A stretch of DNA of 64,000 bases. It comes from Vibrio astriarenae. Lineage in GTDB: Bacteria; Pseudomonadota; Gammaproteobacteria; Enterobacterales; Vibrionaceae. The notes below the pieces were generated by a model, which saw only the letters and a program-made list of their open reading frames with translations, searched no databases and had not been told where the DNA came from. How positions within the stretch are numbered: position 1 is the stretch's first letter; the number at the start of each line of letters is the position of its first letter. This document shows, in pieces, positions 1 to 64,000 of the stretch. The stretch spans positions 992,001-1,056,000 of the forward strand of contig NZ_CP047476.1 of NCBI RefSeq assembly GCF_010587385.1. The letters are read 5' to 3'. The position numbers and the translations under genes are program-made.

Positions 1-415
1 CTTTTGTAAAACCAAGTCTTTCATGAACTCGGACGCTAGGATCGTTCGGTAATGCTATCGAGCCAATGACATTACAATACTGCTCCTGTTTAAGTCGCTC
101 CAGCAGCGAGCCATAAAGCGTAGAACCTAACCCATTTCTCAAATAATCATGTGATATATAAACCGATGACTCGACGGTATAACGATAAGCACTGCGCGCT
201 TTCCATGTACTCGCGTATGCATACCCTACAACAGCACCTTCAATTTCCACGACCAACTACGGCAAGCCATTACTACGAATACCGTTTATTCTTTTCGCCA
301 TTTCAATCTCTGAAATAACTTCCTCTTCGAACGAAATAAAAGTTGACTCGACGTAATGGGTGTATATCTCTGATATTATTCTTGAGTCGGTTAACTCAAC
401 ATCCCTGATTATCAT
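1..415 (-). pseudogene. GNAT acetyltransferase, interrupted by an amber codon (3' end outside window)
   Basis: Reading from the ATG at 415, the frame gives an N-terminus of the phosphinothricin/YncA-type GNAT family (MIIRDVELTDSRI, then YTHYVESTFISFEEE). It stops at TAG (259-257, codon 53) in the middle of a conserved stretch: NGLP-stop-LVVEIEGAVVGYAYA. Past the stop the same frame runs open to the window edge and keeps the acetyl-CoA-binding region (YLRNGLGSTLYGSLL) and the family-typical VHERLGFTK ending. In relatives the stop position is usually Tyr (P-Y-L-V), so one base change from TAC/TAT explains it. The family acetylates small amines or amino-acid analogues; the substrate here is unknown. 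A sequencing error cannot be excluded. Confidence 0.75.
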
Positions 416-554
416 TTATCTTCCTTATTACTCAGCTTTATAGCAACTTAGGGCACTAGCTAACACAATGATACACCTCAAATGACAGACATTTAACTAC
501 GCCTCACTAGCCATTGTACTGGTATCTTAGCAAATTGTTTTAGATAACTGATAG

Positions 555-582
555 CTAAGAGAAGCCCTTAGGCTTCTCTTAG
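555..582. terminator. Inverted repeat downstream of the DUF1501 gene
   Basis: Two perfect 12-base arms (CTAAGAGAAGCC and its complement) around a 4-base loop. There is no clear T-run on either side, so it is a hairpin in terminator position rather than a textbook terminator. The rest of 416-631 shows nothing recognisable. Confidence 0.45.
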
Positions 583-631
583 CATGGGATTAACGTAACC
601 GGGTTAAGGCTGCTACGTACACTTGATTGGA

Positions 632-2428
632 TTAATAGGCGAGAACAAGTTGTGGTGAATAATCACTACCTAGCTCTTTATTCGACAACTTAGTGTCACA
701 CTGACCTTTACTATAATCATTAATTTTAAGGATTAATGTCACTTCACCTTGTATACCTAACAGTAAGTCTGAGATGTCGATATCAAGCCAACTACCTACC
801 TGCTCAGCGTAAACTCGCTTGATGTTACCTAAAGTAATAACCTTAGGCTGAGTATTCCACGTAACGCTTGTTTCAGACCAACTTCCCTGACCGAGGCTGA
901 CGCTAATATCACGCCAATCCGACGCCTTAGTCGAGTGAACACCAACAAAGTAGACTCTCAACATACTTTGTCGATGATTCGCATTAGGGAGGTTAAACTT
1001 AATCAAAGTATTTCTTTGATAATCCCCCCCTGCTTTTTTGAGGTATAAGACATCATCATGATAATTGTCATTCGCATAGCTGCCACTGCGCACATAGCTA
1101 CTTTCTGAAGCTAATAGTGCACCGCTACTGCCACCTTGCCCCATAAAATTAAGAGTTCGTTTTGCAAATGGCTTCTCACGATTGGGATTAAGCGCGGGGA
1201 AGACATAATCCATACCCGACGCAGACAAACCTATCCATTCGGCTAACGTTGCTGCCATTTGCTCGTGGGCTAGGGTTGGTTGGAACTTGTTAGAGCCCGA
1301 AAAGTTTGGGTAGTCCCCGTAGGCCCTTCCACCATTCACACTTTGCCCTAAAACGAACTGAACACCACCCCAGCCGTGATCGGTGCCGTTGTTGGCATTT
1401 TCTCTGACGGTGCGACCAAACTCTGACATCGTAAACGTAGTGACATTAGCTCCCAACCCACTATCATTAAGTGCTTGTTGGAAACTCCCCAACGCACTGT
1501 CTAGCTTAGCAAGTTGATTGGTGTTACTCCCTCGGTGACTATCCCAACCACCAAGACTAACAAAGAAGATTTGCCGCTCGTGGCCTAAATCATCTGCGGC
1601 CTCAATCATCTGTTTGACGACACGCAACTGGGACCCAAGAGAGTTATCAACAATGGTTTCATCAACTGGGTACTGGCTTAATATACTTTGGACATACTCT
1701 CCTTTAGTCATACCATCAATGCGCCGGATATCCACCTCCTGTTCAAACGGTGAAACAGCAGTGTCAGAATGATAATTCTCGTAGATAGCTTTCAGCTCAG
1801 GGAAGTTGGCTAATATTTCATCACCACTGATGTTATTACTCAGCCCAAGGGAGGGAGCATTGAAACCTCGCGTCCAAAGACTCCCTCCTTGCGCGATAGA
1901 CTCAGGTAGTATTTTGCTTGGATCATAGAGCAGATCCATCATCATACCAGCCCAGCCATAAGTATGATTGCGCTTACCTTCAGGATCGTAACTCTTACGC
2001 CATGTAAGCTGTTGTGCATTATGGGCTGACATATTAGCAGGCGGCGCTCCTTCTCCATCGAGTAAGGGGCCAACGTTAATAATCGGTACTGCATTACCTT
2101 GTTGGATAAGGCTCGCAAGCTGTGGCATTGCTGGATTCAAGCCGAGCTCAACACCGTTGTCCGCGAGGATACTGAGTTTGATCATCTCACTGCTATCGAT
2201 ACCTTGGCTCGGCCGAGCATCTCTGTAGGTATCATATTGGCTACCAGACATCGGCAACAGCGCATTAAATGAGTCAGAACCACCGAATAAGAACACCCCA
2301 ACGAGTGCTTTCTTTGACGATATTTGCTGCGCAAACGCTGTATGGGGTAGAGAAAAACACAAAGGTACACCCGAACTTGATACAATAGCAGCGGATGATT
2401 TAAGAAAGTTTCTACGGTTTAGTTTCAT
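632..2428 (-). CDS. DUF1501 family protein with Tat signal and C-terminal DNRLRE domain
   Basis: 598 residues. The N-terminus has a twin-arginine export signal (RRNFLKSS, then a hydrophobic stretch ending near AFAQ), so export of a folded protein is expected. Residues about 40-430 are the DUF1501 domain, an alkaline-phosphatase-superfamily relative (VGVFLFGGSDSFNALLP; MSEFGRTVRENANNGTDHGWGG). From about residue 440 the protein continues into a DNRLRE/CBM96-like beta-sandwich (SWSETSVTWNTQP is the family signature). The gene starts 4 bases after the DUF1800 stop, so the two are probably translationally coupled. DUF1501/DUF1800 pairs are common, but their biochemical role is not established. 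The fused DNRLRE module suggests attachment to a polysaccharide or the cell surface. Confidence 0.85.
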   Translation of the reverse strand: MKLNRRNFLKSSAAIVSSSGVPLCFSLPHTAFAQQISSKKALVGVFLFGGSDSFNALLPMSGSQYDTYRDARPSQGIDSSEMIKLSILADNGVELGLNPAMPQLASLIQQGNAVPIINVGPLLDGEGAPPANMSAHNAQQLTWRKSYDPEGKRNHTYGWAGMMMDLLYDPSKILPESIAQGGSLWTRGFNAPSLGLSNNISGDEILANFPELKAIYENYHSDTAVSPFEQEVDIRRIDGMTKGEYVQSILSQYPVDETIVDNSLGSQLRVVKQMIEAADDLGHERQIFFVSLGGWDSHRGSNTNQLAKLDSALGSFQQALNDSGLGANVTTFTMSEFGRTVRENANNGTDHGWGGVQFVLGQSVNGGRAYGDYPNFSGSNKFQPTLAHEQMAATLAEWIGLSASGMDYVFPALNPNREKPFAKRTLNFMGQGGSSGALLASESSYVRSGSYANDNYHDDVLYLKKAGGDYQRNTLIKFNLPNANHRQSMLRVYFVGVHSTKASDWRDISVSLGQGSWSETSVTWNTQPKVITLGNIKRVYAEQVGSWLDIDISDLLLGIQGEVTLILKINDYSKGQCDTKLSNKELGSDYSPQLVLAY

Positions 2429-2432
2429 GATC

Positions 2433-3950
2433 TTATCCCTGAACGCGAAATTCTGATGATGTGCTTGTAAAATAAATCATTTGCCGAACGGTTTGCTTTA
2501 AATCTGCTCCATCGGAGCTATGAAAGGCAAAGATCCCCTCAAGGGCACGCCGAAGCCGAGCAGTCATCTGTCCCTTACAAAAGCGCATGGCGATTAAATC
2601 AATCAGTGCTTTCTCCCCCTCCTGTTTCGCAATGTCAAAGAAAGGATTCAAACGCACATAAATAAAGTGTTTTCTGCCAGATTTTCTTGAGTCCTCTGCT
2701 TTAATCCAGATCTGTTCATACATCCAGTTACTAACTTTAACCATATCCAGCCACTCTCCCCCATCAAGTTCCGGTGCAAGTAGCTCTCGGTCGCCCAGTG
2801 GGCCAGGTGGAATAAAATCTCGGTCATAAAAATTAAAGACAGAATTAGCACCTAGGACTTTAAGATAAGGAAAGGTTCGTTCTAAACTTAATCCACCATC
2901 GGCAATATCACGCACCGTGAAACAGTCTAGAGCACGCAGAAATGCAGTCGCATGTAAACGAGACTCTCGAACCCTAGCCCCATAATGGTCTTGTCTGTAG
3001 ACCTCTTCATCGGTCAAAATCGCTTGAATGACGGCACTAAGCTCTCCCCCTGTATTACGAAAAGCAGTGGACACTCGATAGACATACTCTGAGCTCGGGT
3101 TTGACGTAACTAATTTAGTGATAAGAAACTTGGATATATTAGGTGCCGTACTTGGGTGATCGACAAGAATATCCAACAGCGCGAGCAACTCACTCTCTGC
3201 GTCAACATTAGCTGGAAAAATATGACCCAATACCACCTTTTCTGTCGTATCATGATTTATCTCGTCGACATACATCGGTGTTCGCCAGTTTATATTGTGG
3301 GTCAGTGGCGTATGCCTACGCCATCCGGTAAACAGTTTTGCTAAATTTTCCACATCATCTTCGGTGAAATTCGGCACTGGATTACCATCACCATCGAGTA
3401 TTGGCTCGCCCCACATATTGAGCTTATTTAAGCCTAATGTGAAAAGTTGCATAACTTCACGAGCATAATTTTGATCAGGATCGACACCGGTCACAGCGCG
3501 AGATTTATTGCCTGCATGAGTTAAAAACTCGCCCATAAAAGGCGATATACTAACGTGATATAGTAGCTCTCGATAATTTCCGAATGCGTACTTAACCAAC
3601 AGATCGTAATAGGTTGCCAGGGGTCTATCTGGTTTCTCCATTAATTCGCCAACATTAGATACAACCAAAATTTGACTAAGAGCATAAGCAACGCGCTGAC
3701 GGAGTTGATCCTCTCCCCATAAAGCAAAGTCAAACCAAGTTGCATTGCGTTGCTCAGGCCACACATTGCCGTTAGTGAGCTGTTTCGCGTCCAGGTGGGG
3801 AAAATGCTCATTAGCGTCAATCGTCAGTTGATGCTGCAACCAGTTGTCAACACCTGAGTTTTGTAGTGCAACAATATCTTCCTGCCGAGGTCCAAATGTC
3901 GCACAATCCAAAAACCTTGCTGCCTGCCAATAAGTTAGTTCACTCATATA
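2433..3950 (-). CDS. DUF1800 family protein
   Basis: 505 residues from the chosen ATG at 3950. The protein opens with the typical DUF1800 beginning (YWQAARFLDCATFGP) and carries the family's conserved internal part (NYAREVMQLFTLGLN and the following TEDDVENLAKLFTGWRR). An upstream in-frame ATG at 4043 would add 31 residues containing LRRRFLSKS but no proper hydrophobic signal core. I prefer 3950 because it has GGAG about 11 bases upstream and places the family motif at the N-terminus. It is the first gene of a two-gene operon with the DUF1501 gene (4-base gap). Function unknown; the partner is exported by Tat, and whether this protein travels with it is an open question. Confidence 0.82.
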   Translation of the reverse strand, partial: YMSELTYWQAARFLDCATFGPRQEDIVALQNSGVDNWLQHQLTIDANEHFPHLDAKQLTNGNVWPEQRNATWFDFALWGEDQLRQRVAYALSQILVVSNVGELMEKPDRPLATYYDLLVKYAFGNYRELLYHVSISPFMGEFLTHAGNKSRAVTGVDPDQNYAREVMQLFTLGLNKLNMWGEPILDGDGNPVPNFTEDDVENLAKLFTGWRRHTPLTHNINWRTPMYVDEINHDTTEKVVLGHIFPANVDAESELLALLDILVDHPSTAPNISKFLITKLVTSNPSSEYVYRVSTAFRNTGGELSAVIQAILTDEEVYRQDHYGARVRESRLHATAFLRALDCFTVRDIADGGLSLERTFPYLKVLGANSVFNFYDRDFIPPGPLGDRELLAPELDGGEWLDMVKVSNWMYEQIWIKAEDSRKSGRKHFIYVRLNPFFDIAKQEGEKALIDLIAMRFCKGQMTARLRRALEGIFAFHSSDGADLKQTVRQMIYFTSTSSEFRVQG

Positions 3951-4304
3951 ATCGAATACTCCAGATGGAATGAAGGACTTACTCAAGAATCTTCGACGCA
4001 GTGTATTTATGCATAACAGGCTATATATTAACAATAAGCACATTAATTAGCAGAACTTATTAATATCAACCTAAATATTATTTTTATCGTTAGAGCACTT
4101 GAGTAAACGGTATTAACCGAAGCAAGATAGGATTCATTTCGTCCTTTGCAAACTCTCAGTAATTTAACTTTCATAAAAGTCTACCACTAGCTAAAATATC
4201 ACAACCAATATTGATATATTACTCATCTATAAATCAATTTTGGTCAGGCTGTGTAAGTGAAAAGCATTTACACTATTTTAACAACTGCAGTTTATCGTAT
4301 GGCA

Positions 4305-5195
4305 TTATATTAAAAGTTCTCGGCAACTTTCTCTTATCAGTTGTATACACTTTTTTATTGTTGGGTTGGAATCAAAAGCAAATGAGTAGAATAAAGCAAG
4401 ACTAGTTCGGTAATCATGAACTAAATCGGTTATATCAACCCGTTGAATCCCCCCCTGTTGCTCATAGATTCGTGCATCTAAACTATTGATGACAGCCCAA
4501 CCTCGATTAGCCAAAAGCCGCACCATAAGATCAACACTATTGACCTCGTGGCACTCGGACGAGATCTGCATGGTTTTTTCTCCGGTAACAAATACGTTGC
4601 TACTAACTAGCTGTGGGTACTCGGTAAGATCTTGAATAGACACATGCTCGCGCTTGGCGAGAGGTGAATCTGGATGAACATATACGCCATAAACACAACT
4701 GCCCATCCTAACCAACCCCATCTGCTCTGGGGGAATAAGGTTTCTCATCGTTGGCAGCATAGCAAAATGGGCCAGACCTTTTTCTAGCAACGTCGAGGCC
4801 TGGTCTCTATCTCGCTGCAACCATTTCAATGACAAATGAGGAAACACGACACTAACTCGCCGATCAATATCAGCTAACAGCTGACTGGGTACTTGGATGT
4901 CATAACACAAGGTTAACTGAGTAAGAGCAAGTTGCTGAGAGGAGAAGGCGACAGACTCAAAATCCATCGCTTGTTTTGCTAGGTGGCGTGCGCGTGGGTA
5001 GAGATGATTAGCAAGCGGGGTCGGGTGGGCTTTTTTGCCTTGGATTGTAAATAGAGCCTCACCGAGTATATCCTCTAGTGCCAACACATGCTCTCTGACT
5101 GTTGTGCGATCTTTGCCTATCAGTCGCGAGCCTGCGCTATAGCTGCCTTGTTCGTATACCGCACGAAAGCAATTAACTTGCTCAAATGTGATCAT
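4305..5195 (-). CDS. LysR-family transcriptional regulator (module 1)
   Basis: 296 residues. The N-terminal winged HTH reads FEQVNCFRAVYEQGSYSAGSRLIGKDRTTVREHV, as in LysR proteins; the remainder is the periplasmic-binding-like effector domain. It is divergent from the serine hydrolase at 5335 with 139 bases between them, the classical layout of a LysR regulator and its target. The start is the ATG at 5195. It is clearly related to the regulators at 6874-7761 and 12073-13032 (shared HTH pattern K-D/S-R-[ST]-T), which suggests local duplication. The effector is unknown; by context it could be a substrate or product of the hydrolase. A run of seven C lies within the gene (around 4449). Confidence 0.85.
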   Translation of the reverse strand: MITFEQVNCFRAVYEQGSYSAGSRLIGKDRTTVREHVLALEDILGEALFTIQGKKAHPTPLANHLYPRARHLAKQAMDFESVAFSSQQLALTQLTLCYDIQVPSQLLADIDRRVSVVFPHLSLKWLQRDRDQASTLLEKGLAHFAMLPTMRNLIPPEQMGLVRMGSCVYGVYVHPDSPLAKREHVSIQDLTEYPQLVSSNVFVTGEKTMQISSECHEVNSVDLMVRLLANRGWAVINSLDARIYEQQGGIQRVDITDLVHDYRTSLALFYSFAFDSNPTIKKCIQLIRESCRELLI

Positions 5196-5334
5196 TATCT
5201 ACCCCTAGCTTAATTTGAACGTTTATCCCCATCATTATGCGATAGATATGAAAAATAAACCAACCTAAACTGCGTGCTAGTCCGACGTCTTAATCCACTT
5301 TGGTCAGACCTCCTAATCCAATAAAGGTTAAAAT

Positions 5335-6651
5335 ATGAAAAAAACACTAATCGGTAGCCTAATCGGCCTAAGCCTCTTCTCTGCTACAGCAGTAGCTGCC
5401 TCAGAAATCGCGGTTATGGATACCATCCCTGCAAGCCCAGAAGCTCAAGCGACCAAAGGTAAGTGGACCCAGGCACCCTACAACAACTGGACGTTTAGAA
5501 ATATGGGCTTGCACCCGAGTGTCATGGTGCCGCGTGAAGGTAGTGTTGTGGCCATCCCTGAAGCGTTAGACCCTAACATTGCAGCGCTTAAATTCGACCA
5601 CCAAGGTGAAACCTACACCGTACGTGATGCGATGATCGGCGACCATACAGACGGTTATATCATCGTTCAGGACGGCAAAATTCTGCACGAAGAGTACTTC
5701 GGTGATTTCACAGAAAAAGACCACCATATGTGGGCGTCGAGCACAAAATCTCTGACTGGTCAGGCTATGGGCTTACTGGTTGAGCAAGGAAAAGTCGACG
5801 TTGATGCTAAAGTTGAAACTTACATTGAAGAGCTGAAAGACACCCACTTTGGCCAGCGTACAGTGCGCGAAGTGCTGAACATGGTGACCGCGCTAAACTA
5901 CTCAGAAGACTACGTAAACATGGTGCCGGGTGACTTCAGTACCGAGTATTTCCGTCGCCTTGGTTTCGTTGCTGCTTTTGACCTTGAAGCTATCGACCCA
6001 ACTCAAGATGATACACCTCGTGGTCTACTGGAATTTGCGCCGTTGTTCACGCAAAACCCTGACCTAGAGCCGTCTTACAAGTACGAGTACCACTCTCCTA
6101 ACGTTGATGTTATTGGTTGGATCATTAGCCGCGTTTCCGGTCAACCGCTACAGACCTTCATTGCAGAAAATATTTGGAGCAAATTGGGCGCCGAGCACGA
6201 TGCGTTTATGATGGCAGATATGACCTTCGTTGCGATTGCCACTGGTGGTATGAACACCACGTTGCGTGACTTTGCTCGCGTGGGTATGGCAATGGCAAAT
6301 AACGGTCAATACAATGGTCAGCAGGTATTCTCTGAGAAATGGGTTAAAGATACCTTTGCTCTCACTGATGAAGAGAAGCTGCACACAGCACGCAGTATCT
6401 ACCGCATTGATGAAAACAGCCCAGTTTACGACCAGTGGTTAGAAGGCTACAAGAACTACCTATGGGTGCATGACAGTGAAAAAGGCATCGGTACCTTCCG
6501 TGGTGTATTCGGACAAAACCTGTACATCAACCAAGAGAAGAACCTAGTCATTGCAACCTTCTCTTCAACACCAAGCGCCTCGAACGCGGCTCGTGAAACG
6601 AACCGTCCACGCATGGCCGCATTTGCAGCGATTGCTGATTCAATCAAATAG
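5335..6651 (+). CDS. Secreted beta-lactamase-fold serine hydrolase
   Basis: 438 residues with a Sec signal peptide (MKKTLIGSLIGLSLFSATAVAA). The class C beta-lactamase/EstB/NylB fold is indicated by the catalytic SxxK at residues 135-138 (WASSTKSLTG) and a Y-x-S at 252-254 (YEYHSPNVDVIGWI) in the place of the usual Y-x-N. The length fits the family. Members include esterases, D-amino-peptidases and 6-aminohexanoate-dimer (amide) hydrolases; the substrate cannot be told from sequence. It is divergent from the LysR gene at 5195. A truncated paralogue lies at 10968-11807. The neighbouring D-aminoacylase-type gene suggests that amide or D-amino-acid derivatives are handled in the periplasm; this is inference. 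Confidence 0.85.
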   Translation: MKKTLIGSLIGLSLFSATAVAASEIAVMDTIPASPEAQATKGKWTQAPYNNWTFRNMGLHPSVMVPREGSVVAIPEALDPNIAALKFDHQGETYTVRDAMIGDHTDGYIIVQDGKILHEEYFGDFTEKDHHMWASSTKSLTGQAMGLLVEQGKVDVDAKVETYIEELKDTHFGQRTVREVLNMVTALNYSEDYVNMVPGDFSTEYFRRLGFVAAFDLEAIDPTQDDTPRGLLEFAPLFTQNPDLEPSYKYEYHSPNVDVIGWIISRVSGQPLQTFIAENIWSKLGAEHDAFMMADMTFVAIATGGMNTTLRDFARVGMAMANNGQYNGQQVFSEKWVKDTFALTDEEKLHTARSIYRIDENSPVYDQWLEGYKNYLWVHDSEKGIGTFRGVFGQNLYINQEKNLVIATFSSTPSASNAARETNRPRMAAFAAIADSIK

Positions 6652-6727
6652 TCATTAACCTTGGGTTAATAACTGTTGTCTGTTGAGCTACTTCAAAGCT
6701 CTACACACACAATTGGTTCGCCGTATT

Positions 6728-6756
6728 AAAGGATGGTTTTAAACCATCCTTTTTCT
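6728..6756 (+). terminator. Rho-independent terminator of the serine hydrolase gene
   Basis: AAAGGATGGTTT and its complement form a long stem followed by a T-rich tail (TTTTTCTTTTT). Confidence 0.8.
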
Positions 6757-6764
6757 TTTTACCT

Positions 6765-6812
6765 ATACCCAAGTAACCTCAAGATGCAGTTTCCGCGAGA
6801 TTTGCTTTACAT
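6765..6812. repeat. Partial Vibrio-type dispersed repeat (TATACCCAAGT...)
   Basis: The segment starts TATACCCAAGTAACCTCAAG and continues ATGCAG...GATTTGCTT. It resembles the fuller copy at 11886-11935, but the closing inverted arm CTTGGGTAT is missing. Confidence 0.5.
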
Positions 6813-6873
6813 ACAACCAAGAAAACTCGTCCTAAGGGAACCAATACTGAAGTCAAATCGGTATATTCAACCA

Positions 6874-7761
6874 CTACAAACTAGCAAATAGACGTACAAC
6901 TTCTTGTCTTATCACGGTATGTAACGCACTCTGCGCATTAATATTGCGACACAAACACGTCCATGACCGATACGCTGGTGCCGCTAGAAAATCCACATCG
7001 AGCTCAACAATCTCAGCATGATTTTCGAGCTCTTTTGCAGGAAGGAGCGCATAGCAATCCTTGTCGTTTTTTAACCAGTCGACAATCACGTCAACCGATG
7101 ACATGGTTTGATAAATGGCGCTAAACAGCGTGGTCTCTGTCATATCAGTTCTGGCGAAACTCTCTAAAAACAGTTGCTTCTTTGCGCGCAGTTGCTCTAA
7201 AGGGCAAGGCTTGAGTAGACGTAACTCTGAGTGGTAGGAGCAGAAAAACGCATAGCGCAAAGCCCCCACCGTCACACCAAATAACCCCTTGGTTGGCTGT
7301 GTCTTGCCAGTGACCATATGGATAGCAAGATCCACCTCCCCCTTAGTGAGGGCATTGGTGCTTTCATCTCTATTTTTCTCAACCAGATTAACTAGAGTGC
7401 TCGGATAATTCTGCTGAATAAATAACATGAGCTTTGAGACGATTTCTTTGGGTAAAACGGGGTCGTAGCTAATGCCTATCTCTAGTTGTTCTGAGCTTTG
7501 ATTGATGGAGTTGGCAAAATGATTAATTTCTTGTCGTTGGTGAATCATAGATTCAGCGTAGAGAAATAAACGCTCGGCTTCTGGTCTCAAGGTCGGAAGC
7601 CTACCCTCACGATTAAACAATGGCATATTCCACTCAATTTCTAGATAAGCAATCAACTGGTGAATGGTTGAGCGATCCTTGCTGAGGGTACGCGCAGCTG
7701 CTGCAAAAGAGCCTTGCTTGACAACGGCCACAAATGCCTCTAATTGGTCAAAGGTAAGCAT
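6874..7761 (-). CDS. LysR-family transcriptional regulator (module 2)
   Basis: 295 residues. HTH at the N-terminus (FDQLEAFVAVVKQGSFAAAARTLSKDRSTIHQ), followed by the LysR effector domain. It is divergent from the amidohydrolase lipoprotein gene at 7898 across 136 bases, and is therefore the likely regulator of that gene. It is paralogous to the LysR genes at 4305 and 12073. The ATG at 7761 is used as start because it places the HTH at residue 3. The intergenic space contains a perfect 13-bp palindrome (7852-7864) close to the amidohydrolase start. Confidence 0.85.
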   Translation of the reverse strand: MLTFDQLEAFVAVVKQGSFAAAARTLSKDRSTIHQLIAYLEIEWNMPLFNREGRLPTLRPEAERLFLYAESMIHQRQEINHFANSINQSSEQLEIGISYDPVLPKEIVSKLMLFIQQNYPSTLVNLVEKNRDESTNALTKGEVDLAIHMVTGKTQPTKGLFGVTVGALRYAFFCSYHSELRLLKPCPLEQLRAKKQLFLESFARTDMTETTLFSAIYQTMSSVDVIVDWLKNDKDCYALLPAKELENHAEIVELDVDFLAAPAYRSWTCLCRNINAQSALHTVIRQEVVRLFASL

Positions 7762-7897
7762 TATCGACTAACTTAGTACGTTGGGATGATGCCAACATAG
7801 CAGAGATGAGCCCTTATCGCTAGCACGTTATATTCCTGCCACTACAACTACGTGGCATTGCCACACCAATAACAAGCAATATTGTTAGGAGCAATAA

Positions 7898-9385
7898 ATG
7901 AAGATGAAACTCGTTGGCAGTGCAGTCGCAATGGCGGTACTGATGGCCGGCTGTACTAAAGCACCAGAGACATCCCCAATCAATTACGATCTCGTGATTA
8001 ATCAAGGGCGCGTGATCGACCCTGAAACCAACACCGACAAAGTCATGAACATTGGTATCAAAGATGGCGTAATCGAAACACTAACGAACGATTCACTCTC
8101 CGGTGAGCGCGTTATCGACGCTGACGGTATGATTGTTGGCCCTGGTTTTATCGATCTCCATACGCACAGTGGTTTTCCGTTTGGTGCGCTTCTTCAGCTT
8201 AGAGACGGCGCAACCACCGCCCTAGAGTTAGAAGCCGGTGCTTATCCGGCGAGCGAGTATGGTAACTTCTTGCGTAACGCCCCTTATGTTAACTTTGGTG
8301 CTTCCGTCTCTCACGCACTGATCCGTGTTGGTGTGATTGAGGGTGAAACCAAGGGCTGGTTTATTGATGAAGCCGGTACACTTGTCCCTGAAGAGGGCTA
8401 CGAGCAGTTAGCGACCAGTGAAGAAATCGAGCAGATGCGTAAAATCATCGTAGAAGAGCTTGAAGCGGGTGGTTTAGGTATTGGGTTCTTGCTGGACTAC
8501 ATGTCGCCAGCAGTTAGTGAAGAAGAGCTGCGCATGATCTTTGAGGTTGCCGCAGAACATGATGCGGTCGTTTGGGCGCATATTCGTCGTGGAGTCAATG
8601 GCGATATTCAACCACTTCTTGATGTACTGGACGTTGCCGTTGAGACGGGCGCTCCGCTACACATCTGCCATATCAATGCCAACGCAATGGGCGCTATCGG
8701 CGAGTGGATGAAAGTCATCGATGAAGCCAATGCCAATGGTGCCGATATCACCATGGAGATCTTCCCATATACTGCCGGCTCAACCTTTATTTCAGCGGAT
8801 GTGTTCGATCGCGACTGGAAAACCATCTTTGATATCAGCTACGAAGATGTTCAATGGGCAGAAACAGGGGAATACTTTACCGAGGAAACTTGGTACAAGA
8901 TGCGCAAAGAGCGTCCAGACGGTATGATCATCCACCATTACATGCAAGAAGATTGGCTGCGAGAGGCGATGGTTCACCCAGATATGATGATCGCAACTGA
9001 TGCCATGCCTGCCATCAATGCAAACCTCAAATCGGCGCCAAACGGTGCAGGCTCTTACACACGAGTCCTCGCTCAGTATGTCCGTGACGAGGGTGTGATC
9101 AGCCTAAATGATGCATTCTACAAAGGCAGTTATCTACCCGCGAAGCGCTTAGAAGGGGTGGCACCTATCTTTGGCAAGAAAGGCCGCGTGCAAGAAGGCG
9201 CACACGCTGACTTGCTGATCTTCGATATCGATAACATCAATAGTGCAGCCAGCTACACAGACCCATTCGTCGAGGCAACCGGCTACAGCTACGTGATGAT
9301 TGAAGGTGAAATCGTATTAGAGAATGATGAACTCACTCTCAATGCACCAGGACGTAATCTCCTTGGCACTACGCCTGCGGAATAA
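7898..9385 (+). CDS. Amidohydrolase lipoprotein, N-acyl-D-amino-acid deacylase type
   Basis: 495 residues. The signal ends in a lipobox (LMAGC, Cys19), so this is a membrane-anchored periplasmic or surface lipoprotein. The amidohydrolase metal-binding H-x-H is at residues 88-90 (PGFIDLHTHSGFPFG). Other features typical of D-aminoacylases are the H-rich segments LHICHINANAM and IIHHYMQ, a late Asp (IATDAMP) and the C-terminal composite-domain tail (KKGRVQEGAHADLLIFD). The family hydrolyses N-acyl-D-amino acids or dihydropyrimidine-like rings with one or two zinc ions; the substrate is not determinable here. RBS AGGAG lies before the ATG. It is divergent from the LysR at 7761. A close paralogue lies in opposite orientation at 9530-11020. 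Confidence 0.85.
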   Translation: MKMKLVGSAVAMAVLMAGCTKAPETSPINYDLVINQGRVIDPETNTDKVMNIGIKDGVIETLTNDSLSGERVIDADGMIVGPGFIDLHTHSGFPFGALLQLRDGATTALELEAGAYPASEYGNFLRNAPYVNFGASVSHALIRVGVIEGETKGWFIDEAGTLVPEEGYEQLATSEEIEQMRKIIVEELEAGGLGIGFLLDYMSPAVSEEELRMIFEVAAEHDAVVWAHIRRGVNGDIQPLLDVLDVAVETGAPLHICHINANAMGAIGEWMKVIDEANANGADITMEIFPYTAGSTFISADVFDRDWKTIFDISYEDVQWAETGEYFTEETWYKMRKERPDGMIIHHYMQEDWLREAMVHPDMMIATDAMPAINANLKSAPNGAGSYTRVLAQYVRDEGVISLNDAFYKGSYLPAKRLEGVAPIFGKKGRVQEGAHADLLIFDIDNINSAASYTDPFVEATGYSYVMIEGEIVLENDELTLNAPGRNLLGTTPAE

Positions 9386-9440
9386 AATAAGACCTTATTC
9401 TGTCATATAGGTTAGATGCCCATATTTAGGTAAATTAACT

Positions 9441-9470
9441 GCCAGCCGGATATTCCGGCTGGCATTTTTA
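9441..9470 (+). terminator. Terminator between the two amidohydrolase genes
   Basis: GCCAGCCGGA / TCCGGCTGGC hairpin with a short loop, followed by ATTTTTA. Confidence 0.75.
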
Positions 9471-9529
9471 TTGATGGTACTAAACCATTCTCTTAATCAC
9501 GATCCTAACGCATCATTAACAGGCGATGC

Positions 9530-11020
9530 TTAAGGGTGAGTAGAAAGAATAAATTGTCCCGGTCTTTCTTTGGTCAGTTTATCACCATCAAGTACAACCA
9601 CACCGTTAACCAAAATGTAGTCCCAACCTGTCGCCGGTGCGAACGGGTCCATATATGCCGCGTTACTCGACAAGTTATCAAGATCAAACACCAATAGGTC
9701 AGCATCGGCTCCCTCTTGAATTCGGCCCTTACGCTTAAATGCCGGAGCAGCCTCTTCAATCAATCTTGCAGGGTAGTAGCTCGACATCGCGATAGCCTGC
9801 TCAAGAGAAAGCAGTTTGGTATCTCGAACATAGTGAGTCAGTAGTCTTGTAAATGAGCCGGCACCGTTAGGGTTCGCCTTTACATTCGCATTGAGTGTTG
9901 GCATGGCATCAGAGGAAACAATCATACCCGGATAGGTCAATGCGGTTTCTAGCCACTCTTCTTTCATGTAATGGTGAATGACCATGCCGCCTGGCTCTTC
10001 GCGATGCTTCTGTTCGAAGGTCTCTTTAGTCAAAAACTCTCCTGTCGCTGCCCATTGAACATCACCATATGAGATATCGAAAATTTCTTGCCAATCACGA
10101 CCAAAAACGTCCGCTGAGATAGAGGTTGAACCAGCTGTATAAGGGAAGGCTTCAACGGTCACGTTAGCGCCCTTTTCATTGGCCTCGTCGATTGCCGCGA
10201 GCCAGTTACCAATGTTGCCCATTGCGTTGGCATTAATATGGCAAAGGTGAAGCGCAGTACCGTATTTTTGTGACAGTTTTAGTACATCATTTAGGGGACC
10301 GATATCTCCATTTACACCGCGACGAATGTGGGCAAATAGTGGAACGTTGAGGTCCTTAGCAAGCTTAAACACCATATTAAGCTCTTCGTCAGAGATCGCC
10401 TCGGTCATATAGTCAAGAGGCAGGCCGATACCGATACCACCTTGGTTGATGCCATCGATAAGGTGCTGTTTAAGTTCTTCAATTTGCTCTGGTGTCGCTT
10501 GCTGTGTAAACGCTGGCCCAGCAAACGGGTGCGCACCTTGCTCTGTCACAATGTAGGATTGATCGCGGTCCTCAATGACCTTAATACGCGCGGCATAAAA
10601 ACCAACCGAGGCGCCATAGTTTGCACGTGCTTTGTCACGAATGAACATACCGTAATCGGTCACAGGATAAGCGCCGGCTTCCAGATCCAATGGCGTGGTA
10701 ACACCATCTCTTAGCTGTAGACTCTCACCGAAGCTAAATGGGGTGTGTGAGTGCAAGTCGATAAAACCCGGGGCAACAACCTTATCCTGAGCATCGATGA
10801 CTTTCTCACCGACGAGTTTATCATTGTTCAAAGTGACAATGCTGCCATCAACAATACCGATATTCATGACCTCATTGGTACCGGAAGCCGGGTCAATCAC
10901 TCGCCCTTGCTCAATCACTACATCATAGATAGTGACATCTTCGGCAGACACAGCATTCGCAGCAAATATGTACGAGATTAACCTCAATGACTCACCAGCT
11001 AAGCACCTGCCTGAGCTCAA
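9530..11020 (-). CDS. Amidohydrolase paralogue (D-aminoacylase type) with replaced 5' end
   Basis: Open frame of 496 residues, very similar over its length to the lipoprotein at 7898: the HxH is in PGFIDLHSHTPFSFG, and LHLCHINANAM, VIHHYMK and SSDAMPTLNAN are conserved. The genuine protein seems to begin near FAANAVSAEDV, the tail of a signal peptide with a good A-x-A cleavage site. Everything upstream of about 10965 is antisense to the neighbouring serine-hydrolase fragment, so the signal-peptide core, RBS and promoter are missing. If translated from the ATG at 11020 it would be cytoplasmic and carry about 17 foreign residues. The catalytic domain is intact, but the gene is probably non-functional. 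There is no divergent LysR partner on its 5' side. Confidence 0.7.
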   Translation of the reverse strand: MSSGRCLAGESLRLISYIFAANAVSAEDVTIYDVVIEQGRVIDPASGTNEVMNIGIVDGSIVTLNNDKLVGEKVIDAQDKVVAPGFIDLHSHTPFSFGESLQLRDGVTTPLDLEAGAYPVTDYGMFIRDKARANYGASVGFYAARIKVIEDRDQSYIVTEQGAHPFAGPAFTQQATPEQIEELKQHLIDGINQGGIGIGLPLDYMTEAISDEELNMVFKLAKDLNVPLFAHIRRGVNGDIGPLNDVLKLSQKYGTALHLCHINANAMGNIGNWLAAIDEANEKGANVTVEAFPYTAGSTSISADVFGRDWQEIFDISYGDVQWAATGEFLTKETFEQKHREEPGGMVIHHYMKEEWLETALTYPGMIVSSDAMPTLNANVKANPNGAGSFTRLLTHYVRDTKLLSLEQAIAMSSYYPARLIEEAAPAFKRKGRIQEGADADLLVFDLDNLSSNAAYMDPFAPATGWDYILVNGVVVLDGDKLTKERPGQFILSTHP

Positions 11021-11807
11021 AGGGAGCGGTTTTGAGCGTGTGACTATCCAGGATCTTCTTAACCACGCAACGGCTATCGACTTTGAAGAGAACTATGTTG
11101 ATCCAAACTCAGACTTCCTAAAATACTATGGCCCAGCGATGAACATGGCCTACATTCCTGGAGGCCGTGACGCACAACCAGAATCAACTGAAATCTATGG
11201 TATCTATGACTTCCTTGGCAAGTTTATTGGCGAGAACGAAGATCTAGAGCCGGGTCATATGTTTGAGTACAATTCAGCTAACTCTGATGTTCTAGGTTGG
11301 ATCATTAGCCGAGTATCAGGCCAGCCATACAACGAGTTTATTCAAGAGCACTTATGGTCAAAACTCGGGGCGGATAACGATGCTCACATGGCCGTTGACC
11401 GTGCCTTTATGCCAATTTCTACTGGTGGTATGAACACCACACTGCGTGATGCAGCACGCTTTGGCAGCATGATCCTAAACCGTGGTCACTACAACGGTCA
11501 ACAGATCGTTCCAGCTGAATGGGTTGACGCTACATTAGATTTGGAAGAGAACGACTACCTTCGTACAGCACGCAACCCACGTTATGCTGACGATTGGCAA
11601 GCATATAAAAACAACTGGTGGGTATTAGACCAAGAGCAAGGTGAATACGCGGCTGTTGGTATCCATGGTCAGGTGGTTTACATCAACCGCACGACTGAGA
11701 CGGTGGTAAGTTTCTTCTCTAGCCAGCCTGGCGCATCAACTGTGGGCAATGACCACTTCTGGTCTAAGATCGCCGCTGCTCAAGCTATCGCAGCAGAGGT
11801 AAAGTAG
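10968..11807 (+). pseudogene. 5'-truncated serine hydrolase (beta-lactamase fold)
   Basis: The residues from YEINLNDSPA to the C-terminus align with the serine hydrolase at 5335 from about its residue 153 onward (FEYNSANSDVLGWIISRVSG, STGGMNTTLRDAARFG). The first 150 residues, including the signal peptide and the catalytic SxxK, are absent, so the product could not be a working enzyme. The break coincides, within about 10 bases, with the break in the divergent amidohydrolase (around 10964-10972). The frame can be read from ATG 10968 (or 10932), but there is no evident RBS or promoter. Likely a relic of a rearrangement that joined two truncated genes head to head; an assembly error is the alternative. 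Confidence 0.75.
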
Positions 11808-11841
11808 TCCATATAACATTAGGACAAGCTTGGTTTTACTA

Positions 11842-11880
11842 ATTCCGATGCTGATAAATCAGTGTCGGATTTAGTCTTTA
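11842..11880 (+). terminator. Probable terminator of the truncated serine hydrolase
   Basis: TCCGA-tg-CTGAT / ATCAG-tg-TCGGA imperfect hairpin with a T-rich tail. Confidence 0.5.
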
Positions 11881-11885
11881 TATTA

Positions 11886-11935
11886 CACCCAAGACACCAA
11901 ATGGTGCAGATTTTCAAGATTTGCTTGGGTATAGC
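11886..11935. repeat. Vibrio-type dispersed repeat with CCCAAG/CTTGGG ends
   Basis: The element begins ACCCAAGACACC, contains TGGTGCAGATTTTC and ends GATTTGCTTGGGTAT. The ends are inverted. This form (ACCCAAGtcacc...gatttGCTTGGGT) is a frequent intergenic repeat in Vibrio genomes as I recall it. Confidence 0.6.
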
Positions 11936-12072
11936 TTTTCAATTTGCGTTGACAAATCGCTCTGTGCTTGCAAACAAGTTAGACTTTTAACCCTGCATTT
12001 TAATCCACTTGTTCCGTAAAATAATAAGTCAAAGCAAGATTATGACGAGGATTTTTTACGCTCGTAACCAAG

Positions 12073-13032
12073 TTAGCTTGTGACTCTTACCCCCCCCCAC
12101 TTTGCGTTCAAATCTGGAGTATCACTAATTAACGCAAGTTCGTCGGTATACAGTGATTTTATACTATCAATAAGCAACCTTAATGCTGGATCAGCCGTAT
12201 GTAACTTATTACTAAACATTATGTATTCAGCGGTGTTGGTGTTAGAGATAAAATTCAACTTTAACCGAATGAACTGATCGCGCTTTGGGTGATTGTTGAC
12301 CAAAGCAATCGGTAACACCGACCAGCCTGAGTCTTCTAACATCGCTAATAGCATATCGACATTACTCACCTGCTTGGGGTTACTCTTTACCTGTGAGCGG
12401 GAGAAAACCGGAGTATCGAGATAGTCTTCTAACATCAGTTGACGATACTGAGCAAGCTCATGCAGTGAGCAGGGCTGGCAACTTACCATGGGAGATTGAT
12501 GACTAGTAAAAATGTCGATAGGCATCATCCCGAGATTATAAAAATCCACACCATGCATTGGCAGTGTTCCACCACTACTTAACGCTAAACCCAAGTCAGC
12601 CTCTCCATTAAGCAAACCTTGATACATTGAGAGTCGGTCGCGGTGTAACCATTGAATATCAACCAGTGGAAAGGCATCCGACACCCAACGGTCAACCCGA
12701 GCGATAAAGTGAGGCGGTAATATCGCATCATGGTAGACAGTCAATTGTTGGCTTTCTCCCTGTGACAGGCTATCTGCGCTATTTTGAAAATACTTAGCGT
12801 GATAGAGCAAGTGTTTAGCTTGCTCAAGCAGCACTTTGCCTTCTTGGGTCAAAGCGACCCCTTTTCCAACACGAGAGAATAAAGTTATGTTGAGATCCAC
12901 CTCTAAGTTTCCGACTTGATGGTGCAAAGTAGAGCGGCTTTTTCCGCTTACACGAGCTGCATCACTAAATGAGCTATTCTCTGCCACCGCTACAAAAGCA
13001 GCCACCTGATCTAGACTAAAACGTAACAACAT
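12073..13032 (-). CDS. LysR-family transcriptional regulator (module 3)
   Basis: 319 residues. HTH FSLDQVAAFVAVAENSSFSDAARVSGKSRSTLHHQV at the N-terminus, then a LysR effector domain. It is divergent from the amidohydrolase at 13147 (114 bases between starts). It is paralogous to the regulators at 4305 and 6874. The 3' end contains a run of nine C on the plus strand (12090-12098), read as a G-run coding WGGV six residues before the stop. A slip there would change only the last few residues. The effector is unknown. Confidence 0.82.
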   Translation of the reverse strand: MLLRFSLDQVAAFVAVAENSSFSDAARVSGKSRSTLHHQVGNLEVDLNITLFSRVGKGVALTQEGKVLLEQAKHLLYHAKYFQNSADSLSQGESQQLTVYHDAILPPHFIARVDRWVSDAFPLVDIQWLHRDRLSMYQGLLNGEADLGLALSSGGTLPMHGVDFYNLGMMPIDIFTSHQSPMVSCQPCSLHELAQYRQLMLEDYLDTPVFSRSQVKSNPKQVSNVDMLLAMLEDSGWSVLPIALVNNHPKRDQFIRLKLNFISNTNTAEYIMFSNKLHTADPALRLLIDSIKSLYTDELALISDTPDLNAKWGGVRVTS

Positions 13033-13146
13033 ATTTCTAATTGTCTGAGTTATTCGAACAACCCTTACGTTACATTAGCCAAAATCTTTATACAATCCTT
13101 GCGTGCCACAAATGTGGACGTGAATTATTCTAAAAAGGTTTGAATT

Positions 13147-14877
13147 ATGAAAAGAACATTCTTAGCAAGCTTGATTGCTGCGACAGCAATGTCTGCATAC
13201 GCAGACGCTGACGCGATTTACTTTGGTGGCGACATCCTAACCATGGATGACGCTATGCCTAAAGTTGAAGCAGTCGCTGTCAAAGAAGGCAAGATCGTTG
13301 CAGTCGGTAAAAAAGATGCAATCAAGGCCGAGCATAAAGATGCAAACACTGAACTAGTTGACCTTGAAGGTCGTACCCTGATGCCTAGCTTTTTTGACGC
13401 ACACAGCCACTTCCAAATGTCGGGTGTGAAGCTGGCAATGGTCAACCTAGACCCTAAGCCAGCGGGTAATATTGAGAGCATTAAAGATATCCAACGTGAG
13501 ATGTCTTGGGCACTTAGTAAACGCGAGAAAGACAACAAAGGCAGTAAAGACTGGGTAATTGGCTGGGGCTATGACAACGCAATGCTAGAAGAGGATCGTC
13601 ACCCTACTCGTCATGACCTTGATGCGATCTCTACTGAAGTTCCTATCATCGCAATTCACTTTTCAACACATATCGTCGTTGCTAACACTTACATGCTCGA
13701 CATGCTTGGCATCGACGAAAACAGTGTTGCACCTTCTGGCGGTGTGATCCAACGAGAAGCGGGCTCCATGCAGCCTAACGGCATTTTAGAAGAAGCGGCA
13801 ATTAAGCCAATCCTGTTGTCGCTGACAGAAGACCTGGGTGTCGACCAGTCTCAAGACTTGCCAGAAGACTTTATGTTCGAGCTTGCTCAGAAGATGGTTC
13901 GTGACGCTCAAGACCTGTATGCCTCACAAGGCTTTACCACTGCTACTGAAATGGGTTTGAGTCCTCAAACTCAAGCGCTTTTCCAGCACATGGCTGCGAC
14001 CGACCAGCTGAAAATTGACGTTGCGGGCGGCATGTTCTACTTCGCTACCGATGTCGATACAGTGGTTAATAACTACTCGCCAGACTACGATAACGGTTTC
14101 CGCTTGGCTGGTCTAAAAGCTAACCTTGATGGCGGCTCACCAGGTCGTACGGCCTTCCTTCGTGACCCTTACCATGTGCAGTTGGAAGGCGAAGAAGGTT
14201 ACGTGGGCTATTCTTCAATGTCTGCCGATGATCTAGCTAAGCTTGCTAGCAGCTACCTAGAACATGACATCCCACTGTTTGTCCATGCTCTTGGTGACGG
14301 TGCGCTTGATATCGCTATTGAAGGCTTAACTGTAGCGAACAAAGCATACCCAGGTAAAGACCGTCGTACTCAGCTTATCCACCTACAGCAGGTGCAAGAA
14401 GATCAGTTTGAGACACTAAAAGATCTTGATGTTACCCTGACATATCAAATGGCGCACAGCTTCTACTTTGCTGATTTCCATGCTAAGCAAATCTATGGAC
14501 CGGAGCGAACAGCTAAACTTAATCCGGTACAATCTGGTATTAATCACGGCTTCTCAACGACTATCCACCATGACTCTCCTGTCCATCCAGTGGACCAGTT
14601 CACACTAATCTGGACAGCTGTTAACCGAGTTAGCCGCAGTGGCAAGGTTTGGGGCGAAGATGAACGTATCAGTGTGATGGATGCACTAAAAGCTTCAACA
14701 ATCAATGCTGCCTATCAGTTCCGTGAAGAAGACCATAAAGGCTCTCTAGAACCTGGTAAACTAGCTGATATGATCATTCTTGACCAGAACCCGTTGAAAG
14801 TCGATCCGATGGCACTCAAGGATCTTAAAGTTATGGCGACTTACAAAGAAGGTGTTGAAATTTTCCGAGCGAAATAG
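13147..14877 (+). CDS. Secreted amidohydrolase, YtcJ/amidohydrolase-3 type
   Basis: 576 residues with a Sec signal peptide (MKRTFLASLIAATAMSAYA). The N-terminal composite domain (FGGDILTMDDAMPKVEAVAV) and the metal-binding H-x-H (FFDAHSHFQMSG) are typical of the amidohydrolase-3/YtcJ branch. That branch includes N-substituted formamide deformylase-like proteins and is longer than the D-aminoacylase branch. Later conserved pieces are FVHALGDGALDIAI, TTIHHDSPVHPVDQF and KGSLEPGKLADMIILD. Predicted periplasmic. It is divergent from a LysR gene, giving a third regulator/hydrolase module. The substrate is unknown; amide or carbamate hydrolysis is the family expectation. Confidence 0.83.
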   Translation: MKRTFLASLIAATAMSAYADADAIYFGGDILTMDDAMPKVEAVAVKEGKIVAVGKKDAIKAEHKDANTELVDLEGRTLMPSFFDAHSHFQMSGVKLAMVNLDPKPAGNIESIKDIQREMSWALSKREKDNKGSKDWVIGWGYDNAMLEEDRHPTRHDLDAISTEVPIIAIHFSTHIVVANTYMLDMLGIDENSVAPSGGVIQREAGSMQPNGILEEAAIKPILLSLTEDLGVDQSQDLPEDFMFELAQKMVRDAQDLYASQGFTTATEMGLSPQTQALFQHMAATDQLKIDVAGGMFYFATDVDTVVNNYSPDYDNGFRLAGLKANLDGGSPGRTAFLRDPYHVQLEGEEGYVGYSSMSADDLAKLASSYLEHDIPLFVHALGDGALDIAIEGLTVANKAYPGKDRRTQLIHLQQVQEDQFETLKDLDVTLTYQMAHSFYFADFHAKQIYGPERTAKLNPVQSGINHGFSTTIHHDSPVHPVDQFTLIWTAVNRVSRSGKVWGEDERISVMDALKASTINAAYQFREEDHKGSLEPGKLADMIILDQNPLKVDPMALKDLKVMATYKEGVEIFRAK

Positions 14878-15489
14878 TTCACCCAAAACTGGGTAGACTC
14901 AAGCCTACCCAGTTATTCCATCACCACATATCAACACTGCTGATCTGTTCAAGAGATTAATTCGCCAGATATAAACTATCCGTTAGGTTTCAGTTCGATG
15001 CTACACATCAATCTCAACCTAACGGTATCGTTCAATTTTGTCAGTACTTAAATAGTGATGGGAAGTGGGTTTTTACTCGCTAGGTAACTATTTACTAGCT
15101 ACGTAACAATCAGGTAGATTTGAAAATAGTTCTTGTCAGAAAAGCTAATATAGACAAGTCACATCTAAAAAAAAACCGTCCAACGCTTTTAAATTTCGGA
15201 CATGCGCTGAACGGTAATAAAGGGATTGTAGAGTTATTAAACTTATAACTCAGAATATGGAAGTTGGTCGGACTAGCAACTAATACTAAGATCACCTCGT
15301 CGCTATCTGCTTACCGCAGACAAGCTATAAAGCTCAAGTGATATGACAAATTGCACAAAGCTCTTTGTTTAGTAACTCGTTGAGTGTTTCAACAACATGT
15401 TTATTTTACCTAAATAGTTTCAGCAATATACTAGTTATATTTAATTCTTCTATTTGAAAATTTTGAATAGTTAACAATCGAGAGAAATC
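14878..15489. other. AT-rich intergenic region without a supported gene
   Basis: A hairpin AACTGGGTAG/CTACCCAGTT (14887-14914) follows the amidohydrolase stop and may end its transcript, although a T-run is missing. The remaining 570 bases are AT-rich with only short frames that lack RBS and family features. The last part must hold the promoter of the LysR gene at 15490. Confidence 0.5.
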
Positions 15490-16407
15490 GTGCATCACCC
15501 ACTAAGCGGAATCGACATCAAATCACTCCTCATCTTGCAGCAGCTTCTACAACACAACAGTGTCAAACAAGTCGCTAAACAAATGGGGTTGCAACAAGGC
15601 ACAGTCACCTACCATCTCAATAAACTGCGTGAGCATTTTAATGACCCTTTATATATTCCATCAGGTCGAGGAATCGAACCCACACCTAAAGCACTATCAC
15701 TGGCCACACCACTATATGACGCCATCTCATCTTTAGAGCGAGTCATTGCTACAGAAGATTTTCAGCCAATATTCGCTAAAGGGACAATTCGTATCGCCAT
15801 GCCTGGTTTGGGTGCACTCCATGTTATCCCAGAACTCGTAAATCGTTTACAAGAGACTGCACCTGGTATAGTCGTTGAAACCTCGTTATGGAATGAGAGC
15901 ACTGAACAAGAGTTACTAGAGGGAAAGTTTGAACTGACTTTCAATGTAATTTCCGAACTGTCTCCCCAACTTTATGGTGTTGAGGTAGGAAAAATGCCAA
16001 TGTGTGCAGTCTATGATAAACGGCACCCGCTGAACCATAGCACCGAATGGCCACAAAGTGCTTTCGACTACCCATACGTAGCGATTGCACCGCAGACACA
16101 CCAACAACAATCCGTCGAGTCCCTAGCTAAGTCCTACGGAAAAACTCGCCAGATCATTGCAGGAGTTGCTAGTTATCAATTACTTGCGAAACTGCTCGAG
16201 GGCTCTAACCGTGTCAGTATAATTTCAGTAGGCTCCGCAGCATTGCTCACCAACAGTACTTTAACTTCACGACCTATCAAGGCACTACCTCCAACAACCA
16301 TTCACTGTTACTGGCATCAAAGAAGCCACAATGACCCTTTGCACCGTTTTGTGCGCAATGAGCTGATTGACATATGTAGACGACAAATCAGCGACATATC
16401 CAAATGA
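15490..16407 (+). CDS. LysR-family transcriptional regulator
   Basis: 305 residues starting at a GTG (15490) preceded by a GAGAGA ribosome site. HTH: IDIKSLLILQQLLQHNSVKQVAKQMGLQQGTVTYHLNKLREHF; then FIPSGRG-like wing and PTPKAL. It belongs to a different LysR branch from the three module regulators (more like NodD/LeuO in its HTH spacing). It is codirectional with the amidohydrolase but 612 bases away, so a separate unit. It is followed by an IS element beginning 93 bases after its stop. The target is unknown; no divergent partner gene is present. Confidence 0.8.
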   Translation: MHHPLSGIDIKSLLILQQLLQHNSVKQVAKQMGLQQGTVTYHLNKLREHFNDPLYIPSGRGIEPTPKALSLATPLYDAISSLERVIATEDFQPIFAKGTIRIAMPGLGALHVIPELVNRLQETAPGIVVETSLWNESTEQELLEGKFELTFNVISELSPQLYGVEVGKMPMCAVYDKRHPLNHSTEWPQSAFDYPYVAIAPQTHQQQSVESLAKSYGKTRQIIAGVASYQLLAKLLEGSNRVSIISVGSAALLTNSTLTSRPIKALPPTTIHCYWHQRSHNDPLHRFVRNELIDICRRQISDISK

Positions 16408-16517
16408 TATCAATCAACCGTTGTTGGCACTTGTTAGTAGAAAAATCACCACAAGCGATATGAGTAGCAAGCAACAACCTGTTTTCTGTTTGTTCCCAGT
16501 GGTAAGACCCCAGAACT

Positions 16518-17335
16518 CTATACACTCTCAAGCTCCTGAAAATACTGTCTTTCATAGTCATTTGGTGACAGCCCACCATTAGTACCATGATTTCGTCTGG
16601 GATTGTAGAAACACTCAATATAATCAAATATCTCTGACCGCGCTTCTGCGCGGGTTTTGTAGATTATTTTCTTTACTCGATCTTTCTTAAGCAGTGAGAA
16701 AAGGCTTTCAGCAACAGCATTGTCATGGCAGTTTCCTTTCCGACTCATGCTGATTTCCATATTGTGCGCTTTCAGGAAGCTCTTCCAGTCACCCGACGTA
16801 TATTGAACCCCTTGATCAGAGTGGATCAGAACCTTGCCTTTGGGTCTTCTGCGCCAAATAGCCATCAACAATGCATCGATGACTAGGTCAGATTTGGGAC
16901 TACTTTTCATTGTCCAACCAACGACTTTCCTAGAAAATAAGTCGATGACGACCGTCAAGTATAGCCATCCTTCGTGCGTCCGGATGTAGGTGAAATCAGT
17001 TATCGGTCTGGCTTATCAACGTTAAATCCCCTGTCTAGGACGTTTGGCGCGGCGATATGAGGCTTACCTCGACCAAAGCCTGGGTGGCGCACCGCTTTTA
17101 TATTGGCTTGCTTCATCAAGCGATAAACCCTGTTCTTCCCACAAGACTCACCATCACTTCGAAGATCGATAGTGATATTGCGATAACCATAAACACATCC
17201 ACTCTCAAGCCAAAACTGCTTAATTTTACCTAGTAAACGTTGATCCTCTTTCGCGCGACAACTTAGCGGCTTACGCTGCCACGCATAGAATCCACTGCGT
17301 TGGATTTCAAGGATTTGGCACATCACTTTCAAAGG
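16518..17335 (-). pseudogene. IS3-family transposase OrfB, frameshifted
   Basis: Two frames together make OrfB. The first (17332-17000) holds the N-terminal helix-turn-helix part (MKVMCQILEIQRSGFYAWQR, then YGYRNITIDL) and stops right after NVDKPDR. The second (from about 17003 to 16518) carries the DDE domain: VVIDLFSRKVVGW (first Asp), IHSDQGVQYTS (second Asp) and KGNCHDNAVAESLFSLLK (Glu). In intact relatives the join reads DRVWVTDFTYI. Here CGA is followed directly by TAACTGATTTC, consistent with a loss of about 7 bases. The element is therefore not autonomous. Normal expression would need -1 frameshifting from OrfA. Confidence 0.82.
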
Positions 17336-17355
17336 GTATCGCTGAAGTCGCTCGC

Positions 17356-17649
17356 TTATGAACGTGTACTTTTCTTTGACTCCCCGGCAAAGTACACGGC
17401 GGCTTCCTTTAATATGTCCCTTTCCATGGTCACCCGCTTAAGCTCGGCTTTTAGCTTCCTGATCTCAGCGTTTTGATCATCTTCTTGCTGTCGCTGCTCT
17501 GTTGGCTTTTCATATCTTTTAACCCAGTCGCAAAGTGATTTGTAGCTCACTCCCAGCCGCTCAGCAGTTGAGTTAAGTGTATGACCGTGCTTAGTGACTT
17601 GTTCAACGGCTTGGATTTTGAACTCTTCTGTGTAGCGTTTTCCGCTCAT
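17356..17649 (-). CDS. IS3-family transposase OrfA
   Basis: 97 residues. MSGKRYTEEFKIQAVEQV followed by an HTH (STAERLGVSYKSLCDWVKRY) and a leucine-zipper-like coiled coil (IRKLKAELKRVTMERDILKEA), the standard IS3 OrfA make-up. The C-terminus overlaps the A-rich slippery stretch used to make the OrfAB fusion. Intact. Confidence 0.88.
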   Translation of the reverse strand: MSGKRYTEEFKIQAVEQVTKHGHTLNSTAERLGVSYKSLCDWVKRYEKPTEQRQQEDDQNAEIRKLKAELKRVTMERDILKEAAVYFAGESKKSTRS

Positions 17650-17768
17650 AACAACACCTCATAGTTTGTTGAATTATATAACTATTAAGTGTCTAGGGAA
17701 GTGGGGGCTTACCAATCTTTGGACGTTATCGGACAATAACTTATTGATTTAGAAGTATAATAGGCATT

Positions 17769-17796
17769 AAAAAAGACGTCCTAGGACGTCTTTTTT
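17769..17796 (-). terminator. Terminator of tRNA-Ser
   Basis: Near-perfect hairpin AAAAGACGTCC / GGACGTCTTTT with A- and T-runs, located 8 bases beyond the 3' end of the tRNA; works on both strands. Confidence 0.85.
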
Positions 17797-17804
17797 ATAG
17801 AATG

Positions 17805-17892
17805 TGGCGGTGAGTGAGAGATTCGAACTCTCGATACGTTGCCGTATACACACTTTCCAGGCGTGCTCCTTCAGCCACTCGGACAACTCACC
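17805..17892 (-). tRNA. tRNA-Ser (anticodon GGA)
   Basis: 88 bases including an encoded CCA. The acceptor stem GGTGAGT pairs with ACTCACC, the discriminator is G, and the anticodon loop CTGGAAA gives GGA. The long variable arm (GTGTATACGGCAACGTATC) is class II as in serine tRNAs. The T-loop GAGAGTTCGAATCTCTC is intact. Confidence 0.95.
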
Positions 17893-18038
17893 GTAATTTT
17901 GTTTTGGTTGGCTTTGCGTGCCAACGAGGCGCTAATTTAATGATTCGAGCCTTGTTGGTCAAGGGTATCAGCGAAAAAAATGCTAATTTGTGGTTTAAGT
18001 GGCGATAAATTAGCTATCTCGCTGAATGAATGACCAAT

Positions 18039-18491
18039 TTATGCTGATTGCCGTTGGTAACCCGGTACGCGGAACCAACGACGGCACATATCTAAGAAGT
18101 AACCATATAGGACGCCCATACCACAAGAAACAACGGCGTTGCTCGACACTGCGGTAATGATCTGTTCGGTTGATGCACCAACAGCAAACAAGATTGCTGC
18201 GTATACAGGAGACTGGAACAGCACGTATGCGATGAGATCTGAGATATTTCGCATCAAGCCTGTTTCAGAGATACGTTTACCTTGGCGAAGACAGAAATCG
18301 CGGAACACACCATAAGGCCATGCAATGGCGATGTTGACTGGAATAGATAGTGTTCTTGAAGCTAGAGATTGCTGGAAAGTCATACCCGAGATCATAATCT
18401 CGATGATCATTCCGGTGACAAAACAAAATACAACCATAGCAAACGTATCTGCTGCGGCATTGCGAATACAAAACGGCGCACGCGCTTTCAT
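18039..18491 (-). CDS. alaE: L-alanine exporter AlaE
   Basis: 150 residues, the usual AlaE length. Matches remembered AlaE landmarks: [68 protein letters not shown] and the basic C-terminus. Four predicted transmembrane helices; inner membrane. The family exports L-alanine (and toxic alanyl-peptide-derived alanine), driven by the proton gradient. A monocistronic gene downstream of the hybrid kinase promoter region. In Escherichia coli it is under Lrp; no operator was identified here. Confidence 0.92.
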
Positions 18492-18692
18492 TCTTGACTA
18501 GCTCCAATAAACGACATCTTAAAAAGCCAAATTGCTCGTAACTCACTGAACAGTAGGCACAAAAAAGCCCGGCCATTACTGACCAGACGATGGCGCTATT
18601 AGAACACAATTATATTAGTTTAGGATTTCAAATTTTTATAAAAAACCAGTTTATACAGCCACTATAAAAACAAAAAGCAGTTGTAATCACTA

Positions 18693-21101
18693 TCAAGTCA
18701 ATAATTGTACGACCAAATTATCCAATTCGTCTTTTGAGGGGACTTTACTCTCCTTCAATTGCGTTTGAATCGACTTTAGCAGCTTTTGTCCTTGTATGTT
18801 CTCTGCTTCAAGCATAGGTTCAATTCCCTCAACCGCCTGTAGTGCCTGCTCAAACTCCTCGTTATCGAGGGAGATACTCAAATCGATGACTAGAGCCTCT
18901 AATTCATCTTCGAAATCGTCTATCGAGGTTGGTTGATATTGACGGAGTTTATCGACATAAAAATAGAGCGCATCTTCAAGCTCTTTATCTTTCACTGGTT
19001 TGGCTATGATATGATCAACACCCGCTGAAATCATTCGTTGCTTGGTTTCTTCAAACACATCAGCAGTACAACCTAGAATAAGCACTTCTGCATTACGTGA
19101 GCCCAACTGACGAATATGTCGCGTTGCCTCAACACCATCCATGATTGGCATGTGGTTATCCATTAATATCAGGTCATAAGTATCTGTAGATAAGCGCTCT
19201 AAAGCCCTTTCTCCATTTTCTGCGATAAAGACTTCAAACCCCTTACCTTTTAGCAAGGCTTCTAGAATAATGGCATTCGTACGGTTATCTTCGACAATAA
19301 GGGCTCTTAATCCAGAGAGGTTATTAGTATAGTCATTGGAAAGCTGCGGGGTAGTCGCGGTCGCCAGCTCAACCTTGATCACCACCTCGAAGCTCGACCC
19401 TATTCCCAGCTCACTGTTCAGAGTAATGCTGCCGTCCATCAGCTCGACAATCTGTTTTACTATCGCTAAGCCCAAGCCAGTGCCGCCAAATCGCCTTGTG
19501 GTTGTCGACTCTGCTTGCTCAAAGGGGGTAAACACCTTGTCTTGAGCATCTTTAGCTATTCCGACGCCGGTGTCTCTCACTCGAATACTCAAAAAGTGAT
19601 TTTCACCAACATGAAGCTCTTTAAAGTGTACTTCGATGAGACCTCTAGAAGTAAACTTAACGGCATTGTTGAGCAGATTAAATAGAATCTGCCTAACACG
19701 AGCTTTATCCGCCATATACCAGCGATCAATCGGCACCTCTGAGTGCACTTTAAACTCTAACCCCTTCTCGGTACACAAGGTGTGATAGACGCTATTGACA
19801 CTGCCTATAATGTTCTCTAGTGGAAATACGCCTTTATCTAGCTCTAGTTTACCCTGCTCAATTTTCGAGAAGTCGAGAATCTCATTGAGCAGCGTCATCA
19901 TGTGGTCGCCTGATTCATACAGTGTGCGCATCATCTTGCGCTGCTCTGCATTGAGGTCACTTTTCAATAGGATTTGTGCTGTGCCCAGTACACCATTCAT
20001 TGGGGTTCTAATCTCATGAGACAACGTCGCGAGAAACGCACTTTTTGCTTCGGTTGAAACCTCAGCCTTCTTCCGCTCTTCATCCAGGAACGCTGTTTTT
20101 TGGTTGAAGCTATCGATCAAGAAACGGATCTCATCGTTACTCCCATAATCGATATCAATGGTGCCTGTCGCCTCAGAGTCACGAACGTTCTCTGCAATTG
20201 ATACAATCGGCTTGATGAGATATTGATTCAACATGTAGTAAACAAGCAGTATGCAGCAAAGCAAAATAGGTATTAGGCCTATTTCTACTTGCGACACCAA
20301 CTGCATCACTTGGTCACTGACCAAGTGTTTCGAGTTGACGACATCGACTTCCCAATTGAAATCACCAAACTCACGATGACTAATATAGATATCATCCACA
20401 ATGTTAAAGTCGTAGTGAGTAATCGTAGCACCAAAGCCATCTTTTAGAATAACGCCGAGGTCGTAGTTTTCTGCATGCTCCCGAACATAATCAATGAGCC
20501 CCTCAAGAGACAGATCCACGGTGGCAACGCCTGCAAAATCACCATCGACATAATAAGCTGAGGAGGCCGTGATCATTTGGACATGGGTGAATGGATCGAT
20601 ATAGACCGGGGACCAGGTAAACACACCTGAGGCTTGATTCATAACGCTACGATACCAATCTTGATTATCATAGCCGCCATTCTCGGCGTTATCCCAAGAG
20701 TAAATCTGTTCGATAAGCCCATCACGAGCTCGGTTATAGAAGAGGCTTTGATAAGGTATGTCTTCGTCTACACTGTAGGGTTTAGGCCATAAGCCTCCAC
20801 TCACGACGACTCCTTCTAGGTTGATAAACAAAGAATAAAGTGTGTCTGCTTGCTGTTGTGGTGTGAGGTTAGCGGCTCCGACACTCACAATGCTGTTGAG
20901 GGTGGTCAGTGAGTTATTGAGCTTATCTTCGATTTGAGAAGCGAGCAGTTGTGTCCTCACGTCTAAGTTCTGCTGGAGCTGCTTTCTGATGGGGTGCTCT
21001 ACAACATGAAACACAACGGTACCAATAACCGTAATGAACAAAATCATATATATCGCGAGAGCGATTTTACTTTTGCGACGCAGCGAAGACGTGTGCTTCA
21101 T
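18693..21101 (-). CDS. Hybrid sensor histidine kinase (Cache-HAMP-HisKA-HATPase-REC)
   Basis: 802 residues from ATG 21101; a TTG 33 bases upstream is possible, but the ATG gives the cleaner membrane N-terminus. Order: TM1 (about 12-32), a periplasmic Cache-like sensor (about 35-265, with GGLWPKPYSVDEDIPYQSLF), TM2 (about 275-292), HAMP, HisKA with phospho-His at about 362 (FLATLSHEIRTPMNGVLG), HATPase (RVRDTGVGIAKDAQDKVF, then GGTGLGLAIVK) and a receiver domain with the acceptor Asp in LILMDNHMPIMDG. No HPt domain is evident after the receiver, and no response regulator gene is adjacent, so phosphate probably passes to an unlinked HPt/regulator. The ligand is unknown; dCache domains often bind amino acids or carboxylates. 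Confidence 0.88.
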   Translation of the reverse strand: MKHTSSLRRKSKIALAIYMILFITVIGTVVFHVVEHPIRKQLQQNLDVRTQLLASQIEDKLNNSLTTLNSIVSVGAANLTPQQQADTLYSLFINLEGVVVSGGLWPKPYSVDEDIPYQSLFYNRARDGLIEQIYSWDNAENGGYDNQDWYRSVMNQASGVFTWSPVYIDPFTHVQMITASSAYYVDGDFAGVATVDLSLEGLIDYVREHAENYDLGVILKDGFGATITHYDFNIVDDIYISHREFGDFNWEVDVVNSKHLVSDQVMQLVSQVEIGLIPILLCCILLVYYMLNQYLIKPIVSIAENVRDSEATGTIDIDYGSNDEIRFLIDSFNQKTAFLDEERKKAEVSTEAKSAFLATLSHEIRTPMNGVLGTAQILLKSDLNAEQRKMMRTLYESGDHMMTLLNEILDFSKIEQGKLELDKGVFPLENIIGSVNSVYHTLCTEKGLEFKVHSEVPIDRWYMADKARVRQILFNLLNNAVKFTSRGLIEVHFKELHVGENHFLSIRVRDTGVGIAKDAQDKVFTPFEQAESTTTRRFGGTGLGLAIVKQIVELMDGSITLNSELGIGSSFEVVIKVELATATTPQLSNDYTNNLSGLRALIVEDNRTNAIILEALLKGKGFEVFIAENGERALERLSTDTYDLILMDNHMPIMDGVEATRHIRQLGSRNAEVLILGCTADVFEETKQRMISAGVDHIIAKPVKDKELEDALYFYVDKLRQYQPTSIDDFEDELEALVIDLSISLDNEEFEQALQAVEGIEPMLEAENIQGQKLLKSIQTQLKESKVPSKDELDNLVVQLLT

Positions 21102-21272
21102 TAGACGATGATGATCCTTGTCGTATATAAGCAATAAGTTGCTCTTTTAATAGCCTTGTTTCAAAACTAACCACACTCGGATGTTCTGGCAAGGAATTTT
21201 CCTGATTTTTGAGCCTTGCCTTGTTACACTGTGGCGCAAATGAGATTTTTTTCATCATCAGGATTTAAAGAT

Positions 21273-21860
21273 ATGGAAAGTAATGTGACTCTTTCACAAC
21301 TGATTGCCAACAACGAGCTTCAAGACAAACTACTCAGTGAGGCACAAACTCGCGGTTTCATCACCGCAATGTCATCTGCCCCGTATCTACTCGAAGCGAA
21401 TGAGTGGCTCCCTTTCCTTTGGGGTGGCGCTGAACAGGCTCCGTTCACCGACGGTGAGCAGCTTGAGGAATACATTCAACTGGTCATCAACATTTGGAAT
21501 GAGTCTGGCCCTCAGTTGCTAGAGGGTACATGGCAGTGGCCAGAAGGCTGTGAACTCGATGATGAAGATATTGTGACAGAAGCGACTCGCGAGTTCTGTG
21601 AAGGTATGCTGCAAGGTTGGCAACTCTGCCGTGATGATTGGGAAACATTGATGCCGGAAAAAAGTGAAGACAACGCTCTGTTGGGTGGCGTACTTCTTTC
21701 TTTGTCTATGCTTTATGATCCACTGACTTCGCTCGCGACGTTAAAAGAGCAAGGTATGGAAGGCTTAGAGCAGTTTGAAGAGATCTTCAATGCAATGCCT
21801 GTGATGCTTTGCGGTATTGCTCAACGCGGCCAAAGCTTGGCGCAAGCAGAAAACGAATAG
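21273..21860 (+). CDS. UPF0149 / YecA-YgfB family protein
   Basis: 195 residues from the ATG at 21273, which has AGGA 9 bases upstream; an earlier ATG at 21216 would add 19 residues that look unlike the family. Acidic, helical protein (NELQDKLLSEAQTRGFITAMSSAPYLLEANEWLPFLWGG; EFCEGMLQGWQLCRDDWE). This is the UPF0149 fold, in which the conserved GFITAM and FCEGMLQGW segments are typical. It lacks the C-terminal SEC-C zinc motif present in YecA of enterobacteria. Function unknown. Monocistronic, ending at a strong shared terminator. Confidence 0.8.
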   Translation: MESNVTLSQLIANNELQDKLLSEAQTRGFITAMSSAPYLLEANEWLPFLWGGAEQAPFTDGEQLEEYIQLVINIWNESGPQLLEGTWQWPEGCELDDEDIVTEATREFCEGMLQGWQLCRDDWETLMPEKSEDNALLGGVLLSLSMLYDPLTSLATLKEQGMEGLEQFEEIFNAMPVMLCGIAQRGQSLAQAENE

Positions 21861-21888
21861 ATAGCGCTGATGAGTTTCCAACCATCAT

Positions 21889-21921
21889 AAAAAACGGAGC
21901 CGACTGAAGGCTCCGTTTTTT
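21889..21921. terminator. Bidirectional terminator between the UPF0149 gene and nadA
   Basis: AAAAAACGGAGCC / GGCTCCGTTTTTT hairpin serving both converging genes. Confidence 0.9.
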
Positions 21922-21951
21922 ATTCAACTGATGGGCTCAAACACACCTTAT

Positions 21952-23013
21952 CTACGCGTTACCTTTCACCTGAACATTCAACTGTTCAGCAAAATCTAAC
22001 ATGCGGTTTAGCGGAATAAGTGATTTAACGCGCACCGCTTCATCGACAAAGATTTCATGCTCTGCTCCGCCCTCACGCAGTGCTTGCTCAATCGCCTGGA
22101 GGCCGTTCATTGCCATCCAAGGACAGTGTGCACAACTACGACAGGTTGCGCCTGCGCCCGCTGTCGGTGCTTCAATGAGCTCTTTCTCTGGCACGAGTTG
22201 TTGCATCTTGAAGAAGATACCTTTGTCTGTTGCAACGATCATTTGCTGATGAGGTAGCTCTTTTGCTGCTTTGATGAGTTGGCTGGTAGAACCTACTGCA
22301 TCTGCAAGCTCAACGACACTTGCTGGTGACTCAGGGTGAACGAGAATCGCTGCGTCAGGGTAGACGTTCTTCATCTTACGCAATGCGTCAGCTGAAAACT
22401 CATCGTGTACGACACACTCTGCATTCCACAGTAGCATCTCTGCGCCTGTTTTGTTTGAGATGTACGAGCCCAGGTGACGGTCAGGCCCCCAGATGATCTG
22501 TTTACCTTCGTCATCGAGATGTTCAACGATCTCTAGAGCAATGCTTGACGTTACCACCCAGTCTGCACGTGCTTTAACTGCGGCGGATGTGTTCGCATAT
22601 ACCACAACAGTGTGGTTAGGGTGAGCATCACAAAACTCAGTAAACTTGTCTTCTGGACAGCCTAAGTCCAATGAACACTCCGCTTCAAGTGTTGGCATGA
22701 GGATGCGCTTTTCTGGAGTCAGGATTTTCGCAGATTCACCCATGAAGCGAACGCCTGCGATGATCAGAGTGCTTGCATCGTGACGATTACCAAATTTCGC
22801 CATCTCAAGTGAATCGCCGACAAAGCCGCCCGTTTCTTCAGCTAGTGCCTGAATTTCAGGGTCAGTGTAGTAGTGTGCGATAAGTACAGCGTCTTTCTCT
22901 TTTAGTAGCTGTTTGATCTTCGCAACATACTGAGACTTTTGCTCGTCTGAAAGTGGTGTAGGCTTTGGTGGAAAAGGATACACAGTGTCGATTTTGTCTA
23001 GGATATGGCTCAT
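21952..23013 (-). CDS. nadA: Quinolinate synthase NadA
   Basis: 353 residues from ATG 23013 ([21 protein letters not shown]), the start that matches other NadA proteins; the frame is open 14 codons further. It condenses iminoaspartate with dihydroxyacetone phosphate to quinolinate in de novo NAD synthesis, using a [4Fe-4S] cluster. Seen: [28 protein letters not shown] with one cluster Cys, [20 protein letters not shown], and the C-terminal [17 protein letters not shown] carrying the other cluster Cys. Cytosolic. Located after the tol-pal operon, as usual in vibrios, but separated from it by repeats and a terminator. Confidence 0.95.
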
Positions 23014-23106
23014 TGCCAGCGCTCTCAATCTTCCAATAATCCGGGAATTGTACACCTAGAGAAAAGCAGGATCAAAGGTTGCGAGAAGGTAACGCCGGTG
23101 GTTGGT

Positions 23107-23290
23107 CAACTCCCCTGCCTAGATACTGAAATAAATCCAGTATGACGGTGGTTAAAAGTATCACTGTGGTTAAAAGCGTGTCATTTTGAGCTACCGCGCG
23201 TCATTTTGAACTTGTTTCAAAATTTACTCAAAGGGAACGCCGGTGCTTAGTCAACTCCCCGGCCTAGATACTGAAATAAATTCAGTATGA
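23107..23290. repeat. Two copies of a dispersed intergenic repeat
   Basis: Copies at 23107-23146 and 23252-23290 share AACTCCCC[TG]GCCTAGATAC followed by TGAAATAAAT[TC]CAGTATGAC. ATACTGAA and TTCAGTAT form an inverted pair inside each. Between them are two GTCATTTTGA units. A third copy lies near ruvC at 35077-35116. The 362-base gap between nadA and cpoB holds little else. Confidence 0.7.
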
Positions 23291-23325
23291 CAAGTATTAA
23301 GTGTGCGCAGTATTTTGGGGCTCGT

Positions 23326-23353
23326 AAAAGAAAAGGCAACCGAGGTTGCCTTT
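23326..23353 (-). terminator. Terminator of the tol-pal-cpoB operon
   Basis: On the minus strand AAAGGCAACC-TC-GGTTGCCTTTTCTTTT: stem with T-rich tail, 22 bases after the cpoB stop. Confidence 0.85.
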
Positions 23354-23375
23354 GAATTCTATCTTAAGGTATTCG

Positions 23376-24164
23376 TCACTTAATTCGTTGCTGCGCCAAG
23401 TTAGCAGAAGCACTGTTTGGGTGCTCTGAAATAACCTGTTGGTAGTACTTGTTCGCAGCATCAGCATTGTTGTTGCGCGATGCAATATCACCAAGTTTCA
23501 ATAGCGCATCAGAACGCTTGTTAGAATCTTCGTAAGCCACCACAGCTGCGAAGCTCTTCACCGCCTCTTTATCTTGCTTTTTAGCAAAGTAAAGCTGACC
23601 TAACCAGTAGTGCGCATTCGCACTATAGGTTGAATCAGGGTAATTCTCTTGAAACTCTTGAAAAGCGATAATGGCCGCACCGTAATCACGCTGCTTAAGC
23701 ACCAGATCAACGGCGGCTTGATACGCTTCTTGCTCGCCCGCATTAGATGATGCCTTACCACCCTTTGGTGCTTCTGGCGCTTCATCTGGAATAACAGCGA
23801 CAGGCGCTTGGTTGCGCACTTTGTCCAGCTCAACATACAACTCACGCTGACGTTGCAGCATCTGCTGCAGTTCATAGCTGTTTTGCTCAAGAAGGCCACG
23901 TAATTCACTGATTTCCAGTGCCATGTCATCCATTTGCAGCTGCATGCGTGCTTGTGTGCGGTTACGGTTTTCCAGCATACGCTCTAGTCGTTCAACATCA
24001 GACTCGGGCGCAGATGAAACGGCTCGAGTCGTGTTTGAAGACGAAGAATTAAGATCTGCGACAGGAGCAGGATTTGCAAAAACAGTTCCCGACAGCGCAA
24101 GAGCTAAACCAGACAGCGTAAAAACTCGACCCGTTGTAATGATGCGTTTAGCCAACATAAGCAT
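23376..24164 (-). CDS. cpoB: Cell division coordinator CpoB (YbgF)
   Basis: About 262 residues with a signal peptide (LSGLALALSGTVFA). An N-terminal trimerising coiled coil follows (about 55-110: LERMLENRNRTQARMQLQMD, LLEQNSYELQQMLQRQRELY), then a linker, then a C-terminal TPR domain (EAYQAAVDLVLKQRDYGAAI; DSTYSANAHYWLGQLYFAKK; SDALLKLGDIA). Periplasmic; it links peptidoglycan synthesis by PBP1B with Tol-driven outer-membrane constriction. Last gene of the tol-pal operon. ATG 24164 follows AAGGAG by 4 bases; a second ATG at 24158 is an equally possible start. Confidence 0.93.
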   Translation of the reverse strand: MLMLAKRIITTGRVFTLSGLALALSGTVFANPAPVADLNSSSSNTTRAVSSAPESDVERLERMLENRNRTQARMQLQMDDMALEISELRGLLEQNSYELQQMLQRQRELYVELDKVRNQAPVAVIPDEAPEAPKGGKASSNAGEQEAYQAAVDLVLKQRDYGAAIIAFQEFQENYPDSTYSANAHYWLGQLYFAKKQDKEAVKSFAAVVAYEDSNKRSDALLKLGDIASRNNNADAANKYYQQVISEHPNSASANLAQQRIK

Positions 24165-24213
24165 CACTCTCCTTTTTATGTCTATACCTTGGCTCTAAAT
24201 GAACCGGTAGAAA

Positions 24214-24765
24214 TTAGTATACCAATACCGCGCGACGGTTCTTAGCGTAAGCTTCTTCAGACTGACCGAAAACAAGTGGCTTCTCTTCGCCGTAGCTCAC
24301 GATAGAAACTTGCTCTGATTGAACACCTAGTGCTTGCAGGTACTTAGCAACTGCTACTGCACGACGCTCACCTAGTGCGATGTTGTACTCTGGAGTACCG
24401 CGCTCATCTGCGTGACCTTCAACAGTGACGTTTTTAGCTGGGTTAGACACTAGGAATGAAGCGTGTGCTGCTAGCACTTCTTCGTAGTCGCCAGCAATAG
24501 AAGCGTTGTCAAAAGCAAAGTAAATTGTAGAGGTTTCAGCTAGGGCTTTCTCTTGAAGCTCTTGCTCAGAAAGTGCGCCTTCACCGCCTTCGATCGGAGA
24601 AACAACAGTGTTATCCGTTGTTGAACCTTCACCTGCAGGTTGGCTTGTTTCGTAATCTGTAGAAGAACCTTCTGCGTTAACCGCATCATCAGTTGAACTA
24701 CATGCTGTCATCGCCAGTACAGGTACTGCAATCATCAGGCCTTTGAACACTTTGCTAAGTTGCAT
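24214..24765 (-). CDS. pal: Peptidoglycan-associated lipoprotein Pal
   Basis: 183 residues. Lipobox LAMTAC (Cys near 22) after the signal, an acidic Thr/Ser-rich linker, then the OmpA-like peptidoglycan-binding domain: [31 protein letters not shown] and a basic NRRAVLVY end. Outer-membrane lipoprotein that binds peptidoglycan and TolB. It lies 18 bases downstream of tolB in the same operon. Confidence 0.96.
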
Positions 24766-24783
24766 CTAAATATTCCTTTTATA

Positions 24784-26142
24784 TTATTTCAAAAATGGGG
24801 ACCAAGCGGGCGCACGAACACGACCGTTAGTCAGAGGTAAACGAGCTTTGAAACGTCCATCAATAGAAACCATTGATAGAACATTCGCCTGGTTATACGT
24901 TGAGCTATAAATCACCATACTGCCGTTTGGTGCAATGCTTGGTGACTCATCGAGCAACGTTTCAGTCAAAATCTGCACAGCGCCCGTTTCCAAATCTTGT
25001 TTGGCTAGGTTGAACTGACCAGAATTATTCTGATTCACCATAACCATAAAACGACCATCTGGTGTAATTTGTCCACTTAGGTTTTGCATACCTTGCCAAG
25101 TCAAACGCTTAGCAGTGCCACCGTTCTCAGACATTTGGTAAATCTGTGGGCGTCCGCCGCGGTCCGAAGTAAACACGAGACTGTCACCGTCTGGTGTCCA
25201 ATAAGGTTCAGTGTTGTTTGAGCGACCTTTGGTAAGCTGCTCTAACTTACGAGTTTTCAGATCCAGAGTGTAAAGATGTAAACTACCTGACTTCGACAGT
25301 ACGAGAGCGAGCTTGTCACCATCAGGAGAGAAGCGTGGTGCGCCATTGTGACGAGGATATGACGTCAACTTCTCGCGCTTGCCAGTGTAGATATCCATCA
25401 TAAAGATCTCTGACTGGCCATTCTGGAAGCTTACGTAGGCAAGCTTGCTGCCGTCAGGGGACCATGCTGGTGACATTAAAGGTTGTTTTGAACGCAGAAC
25501 CAATCGCTCATTGTAGCCATCGTAATCAGCCACACGAAGTTGGTATGGGTAGTCAGCATCTTCTTGAACAACTACATAAGCAATACGCGTGCGGAAAGCG
25601 CCTTTTTCACCCGTCAGCTCTTCATAAATAAGATCAGAAATTCGGTGAGCGTACTCACGCATACGATTCTTAGGAACCGTCGCCACTTTATTGAACAGAA
25701 TATGGTCACGTGAAGAGACAAGCTGACCATCCGAAGACAGCGCCTTTGCATCACCTTGTGTTAATTGACCACGAACAATATCAATCAACTGGTAGTTAAC
25801 ACGATAATCGCCGGTTTCTGTTTGAGTAACCGCACCGACCACAATGGAATCCACACCGGTGTTTGTCCACTGGTCAAAGTCAACTTCACTCTCACCGTAT
25901 GGCGTCTGTGGCATATCATTTACACGTAATGGGTTAAACTTACCACTTCGTTGGAGATCCGATGCGATCACCGCTGAGATGTCTTGTGGTAACGGCTCTT
26001 GCCCTTCCCACTTGAAAGGGACAATCGCTATTGGACGTGCGGAGTTGATGCCTTCAGTGATCACCAACTCCAAGGCAGCGTGTGCAGTCGAGACTGCCGC
26101 TGTGAGGGATAAGATAAATCCTAAAAATACTCGCTTTAGCAC
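24784..26142 (-). CDS. tolB: Tol-Pal system protein TolB
   Basis: 452 residues from GTG 26142, which has AGGA 8 bases upstream and is followed directly by a signal peptide ([20 protein letters not shown]). The frame stays open further upstream, but that part lacks signal-like character. The N-terminal domain ([20 protein letters not shown], the Pal/TolA-contact part) is followed by a six-bladed propeller of WSPDG-type repeats ([48 protein letters not shown]). Periplasmic partner of Pal, TolA and colicins. Co-operonic with tolA and pal. Confidence 0.95.
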
Positions 26143-26249
26143 AAGCTTGTTCCTTACTGTTGTATTTTTGGTCCAATCAACACCGCAAATCATTGCCGTG
26201 TGTACATTATGGTGTGGTTTAACGCCCACACCTCCCTATGCAAATGTTT

Positions 26250-27308
26250 TTATAACTCTACGGTTAGGTTGATGTTTTTAAGCTGCTCAACAACCGCAGG
26301 TTGATTACTTGGTAATGGGAAAGACGACACTTGAGTCACCGCGCGCTTGGTTGCGTTACAAAGCCTGCTGTCACCGTTAATAATAGACAGGTTGCCTAAT
26401 ATCGCGCCGGATCCTGTCGGAATGAGACGCAGGTTAACCTGACATGACTTTCCCCGATAGCTATCCTCTACTAGGAGGTTCTGCTTAATCAATTGCTTAT
26501 AGATTTCACCATAGCGCGCTGCTTCCGACTGGTTGAACTGAGATTGTGCCGCTTGGTTGAGCTCAGATTCCGCTTCCATACCTGCAAAGATATCGTTCAA
26601 TGCGGCCTCTTGCTCTTGGCGTTCGCGCTCAAGTCTCTCTAAACGCTCTTGCTCTTGACGCGCTTTCTCAGCCGCCTCTTTTGCTGCACGCTCTTTCTCA
26701 ATACGCTCTTGCTCTGCACGTTCTGCGGCTTCACGCTCGATACGAGCACGTTCTTCTGCTTCGGCAGCCGCTTTCTCGCGAGCAACACGCTCTTCTTCTG
26801 CTTTACGTATTGCTTCTTCTTTTGCTTTACGCTCAGCTTCCAGTTTTGCAGCTTTCTCCTGCTCTTGGCGAACACGTTCTTGCTGCTTACGCACGCGCTC
26901 TTCTTCCGCTTTGCGCTCTTGCTCTTTCTTTTGACGAGCCACTTCTGCTTCACGAGCCGCTTTGGCTTCACGCGCCTGCTGCTCTTTTAACTTGCGAATA
27001 CGTTCTTCTTCAGCGCGTCGGTTTTTCTCAAGCTGCTCACTTTCACGACGCAACTTATCGAGTCTATCATGCTCACGCTTAGCCGCCGCTTCACGTTCAG
27101 CGCGGATCTGCTGGGCTTGTTTACGTACAATCGCCGGATCAACCACCACCGCTTGGACCATCTGCCCTTGCGGCTCGGGTTTAGACACAGAGAAATCAGT
27201 ACCCACAAGCAGTGCAACAATCACTGCGGCATGGATACCAAAAGAGATAGCCAGAGGCTTGCCCAATCCGTGTTTCTTGGTTCGTCTCTCTCTCATGATG
27301 GACTGCAT
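26250..27308 (-). CDS. tolA: Tol-Pal system protein TolA
   Basis: 352 residues. Short cytoplasmic N-terminus, one transmembrane helix (PLAISFGIHAAVIVALLVG), then a very long Lys/Arg/Glu/Ala-rich helix (about residues 60-245) spanning the periplasm and a globular C-terminal domain (YGEIYKQLIKQNLLVEDSYR, CQVNLRLIPTGSGAIL). It transmits proton-motive energy from TolQR to TolB-Pal. The start immediately follows the tolR stop; MRERR 12 bases in is the alternative start. The repetitive codon use creates long meaningless antisense frames here. Confidence 0.95.
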   Translation of the reverse strand: MQSIMRERRTKKHGLGKPLAISFGIHAAVIVALLVGTDFSVSKPEPQGQMVQAVVVDPAIVRKQAQQIRAEREAAAKREHDRLDKLRRESEQLEKNRRAEEERIRKLKEQQAREAKAAREAEVARQKKEQERKAEEERVRKQQERVRQEQEKAAKLEAERKAKEEAIRKAEEERVAREKAAAEAEERARIEREAAERAEQERIEKERAAKEAAEKARQEQERLERLERERQEQEAALNDIFAGMEAESELNQAAQSQFNQSEAARYGEIYKQLIKQNLLVEDSYRGKSCQVNLRLIPTGSGAILGNLSIINGDSRLCNATKRAVTQVSSFPLPSNQPAVVEQLKNINLTVEL

Positions 27309-27752
27309 CTACTCCTTGATGTCCGTTAACAAGCCAACTTTATCGATGCCGGCGCGACTAAGTTCATCCAAAACCAACACGACATCAGCGTATGGCGTCG
27401 CTGCATCACCGCCTACTGCCACCGGTGAGTCAGGTTTCAACGCCAACTCCGCTTTGACTCGAACAATAATATCTTGAATACCCATACCACGGACAACGTC
27501 TTCGTCGTTGACGCTCAAACCTAAATTACCATTACGATCAATTTCGACAATGATAAAGCTAGACTCTGAGTCTCCTGCTAACTCGGTTGCAGGCTTGGCA
27601 TTTGAGGTTTTTGGTAATTCAACATCGACCCCTTGCGTAATGAAGGGAGATGTCACCATAAAAATGATCAGCAGAACCAGCATAACGTCGATGTAAGGTA
27701 CAACGTTAATCTCAGCTGTCATTTTACGTTTTTTAGGTTGATAACCCGCCAT
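27309..27752 (-). CDS. tolR: Tol-Pal system protein TolR
   Basis: 147 residues. ExbD/TolR family: cytoplasmic start (KKRKMTAEINVVPYIDVMLV), one transmembrane helix carrying the conserved proton-path Asp (YIDVMLVLLIIFMVTSPF), and a periplasmic domain that dimerises. It forms the stator/motor with TolQ. Lies between tolQ (22-base gap) and tolA (no gap). Confidence 0.96.
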   Translation of the reverse strand: MAGYQPKKRKMTAEINVVPYIDVMLVLLIIFMVTSPFITQGVDVELPKTSNAKPATELAGDSESSFIIVEIDRNGNLGLSVNDEDVVRGMGIQDIIVRVKAELALKPDSPVAVGGDAATPYADVVLVLDELSRAGIDKVGLLTDIKE

Positions 27753-27774
27753 GATGTCTCCTCAAGCACCTAAA

Positions 27775-28464
27775 CTAGTGCTGCTCCTTGGAAGCCATCG
27801 CTTGGCGATGCAAAATGGTGTGAAACTCTTCAGAGAACGTCGCGTAAGAGTGCTCAAGTTTACCCACTTTATTACTTAAGCTGTTATACGCCATGACCGC
27901 AGGGATAGCGGCGAATAGACCCATTGCTGTTGCAATCAGTGCTTCCGCAATACCTGGTGCAACCATCGCTAGGGTTGCCTGCTTTACTTCACCAAGAGCA
28001 ATAAACGCATGCATGATACCCCATACCGTGCCAAACAGGCCGATGTACGGACTGATAGAGCCCACAGTTGCAAGGAACGGTAGGTTGGTTTCCAAATCAT
28101 CCACTTCGCGAGCCACTGCGACGCGCATCGCACGGCCTGTTGCTTCCATAACGAAGTCAGGAGAGTCTGGGTTACTCTTGCGCAGGCGAGCAAACTCAGT
28201 AAAGCCGGAGTAAAAAATCTCTTCATTACCCGCTAATTCGTCTTTACGTTTTTTCACACCTTGGTAGACGATAGAGAGGTCGTTTCCGGACCAGAATTTG
28301 TCTTCAAAATCTTCTGCGTCTTTCTCGGCTTGTTTGATCGCTTTACTGCGTTTAATGATCATGGCCCAAGAAATCACTGACATACCCAACAGGGTCAGCA
28401 TCACAAGTTTTACGAGTAAGCTTGCTTGTAAAAAGAGATCGAAAAAAGAAATATCAGCAGTCAC
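27775..28464 (-). CDS. tolQ: Tol-Pal system protein TolQ
   Basis: 229 residues. MotA/TolQ/ExbB family with three transmembrane segments; conserved [20 protein letters not shown] and [20 protein letters not shown] are clear. Inner-membrane proton channel of the Tol motor. Its start overlaps the ybgC stop by 11 bases. Confidence 0.97.
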
Positions 28465-28873
28465 TTGCGGTTAACTCCAAAAGTAGCTCATTGGGGATGG
28501 CCTTTGGCCTCATTTTATCGGTATCGACACATGCTATCTTAACCGTGGCTCGACACAATGTTTTCCCCTCGGGATTGACAATCTCTTGACAGAAAGACAG
28601 TGAAACCTTCTTAAATTCACGGATATATGTCTTTACTGTTAGATGATCGTCAAGTTGTGCACCTTGCAAAAAATCAATACCCATGTGTCGGACAACGAAG
28701 CCAATCTTTTGTTCCAGCAGTACTTGTTGCGAAATATTAACAGAACGTAATAGCTCCGTTCGTGCACGCTCAAAGTACTTTAGGTAATTAGAATGGTATA
28801 CGACACCACCAGCATCTGTATCTTCATAGTAGATAGTTACAGGCCAATGAAAGGGGCTATCGACAGTATGCAA
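28454..28873 (-). CDS. ybgC: Acyl-CoA thioesterase YbgC
   Basis: 139 residues from a TTG at 28873 ([20 protein letters not shown]). The frame is open to 29005, but that would run into the cyd-operon terminator, and family members begin just before the [12 protein letters not shown] segment. Hot-dog fold thioesterase with catalytic Asp in [20 protein letters not shown]. First gene of ybgC-tolQRAB-pal-cpoB. The start codon has only a weak ribosome site, so it is the least certain point of this entry. Confidence 0.88.
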
Positions 28874-28991
28874 AATAACATCCGAATTTGGTTTACACGA
28901 ATGAGTTACTATAACCCAAAGTTTTATTGAGTGTTTAGCATTTAAGTCATTTTTTGATAAGAAATACCAACTTATCGCACTGATATTGCAT

Positions 28992-29027
28992 AAAAAAAGC
29001 GCCAACGTGACCGTTGGCGCTTTTTTG
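28992..29027 (-). terminator. Terminator of the cydABX-ybgE operon
   Basis: AAAAAAAGCGCCAACG / CGTTGGCGCTTTTTT hairpin; separates ybgE from ybgC. Confidence 0.9.
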
Positions 29028-29056
29028 TTAAATTAAATCTGTCACTCGGTGATTTA

Positions 29057-29359
29057 TTAGACAAAGTAAGCGATGGTTAAATAGCCTAATACAGATAACG
29101 ATAGGTATGGGCTGAATAACAGCTGCCAAAGCCAAAAACGGGGCTTAAAACCAATACCAAATATCATGCTGCTGCACATTGCGAGGATCATCAGTGGCGC
29201 AATAAACGCGTTAAATCCACCAATGGCTTCACTGTAAAGTGAAGGCTCCCACATCAATAGGCCAACATGCATAAAACCAAGTAGCAGCGATAAGGCTCGG
29301 AACAGAGCCTTATCGATGGGTTGGTGCAAAGACTGAATCTGATGATTCAGATTACTCAC
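29057..29359 (-). CDS. ybgE: Cyd operon protein YbgE
   Basis: 100 residues starting at GTG 29359, whose GTGAGTAA overlaps the cydX stop by 8 bases. Small three-helix membrane protein (LLLGFMHVGLLMWEPSLY, GFNAFIAPLMILAMCSSMIFG). It matches the DUF1634/YbgE family by content and by its position after cydX. Its role in the cytochrome bd complex is unclear. Confidence 0.88.
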   Translation of the reverse strand: MSNLNHQIQSLHQPIDKALFRALSLLLGFMHVGLLMWEPSLYSEAIGGFNAFIAPLMILAMCSSMIFGIGFKPRFWLWQLLFSPYLSLSVLGYLTIAYFV

Positions 29360-29459
29360 TGTCTTTGTCCATCATTTCAGAGTGTTCTAGCCATAGCGCA
29401 TTGATAATACCAAACGCACATGCCAACAACACACCTAGAATCCATGCAAAATACCACAT
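29352..29459 (-). CDS. cydX: Cytochrome bd subunit CydX
   Basis: 35 residues: the start MWYFAWILGVLLACAFGI, then NALWLEHSEMMDKDSE. One transmembrane helix with the conserved CydX N-terminus (WYFAWILG) and Glu after the helix. Small accessory subunit needed for stable, active cytochrome bd oxidase. It starts 12 bases after the cydB stop and overlaps ybgE. Easily missed because of its size. Confidence 0.95.
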   Translation of the reverse strand: MWYFAWILGVLLACAFGIINALWLEHSEMMDKDSE

Positions 29460-29471
29460 AGTTCAGACTCC

Positions 29472-30608
29472 TTAGTACAGTGAGTTTTTGTTTTCCTCGA
29501 TGAATTTATCATCAAGGCGACCGAACATCTTGTAGTAAGACCAAGATGTGTAAGCAAGGATAACTGGAACCATAACCGCAGCAACGGCCGTCATCAGGTT
29601 AAGCGTCAACTCACTCGAAGTTGCATCCCACATCGTTAGGCTGTGACCCGGCATGATGTTAGAAGGCATCACGAATGGGAACATCGCGAAACCCGCTGTC
29701 AAGATAATACCGGCAATACCCAAGCTTGACGTTAAGAATGCCAAACCGCACTTCTCAAATCGTGAAGCAACAACCGCCAATAGTGGCATGAACACACCTA
29801 GTGCTGGCGCTAGCCATAGTAGTGGGTATTTCTCGAAGTTGTTCATCCAAGCGCCCGCTTCACGAATCACTTCTTTGTTCAGTGGATTTGATGCTGCGTT
29901 AGTGTCGATACCACCAACAATCACATAACCTTCGATAGACTGAATCCAGAAACCCGCGAGAACAAAACACACAACGGTAAGAATACCCGTTAGCTGCGCT
30001 ACGTTGCGTGAGCGGTTGTGAACGTCTGCAGTGGTCTTCATTTGTAGCCATGTAGCACCTTGCATCACGATCATGAACACACTCACTAGACCGCAAAGAA
30101 TCGCAAATGGATTCAGCAGACCGAAGAATGAACCGTGGTACGTCGGCATCAAAAAGTCGCTTAGCTGGAACGGCACACCTTGTAGCAAGTTACCAAACGC
30201 CACACCAAAAATGAGCGGAGGAACAAAACCGCTGACAAAAATGCCCCAGTCACAAGCTTCACGCCATTTTGGATCATCGATTTTAGAGCGGTAGTCTAGG
30301 CCCAATGGACGCAACCACAACGCTGCTAACGTTAGGATCATCGCAAAGTAAAAACCTGAGAATGACGTTGCGTAAACCAAAGGCCATGCGGCAAATAGCG
30401 CACCACCCGCCGTGATAAGCCAAACTTGGTTACCATCCCAGTGTGGAGCGATCGAGTTAATCATCACACGACGCTCATTGTCGGTTTTGCCTATGAAAGG
30501 TACTAGAGCACCTACGCCCATATCAAAACCATCGGTAATTGCGAAACCAACAAACAGGACACCAATCAATGCCCACCAGATAAATCGCAATACTTCGTAA
30601 TCAAACAT
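29472..30608 (-). CDS. cydB: Cytochrome bd ubiquinol oxidase subunit II CydB
   Basis: 378 residues, the usual CydB length, with about eight or nine transmembrane helices (FDYEVLRFIWWALIGVLFVG; GNQVWLITAGGALFAAWPLV; FPFVMPSNIMPGHSLTMWDA). Partner of CydA in the high-affinity oxygen-reducing quinol oxidase of the inner membrane. 15 bases after cydA. Confidence 0.97.
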   Translation of the reverse strand: MFDYEVLRFIWWALIGVLFVGFAITDGFDMGVGALVPFIGKTDNERRVMINSIAPHWDGNQVWLITAGGALFAAWPLVYATSFSGFYFAMILTLAALWLRPLGLDYRSKIDDPKWREACDWGIFVSGFVPPLIFGVAFGNLLQGVPFQLSDFLMPTYHGSFFGLLNPFAILCGLVSVFMIVMQGATWLQMKTTADVHNRSRNVAQLTGILTVVCFVLAGFWIQSIEGYVIVGGIDTNAASNPLNKEVIREAGAWMNNFEKYPLLWLAPALGVFMPLLAVVASRFEKCGLAFLTSSLGIAGIILTAGFAMFPFVMPSNIMPGHSLTMWDATSSELTLNLMTAVAAVMVPVILAYTSWSYYKMFGRLDDKFIEENKNSLY

Positions 30609-30623
30609 AAATCTCTCCTTGTA

Positions 30624-32216
30624 TTACGCTTCTACTTGACGGCCAATTTTGTCTTCTGAAGACGTGCCGTTTTGTTCAAAGTGGTAGCGTCCCGTTTTAA
30701 GGCTGCTTGGGCCTTTACGAGCAAACTTAAGCATCAGATACACTTCAGCAATGAGGAATACTGTGTATAGAGCAATGATGGCAAACAGCGATGTCCATAG
30801 TTGACCAACAGTCAATGCAGACGCTGCGACGTGTACAGGAAGAATTTCACCCACTGCCCATGGCTGACGGCCGTATTCAGCAACGAACCAACCCGCTTCT
30901 ACTGCAATCCATGGTAGCGGTAAGCTCCATAGTGCTGCTTTTAGAACCCATGGTTTCTGCTCGATCTTCTGGCGACATGTTTGAATAAATGCTGCACCGA
31001 ATACGAATAGCATTACAACACCACACGCAACCATGATACGGAATGACCAGAATAGAGGCCAAACGGTTGGAATCGAGTCATCGGCTGCCGCTTGAATTTG
31101 CTCTTCAGTCGCATCAACAACGTTGTCTGTGTAGCGTTTAAGCAGTAGACCGTAACCTAGGTCTTCTTTTACTTCATCAAACGCGGCCATGTTGGCATCA
31201 GACTTGTCACCAGCACGTAGTTTTTCAAGCAGTTCATACGCATACATACCGTTACGGATACGATCAAGGTGCTCATCACGAAGATCACGCAGACCCGTCA
31301 CTTCAGTGTCTAGAGAACGCGTCGCGATAATCCCCATAACGTAAGGGATCTTCAGTGCGTAGTCGGTTTCCATCGTTTCTTGATTTGGAATACCAAACAC
31401 CGTAAACGCGGCTGGCGCTGGTTCTGTGTGCCACTCTGACTCAATAGCCGCGAGTTTCACTTTCTGAACATCACCTAGCTCATAACCAGACTCGTCACCT
31501 AGAACGATAGTTGACAGGATTGCAGCCATACCGAAAGACGCTGCGATAGCAAAAGAGCGACGAGCGAACGCGATATCGCGACCTTTCAGTAGGTAGTATG
31601 CACTGATCGACAGAACGAACATCGCACCGGTTGTGTAGCCTGATGCAACCGTGTGTACAAACTTAACCTGGGCTACTGGGTTTAGAACAACCTCTGAGAA
31701 GCTCACCATTTCCATACGCATGGTTTCAAAGTTAAATTCAGCGCCAACTGGGTTTTGCATCCAGCCGTTAGCCACAAGAATCCAAAGAGCTGAGAAGTTA
31801 GAGCCTAGTGCAACTAACCAAGTTACCGCCAAGTGTTGGCGCTTGGATAGACGGTCCCAGCCGAAGAAGAATAGACCAACAAAAGTCGACTCTAGGAAGA
31901 AGGCCACCAAGGCTTCAATGGCGAGCGGAGCACCAAATATGTCACCCACGTAGTGAGAATAATAGGACCAGTTAGTACCGAATTGGAACTCCATGGTCAA
32001 ACCCGTGGCAACACCAAGGGCAAAGTTGATCGCGAAAAGCTTACCCCAGAACTTGGTCATGTCCTTGTAGATTTGCTTGTCGGTCATTACGTACAAAGAC
32101 TCCATGATGGCGAGTAGGAACGCCAAACCTAGAGTCAATGGTACGAACAGGAAGTGATACATCGCGGTTAATGCAAACTGCAACCGCGACAGATCAACTA
32201 CGTCGATATCGAACAT
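30624..32216 (-). CDS. cydA: Cytochrome bd ubiquinol oxidase subunit I CydA
   Basis: 530 residues. It begins [20 protein letters not shown] with the heme ligand His in the first helix. The quinol-binding Q-loop is the long hydrophilic part around residues 245-385. [20 protein letters not shown] near the C-terminus is the family signature. It carries hemes b558, b595 and d. First gene of cydABX-ybgE; two perfect FNR-type boxes lie 220-280 bases upstream. Confidence 0.97.
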
Positions 32217-32434
32217 TGATTACTCCTTTTGAGCCGGCTGAATGGCTCTTTCTATAACACTAAATTTGATTAGCTATTGCCTAGCGACCAGACAAATGTT
32301 GCAATCCCTAAAAACAAATGTTGCCACTATGTGTTGCAATGGTTATGTTTTTGTTAAGCAATAACTAATATAGCTGGCGCTAATATTACTGATTATTCGA
32401 TGCTGTTTCAAAAGATTTATAGAGAAATCATGCT

Positions 32435-32448
32435 TTGATAGAGATCAA
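32435..32448. promoter_or_regulatory. FNR-type box upstream of cydA (proximal)
   Basis: TTGATAGAGATCAA fits the FNR consensus TTGAT-N4-ATCAA exactly. It lies about 220 bases before the cydA start in the 442-base space between cydA and ruvB. Confidence 0.7.
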
Positions 32449-32484
32449 GTTTTGCGGGATAAGAGAGGTTAAAAAACAATCAAC

Positions 32485-32498
32485 TTGATTCAAATCAA
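32485..32498. promoter_or_regulatory. FNR-type box upstream of cydA (distal)
   Basis: TTGATTCAAATCAA, a second exact TTGAT-N4-ATCAA, 36 bases beyond the first. Oxygen control of cyd by FNR and ArcA is well known in gamma-proteobacteria. Confidence 0.7.
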
Positions 32499-32623
32499 TC
32501 GTTCAAAGAGATAAATGTTAATTTGGTGATAAGCAATAAAGGGTTGAGCATTCGGTTTAAAACACTAATGCAACAACCCATCATGTTAGCTTACCACTTT
32601 GTGGCTAAGTGAAGATGTAACGT

Positions 32624-32638
32624 TGTGACAGGGATCAC
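32624..32638. promoter_or_regulatory. CRP-like site between cydA and ruvB
   Basis: TGTGACAGGGATCACG-type sequence (TGTGA-N5-TCACG with flanks), one base short of the usual 6-base CRP spacing. It sits just beyond the 3' end of ruvB, far from cydA, so function is doubtful. Confidence 0.25.
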
Positions 32639-32658
32639 GTTTACTCTTAACTGCAATG

Positions 32659-33663
32659 TTACTTTTCAATACCAAAATGTAAGTAGGCACGATCTGTGGC
32701 AATTCGTCCACGTGGCGTTCGCTGCAGATAACCTTGCTGAATCAAATACGGCTCAAGCACATCTTCAATGGTGTCTTTTTCTTCGCCAATCGCTGCCGCC
32801 ATATTGTCGAGACCAACCGGTCCACCACCAAATTTTTCCATGATCGCCAGCAATAGCTTTCTGTCCATGTAGTCAAAGCCTTGGGCGTCAACATCCAACA
32901 TATTTAGCGCTTTATCGGCAACATCAGCACAGATATGGCCATTGCCCTTCACTTCCGCATAATCACGAACGCGACGTAGCAGTCGGTTGGCGATACGCGG
33001 TGTACCTCGAGCGCGTCGTGCCACTTCCAACGCACCGTCTGCGTCCATCGAAAGACCAAGACAGTCGGCGCTGCGTTGCACAATATTTTGCAGATCTGGA
33101 ATTTTGTAGTATTCCAAACGCTGAGTAATACCAAAACGGTCACGCAGAGGCGAGGTTAGCGAGCCTGCGCGAGTGGTTGCACCAATCAAGGTAAACGGAG
33201 GCAAGTCAATCTTAATCGAACGTGCTGCTGGCCCCTCCCCTATCATAATATCCAACTGGTAATCTTCCATTGCGGGATAGAGCACCTCTTCCACCATAGG
33301 GCTCAAACGGTGAATCTCATCGATGAACAGCACATCGTTTTCTTCTAAGTTAGTCAACAAGGCAGCCAAGTCGCCTGCCTTCTCTAACACCGGGCCTGAG
33401 GTAGTTCGGATATTCACTTCCATCTCATTAGCGACGATGTTCGCCAGTGTGGTTTTACCCAAACCTGGTGGACCAAATATCAAAAGGTGATCGAGCGCTT
33501 CATTTCGCAACTGAGCGGCTTTAATGAAGATCTCCATCTGATCACGTACATGGTCTTGGCCTTGGTAGTCCTGAAGTTTTTTCGGTCGTATTGCGCGGTC
33601 AATAACGTCCTCTTCTTTAAAGACTGGGTTTTCAGGCGCGATTAAACGATCTGCTTCTATCAT
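32659..33663 (-). CDS. ruvB: Holliday junction branch-migration helicase RuvB
   Basis: 334 residues. AAA+ motor with Walker [15 protein letters not shown], Walker [12 protein letters not shown], sensor [17 protein letters not shown] and the winged C-terminal domain ([15 protein letters not shown]). Hexameric DNA pump working with RuvA on Holliday junctions. 13 bases after ruvA. Confidence 0.97.
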
Positions 33664-33676
33664 GAAATAACTCTTA

Positions 33677-34288
33677 TTAAACCATTGATTTAAGGGCTTC
33701 GCGGATCAACTCTTCGCTCGACATACCGTCTTTAGAAATTTGTGAAACCACTTTAGAAGCTTGGGTCGGCTTATAACCAAGTGCAAGTAACGCACTGATC
33801 GCTTCTTCTTCGTTGTTTTGAGAAGGCGCAGCGGAATCCATTGGGGCGGCATCCGTGTGCGGTGTAAACAAATCGCCTTCTCCCCATCCTTTAAGACGGT
33901 CTTTCATCTCTACAACCAGACGCTCTGCCGTTTTCTTACCCACTCCAGGAAGTTTTACTAGTGTCGAAATATCTTCACGTTCAACGCAAGCAACAAATTG
34001 CATCGCAGTCATACCAGAGAGAATGCCAAGACCCAACTTTGGCCCCACACCATTCGCCTTAATCACTTCGCGGAAAAGAGCACGCTCTTTTACCGTATTG
34101 AAACCATAAAGCAGTTGAGCATCTTCACGAACTACAAAGTGGGTGTAAATGATCGCTTCTTCGCCAACATTAGGTAGTTCATAGAAGCAACTCATCGGCA
34201 TCTGGACTTCATAGCCAATGCCGTTAACTTCAATTAAGACTTCAGGTGGGAGTTTTTCAATCAGCGTTCCGCGTAAACGTCCAATCAC
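33677..34288 (-). CDS. ruvA: Holliday junction DNA-binding protein RuvA
   Basis: 203 residues. Domain I OB fold ([20 protein letters not shown]), domain II with two helix-hairpin-helix motifs ([36 protein letters not shown]), flexible linker, and domain III ([19 protein letters not shown]), which contacts RuvB. Tetrameric junction binder. Confidence 0.97.
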
Positions 34289-34422
34289 GGTGTGTTCCTG
34301 TGGTTATTCGAAATTTCAGGTGATGATAATCAATAACTGGATGGATAGCCAGTACAAGAGCAAGAAAACGCTAACTAGCTAGAAATCTCTAACGAGCTAG
34401 CTAGGGAGAAAAGCAAATAGGA

Positions 34423-34944
34423 TTATCGGTAACGACCACGACGCGCAGAAGTCGCTTTTCCCGCCAACGCCACCAGCGTTTTATTGGTATTGGCATGACA
34501 AATGGCAACGCCCAGCGCGTCAGCAGCATCCGCTTGAGGTTTAGAAGGGAGTTTGAGCATATGTTGCACCATATGCTGGACTTGCGCTTTATCTGCCCCA
34601 CCCGTGCCGACCACCGCCTGTTTGATTAGGCGAGCCGCATATTCATACACTTCTAAATCCGCATTCACCGCCGCGACAATTGCGCTACCACGCGCCTGCC
34701 CGAGCTTGAGTGCAGAGTCTGCGTTTTTTGACATAAAGACTTGCTCAATGGCAAACACATCAGGCTGAAACTGGGTGATAATTTCAGTCACACCGGCATA
34801 TATCTGCTTGAGACGCCCCGGCAACTCTTTTTCAGACATGCGAATGCAACCACTCCCTAGGTATTGGAGGTGTCTGCCTTGCTGTCTAATGACACCGTAA
34901 CCGGTAATTCTTGAGCCTGGGTCGATGCCGAGAATAATGGACAT
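34423..34944 (-). CDS. ruvC: Crossover junction endodeoxyribonuclease RuvC
   Basis: 173 residues. RNase H-like resolvase with the catalytic first Asp in [14 protein letters not shown], the Glu in [16 protein letters not shown] and the final acidic pair in [14 protein letters not shown]. Dimer that cuts Holliday junctions. Followed after 134 bases by ruvA. The yebC gene often found upstream in vibrios is not here. Confidence 0.96.
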
Positions 34945-35076
34945 AATAGTTTGAGAGGCTTTGTGAATACGTTCTTATTGTAGAGTAGCGTACCACGACT
35001 GAATGAATGCGAGAATCATGACGAGTTTAAGCGGTGAAATATCAGACGTTTTCCTACCTCGCTTCGACGTTTCAGT

Positions 35077-35210
35077 AACTCCCCTGCCTAGATGTTGAAA
35101 CAAGTTCAACATGACGACGATTTTAGTTTCCTCAAACCTACCTACACCATCATCCTATCCACACCGTCATCCTGTCCACAACGTCATCCTGAGCTCGTCT
35201 CAGGATCTAC
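35077..35210. repeat. Dispersed repeat plus GTCATCCTG repeat units near ruvC
   Basis: 35077-35116 is a third copy of the AACTCCCCTGCCTAGAT...AACATGAC repeat seen between nadA and cpoB. 35146-35210 contains tandem-like [AC]CGTCATCCTGTCC units and ends with a GTCATCCTGAGCTCGTCTCA palindrome-like unit. The 367-base space between fruA and ruvC has no gene. Confidence 0.65.
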
Positions 35211-35255
35211 CCAAAGCAAACACTAGACTCAAATGAAGACCCTTTACTCCAAAGT

Positions 35256-35288
35256 AAAAAAAGCCCTCAGACTTTAAAGTCTGAGGGC
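35256..35288 (-). terminator. Terminator of the fruBKA operon
   Basis: GCCCTCAGACTTT / AAAGTCTGAGGGC hairpin, followed on the minus strand by seven T. Confidence 0.9.
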
Positions 35289-35311
35289 AAAAGTTGGGGG
35301 TAATTAGTATA

Positions 35312-37033
35312 TTAAGCCGTTACAGACTGTTTCTCTTCCGAACGTCCTTTCAATAGAGCATAGGTAAATCCCGTCACCGCTGTACCCGCCGCAATTGCGA
35401 CCAAGTACATCAACACAGGAGTAATCGCATTTGGAATCAGCAATACAAACAGACCACCGTGAGGTGCCATCAACTGAGATCCAAACAACATAGATAGAGC
35501 ACCCGTTAGTGCACCACCCGCCATACATGCTGGAATCACACGCATTGGATCTTTCGCTGCAAACGGTATCGCACCTTCTGAAATAAAGCACAGACCCAGT
35601 ACAAAGGAAGCCTTGCCCGCTTCACGTTCGCTGGCTTCAAACTTGTTTTTCGCAATAAAGGTAGCCAAACCCATACCGAGTGCCGGAACCATACCTGCCG
35701 CCATGATTGCTGCCATCGGCCCGTATGTTTGTGACGCTAATAGACCAACGCCAAATGCGTAGGCTGCTTTGTTGACTGGCCCACCTAGGTCGAAACACAT
35801 CATTGCTCCCAGCACAATGCCAAGTAGCACGGCGCTATCAGAGCCCATGTTATTCAGGAAGTCTGTCAGTGCCGTCATAATGCCAGCCACTGGACCTCCA
35901 ACGACATAGATCATCGCAAGCCCCGTAATGAGCGTTGCGACAAACGGAATGATTAGGATGGGTTTGAGGGCTTCCATAGACTGAGGTAGAGAAACTTTGT
36001 CAGCGATGAGCTTGGACGCGTAACCTGCGATGAAACCTGCGGCAATACCACCCAAGAAGCCCGCGCCTGTTGAGCTTGCAAGCATACCGCCGACTAAACC
36101 TGGCGCTAGACCCGGACGGTCGGCTATTGAGAAAGCAATATAGCCCGCTAAAACCGGAATCATAAGCGCAAATGCAGAGCCTCCACCGATTTCCATCAAT
36201 GCCGCCGCTAAAGTACCCTCTTCTTGGAACGCTTCAATACCAAACACAAATGACAGCGCAATAATCAAACCACCTGCGACAACAACGGGCAGCATATGCG
36301 ATACACCCGTCATTAAGTGTTTATAAACGCCCTTTTTCTCTTCTGGAGCCGCAGCGTTGGCCGCTCCAGAATGTTCATAAGTCGCCGCCTGCCCAAATGC
36401 TTTATCCATCTCTTCTGAAGTCTTCTTCAAAGCTGGGCTCGTTTTAGTTCGGTACATTTTCTTACCGTTAAAACGATCAAGAGGAACTTCAATATCAGCG
36501 GCAATGATCACCAAGTCGGCTTCTGCAATATCTTGCTCAGTAAGCTGATTTTTCGCGCCCACAGAACCACGAGTTTCCACTTTAATTTGATGACCACGAC
36601 GCTTCGCTTCATCTTCAAGCGCTTCAGCAGCCATAAAAGTATGCGCTACGCCTGTCGGACAGGCTGTAATCGCAACAATCTTCTTCACAGTTGTCGGTGT
36701 CTCAGTAACGACAGCAGGTGAGACGAGTTCTTCGGCTTGCTCTACGCCACGTTTTAAGAAAGACGAGGCGTCGGTCATGACCGACCGGATATCCGCTTGG
36801 TACACTTTCTTACCAACAAAACGAGAGGTATCGACGGGCGTATTCGCGGCAATAATGATGGCGTCAACTTGCTCAATGTCAGACTCGGTCAGTGGCGTTG
36901 ATTCAACAACACTCGACTGACATTCCACTGTCGCATTCCAACCCAATTGTGCCGCGGCTTGTTCTAATAGACCCGCAGCAAGAATGCTATTCGCTACGCC
37001 ACTTGGACAGGCTGTAATAATGGCTATATTCAT
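35312..37033 (-). CDS. fruA: PTS fructose transporter subunit IIB'BC
   Basis: 573 residues. Two IIB-like domains in tandem: the first (NIAIITACPSGVANSILAAG) and the second (KIVAITACPTGVAHTFMAAE), each with a Cys in TACP. The membrane-spanning IIC domain follows (LMTGVSHMLPVVVAGGLIIA; FIPVLAGYIAFSIADRPGLA-type stretch; CFDLGGPVNKAAYAFG). It imports fructose and phosphorylates it to fructose-1-phosphate. Last gene of fruBKA, 33 bases after fruK. Confidence 0.95.
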   Translation of the reverse strand: MNIAIITACPSGVANSILAAGLLEQAAAQLGWNATVECQSSVVESTPLTESDIEQVDAIIIAANTPVDTSRFVGKKVYQADIRSVMTDASSFLKRGVEQAEELVSPAVVTETPTTVKKIVAITACPTGVAHTFMAAEALEDEAKRRGHQIKVETRGSVGAKNQLTEQDIAEADLVIIAADIEVPLDRFNGKKMYRTKTSPALKKTSEEMDKAFGQAATYEHSGAANAAAPEEKKGVYKHLMTGVSHMLPVVVAGGLIIALSFVFGIEAFQEEGTLAAALMEIGGGSAFALMIPVLAGYIAFSIADRPGLAPGLVGGMLASSTGAGFLGGIAAGFIAGYASKLIADKVSLPQSMEALKPILIIPFVATLITGLAMIYVVGGPVAGIMTALTDFLNNMGSDSAVLLGIVLGAMMCFDLGGPVNKAAYAFGVGLLASQTYGPMAAIMAAGMVPALGMGLATFIAKNKFEASEREAGKASFVLGLCFISEGAIPFAAKDPMRVIPACMAGGALTGALSMLFGSQLMAPHGGLFVLLIPNAITPVLMYLVAIAAGTAVTGFTYALLKGRSEEKQSVTA

Positions 37034-37066
37034 AATATTGACCTTCTGTTCCTTCGTTTGTGCCTG

Positions 37067-38041
37067 TTACAGGCTGTCTAGGTTCGTTATTGGAGAAAGC
37101 TCGCTCACTTGCGTTTGAAGCTCTATAGATTCCAGCTCTTGTTGACTGGTTAAGCCAACGCCAACTTGACTGACTGCAAGCGCAGACAGCGCGGTGGCGA
37201 AGCATAGTAGGTTCTCTTTAGGCATGTTTTGCATATGGCCCCAACATAGACCGGCGACTAAGGTGTCGCCCGCTCCAACCGTGCTCACAACTTCCATTTT
37301 AGGGGGTTGTGAGCGTAGCCATTGGCCCTCGTTTAACCACATGACGCCCTCTGAGCCCATTGAAACAACGATGTTTTCTATGCCCTTTTGGCTCAGTGAT
37401 TGAGCAGCTTGCTGACACTTTTCGGCTGTGTCTAAATGCTGGCCAACAAAGTCGCTCAGTTCTTCGTCATTGGGCTTAATCAACCATGGGCATGATTCAA
37501 TACCCGCGCTCAACGCCGCTTTGCTACTGTCGAACAGAACGCGCTTACCTCTGGTATGTAGCTGTTCAATCCAAGCCGCGCATTGCTCGGGGGTAATACC
37601 TCGTGGGAGACTGCCTGCCAACACGAAATAGTCATGCGTTTCAGCCAACTCAAACAGAGTCGCTTCAAAACGCGCTATATCAGCTTGTGATACCTGAACA
37701 CCCGGGAAGTTAATATCACTAACCGCACCACTTGCTTCCACCAGTTTGACATTAATGCGGGTCGCACCTTCTACCTCAATGAATCGATCTGTTACCTTGA
37801 GGTCACTAAACAATTGATGAAACAGCTCTGGATTATCTTTTCCAAGAAATCCGGTTACCGTCACCTCTGCGCCCAAGTCACTAAGTACTTTTGCCACATT
37901 CACGCCCTTACCCGCTGCGTGAAAACTGCTTTTGTCCACCAAACTCACCGTGCCAGGTTTAAGCTCCGACAAGCTGCCCGTTAAATCCAGTGCAGGGTTT
38001 AGCGTGATGGTGACCACTTTGGTCGTTTTAGAAGTGCTCAT
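37067..38041 (-). CDS. fruK: 1-phosphofructokinase
   Basis: 324 residues from ATG 38041; a GTG at 38056 overlapping fruB is possible. PfkB/ribokinase family: VVTITLNPALDLTGSLSEL start, GKGVNVAKVLSDLGAEVT near the N-terminus, and the catalytic Asp motif VSTVGAGDTLVAGLCWG. It converts fructose-1-phosphate to fructose-1,6-bisphosphate, directly downstream of the PTS step encoded by fruA and fruB. Confidence 0.95.
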   Translation of the reverse strand: MSTSKTTKVVTITLNPALDLTGSLSELKPGTVSLVDKSSFHAAGKGVNVAKVLSDLGAEVTVTGFLGKDNPELFHQLFSDLKVTDRFIEVEGATRINVKLVEASGAVSDINFPGVQVSQADIARFEATLFELAETHDYFVLAGSLPRGITPEQCAAWIEQLHTRGKRVLFDSSKAALSAGIESCPWLIKPNDEELSDFVGQHLDTAEKCQQAAQSLSQKGIENIVVSMGSEGVMWLNEGQWLRSQPPKMEVVSTVGAGDTLVAGLCWGHMQNMPKENLLCFATALSALAVSQVGVGLTSQQELESIELQTQVSELSPITNLDSL

Positions 38042-38045
38042 GGAT

Positions 38046-39182
38046 CTAGCCCTCACCTAAACCAGAAGCTATCGCTTTACCAATCGAGTCGAGCGCCTGC
38101 GAAGCATCGGCACCTTCTGCGGTAAACTGCAGGCTGTGGCCGTGTTTAACACCCAAGGCAATGACCTTCATCAGGCTCTTAGCGTTGACCGCTTTGCCTT
38201 CGCCATCTAAGTTTGCAACGCGAATCGTTGATTCAAATTTCTTCGCCTCTGCTACAAGCATGGCGCCAGGACGAGCATGCAGACCATGGGCATTTTTTAT
38301 TTTGAAGATAGCTGTGTTGTCATTGTCTGCTTGTGTAGCCGTTGAGACTTCCTCTCCTTTAAGCATTGAGATGACTTGGTCTGTCGTTGCGCTCAATAGA
38401 TCTTCTTGTTTGTTATTAAAGACGATCTTAGACAGCGCTTTTAACACAGGTTCATGCGCAGCATTACAAGCTGCAAATGCGATTAATCCGCGTACGTTAT
38501 CACCGTCATATTCGCAATCATTTGCAGTAGAGACAAAAGCAACACCCGTGCGAGTGACTTGCTTATCACTCCCCACTAACCAAAGCCCTTTACCTAAATG
38601 AGTCGGCGCTTTTGTGACTAGGTCAGCCACGAACTCACTCTCAGCACACCCTGAGTTCTTCAGTAGCCCACCAGCAACTGCACTCATTTGAATCATGTCA
38701 CTGGCAGGGAACTGCAACTGAACCAGAGCTGCATCGAGCTCTGCCTCTAGCTGTACGTCACCATGAAGCAATGCAATGATCTCTTCTTTCGTCTTCGCAG
38801 TGCGCAGGCGTTGCTCTACGCCATCAGCGCTGAGTACTTTTGTTAACTGTTTGAGAATACCCAAATGCTCATCGGATTTTGCAGCGATACCTATCGCAAC
38901 AAATACCGTATTGCCATCTCCCCAATCCACGCCTTGTGGAAAATGGTGAACGGCAACACCCGTAGTTTTAACCATATTGCGCGTATCCGTCGTACCGTGT
39001 GGAATCGCAATACCATTGCCAAGAAAGGTCGAATTCTGATTTTCTCGATTCAGCATTCCTTCCACATATCCTTCCTCAACCAAATCTCGGTCGGACAAGG
39101 ACTTCGCAATGCTCTTAATCGCGGCAAATTTGTCTTGCGCTACCTGTGAAAGCGTAATGTCGTTGTTGTTTAGCTTAAGCAT
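38046..39182 (-). CDS. fruB: Fused PTS fructose IIA / HPr-like (FPr) protein
   Basis: 378 residues. The N-terminal EIIA-Fru domain has the phospho-His in GNGIAIPHGTTDTRN; a central linker domain follows; the C-terminal HPr domain has the phospho-His in NAHGLHARPGAMLVAEAK. Phosphate donor chain for FruA. First gene of fruBKA, whose promoter region holds three Cra-type palindromes. Confidence 0.95.
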   Translation of the reverse strand: MLKLNNNDITLSQVAQDKFAAIKSIAKSLSDRDLVEEGYVEGMLNRENQNSTFLGNGIAIPHGTTDTRNMVKTTGVAVHHFPQGVDWGDGNTVFVAIGIAAKSDEHLGILKQLTKVLSADGVEQRLRTAKTKEEIIALLHGDVQLEAELDAALVQLQFPASDMIQMSAVAGGLLKNSGCAESEFVADLVTKAPTHLGKGLWLVGSDKQVTRTGVAFVSTANDCEYDGDNVRGLIAFAACNAAHEPVLKALSKIVFNNKQEDLLSATTDQVISMLKGEEVSTATQADNDNTAIFKIKNAHGLHARPGAMLVAEAKKFESTIRVANLDGEGKAVNAKSLMKVIALGVKHGHSLQFTAEGADASQALDSIGKAIASGLGEG

Positions 39183-39257
39183 GGGCTCTCCAACATAGGT
39201 TATCTGTCGATATAGATAGCACCATTTTTGCTATCTATTTTCTTGCTTTACTGATTG

Positions 39258-39273
39258 GCTAAATCGATTCAGC
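39258..39273. promoter_or_regulatory. Cra/FruR operator 1 (nearest fruB)
   Basis: GCTAAATCGATTCAGC, one base off the palindrome GCTGAATCGATTCAGC, 76 bases before the fruB start. Confidence 0.75.
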
Positions 39274-39395
39274 AAAGTTTTAAATAAAAAGGTTCACACC
39301 CTAATCAAAGGGTTCAGCAAAACTCCTCGCTCCAAAGTAAACTCATTGCTGGACAACACGCTGATTTAGGTGAGCCAGCTCTAGTTTCAAGCTTT

Positions 39396-39411
39396 GCTGA
39401 ATCCTTTCAGC
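39396..39411. promoter_or_regulatory. Cra/FruR operator 2
   Basis: GCTGAATCCTTTCAGC, near-palindromic Cra-type site in the fruB-cra intergenic space. Confidence 0.75.
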
Positions 39412-39417
39412 TTTTAT

Positions 39418-39433
39418 ACTGAATCGTTTCAGC
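39418..39433. promoter_or_regulatory. Cra/FruR operator 3
   Basis: ACTGAATCGTTTCAGC, centred exactly 22 bases (about two helical turns) from operator 2, 71 bases before the cra start. Confidence 0.75.
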
Positions 39434-39503
39434 CTATAATTCAACTCATCTAAGGATCGCATTCTGATAATTATGATCCTGCGCACACAACAAGGCTTAA
39501 TCG

Positions 39504-40484
39504 ATGACACTAGATGAGATAGCAAAACTGGCTGGCGTATCAAAAACCACGGCAAGTTACGTGATTAATGGCAAAGCTCAGAAATACCGCATTAGCGAGA
39601 AAACGCAACGTAAAGTAATGAGTGTCGTGGAGGAGTATAACTACAGGCCAGATGCTGCAGCTTCTTCATTGCGCGCCGGTAACTCACGCTCATTTGGCTT
39701 GATCATTCCCGATCTAGAGAACACCAGTTACGCGCGTCTGGCTAACCTATTAGAACAAAACTCTCGTAAAGCAGGTTATCAAATCTTGATTGGCTGCTCG
39801 GATGATGATCCTCAAACTGAGAAAAAAGTGGCAGAAGCCCTTATTAGCCGTCGCATTGACGCCCTGTTCGTTGCCAGCAGTATGCCGGATGCCAGCGACT
39901 ATTATCTTAAACTACAACAATCTGGTACGCCGATCATCGCACTAGACCGCCCTCTTGATGATGAACATTTCAGTTGTGTCGTCAGTGAAGACTTCGATAG
40001 TGCTTATGAGTTAACGACATCGATTCTGAGTGACCAAATTCAGCAAGTGGGGTTGATTGGAGCGCTACCTGAATTACGGGTCTCAAAAGAGCGTGAACAG
40101 GGTTGTCAATCCGTCTGTCACAAAAGCCAGATTGAGGTACAAGTGGGTTATGGAGAACACTTCTCGAGAGAAGAAGGTAAGCGCATTTTAAACCAGTGGG
40201 TGACACAAGATAAGGTACCCAACGCCATCATTACCACTTCATATACCCTACTCGAAGGGGTATTGGACGTCATGTTGGAACACCCTCGCTTAATGGACAA
40301 GGTAAAACTCGCCACCTTTGGTGACAATCGCTTACTCGATTTTTTGCCGTTTAAAGTCAATTCCCTACCACAACAGTTTGAGCTGATCGCCGACAGTGCC
40401 ATGGCATTGGCGTTAAATGCATCGGCAAAGCGCTATGAGGCGGGGGTGGAGTTGATTGCCAGGAAAATCATCATTAGATCTTAA
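39504..40484 (+). CDS. cra: Catabolite repressor/activator Cra (FruR)
   Basis: 326 residues. LacI/GalR family: N-terminal HTH with hinge (MTLDEIAKLAGVSKTTASYV, then YNYRPDAAASSLRAG), then a periplasmic-binding-like core (SFGLIIPDLENTSYARLANL; IIALDRPLDDEHF). It senses fructose-1-phosphate (or fructose-1,6-bisphosphate). Divergent from fruBKA across 321 bases containing three operators, so it probably represses the operon and itself. Confidence 0.93.
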   Translation: MTLDEIAKLAGVSKTTASYVINGKAQKYRISEKTQRKVMSVVEEYNYRPDAAASSLRAGNSRSFGLIIPDLENTSYARLANLLEQNSRKAGYQILIGCSDDDPQTEKKVAEALISRRIDALFVASSMPDASDYYLKLQQSGTPIIALDRPLDDEHFSCVVSEDFDSAYELTTSILSDQIQQVGLIGALPELRVSKEREQGCQSVCHKSQIEVQVGYGEHFSREEGKRILNQWVTQDKVPNAIITTSYTLLEGVLDVMLEHPRLMDKVKLATFGDNRLLDFLPFKVNSLPQQFELIADSAMALALNASAKRYEAGVELIARKIIIRS

Positions 40485-40518
40485 GCTTGACGCAGCACCC
40501 AAATATCTACGATTTAAT

Positions 40519-40546
40519 GCCGGGGTAGTAATACCTCGGCTTTTTT
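40519..40546 (+). terminator. Terminator of cra
   Basis: GCCGGGGTA / TACCTCGGC hairpin (one G-T pair) followed by TTTTTT. The rest of 40485-40802 holds only the upstream region of the next gene. Confidence 0.85.
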
Positions 40547-40802
40547 ACGATTTTGCCACAACTAGGTTAAAGACATCGGCAATGATTCATAAGCACCTTT
40601 AGTTCTTTGCCTAAGGACAAAGCGCTCCCTCCTTTGGCCTATATTAAGCCAGCCGAACTATCAAGTTTTCTCTAGTCAACCCACGTCCCTTCTATAGCGA
40701 CTGACTTATCCTCCAAAGTTGTCACTTATTGAACAGCAAAACTGGTTAATCCCATTTATTCACCTAGTCTCTGTTTAAGTTGGCTAAACAAGGATGCTTG
40801 GA

Positions 40803-41564
40803 ATGCAATTAAAATCAGGACTAATCGCGTTAGCGTGTATGTCATTTCCAACAACGCTGCTCGCTCAAGATGCTTCAAACAAACATTGGCAACATAGTAT
40901 CGAACTTTATGGTCTATTACTGAATATTAGTGGTGATACGCAAGTCGGTGCTGCCAGCCTAGAAGTGGATGTTGACCCGGACTTTATATTAGATCATCTC
41001 GAAATGACGGCAATGCTTCGTTTAGAGGGCATTTATCGGAACCAGTGGGGCTACTACATCGACTACAGCTTCATGAAATTAGGAGGAGATAAAACTTCAG
41101 TTACGGATGCAAACCTTGGTTTACTCTATGCCGATGTTGATATTCGACAAGGTGTTTTAGAAGCCAAAGGGTTTAAGCGCTACTCCTACGATTTTGGCAA
41201 GATTGATTATATGTTCGGTATACGTTGGTGGGACAACGACATCGATCTAGAACTAAAAGGACAAGGCGGCAACATTAACCTGTCTCCAAGTATCAAAGAA
41301 GACTGGGTGGATTACGTGGTTGGCGTCAGATGGATAACTGACTTGACCGATGATTGGGTGTATCACTTGAGTGGAGATGTAGGGTTAGGAAAAGACACGA
41401 GATTCACCAGCTCTATTCAAACGGGTTTCCGTTATCGATTTAATGATTGGGCAGACGTTAATCTAGCGTATAAATCGACCTGGGTTGATTACGATAATGA
41501 AAGCAACTTTGCTTATGACACCGCCTCTTATGGACTGTTGATTGGTTTAGGACTGTATTTCTAA
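40803..41564 (+). CDS. Predicted outer-membrane beta-barrel protein
   Basis: 253 residues from ATG 40803, which has AAGGA 8 bases upstream; the in-frame ATG at 40794 overlaps that ribosome site. Signal peptide (LIALACMSFPTTLLAQ), then alternating amphipathic strands rich in Tyr, Trp and Asp (WGYYIDYSFMKLGGD; YMFGIRWWDNDIDLEL; GFRYRFNDWADVNLAYKSTW) and a C-terminal Phe (LLIGLGLYF), the outer-membrane insertion signal. I do not recognise the family beyond an OmpW/OmpA-like small barrel. Monocistronic. Confidence 0.7.
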   Translation: MQLKSGLIALACMSFPTTLLAQDASNKHWQHSIELYGLLLNISGDTQVGAASLEVDVDPDFILDHLEMTAMLRLEGIYRNQWGYYIDYSFMKLGGDKTSVTDANLGLLYADVDIRQGVLEAKGFKRYSYDFGKIDYMFGIRWWDNDIDLELKGQGGNINLSPSIKEDWVDYVVGVRWITDLTDDWVYHLSGDVGLGKDTRFTSSIQTGFRYRFNDWADVNLAYKSTWVDYDNESNFAYDTASYGLLIGLGLYF

Positions 41565-41587
41565 TCACTTGCAGAGTGACGCTGATA

Positions 41588-41617
41588 CAAAAATGGGCAC
41601 TGTAATGTGCCCATTTG
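41588..41617. terminator. Bidirectional terminator between the barrel protein and the siderophore receptor
   Basis: AAAATGGGCAC / GTGCCCATTT hairpin, loop TGTAAT. Confidence 0.75.
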
Positions 41618-41642
41618 TAAGATTTGAGTCTATTTCGCGACT

Positions 41643-43640
41643 TTAGAAATTAGCCGTCATACCGATGTACCATGTACGTGGATCAACACTGTAACCGCGT
41701 TGTGTAATTTCAATATCGTCAAATTGTTCATCGGTTAGGTTGCGAACACCCGCACGTAAACGCCAGTCGTAGTTGAAGTGGTAATTCAGACCCAGGTCAA
41801 CCGTTGCTACTGACGGACGAGTAATATCATCACTGACATCCACAACCGTTTTACCGATGTAATTAACACGAGCAAATGTATCTAGCCAATCTGTAGCAAA
41901 CCACGTTACTCGTACATTGGCTTCATGCTCCGGGCGATCTTCTAGAACTTCACCGGTTTCTTTGTTTTCAGTGTCGAGGTAAGTGTATGCACCATTTAGT
42001 CGAATAGAATCAGCAACATCGAAGTGACCACTCAGTTCCACACCCTGAGTCATTGCTTCATTGATGTTCCAATATGTATGAATAGGACGACCATCTGGCG
42101 CCTCACCAACTTCACTACCTTCGGAAACATCACGTTCAATAAGGTTTTTAATATCATTCCGGAACAGTCCTGCTTCAATACCCCAAGTAGATTCATTGTA
42201 GATAGCAGAAACTTCGTAGCTCACACTCGTTTCTGGGTCTAAGTTAGGGTTACCTTGCAACTGACAAGAACCCTTACAGCTATTTATAATATTCTCTTCA
42301 GAAGTTTGCAGAAGCGTTGGGGCATTAAATGCAGAGCCTACTCCACCTTTCAATGTCAGCTTGTCTGATACCGTGTTAACTAAGTATGCACGTGGACTCC
42401 AGTGGCTACCGTAAGCATCATGAAAATCCAATCGAGTACCGTAAGTTAGTGTGTAAGAGTCGCTCAACTCCCACTGGTCTTGAATAAACAGTGCTTGCTG
42501 ATGGGCATCAGCTTTACCCGTCTCAGTTAAGCTCTCAAGGTTAATCAGTTCAGCGTAATTCCATTCACCACCAAAAGTCAGAATATGGTTACCCACATAA
42601 GTTGTCGCATGGCCGTAAACTTGCTGATTAACTTCTTCAATATCACTCACGATATTGTTGTCATCCTCAGCTGCATCTTCACTGGTTACAGCGTCACGAT
42701 TGTAGCTAAGCTGAACCTCACCCCACGCGAAACTACCATTATAGGTCAGTGCCTGCATGTCACGTTTGATTGTTGCTTCTGATTCAGTCAAGCCTGATGT
42801 CGACTCAATCACACCTTCACGTTGGTCATCGTTAAATGCAAAGTCGAAGGCTAGATCATGATTCTCATTAATATACCAAACTAGGCCACCGCTAAGAGAC
42901 AAAGTATCACGCTCTTCTAAAGTAGTTGCATCAGCACGATCATACTCATTACCACTGCTATTCTCCGCCATACCACTAAATGCATGGTAAGCATCACGAC
43001 CACTCTTGTTCATTGCTAAAGACAAGAACAGTTCATCATCAATCAGTGCACCAGATGTGTTAAAGCCAAGAGTAAACTCACCGCCATTATCGGCATCGCG
43101 AATGCTGTAGTCACCACTCACTTGTGAGCGCCATTCATTCGTTGGCTGCTTAGTGATCACATTGATAACACCACCCAGTGCTTCCGAGCCGTACAAAGCA
43201 GACATAGGACCACGAATAACTTCGATACGTTCAATGCTCTCTTTTGGAATCGTAGCCAAATCAAAATCGTTACCACGGAAGATTGCGTTTGAAGAGCTCA
43301 GTTTACGACCATTAACTAGGATCATAGTGAACTTAGAGTCCATACCGCGAATAGAGATCATCTCACGACCAGCACGACCACCATCCATCTGGCTTTGAAC
43401 ACCAGCGACGTTTCTTACCAAATCATTCAGAGCCAACCCCGGTTCAGATAAAATGTCATCTTCGGTAATGACTGAAATAGAAGCAGGAGCTTGAGCAATC
43501 GTTGTTTCCGTGCGAGTGGCCGTCACCACCATCTGCTCATCAAACTGTTGTTGTTCTTCGTCCGCAAAGGCTGATACAGACAACGTTGATGCAATCACTA
43601 AAGCGAGAGGCTTTTTGATAAATGAAGTTCGGCTTTCCAC
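41643..43640 (-). CDS. vctA: TonB-dependent catechol-siderophore receptor (VctA/IrgA-like)
   Basis: 665 residues. Signal peptide ending SVSAFA, TonB box region (EQMVVTATRTETT), plug domain (ALNDLVRNVAGVQSQMDG, GRKLSSSNAIFRGNDFDL, IERIEVIRGPMSALYGSEAL, GGVINVITKQ), a 22-strand barrel and a terminal Phe (YIGMTANF). Vibrio receptors of this type take up ferric enterobactin or linear vibriobactin-like catechols. The symbol is given from the receptor type and from the neighbouring regulator and vctPDGC operon, the layout I recall from Vibrio cholerae. A Fur-box-like sequence lies upstream. Confidence 0.8.
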   Translation of the reverse strand: MESRTSFIKKPLALVIASTLSVSAFADEEQQQFDEQMVVTATRTETTIAQAPASISVITEDDILSEPGLALNDLVRNVAGVQSQMDGGRAGREMISIRGMDSKFTMILVNGRKLSSSNAIFRGNDFDLATIPKESIERIEVIRGPMSALYGSEALGGVINVITKQPTNEWRSQVSGDYSIRDADNGGEFTLGFNTSGALIDDELFLSLAMNKSGRDAYHAFSGMAENSSGNEYDRADATTLEERDTLSLSGGLVWYINENHDLAFDFAFNDDQREGVIESTSGLTESEATIKRDMQALTYNGSFAWGEVQLSYNRDAVTSEDAAEDDNNIVSDIEEVNQQVYGHATTYVGNHILTFGGEWNYAELINLESLTETGKADAHQQALFIQDQWELSDSYTLTYGTRLDFHDAYGSHWSPRAYLVNTVSDKLTLKGGVGSAFNAPTLLQTSEENIINSCKGSCQLQGNPNLDPETSVSYEVSAIYNESTWGIEAGLFRNDIKNLIERDVSEGSEVGEAPDGRPIHTYWNINEAMTQGVELSGHFDVADSIRLNGAYTYLDTENKETGEVLEDRPEHEANVRVTWFATDWLDTFARVNYIGKTVVDVSDDITRPSVATVDLGLNYHFNYDWRLRAGVRNLTDEQFDDIEITQRGYSVDPRTWYIGMTANF

Positions 43641-43654
43641 TGGCTATCCTAGAA

Positions 43655-43690
43655 TTAATAGTTATTAATGATAATGGTTCGCATTACATA
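43655..43690. promoter_or_regulatory. Fur-box-like region upstream of vctA
   Basis: Contains TTATTAATGATAATGG followed by TTCGCATTA, matching the GATAAT-type hexamers of Fur boxes, 15-50 bases before the vctA start. Confidence 0.55.
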
Positions 43691-43798
43691 TCTCATTACA
43701 ATTCTAAGCAACAAAAGTTTCATTCAATTTGGTTATTGTGACTATTCACTAAATGAATTTAGATGACTCCCACTATTCCAATGGTTAATTATTTAGCG

Positions 43799-44725
43799 TT
43801 AATCAGTGTGGTAAATCTGACGAAACAGATCCCTAATCCATAAACACATAGGATCAGAGTGAAAGCGTTTATGCCAATACAAGTAAGTATCTTGATAAGG
43901 GGATTTAAGGGCATCCGGCACCTCACGAGTGACGAGTGCTCTGCTGGTTGCCACCTCTTCAGCAAAGGGCGTAGGAAGGTGAAAAATCAAATCTGTTTGC
44001 TCTGCGACACTCGCTGCTGCATTGAAATTAGAGAGCATGACCGGGGTTGAAAGCTTCTCATGCTTATCAAGTAAACCAAGCTCTCTAAAGCGCGGCTCAA
44101 TAGAAAGGTTTTTACCGCCTTGTAGAGAAATCTGTCCGAAGTGCGCGTAGCGCAAGTTCTCAGGTGTCAGTTTCTCATGAGCGAGTGGATTGTCAGAACT
44201 CATCAAGAGGCGGAAGTCCCTACTTTTTAGAAACATCCGATATAAGTTTTGATCGCTATTACTTGGAGCAAGATTAGACAGTACAAAGTGAACCGAACCA
44301 TCATTGAGACCGTCAAAGTGTCTTTTAGGAATGGTGTCGACATCTACGATTAAATTCGGTGCTTGGCGTCGAATCTGTTTTAACAGTGGTGGGAGGATCC
44401 AGTTAACTTGGGGCACTAACCCAAAGAAACGAACCGTTTGATCCGATTGTTGAGGGTCAAACTGGTCACCGTTTACAAATTTCTCTAAGCCTTGGAGGAT
44501 ATTGTCGAGGTCTTGCTTTAGTTGCCCTGCCTTAGGAGTGAATTCGTAGCCATGTGTTGTGCGCACCAAAAGCTCGTCTTCAAACATTAAGCGCAGTTTT
44601 TGCAGTGAACGACTGACACTGGGTTGACTTGTCTGCATAGCGAGCGCTGCGTTCGATACATGCTTCTCTTCAAGCAAATGTTTCAACACCACCAATAAGT
44701 TTAAATCCACCTTGCCTAAATTCAT
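43799..44725 (-). CDS. LysR-family regulator of the vct locus
   Basis: 308 residues from ATG 44725; ATGs at 44734 and 44749 are possible. HTH: VDLNLLVVLKHLLEEKHVSNAALAMQTSQPSVSRSLQKLR, then ELLVRTTHGYEFTP, typical of the NodD/LeuO branch. It sits between the receptor gene (codirectional, 158 bases) and vctPDGC (divergent). By position it should control iron-siderophore uptake alongside Fur. The effector is unknown. Confidence 0.82.
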   Translation of the reverse strand: MNLGKVDLNLLVVLKHLLEEKHVSNAALAMQTSQPSVSRSLQKLRLMFEDELLVRTTHGYEFTPKAGQLKQDLDNILQGLEKFVNGDQFDPQQSDQTVRFFGLVPQVNWILPPLLKQIRRQAPNLIVDVDTIPKRHFDGLNDGSVHFVLSNLAPSNSDQNLYRMFLKSRDFRLLMSSDNPLAHEKLTPENLRYAHFGQISLQGGKNLSIEPRFRELGLLDKHEKLSTPVMLSNFNAAASVAEQTDLIFHLPTPFAEEVATSRALVTREVPDALKSPYQDTYLYWHKRFHSDPMCLWIRDLFRQIYHTD

Positions 44726-44789
44726 TTTTTGCATACCCACTATTAGCAATATTCTCTTGACGAATGAATACTAGCTGATATGCTGCCTC

Positions 44790-44815
44790 GTAATCAAGAA
44801 TCATTATTGTTTCGC
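44790..44815. promoter_or_regulatory. Fur-box-like region upstream of vctP
   Basis: GTAATCAAGAATCATTATTG contains the ATCATTAT hexamers of Fur sites and lies in the short divergent space between the LysR gene and vctP. Confidence 0.5.
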
Positions 44816-44861
44816 TTTGCATTGAATTTCAATGCGGCACTTTTTTAGGCGGTATTTCCGT

Positions 44862-45779
44862 ATGACAATGTTTAAAGCCCTTTCTACAAAAGCGGTGTTT
44901 ACCTCTCTGCTTTTGACTTTTAGTTCACTCTCTTTTGCAAAAACTATCGAGCACACTCTGGGCTCTATTGAAATCAAAGAGCAACCACAACGTATCGTTG
45001 TATTGAGCCATGGCGCACTAGACTTCCTAGATGAAATTGGCGTCGAACCTGTAGGGGTAGTTAAGCAGTTGTTGCCGAGCCATTTAGAACAATACGGCGA
45101 TAAGAAATATCAGGCACTGGGCAGTTTGAAAGAGCCAAACTTTGAAGAAATTTTCATGGCGAAACCAGACCTGATTATTGCTGAAGGTCGTCAAGCAGAG
45201 CTTTACAAAGACCTGTCTGCCATTGCCCCTGTTTACATGTATCAAATCGACAATAGTGATTACTGGAAAACCACCCAGCATCATTGGCGTGTGCTTGGCG
45301 ACTTGTTTGGTCAAACAGAGCAGGTCGAAGGTATGATCACCAAGATTGAAGAACAGTTCCGCGCTATCGAGAGCGAGACAAAGGCAAACTCGATGAATGC
45401 GATGAGCGTGATGAACGCTGGCAACCGCCTTTCAATGTTTGGCACGAACAGCCGCTTCTCGGTAATTTATGATGAACTTGGTTTTGAAACTCGTGAAAGT
45501 AAAAACGTTGAATCCGTCGCTCGTCCACACGGCAACTTAATCTCATTCGAGTATGTCGCTGATGCTCAACCTGACGTGATTTTTATTCTTGACCGTCAAC
45601 AAGCGATCGGTCAAGGAAACGCGAACTCAGCTCAGTTTTTCGATAACCCACTGGTAAACAGCACTCCTGCTGCCAAGACCAATAAAGTCGTCTTTCTTGA
45701 TTCAGCAGCCTGGTACCTTACCGCAGGCGGTTATACATCAACACAAATCATGATCAACGACGTTAAACAAGTTCTATAA
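44862..45779 (+). CDS. vctP: Siderophore ABC transporter substrate-binding protein
   Basis: 305 residues from ATG 44862, preceded by AGGCGG; the frame opens at 44832. Signal peptide (FTSLLLTFSSLSFA), then the FepB/FatB-type binding fold: IEIKEQPQRIVVLSHGALDF, MAKPDLIIAEGR, SFEYVADAQPDVIFILDR and a C-terminal IMINDVKQVL. Periplasmic ferric-siderophore binder. First gene of the four-gene vct operon. Confidence 0.85.
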   Translation: MTMFKALSTKAVFTSLLLTFSSLSFAKTIEHTLGSIEIKEQPQRIVVLSHGALDFLDEIGVEPVGVVKQLLPSHLEQYGDKKYQALGSLKEPNFEEIFMAKPDLIIAEGRQAELYKDLSAIAPVYMYQIDNSDYWKTTQHHWRVLGDLFGQTEQVEGMITKIEEQFRAIESETKANSMNAMSVMNAGNRLSMFGTNSRFSVIYDELGFETRESKNVESVARPHGNLISFEYVADAQPDVIFILDRQQAIGQGNANSAQFFDNPLVNSTPAAKTNKVVFLDSAAWYLTAGGYTSTQIMINDVKQVL

Positions 45780-45831
45780 ATCCTTTATATATGCGGATGA
45801 TTAACGTCATCCGCATTTTACGTTTCCAATA

Positions 45832-46791
45832 ATGAACCTAAATAAACCTCTTCTCGCGATCCTAACGATTATCGCCCTTAGCATTGCGTCCCTCTTTGTC
45901 GGTGTGGCGAACATTAACCTTGAGTCTCTTCTCGCAGGTGACGCTCGCGCTATCGAAATTCTTGTATCTAGCCGTATCCCACGCCTCTTTGCTATTGGTC
46001 TAGCCGGAGCTGGTTTAAGTGTTGCTGGTCTTATCATGCAACAAATCGTGCAAAACCGTTTTGCAGCACCTTCGACGACGGGCACCATAGACTGCGCAAT
46101 GCTCGGTTACATTGTCACACTTGTTTTCTTTGCTCAAGTTGATAACTGGCTACAACTTACCATCATCATGGCATTTTCGGTGTTCGGCACACTCCTGTTT
46201 GTGCGCTTTATCCAACGCATGCAGTTTAAAAGTGCGATGCTGGTGCCGTTGATTGGTATCATGTACGGCAATGTCGTTTCTTCGTTAACGATCTTCGTCG
46301 CATACAAGTACGATTTAGTTCAAACCCTTAATTCGTGGACGGTGGCTAACTTCGCCTCAGTGCTCAAAGGTAACTACGAGTTACTCTATCTTGCCATTCC
46401 TACGTCTATCTTAGCCTACATGTACGCAAGCCGTTTTAACGCGGCCAGTATTGGCGAGAGCTTTGCGAAAAACATCGGCTTGAACTATCGCCGCATCGTC
46501 ATGATTGGTGTCATGCTCGTTGCCGTTCTCTCCTCCTCTGTGGTGATGATCGTCGGTGTGATTCCTTTCCTTGGTCTGATTGTGCCAAACATTGTTTCAC
46601 AGTTTATGGGCGACAATATGCGTCGTAACTTGCCTTGGACAGCCTATTGGGGTGCCCTGTTGGTACTCATCTGTGATGTCATCGGCCGCATCATTATCTT
46701 CCCTTATGAAGTACCTATTTCCATGATCATTAGTGTATTTGGTGGTGTGATCTTTATTGCTCTGATTTTGAAGGATAAGTCGAATGCGTAA
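45832..46791 (+). CDS. vctD: Siderophore ABC transporter permease
   Basis: 319 residues, FecCD family with 9-10 transmembrane helices (SSRIPRLFAIGLAGAGLSVA, GLIMQQIVQNRFAAPSTTG; GVIPFLGLIVPNIVSQFMG carries the coupling helix). Forms the inner-membrane channel with the next permease, whose start overlaps its stop by 8 bases. Confidence 0.87.
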   Translation: MNLNKPLLAILTIIALSIASLFVGVANINLESLLAGDARAIEILVSSRIPRLFAIGLAGAGLSVAGLIMQQIVQNRFAAPSTTGTIDCAMLGYIVTLVFFAQVDNWLQLTIIMAFSVFGTLLFVRFIQRMQFKSAMLVPLIGIMYGNVVSSLTIFVAYKYDLVQTLNSWTVANFASVLKGNYELLYLAIPTSILAYMYASRFNAASIGESFAKNIGLNYRRIVMIGVMLVAVLSSSVVMIVGVIPFLGLIVPNIVSQFMGDNMRRNLPWTAYWGALLVLICDVIGRIIIFPYEVPISMIISVFGGVIFIALILKDKSNA

Positions 46792-47743
46792 CTCGGTTAA
46801 AGTCCTTATCCTCGCCATCTTATCGGTCGTATTCGTTGCCTTTTTCTTAGGAAAAGGGCTCACGATAGATAACTACCAATTTTTCCTATCACGTCGTATA
46901 CCGAAAGTGTTGGCGATTGTGATTGCTGCTATTGCCATCGCCGCTTCATCGTTGGTGTTCCAAACTATCACTAACAACCGTATTCTGACACCAAGTATCC
47001 TGGGGTTTGATTCACTCTATGTGATGCTACAAGTCTTGATGGTTGTGCTGTTTGGTAGCATGAGCCCACTGGTGATCAATGCCGGTTTAAACTATGTCGT
47101 AACGACCAGTATCATGCTGGTGTTGGCAATGACACTCTTTGGTTTCTACTTCCGTCGCGGTAATCGTAACATCTTCACACTCCTGCTTATTGGTATCGTT
47201 CTAAGTAGCTTATTTAGCAGTGTGACAGGCTTTTTTACCATGCTCGTTGACCCGAATGAGTTCACCATGATTCAAGGCGCAATGTTTGCCAGCTTTAATA
47301 ATGTAAATGGTGACCTTGTTTACTGGAGCCTTATTCCATTAGCCGTTAGCACCGCTTACCTACTCTATCTCGCTCCAAAGCTGGATGTCTTCTGGCTGGG
47401 TATCGACAACGCGAAAAGCCTTGGGGTTGATACACAAAAAGTAACTATGCAAGTGATGTTTGTTATCACCATTCTTGTGTCTATTTCTACTGTGCTTGTT
47501 GGTCCTGTGCTGTTCTTTGGCCTTATTGTTGTTGCACTAACACGGCAAATCTTCTCAGGCTATCAACACCGATTTTTGCTGCTTGCCTCTAGCCTACTCT
47601 CAATGGCGATGCTCATCAGCGGCCAATGGATTGTCGAGAACCTACTCGACTTCGAGACAACGATAAGTGTCATCATCAACTTCGTGGGTGGTATCTACTT
47701 CCTCGTGCTTCTGAGTAAGCAAAAAAGTTTAATTAGGATTTGA
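46784..47743 (+). CDS. vctG: Siderophore ABC transporter permease
   Basis: 319 residues, FecCD family (SRRIPKVLAIVIAAIAIAAS, LVFQTITNNRILTPSILGFD; VGPVLFFGLIVVALTRQIF). Overlaps vctD by 8 bases (ATGCGTAA), implying coupled translation; 4 bases before vctC. Confidence 0.87.
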   Translation: MRNSVKVLILAILSVVFVAFFLGKGLTIDNYQFFLSRRIPKVLAIVIAAIAIAASSLVFQTITNNRILTPSILGFDSLYVMLQVLMVVLFGSMSPLVINAGLNYVVTTSIMLVLAMTLFGFYFRRGNRNIFTLLLIGIVLSSLFSSVTGFFTMLVDPNEFTMIQGAMFASFNNVNGDLVYWSLIPLAVSTAYLLYLAPKLDVFWLGIDNAKSLGVDTQKVTMQVMFVITILVSISTVLVGPVLFFGLIVVALTRQIFSGYQHRFLLLASSLLSMAMLISGQWIVENLLDFETTISVIINFVGGIYFLVLLSKQKSLIRI

Positions 47744-47747
47744 CAAC

Positions 47748-48509
47748 ATGATTAAAATTAATGGTTTAAGTAAGAAATACGATGAAAAGTACGTTGTCAA
47801 AAACGCCGATGCACTTTTTCCTCTAGGAGAAGTCACCAGCATCATTGGCCCTAATGGTGCAGGCAAAAGTACCCTACTCTCTATGGCGAGCCGCTTGACT
47901 GAGAGTGACGCAGGTACAGTGGTTATTGGTGATATACCTTTAAATCAATGGGATACGCAAGACCTTGCGAAGCACCTTGCAGTGCTGCGTCAATCCAACA
48001 ACATTAATATGCGCTTTACCGTTCGCGAGTTAGTCTCGTTCGGCCGCTTTCCTTATTCTCACGGTAGATTGACCGATGAAGACAATCGCATTATTGATAA
48101 TGCGCTTGAACAGCTTGAGATCACTTACATCCAAGACCGTTTCATTGATCAGCTCTCCGGAGGGCAGAGACAAATGGCGTTTATCGCCATGGTAGTGGCG
48201 CAAGACACAGACTATGTGTTCTTAGACGAGCCGCTAAATAACCTTGATATCAAACACTCAGTGGATATGATGGGCTCCCTAAAGCGCTTAGCCCACGAAA
48301 ACAACAAAGCGATCGTTATTGTTATTCACGACATCAACTTTGCTTCCTGCTACTCGGACAACATCATCGCGATGAAAAAAGGCGAAGTGATCATCAGTGG
48401 TAAGAAAGCTGACGTGATTAAAGAGTCGGTGCTCAGTGACATCTATGAAATACCATTTACCATTAGAGAAGTCGATGGCAACCATATTTGCATGTACTAC
48501 ACCGCTTAG
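47748..48509 (+). CDS. vctC: Siderophore ABC transporter ATPase
   Basis: 253 residues. Walker A IIGPNGAGKSTLLSM, signature LSGGQRQMAFIAMV, Walker B DYVFLDEPLNNLD and the switch His in VIVIHDINFA: all ATPase motifs are intact. Energises ferric-siderophore import; last gene of vctPDGC. Confidence 0.9.
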   Translation: MIKINGLSKKYDEKYVVKNADALFPLGEVTSIIGPNGAGKSTLLSMASRLTESDAGTVVIGDIPLNQWDTQDLAKHLAVLRQSNNINMRFTVRELVSFGRFPYSHGRLTDEDNRIIDNALEQLEITYIQDRFIDQLSGGQRQMAFIAMVVAQDTDYVFLDEPLNNLDIKHSVDMMGSLKRLAHENNKAIVIVIHDINFASCYSDNIIAMKKGEVIISGKKADVIKESVLSDIYEIPFTIREVDGNHICMYYTA

Positions 48510-48554
48510 GTACGAACGCTGTTGCGAACGCTGTTCTACTTCATATAACAACGA

Positions 48555-48591
48555 TAATAAACGGGGAGCCAGTTGGCTCCCCGTTTATTAT
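48555..48591. terminator. Bidirectional terminator between vctC and the PAP2 gene
   Basis: ATAATAAACGGGGAGCC / GGCTCCCCGTTTATTAT hairpin. Confidence 0.88.
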
Positions 48592-49346
48592 TTAGCTCTG
48601 TCTGGTAACAGTTTGAACGGCCATGAGTTCGGCCACTGTTGAGCGAGCTTATCACCAAGATGATTGAAAGGTGGAACAAGCAGATAAACCGCTGCGACAA
48701 ATGCGATAGAAGCAAACAAATCTTCTGGTCGGTGCATACCTATCCAAAGACGACTATATGCAACGCCACTCGCCCAAAGCATAAGGATACTCAATGGTAG
48801 CCACTGACGATATTGCGCAAACAAACCACCAAAAAACACAATACAAATAGCAACGAAGATCGTGTGGCCAGATGGAAAAGAGTAGTCTTTCTCTCCTTTC
48901 CAATGCTGGGTTCGCCAAGAACTCACTGACTCTGAAGCAACGATGATCACTCCATCGCGTTCAACTGAGTTTAGATCATAAAAACCTTCAGCACTTTCAA
49001 TTAACGCCTGTTGAGCTAACCACTCGGTGTAAGGTCTTGGGCTTTCAGTAAGCTCTTTGAGTGCTGCTTTACTCGTAAATCCGATCAACAAAATCACACC
49101 GAGCTGAAGTCCTTTGGAGAAAAACTGGGCTCTGGTGAAGGGCAGCTTCAAAAATAGAAGGCCTAATATCACGAGAGTGATCAAGAAGCCCTTATGCCCG
49201 GCAGAGTCGGTCAATAGAGTAATAAACAAACCATATTCGTTACTCACCGAGGCGGAGAGATCCGCTGATTGGTACAAGCTTGTTATAAGGCAAATCACCG
49301 CCATAAAAACCAATATCATCAGCAAGCCGAACTTCTTGCTTTGCAT
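48588..49346 (-). CDS. pgpB: PAP2-family membrane phosphatase, PgpB-like
   Basis: 252 residues from ATG 49346; ATGs at 49361 and 49412 are alternatives. Six transmembrane helices and the three-part PAP2 signature: KAALKELTESPRPY, DYSFPSGHT and YSRLWIGMHRPEDLFAS. Acts on phosphatidylglycerophosphate and/or undecaprenyl pyrophosphate at the inner membrane. Monocistronic. Confidence 0.85.
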   Translation of the reverse strand: MQSKKFGLLMILVFMAVICLITSLYQSADLSASVSNEYGLFITLLTDSAGHKGFLITLVILGLLFLKLPFTRAQFFSKGLQLGVILLIGFTSKAALKELTESPRPYTEWLAQQALIESAEGFYDLNSVERDGVIIVASESVSSWRTQHWKGEKDYSFPSGHTIFVAICIVFFGGLFAQYRQWLPLSILMLWASGVAYSRLWIGMHRPEDLFASIAFVAAVYLLVPPFNHLGDKLAQQWPNSWPFKLLPDRAK

Positions 49347-49608
49347 GTCTTTTTCTCTCATCACTGAACAGGGGCAGTGATGATACGTCACTTGTTGCGT
49401 CCCAGGTATCAAAGAAATGTCAAAATCGTAACGGGATATTTATTGCTTTGCTATAAAGGAGGATCCACCTATCGGCACAGGTGTCCCGTCATATAAAAAC
49501 TTTGAATTTGGTAACGTTATCAGGAAGTTATTTTTTGCAATTACAAAAATAACAAATCTACACTTACAGTGAAGTTGTTAAGTTCAACAAATTAAAGAGG
49601 AGAGCAAA

Positions 49609-49767
49609 ATGCGTGTATTACTTTTAGTACTAGGGTTATTTGTATTCGCCCCAACTTTATCAGCGAGTGAAAGTACAACTCCACCTGAAGTGCCTTGTTA
49701 TAATGCGGACGGTTCACTCATAGGTAGTAATGTACCCATCGTTGATTGTAAGATTCATCATCTATAA
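49609..49767 (+). CDS. Small secreted peptide, unknown function
   Basis: 52 residues with a strong ribosome site (AAAGAGGAGA, 5 bases before ATG). Signal peptide MRVLLLVLGLFVFAPTLSA, then a short mature part with Pro/Thr and two Cys (PPEVPCYNADGSLIG...IVDCKIHHL) that could form a disulfide. It has its own strong terminator, so it looks like a real transcribed gene. I do not recognise it. It directly precedes the polysaccharide locus, but its relation to that locus is unknown. Confidence 0.65.
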   Translation: MRVLLLVLGLFVFAPTLSASESTTPPEVPCYNADGSLIGSNVPIVDCKIHHL

Positions 49768-49783
49768 TTAATTTAGCACTAAT

Positions 49784-49818
49784 AAAAAAGCTGATGCAAT
49801 ATTGCATCAGCTTTTTTT
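49784..49818. terminator. Bidirectional terminator between the small peptide gene and the GH16 gene
   Basis: AAAAAAGCTGATGCAAT / ATTGCATCAGCTTTTTTT, a perfect 17-bp stem. Confidence 0.92.
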
Positions 49819-49834
49819 AATAACAACTTAGTCA

Positions 49835-50752
49835 TTATTTATCTGCAAGTTTCCAAGCACGGATATACTCAACTTCCATTGTCGTTGGTAGACCTGTCTC
49901 ACCTTGCAAGTCAACAGGGTAGAACTGATTACAATCCCAACGAGTGAACTGATCACCGCGCATGCCCAATGACAGCGCAACGTTCATATCGCGGTGCCAA
50001 TAAAGGTTCTTCTTATAACCCACCTGTTCACCGTTTACATACCACGTAATATCTTCAGGGGTGACGTTGACTGCATAAATAGCAAATTCTTCACGTGGGT
50101 CGAAATCCAACTTGTGTATATTTTGGTTAGTCTCTGCGAACGGCTTCGGACGCATCCATTTCGGTTTACCATTTTCAACAATCACGTTGTGTAGGTTATG
50201 GTCACTATGGAAGACATCATCCGATTCTTGTTGAAGCTCAACAACATCGATTTCAGAATATTGAACATCACCATCTTCTTTGAGAGTACGGTCGAATGCA
50301 GAATACAACCAGAATGCAGGTGATACGCCAGGGTGAAGATCCGCCCCTTTCATTTTAGCTTCATAATAGCCATAAACGCCTGTTGCTTTGGATTTAGCCA
50401 TGCCTGATTTGAAATACAACGGGAAATCATCCACTGGCTTTTTATTACAGCCATCCCAGAATTTACGAGTATGTTCTTCGTGTACGGCTGATAGCTTCAA
50501 AATACCATCTTCGACAACCGCGTTTTTGTCGTCCCAAGTCCAAACACCAAACGACTCTGGTTTGAAGTTCCATTTGTCCATATCACGAGTGGCAAACTCG
50601 TCAGACAGTTCATCAATTAACACCCACGTTTCACCTGCCTGCGCAGTATGGGGTTGATGAATCTCCTCAGCGATTGCAGCGCTAGAAAGTACACATGATG
50701 CCCCGATTAGAGCCAATGATAACTTATAGCTCACGCTTGTTTTATTTGTCAT
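49835..50752 (-). CDS. GH16 family glycoside hydrolase, kappa-carrageenase-like (copy A)
   Basis: 305 residues with a signal peptide (LALIGASCVLSSAAIA). GH16 catalytic motif at 167-172 (SEIDVVELQ: nucleophile Glu167, Asp169, acid/base Glu172), at nearly the same position as in kappa-carrageenase CgkA of Pseudoalteromonas carrageenovora. Recalled CgkA segments also agree: SDEF near the start, RKFWDGCN, YFKSGMAKSKATGVYGYYEA, HPGVSPAFWLYS, SDHNLHNVIVENGKPKWMRP, DITWYVNGEQVG and WDCNQFYPVD. Expected to cut internal beta-1,4 bonds of kappa-carrageenan outside the cell. No extra domains. About two-thirds identical to copy B. It is the only locus member on this side without a clear TCCCA palindrome upstream. 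Confidence 0.82.
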   Translation of the reverse strand: MTNKTSVSYKLSLALIGASCVLSSAAIAEEIHQPHTAQAGETWVLIDELSDEFATRDMDKWNFKPESFGVWTWDDKNAVVEDGILKLSAVHEEHTRKFWDGCNKKPVDDFPLYFKSGMAKSKATGVYGYYEAKMKGADLHPGVSPAFWLYSAFDRTLKEDGDVQYSEIDVVELQQESDDVFHSDHNLHNVIVENGKPKWMRPKPFAETNQNIHKLDFDPREEFAIYAVNVTPEDITWYVNGEQVGYKKNLYWHRDMNVALSLGMRGDQFTRWDCNQFYPVDLQGETGLPTTMEVEYIRAWKLADK

Positions 50753-50886
50753 AGTTTATCCTTAATTAATTTACAGCAAATAAGTAACAAACCCAATGCC
50801 ATGGAAATACAGACACAGACGCTAACTGTATCAATAGCATTGAAAATTACATTTATTAGTTTTATATGGAAAGGGTAGTTCTAATA

Positions 50887-51540
50887 TTAGTATGCTCTAG
50901 CACTCAAAACACCAACCTCTGAGTTTTCTATAAGCAAGGTATAATCTCTTGGATAATCAGTACCATTTTCTTTGTAATAGTTATATCTTGCATCATAAGC
51001 AAAATTTTCGTCACCAATATCATTTATATCAGAGTAAACCAGAATATATTTTGCCAATTTAAAATTTTGGTCTACATCAATATTACTATAGAAATAATTG
51101 ACTATATCACCATTACGTTCGACCCATTGAGAATTAATATCTTCACTAAGTGGCAAAAACTGCTCATCCGCAAGTACAAATGTCGGTTTTAATACGCCAT
51201 CGTCACTCGAGTAACTAAATATCTCAACACTGTATCCGTCAGCAAACTCTGGGAGTTCAAGCACAAACACCTTTGTAACTTCATCACCATTTACCATATA
51301 AGGTACTGAGTTATCGAAGGTAAAGAAAACAGTCTTTTCTTTTTCCAACTTCAACGGTTCAAACAACTCAATTTCATCATCATTGTTTCGGGCCATTTGT
51401 CGCCACATCTCAGAGACGTTAACGCCCTTATAACCTGGAACACCCGACAGCTCTGGTTTTACTACATATACATCACGGTTCGTGCAGCCATTGATTAGCA
51501 AGAGCGACATTAAACAGGTGATCTTATATTTGTATGACAT
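50887..51540 (-). CDS. MalM-like lipoprotein
   Basis: 217 residues from ATG 51540, which places the lipobox (LLINGC, Cys19) at a normal distance; the frame opens at 51561. The middle resembles MalM of the maltose operon: FFTFDNSVPYMVNG, KVFVLELPEFADGYSVEIFS, PTFVLADEQFLPLS. Predicted periplasmic-facing lipoprotein. MalM-type proteins accompany LamB porins; here the gene is divergent from a LamB-like porin across 278 bases with a TCCCA palindrome between. Assignment rests on pattern similarity and context, so it is moderate. Confidence 0.6.
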   Translation of the reverse strand: MSYKYKITCLMSLLLINGCTNRDVYVVKPELSGVPGYKGVNVSEMWRQMARNNDDEIELFEPLKLEKEKTVFFTFDNSVPYMVNGDEVTKVFVLELPEFADGYSVEIFSYSSDDGVLKPTFVLADEQFLPLSEDINSQWVERNGDIVNYFYSNIDVDQNFKLAKYILVYSDINDIGDENFAYDARYNYYKENGTDYPRDYTLLIENSEVGVLSARAY

Positions 51541-51643
51541 ATTATTCACAACCAGTTCCATTTGAAGTTGCCAAGAATATTAGCATGCAATCTATTAATA
51601 ATTTTGTGATCTGTTTCTCCTAAATTCATTTCTTAAACTAACG

Positions 51644-51658
51644 TCCCAAGATATGGGA
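51644..51658. promoter_or_regulatory. TCCCA-N5-TGGGA palindrome, site 1 (MalM-like/porin)
   Basis: TCCCAAGATATGGGA, both arms exact; 161 bases before the porin start and 104 before the MalM-like start. Candidate operator of the polysaccharide locus. Confidence 0.6.
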
Positions 51659-51818
51659 AAACAGAATTAATACTTTCAAATACGTTGAGATTAAATACTC
51701 ATACCTCTTATTATTAGCACCGCAATCTTATTAAAACGAACACATCAATCTTTCGTCATTGACTATCCATCGAGGTAATACCAATGAATTTAATCCAACA
51801 AATGACAAGGACTAAGTC

Positions 51819-53024
51819 ATGCGAAAAATATTTACACTCTCGCTGCTAGCATTATCAACACTCCCCTATCAGTCAATGGCTGATGATAGCTTTAAACTTA
51901 CAGGTTACGCACGTTATGGTATGGGCTATACCGAGGATGATCCGTTATGGAATAACTCGATCATGAACGGCATTAACGTTATCAAAACTGCCGGTAGCTA
52001 TTATGCATTGACGGGTCACCTAGCTAACCAAGGCATGGGTATGGAGTTGGGTCTCCAAAAAAGCTGGGCAGTGAATGACTCTAGATGGCGTGCACTATTT
52101 ATGGTTACTGATAATTACAATGCCAGCCCTTGGAAAACGGCACAGATGTTTGCAGGTGGATCTAATGTGATCGAAAGTAACCCAACAGCAGAGATTTGGG
52201 CAGGTCAACGTTATGCTCAGCGTGTGCAAATGCTACTCAACAACTACAAGCCTCTACTAAACGATGGTGTCGGTGGTGGTATCAAGAACTACGATGTTGG
52301 TTTCGGTAAAGTGAGTGTCGAGGCAATTTCCGGCATTCGTCAGAATGGTTATCCAAGCGACAGTAATGGTCGTTACGCGTTAATGACTTCCCTTAAAGAT
52401 ATCAAAATTGCTGACAAGCAAACTCTAGACTTCTATGCCAACTACGGTTTTGGTGACGGGCGTGATCGAACTTGGGGTACCGTTGATGACGGTTCAGCTT
52501 ATCAAATTGGTGGCATGTACAACCTAAACAGAAAAGGTAGCTACACTAAGTTCATGGTTCGCTACGGTGACAAAGTTAAAGAGAACCTCGTACGTCACGC
52601 TGGGCCTGCAGAAGACGGCGGTTCATTGGGGGTTTTCCTTTATGGACATGAGAAACTCACTGATAAGTTCGCCATGATGTACGCCTTCAGTCACGAAAAT
52701 AGTGACTTGAGCACCAACTGGAGTGGCGACAAAGAAAAATGGTATCAAGGCGTATTGCGTGGTGGTTATTACTACAACAAGCACCATAGTACGTGGCTAG
52801 AAACCGCCTATGACACGATTGACTTTGGTGACGACACAAACTCATCGTGGAAAGTCACCTTGTCACAAAATGTTTCCTTGGCTGATTACCTATTTGCTCG
52901 ACCCATCGTCCACTTCTATGTCTCTTATGGTGGTCTAGATACCGATCTAGTGCGTAACTCTGGGGCGAAGCAAGGCGTTAACGAAGCCGTCTCAGTGGGA
53001 ACGTATTTTGAGGTATTCCTGTAA
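51819..53024 (+). CDS. LamB-like carbohydrate porin
   Basis: 401 residues. AAGGA lies 7 bases before the ATG; signal peptide MRKIFTLSLLALSTLPYQSMA. It begins like maltoporins (FKLTGYARYGMGYTEDD; HLANQGMGMELGLQKSWAV; WAGQRYAQRVQMLLNN) and ends with a Phe near the terminus (GTYFEVFL). 18-strand sugar-specific outer-membrane channel, here presumably for carrageenan oligosaccharides. Own terminator downstream. Confidence 0.82.
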   Translation: MRKIFTLSLLALSTLPYQSMADDSFKLTGYARYGMGYTEDDPLWNNSIMNGINVIKTAGSYYALTGHLANQGMGMELGLQKSWAVNDSRWRALFMVTDNYNASPWKTAQMFAGGSNVIESNPTAEIWAGQRYAQRVQMLLNNYKPLLNDGVGGGIKNYDVGFGKVSVEAISGIRQNGYPSDSNGRYALMTSLKDIKIADKQTLDFYANYGFGDGRDRTWGTVDDGSAYQIGGMYNLNRKGSYTKFMVRYGDKVKENLVRHAGPAEDGGSLGVFLYGHEKLTDKFAMMYAFSHENSDLSTNWSGDKEKWYQGVLRGGYYYNKHHSTWLETAYDTIDFGDDTNSSWKVTLSQNVSLADYLFARPIVHFYVSYGGLDTDLVRNSGAKQGVNEAVSVGTYFEVFL

Positions 53025-53093
53025 AAACAATGCTCCTATATCGTTATAGAGTAGCCCCCGCTATTTTATATTTACAGTACGGCAATTAAATTC

Positions 53094-53125
53094 AAAAGCA
53101 ACCATGGTGAATGGTTGCTTTTTTT
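53094..53125 (+). terminator. Terminator of the porin gene
   Basis: AAAAGCAACCAT / ATGGTTGCTTTTTTT hairpin. Confidence 0.9.
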
Positions 53126-53223
53126 GTAGATTTGAATGTAATAAAAACCTCTTATTCGCCCATATATCGAACGCTGTGTTTATTTATAGTGAGCTTTATG
53201 GCGCTCACCATAAACCCGCAGTT

Positions 53224-53238
53224 TCCCACAAGATGGGA
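53224..53238. promoter_or_regulatory. TCCCA-N5-TGGGA palindrome, site 2 (MFS-sulfatase operon)
   Basis: TCCCACAAGATGGGA with extended symmetry (TTCCCA...TGGGAA), 183 bases before the MFS start. The space 53126-53420 otherwise holds no gene. Confidence 0.6.
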
Positions 53239-53420
53239 ATAGTAAACCACTCAAAATCTGCGTGATCTATGTCGACTATATTATCAATTCGCTGTGCTAA
53301 TTTAACTCTCGATGAAAAGATAGATTGCGTGTTCGAATTATAAATTAATACAAATAACCATTTCAGATTAAAAATTAATCAACAGTGGTTGCAACACATA
53401 TATACAAGGATTTGTTTACC

Positions 53421-55004
53421 ATGAAACAAAATAAGAACCTCCTATTCTACATGGCCATTATAGTCTTGAGCGGATTTGTATTTGGCGTCGATGCTGGGAT
53501 TATTTCAGGAACAGTAAAGTTCATTAAAGCGGAGTTCGGTCTTACCGACCTTCAAATTGGTACCGTCGTAAGTGCACCCGCTTTCGGTGCCATCATCGCT
53601 CTCTTGTTCAGCGGCAGTATCGTTGACAAGATTGGCCGTAAGAAAATGATGCTGGTTATTTCAGGTTTATACTTGGTATCAGCGATTGCCTCTACCTTCG
53701 CCAACAGCTACGAAGTGCTCGTGTTGGCTCGTATGCTTGGTGGCATGGCGTTCTGTTGTCTAAGTATCGCTTCTATGTACATTGGCGAACTCGCTCCAAG
53801 TAAAATGCGCGGTAAATTCGTGGCATCAAACCAGGTGATGATGGGTATCGGCTTCTTCGTTGCCTACTTAATCAACTATGGTTGTGTATTGTTAGTAAAC
53901 GAACAGTCCTTCCTATTCTCAACAGAGAACGTTTGGAGAACGATGTTTGCTACAGAGATCCCTGTCGTAATTCTTTGGACACTGACACTATTTAAGCTCC
54001 CTGAATCACCTCGCTGGTTGATGAAAAAAGGTTACAAAGAAGAAGCAGTGGCTGTTATTACTAAAGTAACCCCAGAAAAAGAAGTCAGCGGTGTTGTTCA
54101 AGAGATTCTTGAGAACCTGTCAAAAACAGACCACAGCATCCCTCTAGCTTCACAGCTTAAGATCCTTTTCTCACCACGAATGAAAACAATCTTAACGATT
54201 GGTATTGGTCTCGCTTTAGTTCAATCGTTCAGCGGTATGGGTGCGGTATCTTACTACTCACCAATGATCTTCGAACAAGTCGGCTTGGGTGAAAACAATG
54301 CCTTCTTCCAAACAACGCTTCTTGGTCTTATCAGTATCGTGTTTGCGATGATAGCGATGAAGCTTGTCGATAAAACCGGTCGTCGCACTCTGCTTTTAGT
54401 CGGTCTTCTTACCATTGCACTAAGTCACTTAACTATCTGGTATGGCTTTAGCAGCGCAAAATACGAAATCAATGCTGAGAAAGTCGTTGCTCTTGAGCAA
54501 AAAGTTGATACAACACCGCTACAAACTCTCGTTGGCAACACTTATGAGTCTGACCGTGAGTTTAAAAACGCCATTCGCCCACTTTACTCTGAGCATGACA
54601 TGACGCTTAACGAGGGCGCATTCATCAATGCTTTCATCAAACTTAATCCTTGGATGATCGTGACGGCAATCTTTGTATTTAAAGCCGCATTCTTCTTCTC
54701 GATTGGTCCAATGATGTGGGTAGTGTTCTCGGAAATAACTCCAAACCTTGTACGCTCAATCGCTATTCCATGCTTTGGCTTAGTAGCAAGCTTGGCCGCT
54801 TTCTTCGTACAGCGTTTCTTCCCATGGCAGCTCACCACATTTGGCGCAGCAAATACGTTCCTTAGCTACGCTATTTGCAGCTCAATCGGTATCTTGCTTG
54901 TGATGTTCATTCTTCCTGAAACAAAGAACAAGTCGATTGAAGAAATTGAAGAAATTTTGGTGGAAGGTGACCTATCAGAGCTTTCTCCGGCTCAAGCTAA
55001 ATAA
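53421..55004 (+). CDS. Sugar-porter MFS transporter
   Basis: 527 residues from ATG 53421 (AAGGAT 9 bases upstream); the frame opens at 53385. Twelve transmembrane helices with sugar-porter marks: GFVFGVDAGIISG in TM1, DKIGRKKMM after TM2, LPESPRWLMKKG at the central loop, DKTGRRTLL, and PETKNKSIEEIEEI at the end. An unusual extra periplasmic/cytoplasmic stretch of about 80 residues (about 330-415) interrupts the second half. Likely imports the mono- or oligosaccharide released by the GH16 enzymes. First gene of an operon with the sulfatase, 51 bases apart. Confidence 0.85.
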   Translation: MKQNKNLLFYMAIIVLSGFVFGVDAGIISGTVKFIKAEFGLTDLQIGTVVSAPAFGAIIALLFSGSIVDKIGRKKMMLVISGLYLVSAIASTFANSYEVLVLARMLGGMAFCCLSIASMYIGELAPSKMRGKFVASNQVMMGIGFFVAYLINYGCVLLVNEQSFLFSTENVWRTMFATEIPVVILWTLTLFKLPESPRWLMKKGYKEEAVAVITKVTPEKEVSGVVQEILENLSKTDHSIPLASQLKILFSPRMKTILTIGIGLALVQSFSGMGAVSYYSPMIFEQVGLGENNAFFQTTLLGLISIVFAMIAMKLVDKTGRRTLLLVGLLTIALSHLTIWYGFSSAKYEINAEKVVALEQKVDTTPLQTLVGNTYESDREFKNAIRPLYSEHDMTLNEGAFINAFIKLNPWMIVTAIFVFKAAFFFSIGPMMWVVFSEITPNLVRSIAIPCFGLVASLAAFFVQRFFPWQLTTFGAANTFLSYAICSSIGILLVMFILPETKNKSIEEIEEILVEGDLSELSPAQAK

Positions 55005-55055
55005 TCAGTAAAAGGCCCACTACTCGTGGGCCCTCTTTTCAATTTGGGAACACTT

Positions 55056-56588
55056 ATGAAAAAAAACATTATTATTCTACATACCGACCAACAACGCTTT
55101 GACAGCTTAGGTTGCAACGGTAATGAGCATGCACAAACCACAAATATTGACCAATTAGCTTCAGAGGGCTGTAACTTTTCTCGTCATATATCAACCAACG
55201 CAGCGTGTATGCCCTCAAGAGCAAGTTTGATGACGGGCTTGTATGTACCGGGTCATGGCGTTTCCTCAAACGGTATTCCACTGTGGCGTCGTGATAATGG
55301 TTGCGAAGACAAGAATAACGTCATCAGCCAGCGTCTATTTGGTGTTGACGTGATGGATAAGATCCCAACGATAGCCGACATGCTCTCTGAAAATGGCTAC
55401 AACACCGCTCTGTTTGGCAAATTGCACCTAGAGCCAATGCTGGCAGATCGTTCCTACGACTTCTACGACTCTTATGCAAGATGGGAAGAAGAAGAGACCG
55501 AGTTTGACGAAGCCCCCTATTACGGGTTTGCAAAAAAGAAACTGATCCTTGGACATGGTGAAGCTCCATGTGGTTACAACCGTGGCCACTATGGTCGTTG
55601 GCTACATAAAAACTTTCCAGAGTATTTAGATAAGGTGTTCCCGGGCGCAGATATCAATACTAAAGAAGGTTCAATTGCCGATGATATCTATGCTTCTAAG
55701 TTACCAGAAGAGTTGCACAATACCATGTGGCTAGCCGATGAAGTCTGCCAACATCTCGAGCAGCAGCAGACAAATGACAGCGATAAACCAAACTTTATCT
55801 TTGTAGGTTACCCAGACCCTCACCACCCGTTTACACCACCCGAGTCAATTGCGGCGGAGTTCCATGATATCCCTCTTCCAGAATTTGCGCGAAAAGAGGA
55901 TCTAGTCGGCAAGAAGCCTGACGCAGTTGAACAAACAATGCAGAACTTTAGTGCAAGTAAAGAAGACCTGGCTAAAGCGTACCGTTATACTGCAGCGTCG
56001 GTAAAACTTATCGACAAGTCCGTAGGAAAAATCATTGAGAAAACCAAAGAGCTGGGTATCTATGACGACACCATCATCGTATTTACTTCTGACCATGGTG
56101 ACTTCCTTGGCGATCTCGATATGATCTGTAAATATGATGTCGCATTCAATAACCTATTGCATTTACCGTTCGTTCTTAAGCCAGCCAAAGGAATGACCGT
56201 ACCAAGCGATTGTGCGACGCCTATGAGTAACGCTGATGTTGTTCCTACACTCCTCTCTTTAGTAGGAGTTGAAGTACCCACATTCGTTCAAGGCGTTGAT
56301 ATATTCAGTGAGGCCGCACAGGACAATACACCTATGGTCACCTGTTACACCGCGCGAGAGCAAAATCGTAACATTTCACTGTTTGATCACCACTTCAGAT
56401 ACACCTACTACTTAGATACTGGCGAAGAAGAGCTTTACGATCACAGAGAGGACATCAAGGAGACGGTTAACCTTGCGGTGAGTACTGACCCTATCATCCG
56501 TTCTATATGTGATTCATTCAAGGGTAGGCTTTTCCAAAAACACATCGAATGTGATTTGGGCATATTTAATCATTATGCTTTATGGTAA
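55056..56588 (+). CDS. Sulfatase (formylglycine-dependent, family S1)
   Basis: 510 residues from ATG 55056; the in-frame start at 55026 lies in the transcript leader. Begins with the metal-binding pattern IIILHTDQQRFDSLGCNGN and has the sulfatase signature AACMPSRASLMTG, with Cys51 to be oxidised to formylglycine; also TALFGKLHL and FTSDHGDFLGD. No signal peptide, so it should act in the cytoplasm after uptake. It would remove a sulfate ester from imported galactan oligosaccharides. The maturase (FGE or anSME) is not in the window. S1 subfamily not assigned. Confidence 0.88.
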   Translation: MKKNIIILHTDQQRFDSLGCNGNEHAQTTNIDQLASEGCNFSRHISTNAACMPSRASLMTGLYVPGHGVSSNGIPLWRRDNGCEDKNNVISQRLFGVDVMDKIPTIADMLSENGYNTALFGKLHLEPMLADRSYDFYDSYARWEEEETEFDEAPYYGFAKKKLILGHGEAPCGYNRGHYGRWLHKNFPEYLDKVFPGADINTKEGSIADDIYASKLPEELHNTMWLADEVCQHLEQQQTNDSDKPNFIFVGYPDPHHPFTPPESIAAEFHDIPLPEFARKEDLVGKKPDAVEQTMQNFSASKEDLAKAYRYTAASVKLIDKSVGKIIEKTKELGIYDDTIIVFTSDHGDFLGDLDMICKYDVAFNNLLHLPFVLKPAKGMTVPSDCATPMSNADVVPTLLSLVGVEVPTFVQGVDIFSEAAQDNTPMVTCYTAREQNRNISLFDHHFRYTYYLDTGEEELYDHREDIKETVNLAVSTDPIIRSICDSFKGRLFQKHIECDLGIFNHYALW

Positions 56589-56604
56589 TTAATTGACTCT
56601 ATTT

Positions 56605-56633
56605 AAAAAGCGAGCTGAACAGTTCGCTTTTTT
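56605..56633 (+). terminator. Terminator of the MFS-sulfatase operon
   Basis: AAAAAGCGAGCT-GAAC-AGTTCGCTTTTTT hairpin with one mismatch. Confidence 0.8.
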
Positions 56634-56660
56634 ATTGCAAATGAAAATTAGGCAATCCCA

Positions 56661-56675
56661 TCCCATATATCGGGA
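56661..56675. promoter_or_regulatory. TCCCA-N5-TGGGA-type palindrome, site 3 (GH16 copy B)
   Basis: TCCCATATATCGGGA, one base from the full palindrome, 186 bases before the GH16 start. Confidence 0.55.
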
Positions 56676-56860
56676 CGATTGATTAAGGAATTAATGTGAG
56701 GATATAGATCACAATATCAATCCACAATAGTGATAGAATTTAACCATAGCTCTGATGAAGGCAATTAACTAATCCGCTTGCTATAATTAATTGCCTCACA
56801 GAACTATTAATTACCATCATTTAAATAAACTTATTAAGATAGAATCATAAGGATATATAT

Positions 56861-57772
56861 ATGGCTTTAAACTTGTCTAGTAAACGGAACTTGATCCCCT
56901 TATTAATGGGTGCTTCATGTCTTTTCGTTGGTAATGTATTTGCGGCAGATGTTCTTCCACATACTGCAAAACCAGGCGAGAAATGGGTTCTTCAAGACGA
57001 CCGTTCAGATGAATTCGAGTTTGAAGATACTCGCAAATGGGATTTCCAACCTAACCCTTTCCAGATTTGGACTTGGGAGAAAGATAATGCCATCGTTGAA
57101 GACGGTAAACTGAAGTTGACTGCGTCTTATGAGAAACATAACCGCAAGTTCGAAGATGGCTGTAACGAAAAAACGATCTACGATTTTCCACTATTCTTCA
57201 AATCAGGCATGGTGAAATCTAAGGCCTCTGGTGTCTACGGCTATTACGAAGCGAAAATCAAAGGTACAGATTTACACCCTGGCGTATCTCCTGCATTCTG
57301 GATCTACAGTAACATTGATACGGCACTGAAAAACGAAGGTGATATCCAGTACGCTGAAATCGACGTTGTAGAGTTGCTTCAAGATGAAGAAGATCCTACG
57401 CACAGTGATCACAACCTTCACAACATCATTGTTAAAGATGGTAAACCACAGTGGGTACGTCCTAAGCCAAACCCAGAAACACACCAGAACCTACACAACC
57501 TTGGCTTCGACCCACGTGAAGAGTTTGCTATTTATGCTGTCAATGTAACACCTGAAGATATTACATGGTATGTAAATGGTGAAGAAGTAGGTCACAAGAA
57601 GAACCTTTACTGGCATAAAGAGATGAACGTTGCCCTATCTCTGGGTATGCGTGGCAAGAAATTCACTCGTTGGGATTGTAACCAATTCTACCCAGTTGAC
57701 GTTGCAGAGGCAGATAGCGGCCTACCAACAACAATGGAAGTCGAATACGTTCGCGTATGGAACAAAGAATAA
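56861..57772 (+). CDS. GH16 family glycoside hydrolase, kappa-carrageenase-like (copy B)
   Basis: 303 residues with signal peptide (LIPLLMGASCLFVGNVFA). Catalytic motif at 166-171 (AEIDVVELL). Shares with copy A and with CgkA, as recalled, the stretches SDEF, FFKSGMVKSKASGVYGYYEA, LHPGVSPAFWIYS, SDHNLHNIIVKDGKPQWVRP, NVTPEDITWYVNGEEVG and WDCNQFYPVD. Single domain, secreted. A duplicated sister of the gene at 49835, but in the opposite orientation and 6 kb away. Endo-acting on a carrageenan-type galactan is the best guess. Confidence 0.82.
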   Translation: MALNLSSKRNLIPLLMGASCLFVGNVFAADVLPHTAKPGEKWVLQDDRSDEFEFEDTRKWDFQPNPFQIWTWEKDNAIVEDGKLKLTASYEKHNRKFEDGCNEKTIYDFPLFFKSGMVKSKASGVYGYYEAKIKGTDLHPGVSPAFWIYSNIDTALKNEGDIQYAEIDVVELLQDEEDPTHSDHNLHNIIVKDGKPQWVRPKPNPETHQNLHNLGFDPREEFAIYAVNVTPEDITWYVNGEEVGHKKNLYWHKEMNVALSLGMRGKKFTRWDCNQFYPVDVAEADSGLPTTMEVEYVRVWNKE

Positions 57773-57942
57773 TAGGACTTCTCGACTAAACGTTTCATTC
57801 CTTTCTTTCGTTATTATTTAGCATTTTAGCTATATTTGGGTTGGTTTTGGCATTGCTGCATTTGGGGGTAGCAATGCTGGAGCTAACTCTTTTTTTATTA
57901 CCACGCATCATTGGTTACATATTGAATCAATAAACTCAATTA

Positions 57943-57957
57943 TCCCATCAATCGGAA
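57943..57957. promoter_or_regulatory. Degenerate TCCCA palindrome, site 4 (modular GH16)
   Basis: TCCCATCAATCGGAA: left arm exact, right arm two bases off; 119 bases before the start of the modular GH16. The 303-base space 57773-58075 shows no gene. Confidence 0.45.
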
Positions 57958-58075
57958 TATTTATACAGGATACAATTCATTAGATTTTCATCACGTTAAT
58001 ATATTCAATGAAAACTATTATTAGTCACCGAACATCCCTACTAACTAATATATTAACCAACGAGAATACAAAATA

Positions 58076-59953
58076 ATGAAATTACGTTACCTTCTGCTGT
58101 CTACCCTCGCGGTGGCCATATCAAGTGCTAATGCAAGCGTTGTTCGACCCACGGGCTTTCACCCTGGTGAAGTGCGTTGGCAGGAACTTGGCGACAAAAG
58201 TGATGATTTTACTTCAGGATCACTCAACCCAGGCAAGTGGGTAAATGCGCCCGCAAGCCTTAATGTCGGTGCATGGACCTTTGACCCTGCAAATACCTAT
58301 GTCCAAGACGGAAACCTCGTCATTGAAACCACTCAAGACACGCATATTCGCCGCTTCGCCGACAGTTGTTGGGATGGGGTTGCTGGTGGGCCACCGCAGT
58401 TTGTCGATCGCGAGTTCTACTATAAGTCTGGTGCCGTTCATTCCATTGCGAAAGGGGTCTACGGGTTTTACGAAGCCAAAATCAAAGGTGTTGAAATTTT
58501 CCCTGGCTTGAGCCCTGCATTTTGGTTGTACAGTGACGACCATCCCTATGATGATCGCAACGATCCAACTAAGCAATATGTAGACTATAGCGAAATCGAC
58601 ATCGTTGAATTACAACAAGCGGACTGGCGAAGTCCAACCGATTTTGATGACCAATATGATATGGACCATAACCTTCATGCTCGAGTTGAGGAAAACGGTC
58701 AAATCGTTTGGAAGCGACCAAAGCCAAACCCTGAAGCGCAACTCCTGCACTATCGAGCACCTTTTGACCCACGTTTAGACTTCCACACTTATGCTGTAGA
58801 AAACCGCCCTGACCGCATTACATGGTATGTCGATGGTGTTGAAGTCGGCTCAAAACCCAATAAATGGTGGCACCGTCCGATGCGCGTTACCTTCTCTCAA
58901 GGTCTTAGACGCCACCTCATCAAATATAATCCTGACTGCCAAAGAGCGGATCCTAATCCTGACAATATCATTTCCGAGGGATTTCCTGAAAAAGCACGCA
59001 TGAAGGTCAACTATGTCAAAACTTGGAAAGCGCTGCCTTCCGTCTGGGTTGAAGATCAAGACAAATACACCGGCACTGAATATCCAAATAGCAAGCCACT
59101 GGATGTGAGTGTTAACTATCACGGCGGCAGCGATTTCTATGTTGAATCTGGTAATTACAATGGCGTGACAGTCAACCTCGTCGAGAAAAATGCCTCTGGT
59201 GTCGTACAAGTTATTCGAAGTTCAAATGACCCTAGCACAACCTCAGATGCCAATAAATATGCAGGCAAAACGACGTTATCTCTTGACCTGTCAGGAGTGA
59301 CACCAAGCAATCAATTACCAAACGGTCACTACTACGCACTAGCACCGGTATTCAGTTCATCCAATGGCAACCCTGTATATGCTCAGAGCCCAATAGAGCC
59401 AATCAAGATTACTGGCAATGGTGACAGTAATGACGTTCCTGTCACTGGTGTTGAGCTAACCCCACAAACTGCGTCGGTCAAAGTGAATGAAACCGTGAAA
59501 CTGACCAGCACAGTTAAGCCATACAACGCCAGCGACAAAGGAGTGTACTACTACTCTGATAACTCTAACATCGCATCAGTTAATAATTCCGGTGTCGTCA
59601 CGGGTAAAGTAAAGGGAACAACCAATATCACTGTCACCACCAATGATGGTGCATACACAAGCCAAAGCGTTGTAAACGTTATTGACAATAGTGGGGGGTG
59701 GACACCAGTGACAGGTGTTGAAGTGTCGCCATCTAGTCTTAGTCTATCATTAGGACAAACTAAACTTCTGAACGTGTCAGTTCTCCCAAGTCACGCGAGT
59801 AACCAAAGCGTGACATTCCAATCAAACAACCCTTCAGTCGCAATTGTCAACGGGCAAGGGCAAGTGACGGCAAAAGGAAAAGGGACAGCTCAAGTAACGG
59901 TAAAAACGAAGAATGGTGGTTTTACTGACTCTGTCACTATCACCGTGAAGTAA
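58076..59953 (+). CDS. Modular GH16 hydrolase with two bacterial Ig-like (Big2) domains
   Basis: 625 residues. Signal peptide MKLRYLLLSTLAVAISSANA. GH16 domain about 25-335 with catalytic motif 173-178 (SEIDIVELQ), diverged from copies A and B and with longer loops (CWDGVAGGPPQFVDREFYYK; DDHPYDDRNDPTKQYVDY). A linker domain of about 120 residues follows, then two tandem Big2 domains (about 459-540 VTGVELTPQTASVKVNETVK and about 546-625 VTGVEVSPSSLSLSLGQTKL). Recalled CgkA also ends in such a domain. The extra modules probably bind polymer or the cell surface. Related substrates (furcellaran, hybrid carrageenan) are possible. Confidence 0.82.
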   Translation: MKLRYLLLSTLAVAISSANASVVRPTGFHPGEVRWQELGDKSDDFTSGSLNPGKWVNAPASLNVGAWTFDPANTYVQDGNLVIETTQDTHIRRFADSCWDGVAGGPPQFVDREFYYKSGAVHSIAKGVYGFYEAKIKGVEIFPGLSPAFWLYSDDHPYDDRNDPTKQYVDYSEIDIVELQQADWRSPTDFDDQYDMDHNLHARVEENGQIVWKRPKPNPEAQLLHYRAPFDPRLDFHTYAVENRPDRITWYVDGVEVGSKPNKWWHRPMRVTFSQGLRRHLIKYNPDCQRADPNPDNIISEGFPEKARMKVNYVKTWKALPSVWVEDQDKYTGTEYPNSKPLDVSVNYHGGSDFYVESGNYNGVTVNLVEKNASGVVQVIRSSNDPSTTSDANKYAGKTTLSLDLSGVTPSNQLPNGHYYALAPVFSSSNGNPVYAQSPIEPIKITGNGDSNDVPVTGVELTPQTASVKVNETVKLTSTVKPYNASDKGVYYYSDNSNIASVNNSGVVTGKVKGTTNITVTTNDGAYTSQSVVNVIDNSGGWTPVTGVEVSPSSLSLSLGQTKLLNVSVLPSHASNQSVTFQSNNPSVAIVNGQGQVTAKGKGTAQVTVKTKNGGFTDSVTITVK

Positions 59954-59984
59954 TCTTTCGACTTTTCGAATCGCATACAATAAA

Positions 59985-60018
59985 GGGTTAGATGCTAGTG
60001 TATCTAACCCCTTCTTTT
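59985..60018 (+). terminator. Terminator of the modular GH16 gene
   Basis: GGGTTAGAT / ATCTAACCC hairpin followed by CCTTCTTTT. Confidence 0.75.
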
Positions 60019-60237
60019 GTTGCTCAGCAAACTACCTTAAATGAATTACTACGTACTAGCTGATTTTGAGCGGCCGATTAATCGCTTTCTAATACCCTCA
60101 GAGTTGTCTTTACGAGGTCTAGTTGTAAGTTCTCTGTATACCGAATTTTAACCTCTAGTCACAAATACTCTGCCATTTAACAAGATCGTCTTCTATTTGT
60201 TTGGACTAAACGCACTAGAACGAAGGGAAATGAACTT

Positions 60238-60420
60238 ATGTTTAAATTCTATCGATTGGTGTTGCAATTGTACTATTGACCACCGAAATACAAACACCCA
60301 GCACATCTAGTAAATCAGGATCAGATAGCCAATTAATCAATAAGATACTGTGTAAACCTGGTCAGATTTGTCATGAAGTAAACCCACAGTCAAAAAAAAC
60401 GCCATACAACTGTATGGCGT
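60238..60420 (+). pseudogene. Possible frameshifted small secreted peptide
   Basis: An ATG at 60238 with a good ribosome site (AAGGGA) opens MFKFYRLVLQLYY and stops. A +1 shift near 60258 would instead give a signal-like run (VAIVLLTTEIQTPS) and a Cys-containing tail (NKILCKPGQICHEVNPQS). The shifted frame then runs through the GH127 terminator, so the natural end is unclear. Weak; it may be chance. The rest of 59954-60441 holds only terminators. Confidence 0.2.
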
Positions 60421-60422
60421 TT
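60392..60422 (-). terminator. Terminator of the GH127 gene
   Basis: On the minus strand ACGCCATAC-AGTT-GTATGGCGTTTTTTTT, 20 bases after the stop. Confidence 0.9.
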
Positions 60423-60441
60423 GCGATCTTACAACTCGTGT

Positions 60442-62325
60442 TTAGCCACGAGGGAACCAGATACCCATATCTTGTTCCTCTCGGTTCGCCCAAGCGAAGT
60501 AAGGAATCAGACGAACAGACACTTTCTTATTCAAGTCAGGCTCGACTTTAAAGTACAACGTCTCTTTCGTTGGTCGTACGTCCATTTGAGTCTTGAGGCC
60601 AACCATATCATAAGGAAGATCTTTAATTGTCTCCTCCTCAAATACGGCATCGACTGGCAACACGAGATCATCAATGGTGTATTGCTCGCTATCGATATCA
60701 GAGCCCTCTAAACAGTATACAACCGGGCCACGCTTAACTGCGACCATTCCGTTACTTTGCTCAAGCATTGGGTTTGCACCATAAAGCTCTACTTTCATTG
60801 GCAAGACGATATTAATTTGTTCACCTGATCTAACGGTTTGCTTTTTGATTCCTGAATTGGTCGCTACGCCGTTAACCGTTGCTTCATCACACCAAGCCGG
60901 GATTCTATAGCTGAGTTCAAAGCCGTCCGCAGGCGCATCCACGACTTTAATGGCAACCGTTTCAGTCCAAGGGTAATTGGTGTCTATGACAACCTTCGCA
61001 CGCTCTCCCTTTGTCAGTTCAGTATCGATTTCACTGCCCGCAAACAGGTTGATAGAGATACCCTGTTCATTCTTAGAGTAGATAAACTTAGGCATACCGG
61101 TGTAAGTACGCAGAAGTTGCGGAGGACAGCACCAACAATCAAAAGTAAAGAAACGCTGGTTAGGTACGTGCGAGAACTGCTCAAATGTCGGTTCAATATG
61201 ATGATCACGACGATGTGAGCCTGGGTTAGCATAGAAATAACGCTTCATGTCTAAGCTTGAACCAGAAATACCTGAGTTAAACATGATGGTTTCAAACCAA
61301 TCACCGAATTCCGCTTCCCCTGTTACATTAAGCATACGCTTTGCCCACATTGCACCAGCAATATTCGCGCATGTTTCGTTATAAGCGACACGATGTGGCA
61401 AGTTATACTCTGAAGCAAAAGCCTCATAAACACGGTCACCTCGGTCAGAAATGCCAACATATTGAGGGCCTAACGCACCCGTAATGTAGATACGACGTTT
61501 AACCAAATCTTTCCAAATGCGACTGACGGCATCTAATAGCGCCGGCTCTTCCGTGTGTGAATAGACATCTGTCGCACCCGCATACAAATAGGCCCCCGTT
61601 ACAGCATGACCGACAGGTTGGGTTTCATCTCTCAGCGGAGTACGATTTTGTGAGCAATCTTTACCAGAGTGCGTCTCACTCGCGGCTTCCAGTTTACGGC
61701 CACGCATTGAGACAAAGATATCAGCTAGCTCTAGGTAACGGTCATTTCCTGTTGTTCGATACAGGTCCACTAAGCCCATGATTTGACTTGGGTTAAAGCC
61801 AAAGTTAGCCAATTCGTACGGCTCTGGAGAGAACAAGTCCCATAGATAATCTGCATTTTTAATCGCGACGTTCAGTAAGCGCTCATCACCCGTTGCTTCA
61901 AAGTGAACGCACCCCAAGGTGTGCAGATGTCCCATGTTGTATAGCTCATGAACTTCGATATCAACCCAACGTTCCACGTCAGTAAGCAGCGTCTGAGTAC
62001 CGATGTAGCCATCTTCTTCTAAGCTAGCTTCAATCCATGGGATATATTTGTTGATGACATCTAGGATACGCTCATCTTGAGTGGTCGCATATTGGTTACA
62101 GCAGCCCTCTAAGAATTTATAACAGTCTCCATCTGACCAATAGTTGTCGTGAAACTTGCCTTCCACTTCTCCAGCTGCGATACCGAAGTTTAATAGACGC
62201 GCAGCATTGGTCTCATTGAGCAAAGCGGCTTCGAGGTTATAGATAATCTCCATGTAGTTTTCGACACGGTTTGCCCAAAAACCACTCGTGAGTCTCGCCT
62301 CACCTGTTTTTATATTTGAAAACAT
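60442..62325 (-). CDS. GH127 family glycosidase (DUF1680)
   Basis: 627 residues from ATG 62325, which follows AAGGATTAAGC; the frame opens 48 bases earlier at a GTG without a ribosome site. (alpha/alpha)6-barrel family: SGFWANRVENYMEIIYNLEA, DCYKFLEGC, VHELYNMGHL, ITGALGPQY. The residues that bind zinc and catalyse in beta-L-arabinofuranosidase HypBA1 (E-x-C, then a C-C pair) are present as Glu317-T-Cys319 and Cys399-Cys400 (CWCCPPQ). No signal peptide, so cytoplasmic. Some GH127 members of carrageenan loci in Zobellia remove 3,6-anhydro-D-galactose, which would suit this neighbourhood; L-arabinose or another sugar remains possible. Confidence 0.85.
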   Translation of the reverse strand: MFSNIKTGEARLTSGFWANRVENYMEIIYNLEAALLNETNAARLLNFGIAAGEVEGKFHDNYWSDGDCYKFLEGCCNQYATTQDERILDVINKYIPWIEASLEEDGYIGTQTLLTDVERWVDIEVHELYNMGHLHTLGCVHFEATGDERLLNVAIKNADYLWDLFSPEPYELANFGFNPSQIMGLVDLYRTTGNDRYLELADIFVSMRGRKLEAASETHSGKDCSQNRTPLRDETQPVGHAVTGAYLYAGATDVYSHTEEPALLDAVSRIWKDLVKRRIYITGALGPQYVGISDRGDRVYEAFASEYNLPHRVAYNETCANIAGAMWAKRMLNVTGEAEFGDWFETIMFNSGISGSSLDMKRYFYANPGSHRRDHHIEPTFEQFSHVPNQRFFTFDCWCCPPQLLRTYTGMPKFIYSKNEQGISINLFAGSEIDTELTKGERAKVVIDTNYPWTETVAIKVVDAPADGFELSYRIPAWCDEATVNGVATNSGIKKQTVRSGEQINIVLPMKVELYGANPMLEQSNGMVAVKRGPVVYCLEGSDIDSEQYTIDDLVLPVDAVFEEETIKDLPYDMVGLKTQMDVRPTKETLYFKVEPDLNKKVSVRLIPYFAWANREEQDMGIWFPRG

Positions 62326-62682
62326 GCTTAATCCTTCAACATTTGTATTTGGAACTGATTGAATCTCTTTCACTTATTTGCAAAGCTAATTGGTCATATT
62401 CAATCTACAACTAATTAACTCTATGAACTTTATTTAGAATATAAAACGTCGATCCGAGAACCATTTCCCAGCCAACAATTAAATAGAGCCAATAAGTACT
62501 CTTTTTGCTTTTTAGCCTTAGAAAGCACAATGCAAACTATATCAAGCCGTCATTTAACAATGATTAATCGTTAATAAACCGTTATTTAACAGATGACTGC
62601 CAATCGATTAGTTATTATTTTTACCATTAACCCATCAAAGTTCCGTGAACTAAGTCACATCAGATATTTATTGGTCGAACTA

Positions 62683-62697
62683 TCCCATATGATGGAA
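62683..62697. promoter_or_regulatory. Degenerate TCCCA palindrome, site 5 (GH127)
   Basis: TCCCATATGATGGAA: left arm exact, right arm one base off; 358 bases before the GH127 start. The 637-base space 62326-62962 is AT-rich without a gene, and this is its only notable element. Confidence 0.45.
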
Positions 62698-62962
62698 TTG
62701 TGTGTTCAACCAGATATCAAACTGCGTACTCAATAACGGCTCATACTAGGCTCTGAAACGAGTAAATCTAATCTGAGCAAATTAGGAGCATGTCGCATTG
62801 GAATGTCATTGCATTTATGGCTTCGACCATATTTGAGATGAAATATTTCTTGTAGGATAGACCTAACCCACAGGTGTCACACTTAATGATTCCGGTTTAT
62901 CTCATTATTTAAATCTCGGGAGTCTTAACCCCCTGCAGAAGTTGACTAAAGGAGTGTACTTT

Positions 62963-63331
62963 GTGAAAAAAATCTACTTGAGAAGAAAAGGACAATGGCG
63001 AGAGGAAGGCGTAGCGCCAGACTATCGTTTTTCACTGGCAAATGAACGAACATACCTCGCATGGATTAGAACCTCACTTGCACTACTCGCTGGGGCGATT
63101 GCGCTAGATCAGCTTACGCCAGATTTAGCCAATCCAACAATACGACTAATCATCTCATGTTTTTTATGTCTTTGTTCTGGCTTTGTAGCAATATATGCCT
63201 ACCGTCGATGGTCATACAATGAACAAGCTATGAGACACAATAAAGCGCTACGATACACCTCAAACATGAAACTCATAAGCACAATACTCCTGATACTCAC
63301 TATCACAATTTCGGTCGCTATCAGTATATGA
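62963..63331 (+). CDS. DUF202 membrane protein, YidH-like
   Basis: 122 residues from GTG 62963 (AGGAG 8 bases upstream). The conserved DUF202 opening is present (PDYRFSLANERTYLAWIRTSLALLAGAIAL), followed by two more transmembrane helices. Small inner-membrane protein of unknown function. The following DUF202 gene starts in its stop codon (ATGA), so the two are translated together, as yidH and yidG are in Escherichia coli. Confidence 0.82.
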   Translation: MKKIYLRRKGQWREEGVAPDYRFSLANERTYLAWIRTSLALLAGAIALDQLTPDLANPTIRLIISCFLCLCSGFVAIYAYRRWSYNEQAMRHNKALRYTSNMKLISTILLILTITISVAISI

Positions 63332-63597
63332 ATCAAGTCAAAGGACTCCAAAAAGAGCGAACAGCGCTTTCTTGGCTAAGAACACAGCTTGTTCTATTCG
63401 GCATTGGTATTATCTTATTTCGATTCTCGATGTCCCATGCAAACCCTATCATATTTGTAGCGAGTATTTTCGCTATGCTTGTTGCATGCAGTTGTACACT
63501 CTCTCGCTCAAAGTACATTAAACTGATTGTTTCAACAGTAATATTTTTGTTAGCGTCCACTTATATCTTGCAAATGACAAGTCAGTTCTTCAAATAG
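63328..63597 (+). CDS. DUF202 membrane protein, YidG-like
   Basis: 89 residues. KGLQKERTALSWLRTQLVLFGIGIILFRF is the DUF202 signature with an R-T-x-L-S-W-x-R-T core; three transmembrane helices. Overlaps the preceding gene by 4 bases. Function unknown; the pair may form a hetero-oligomer. Confidence 0.8.
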   Translation: MNQVKGLQKERTALSWLRTQLVLFGIGIILFRFSMSHANPIIFVASIFAMLVACSCTLSRSKYIKLIVSTVIFLLASTYILQMTSQFFK

Positions 63598-63614
63598 AAT
63601 AAAAAGCTGTTTAC

Positions 63615-63638
63615 CCCTTGAATGTAAACACTCAAGGG
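63615..63638. terminator. Weak hairpin between convergent genes
   Basis: CCCTTGAATG / CACTCAAGGG with one mismatch and no T-run. Confidence 0.4.
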
Positions 63639-63650
63639 ATAATTACCAAA

Positions 63651-64000
63651 CTAACCTACGAAGACAAACATCACTAAACTACTGCAAATAACCGCCAGCG
63701 TGATCGCGTAGATCGCCCGTGTAGTCAGTCTTTTTAATACCCATGCAGATAGAGGAACACCTACAAATGAACCCACCACAAACCAGATCGCTGTAGCGCT
63801 ATCAGCCTGCCCTCCTTTTGCATAGCCGATCGCGGCTGTTGCTGATAAAAACAGGGCAAGAACAACAGAAGATCCTATCGATTTTTTAATGTCCAACTTA
63901 AGTACGTTATTCAATATAGGCAGCAGCAACACACCACCTCCAACACCGGTTGAGCCTAATACCGAACCACAGAACATGCCCGACAAAACAGCTTTACTCG
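63651..64000 (-). CDS. TauE/SafE-family permease (5' end outside window)
   Basis: Partial. At least 116 residues; the frame continues past the window edge (SKAVLSGMFCGSVLG), so the internal ATG at 63986 is not the start. The visible C-terminal half has GVGGGVLLLPILNNVLKLDI, KSIGSSVVLALFLSATAAIG and four membrane helices, as in TauE/SafE (DUF81) sulfite or organosulfonate exporters. Whether it has any link to sulfate released by the nearby sulfatase is only speculation. Confidence 0.78.
   Translation of the reverse strand, partial: SKAVLSGMFCGSVLGSTGVGGGVLLLPILNNVLKLDIKKSIGSSVVLALFLSATAAIGYAKGGQADSATAIWFVVGSFVGVPLSAWVLKRLTTRAIYAITLAVICSSLVMFVFVG

What the first reader, a model, noticed from the sequence alone, without database searches (positions are those of the whole stretch)
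51644..62697. Shared 15-bp palindrome TCCCA-N5-TGGGA in the promoter regions of the polysaccharide locus
Exact copies lie at 51644 (MalM-like/porin) and 53224 (MFS-sulfatase), a one-mismatch copy at 56661 (GH16 copy B), and degenerate copies at 57943 (modular GH16) and 62683 (GH127). Each is in the intergenic region before a transcription unit. I saw no such palindrome elsewhere in 64 kb on a visual scan. The cluster encodes no regulator, so an unlinked factor recognising this odd-spaced palindrome would explain coordinated control. Only GH16 copy A lacks a clear site.
Basis: seen in the sequence. Interest (0 to 1): 0.8.

Follow-up and report, generated by a model that had tools for sequence, protein, structure and literature searches.

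The report
Operator of an IclR-family carrageenan regulator
The repeated DNA palindrome is very probably the docking site of an IclR-family regulator whose gene lies just outside the window, and it sits at a fixed distance from a CRP-like site, so a seaweed-sugar (kappa-carrageenan) regulon probably answers to both its own sugar and general carbon shortage.

Summary
The palindrome is real; the claim that the cluster has no regulator fails outside the window. Exact TCCCA-N5-TGGGA occurs twice in the window (0.03 expected) and six times in the genome: three in one 24-kb carrageenan cluster, three elsewhere (about two expected). An IclR-family gene sits 2.7 kb past the window end. The box belongs to a composite: box, 22 bp, CRP-like site (TCACA), then often a -10-like hexamer that would put CRP near -41.5. 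TYCCA-N5-TGGRA-N33-TCACA occurs in 16 of 227 genus genomes, exactly those that carry iclR. Between sister species eight box pairs agree at 78 of 80 arm bases and 29 of 40 spacer bases. Best reading: an IclR-family sugar-acid sensor, linked to dgoDKA in relatives, controls a kappa-carrageenan regulon together with CRP; activation is somewhat likelier than repression. Binding, effector and sign are untested.

The parts
51644..51658 (-). IclR-type box (TCCCATATCTTGGGA read on -) between MalM-like and LamB
   Evidence: arms 10/10 the same in the sister genome
51605..51620 (-). CRP-like site GGAGAAACAGATCACA, 23 bp after the box, toward MalM-like/GH16A
53224..53238 (+). IclR-type box before MFS-sulfatase
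   Evidence: top matrix score; arms 10/10, spacer 3/5 the same in the sister
53261..53276 (+). CRP-like site CGTGATCTATGTCGAC (left half only), 22 bp after the box
   Evidence: nearly the same in the sister; lacks TCAC
56661..56675 (+). IclR-type box before GH16 copy B
56698..56713 (+). CRP-like site GAGGATATAGATCACA, 22 bp after the box
   Evidence: -10-like TAGAAT 28 nt past its centre
57943..57957 (+). IclR-type box (2 mismatches) before modular GH16
   Evidence: arms 10/10, spacer 2/5 the same in the sister
57980..57995 (+). CRP-like site TTAGATTTTCATCACG, 22 bp after the box
   Evidence: -10-like TATTAT 28 nt past its centre
62683..62697 (-). IclR-type box before GH127 (TTCCATCATATGGGA on -)
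   Evidence: arms 9/10 the same in the sister
62644..62659 (-). CRP-like site TGTGACTTAGTTCACG, 23 bp after the box
49835..50752 (-). GH16 copy A; possibly downstream gene of MalM-like-GH16A
   Evidence: Pfam GH16; 68% identical to GH16 copy B, a kappa-carrageenase-like protein; gene order kept
50887..51561 (-).
   Evidence: homologue in the same place in the sister (69%) and a weak one in Aliagarivorans (28%)
51819..53024 (+). LamB-family porin
   Evidence: Pfam LamB 1.6e-43
53385..55004 (+). MFS sugar porter
55026..56588 (+). sulfatase with a C-M-P-S-R stretch, resembling S1 sulfatases
56861..57772 (+). GH16 copy B, kappa-carrageenase-like
   Evidence: 5ocq E 9e-104, 1dyp 1.6e-103
58076..59953 (+). 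modular GH16 (kappa-carrageenase-like) with Big_2 domains
60442..62373 (-). GH127, probable 3,6-anhydro-D-galactosidase
   Evidence: Pfam; role by analogy to Zobellia GH127 (PMC5698469, passages)

Best explanation
The palindrome is the operator of the IclR-family protein encoded 2.7 kb beyond the window (C2:1058702-1059427). SHOWN by sequence: boxes between MalM-like/GH16A and LamB, and before MFS-sulfatase, GH16B, GH16C, GH127, iclR and dgoDKA/aldehyde dehydrogenase; boxes occur with the iclR gene across genomes; 6 of 10 own gene-facing directions have the TCAC half of a CRP-like site starting 22-23 bp after the box. INFERRED: IclR dimers centred near -79 (and, in many relatives, near -58) act with cAMP-CRP at about -41.5, so the regulon needs both a pathway intermediate (2-keto-3-deoxy-D-galactonate, D-galactonate or 3,6-anhydro-D-galactonate) and catabolite relief. 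Activation is my first choice (about 60%), because the CRP-like half, where found, lies on the gene side of the box at a spacing fixed almost to the base pair.
For: 19 of 21 iclR upstream regions (20 genomes, own and sister included) hold the palindrome with <=1 mismatch, the top-ranked of the 5-bp-arm palindromes enumerated; 17 of 19 without own and sister. A matrix from 12 distinct non-own, non-sister boxes ranks the seven intergenic cluster boxes 1-4, 7, 9 and 11 in 83 kb. TCACA falls at offset +22 in 26 of 67 gene-facing directions (next-best offset 2); at +21 to +23 it is found in 28 of 67 gene-facing and 0 of 27 other directions. The composite pattern occurs in 16 of 227 genus genomes, the same 16 that carry iclR; reversed control 3 hits in 3 genomes. 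Own genome: 7 composite hits, 6 in the cluster; control 1. -10-like hexamers lie 28-29 nt past the CRP centre in 16 of 34 boxes. Second box at 21 bp: mean 5.63 of 10 matches against 2.69 over all distances, 35 boxes. Photobacterium sp. DA100, not used before, shows the full composite before iclR. Motif shape and 21-bp tandem resemble published IclR group 1 (PMC8222616; abstract, passages and part of Results).
Against: Own LamB, aldehyde dehydrogenase and crp-anSME directions lack TCAC at the expected place, and MFS has only the left half. The crp-anSME box (64397) has 2 mismatches and overlaps the predicted start of a neighbouring ORF, so it is doubtful. Alginatibacterium iclR has no <=1-mismatch box within 300 bp, nor has the 57%-identity relative in G054. 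Of the 16 well-placed -10-like hexamers, the 10 at 29 nt are all iclR promoters, so not independent. Apart from dgoDKA, own promoters lack a clear second box. Most iclR genomes are one genus. No binding, expression or effector data; nothing here shows activation rather than repression.
Confidence: 0.82

Rival explanations
1. The same IclR-family protein binds the box (so this shares the regulator with the best explanation and the odds overlap) but represses: without inducer it hinders CRP or the RNA polymerase alpha-CTD (in the manner recalled for CytR with CRP, or KdgR), and a pathway sugar acid releases it.
For: IclR-family regulators include repressors, activators and dual ones (PMC8222616, passage); NCBIfam KdgR is the best-scoring model, far below its cut-off (116.8 against 275 bits). 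Fixed spacing to CRP also fits co-repression.
Against: Where the CRP-like half is found, the box lies upstream of it rather than over the core promoter.
Confidence: 0.33
2. The Crp/Fnr-like protein encoded beside anSME (C2:1056582-1057229), not CRP, reads the TCACA element, or reads the palindrome itself.
For: It lies in the cluster; homologues also occur near the cluster in G400, L026 and L070.
Against: Many iclR loci show the full composite without a homologue of that gene in the 20 kb fetched (for example L045-L049, L072-L077). The element resembles the standard CRP site as recalled, and other cNMP-binding ORFs, one of CRP size, exist elsewhere in the genome (C1:325291).
Confidence: 0.08
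3. The palindromes are RNA-level or incidental structures (short hairpins), or chance.
For: At <=2 mismatches the window is not enriched; the 51644 site scores as a weak terminator-like hairpin.
Against: Arms the same at 78/80 against spacers 29/40 between sisters; fixed spacing to TCACA; same genomes as iclR.
Confidence: 0.03

Closest known systems
IclR-family group 1 operators (Suvorova and Gelfand 2021, PMC8222616; GKTYCRYW3-4RYGRAMC)
   Same: Odd-length palindrome of the TYC...GRA type; tandem sites 21 bp apart lie within the published 18-22; autoregulatory position
   Different: The outer A is often G here (TCCCA/TGGGA); a CRP site at fixed spacing is not mentioned in the parts I read
'GalR', IclR-family TF beside dgoK and a TTT transporter in Salinivirga HL-109 (PMC5507952, passages only); similar Azospirillum iclR-dgoK-dgoA-TTT operon
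   Same: IclR protein next to 2-keto-3-deoxygalactonate genes; about 40% identity to the Azospirillum protein
   Different: No carrageenan genes are described in the passages seen; here the cluster includes kappa-carrageenase-like, sulfatase and GH127 genes. The Azospirillum stretch has no box with <=1 mismatch
Zobellia galactanivorans carrageenan regulon (PMC5698469, passages)
   Same: GH127, anhydrogalactose dehydrogenase, cycloisomerase, kinase and aldolase induced together by carrageenan
   Different: Regulator there is AraC-family CgrA with SusCD import; here an IclR-family protein and a LamB-type porin
KdgR (gammaproteobacterial pectin regulon)
   Same: IclR family and sugar-acid theme
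   Different: Operator differs (PMC8222616 Table 1 as seen); NCBIfam KdgR cut-off not met

Membership tests
IclR family of transcription factors | HTH_IclR plus IclR_C domains | tested here: met
   Pfam PF09339 44.3 bits (cut-off 22) and PF01614 102.6 bits (cut-off 24)
IclR group 1 operators | GKTYCRYW3-4RYGRAMC palindrome | tested here: inconclusive
   Compared by eye only: boxes TYCCA-N5-TGGRA fit the TYC...GRA core, but the outer A is often G
IclR group 1 operators | tandem sites 18-22 nt apart (a feature of many, not all, groups) | tested here: met
   Second box at 21 bp in many relatives and before own dgoD; not before most own promoters
IclR group 1 operators | Protein binds the operator | not testable with these tools
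   No binding assay
KdgR | NCBIfam equivalog score at or over 275 bits | tested here: not met
   116.8 bits
KdgR | GAAAC-type operator | tested here: not met
   Box arms are TYCCA/TGGRA against the KdgR motif printed
CRP class II promoter | TGTGA-N6-TCACA-like site centred near -41.5 | tested here: inconclusive
   TCACA half strong, left half weak; -10-like hexamer 28-29 nt past centre in 16 of 34; transcription starts unmapped
kappa-carrageenan utilisation system | kappa-carrageenase, GH127, sulfatase, anhydrogalactose catabolic genes | tested here: met
   By sequence only: (DauB 5olc E 8.9e-82)
kappa-carrageenan utilisation system | Growth on carrageenan | not testable with these tools
   No culture data

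The most novel reading that the evidence does not exclude
A fixed promoter grammar (IclR box at about -79, often a second at -58, CRP at -41.5) makes an IclR-family sugar-acid sensor an obligate co-activator with CRP; this ready-made module, ancestrally serving sugar-acid uptake and dgoDKA, was copied before promoter after promoter of an acquired kappa-carrageenan system, so a whole polysaccharide regulon was recruited by spreading one composite operator.
Probability: 0.35. Interest if true: 0.65.

Novelty: new member of a known kind. Interest (0 to 1): 0.5.

Why it matters
It names a specific candidate regulator, operator and co-regulator for a kappa-carrageenan regulon in a Vibrio-like bacterium, where the carrageenan regulator I found described is AraC-family CgrA of Zobellia. 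It gives base-pair-exact predictions that a gel shift and a few reporters could settle, and it suggests how a sugar-acid regulon may have been extended to a seaweed polysaccharide. In the library searched, the words carrageenan and IclR occur together in 5 papers; by titles and occurrence counts none appears to be about this, and I read passages of one of them (PMC12125979).

Tried and rejected
Window-wide enrichment at <=2 mismatches: none. Whole-genome one-mismatch scan: near background, 85 against 71. Chance, an unlinked regulator and the Crp-like protein as reader of the palindrome were considered and set lower (see rivals). The seventh own-genome composite hit, C1:1261665, lies before a chemoreceptor-like ORF (judged by eye from its translation); the sister genome has only two composite hits, at iclR and dgoD, so I treat it as probable chance. 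Pseudocolwellia and a MAG with close GH127 genes have no iclR relative at E <= 1e-20; their three loci hold no <=1-mismatch site except one in L023. The class-wide search found iclR only in the own genome of 369. The built-in promoter scan was uninformative: 11 found, 31 expected. Whether a terminator separates MalM-like from GH16A is inconclusive (one weak stem). Structure prediction was not run.
Full report
OBSERVATION. Exact TCCCA-N5-TGGGA occurs at 51644 and 53224 and nowhere else in 64 kb; 100 shuffles averaged 0.03. The other three copies have 1, 2 and 1 mismatches (56661, 57943, 62683). At up to two mismatches the window holds 19 against 18.1 expected, so the weak copies cannot be argued from counts alone. 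Genome-wide (4.8 Mb, two contigs) the exact palindrome occurs at six places. Three lie in one cluster (51644, 53224, and 71757 in window coordinates, just beyond the window) and three elsewhere: two inside ORFs and one between two ORFs. Scaling one search gives about two by chance. At one mismatch the genome is near background, 85 against 71 for the reversed pattern.

WHAT THE CLUSTER IS. GH16 copy B matches solved kappa-carrageenases (5ocq E 9e-104, 1dyp 1.6e-103), the modular copy does so more weakly, and copy A is 68% identical to copy B. GH127, a sulfatase with a C-M-P-S-R stretch, a LamB porin and an MFS porter are present. Beyond the window follow a Crp-like gene, an anaerobic sulfatase maturase, an IclR-family gene, a TetR-family and a RibD_C gene, a dgoD-dgoK-dgoA operon and an aldehyde dehydrogenase. 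The dgoD product matches Zobellia DauB (5olc, E 8.9e-82), which PMC5698469 (passages) reports as 3,6-anhydro-D-galactonate cycloisomerase. From GH16A to the aldehyde dehydrogenase this is 23.5 kb. It looks like a kappa-carrageenan utilisation cluster; function is inferred from sequence.

THE REGULATOR. The IclR-family protein (241 aa; both Pfam domains over cut-off) starts 2.7 kb past the window end. Relatives at E <= 1e-60 were found in 11 of 394 genomes of the order, 16 of 227 of the genus and 1 of 369 of the class, own genome included each time, and in 3 of 5 genomes that hold a close GH127. I fetched about 20 kb round each relative. Of 21 iclR upstream regions of 300 bp (20 genomes; one has two paralogues), 19 hold the palindrome with at most one mismatch, and it ranked first among the 5-bp-arm palindromes enumerated. 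Without own and sister the count is 17 of 19, 16 of the 17 at 90-97 bp before the start codon; the own box is 138 bp before it. The misses are Alginatibacterium (2 mismatches) and the 57%-identity relative in G054 (3 mismatches). The segment PKSTVHRI, which I take for the recognition helix, is the same in 13 of 14 proteins aligned and differs in G054 (PKTTVHRT).

TRANSFER TEST. A matrix built only from 12 distinct boxes upstream of iclR in other, non-sister genomes was run over window plus adjacent stretch (83 kb). Ranks 1-4 were 53224, 62683, 66549 (before own iclR) and 71757 (dgoD/aldehyde dehydrogenase); 51644, 57943 and 56661 ranked 7, 9 and 11. Rank 5 (64397, before crp-anSME) overlaps the predicted start of an ORF. 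Ranks 6 (16755) and 10 (10544) are outside the cluster and rank 8 (65307) lies inside anSME.

SISTER SPECIES. In G400 the cluster is 90-99% identical in GH16A, MFS, sulfatase, GH16B, GH16C, LamB and GH127 proteins, 84-96% in crp-like, anSME, iclR, dgo and aldehyde dehydrogenase proteins, and 69% in MalM-like. The seven intergenic regions aligned are 58-76% identical. Across eight box pairs the arms agree at 78 of 80 bases and the spacers at 29 of 40 (Fisher p 9e-5); without the doubtful 64397 the counts are 69 of 70 and 24 of 35.

COMPOSITE ARCHITECTURE. Laid out from the box toward each gene, TCACA recurs at one distance. One search took 57 sites (<=1 mismatch, plus 57943 and 64397 by hand) from own and relatives' loci; 9 inside ORFs, near-identical rows and rows cut by locus ends were dropped. 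TCACA lies at offset +22 in 26 of 67 gene-facing directions; the next-best offset has 2; at +21 to +23 the count is 28 of 67 against 0 of 27 directions that face no gene start. In the own genome six promoters have TCAC there: MalM-like/GH16A, GH16B, GH16C, GH127, iclR and dgoDKA. MFS has the left half only; LamB, aldehyde dehydrogenase and crp-anSME lack it. The 16-mer looks like a CRP site with a strong right half (G at position 4 in 26 of 34; the 34 were chosen for TCAC, apart from two MFS promoters). Hexamers with at least 5 of 6 TATAAT matches are commonest 29 (10, all iclR promoters) and 28 (6) nt past its centre, which would put CRP near -41.5 and the box near -79. A second box sits 21 bp after the first in many relatives and before own dgoD (mean 5.63 of 10 against 2.69 overall; 35 boxes).

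GENOME ASSOCIATION. TYCCA-N5-TGGRA-N33-TCACA occurs in 16 of 227 genus genomes (24 hits; reversed control 3 hits in 3 genomes). They are the same 16 that carry iclR. Since many of these hits are the iclR promoter itself, presence together is partly linkage; but others are not: own and G400 dgoD, and in G438 an aldehyde dehydrogenase and a GH127-like ORF (the last named by eye from its translation). In the own genome the slightly wider pattern hits 7 places, 6 in the cluster, control 1. Photobacterium sp. DA100, found later, has box, second box, CRP-like site and iclR in the same order.

ORIGIN AND EFFECTOR. In Vibrio-like genomes with no GH16 homologue in the fetched 20 kb, iclR sits near dgoD-dgoK-dgoA; in L046 the genes between look like a TRAP transporter by my reading of the translations (no family search). 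Azospirillum relatives (about 40% identity) include an iclR-dgoK-dgoA-tripartite transporter operon, like the IclR 'GalR' of PMC5507952 (passages). The shared part is 2-keto-3-deoxygalactonate metabolism, so a galactonate-type acid is the likely effector. This is inference.

MECHANISM AND VERDICT. Near base-exact spacing between box and CRP-like site, with the box upstream, fits joint activation better than simple blocking, but co-repression is not excluded. The family, motif type and 21-bp tandem agree with PMC8222616 (abstract, passages and part 1 of Results read). What looks new is the assignment to a carrageenan regulon and the fixed CRP spacing; searches listed no paper that appears to describe it, judging by titles, abstract beginnings and the passages I read. 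That the host is Vibrionaceae is inferred from two large contigs and the nearest named IclR relative; no tool named it.

Noticed in passing
window coordinates 65265-66512 (L008:1265-2512), outside the window: Anaerobic sulfatase-maturase gene (TIGR03942, 509 bits) beside a Crp-like gene, fitting the Cys-type sulfatase in the window.
   Followed up: partly
G438 C2, L070 and L078: One genome carries two iclR paralogues (81% and 46% identity), each with a box upstream, near sulfatase, MFS and aldehyde dehydrogenase homologues.
   Followed up: partly
L050:9363-9662: Alginatibacterium iclR has a TCCCG-N5-CGGGA palindrome about 250 bp upstream, perhaps a variant operator.
   Followed up: no
window 49835-62373: Pfam named no second exo-galactosidase (GH2 or GH129) among the cluster proteins searched; complete oligosaccharide breakdown may need genes elsewhere, not looked for.
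   Followed up: no
G000:C1:1261665 (L082): The only own-genome composite hit outside the cluster lies before a chemoreceptor-like ORF; no such hit in the sister genome.
   Followed up: partly
window 16755: Moderate matrix hit (13.2 bits) outside the cluster, context not examined.
   Followed up: no
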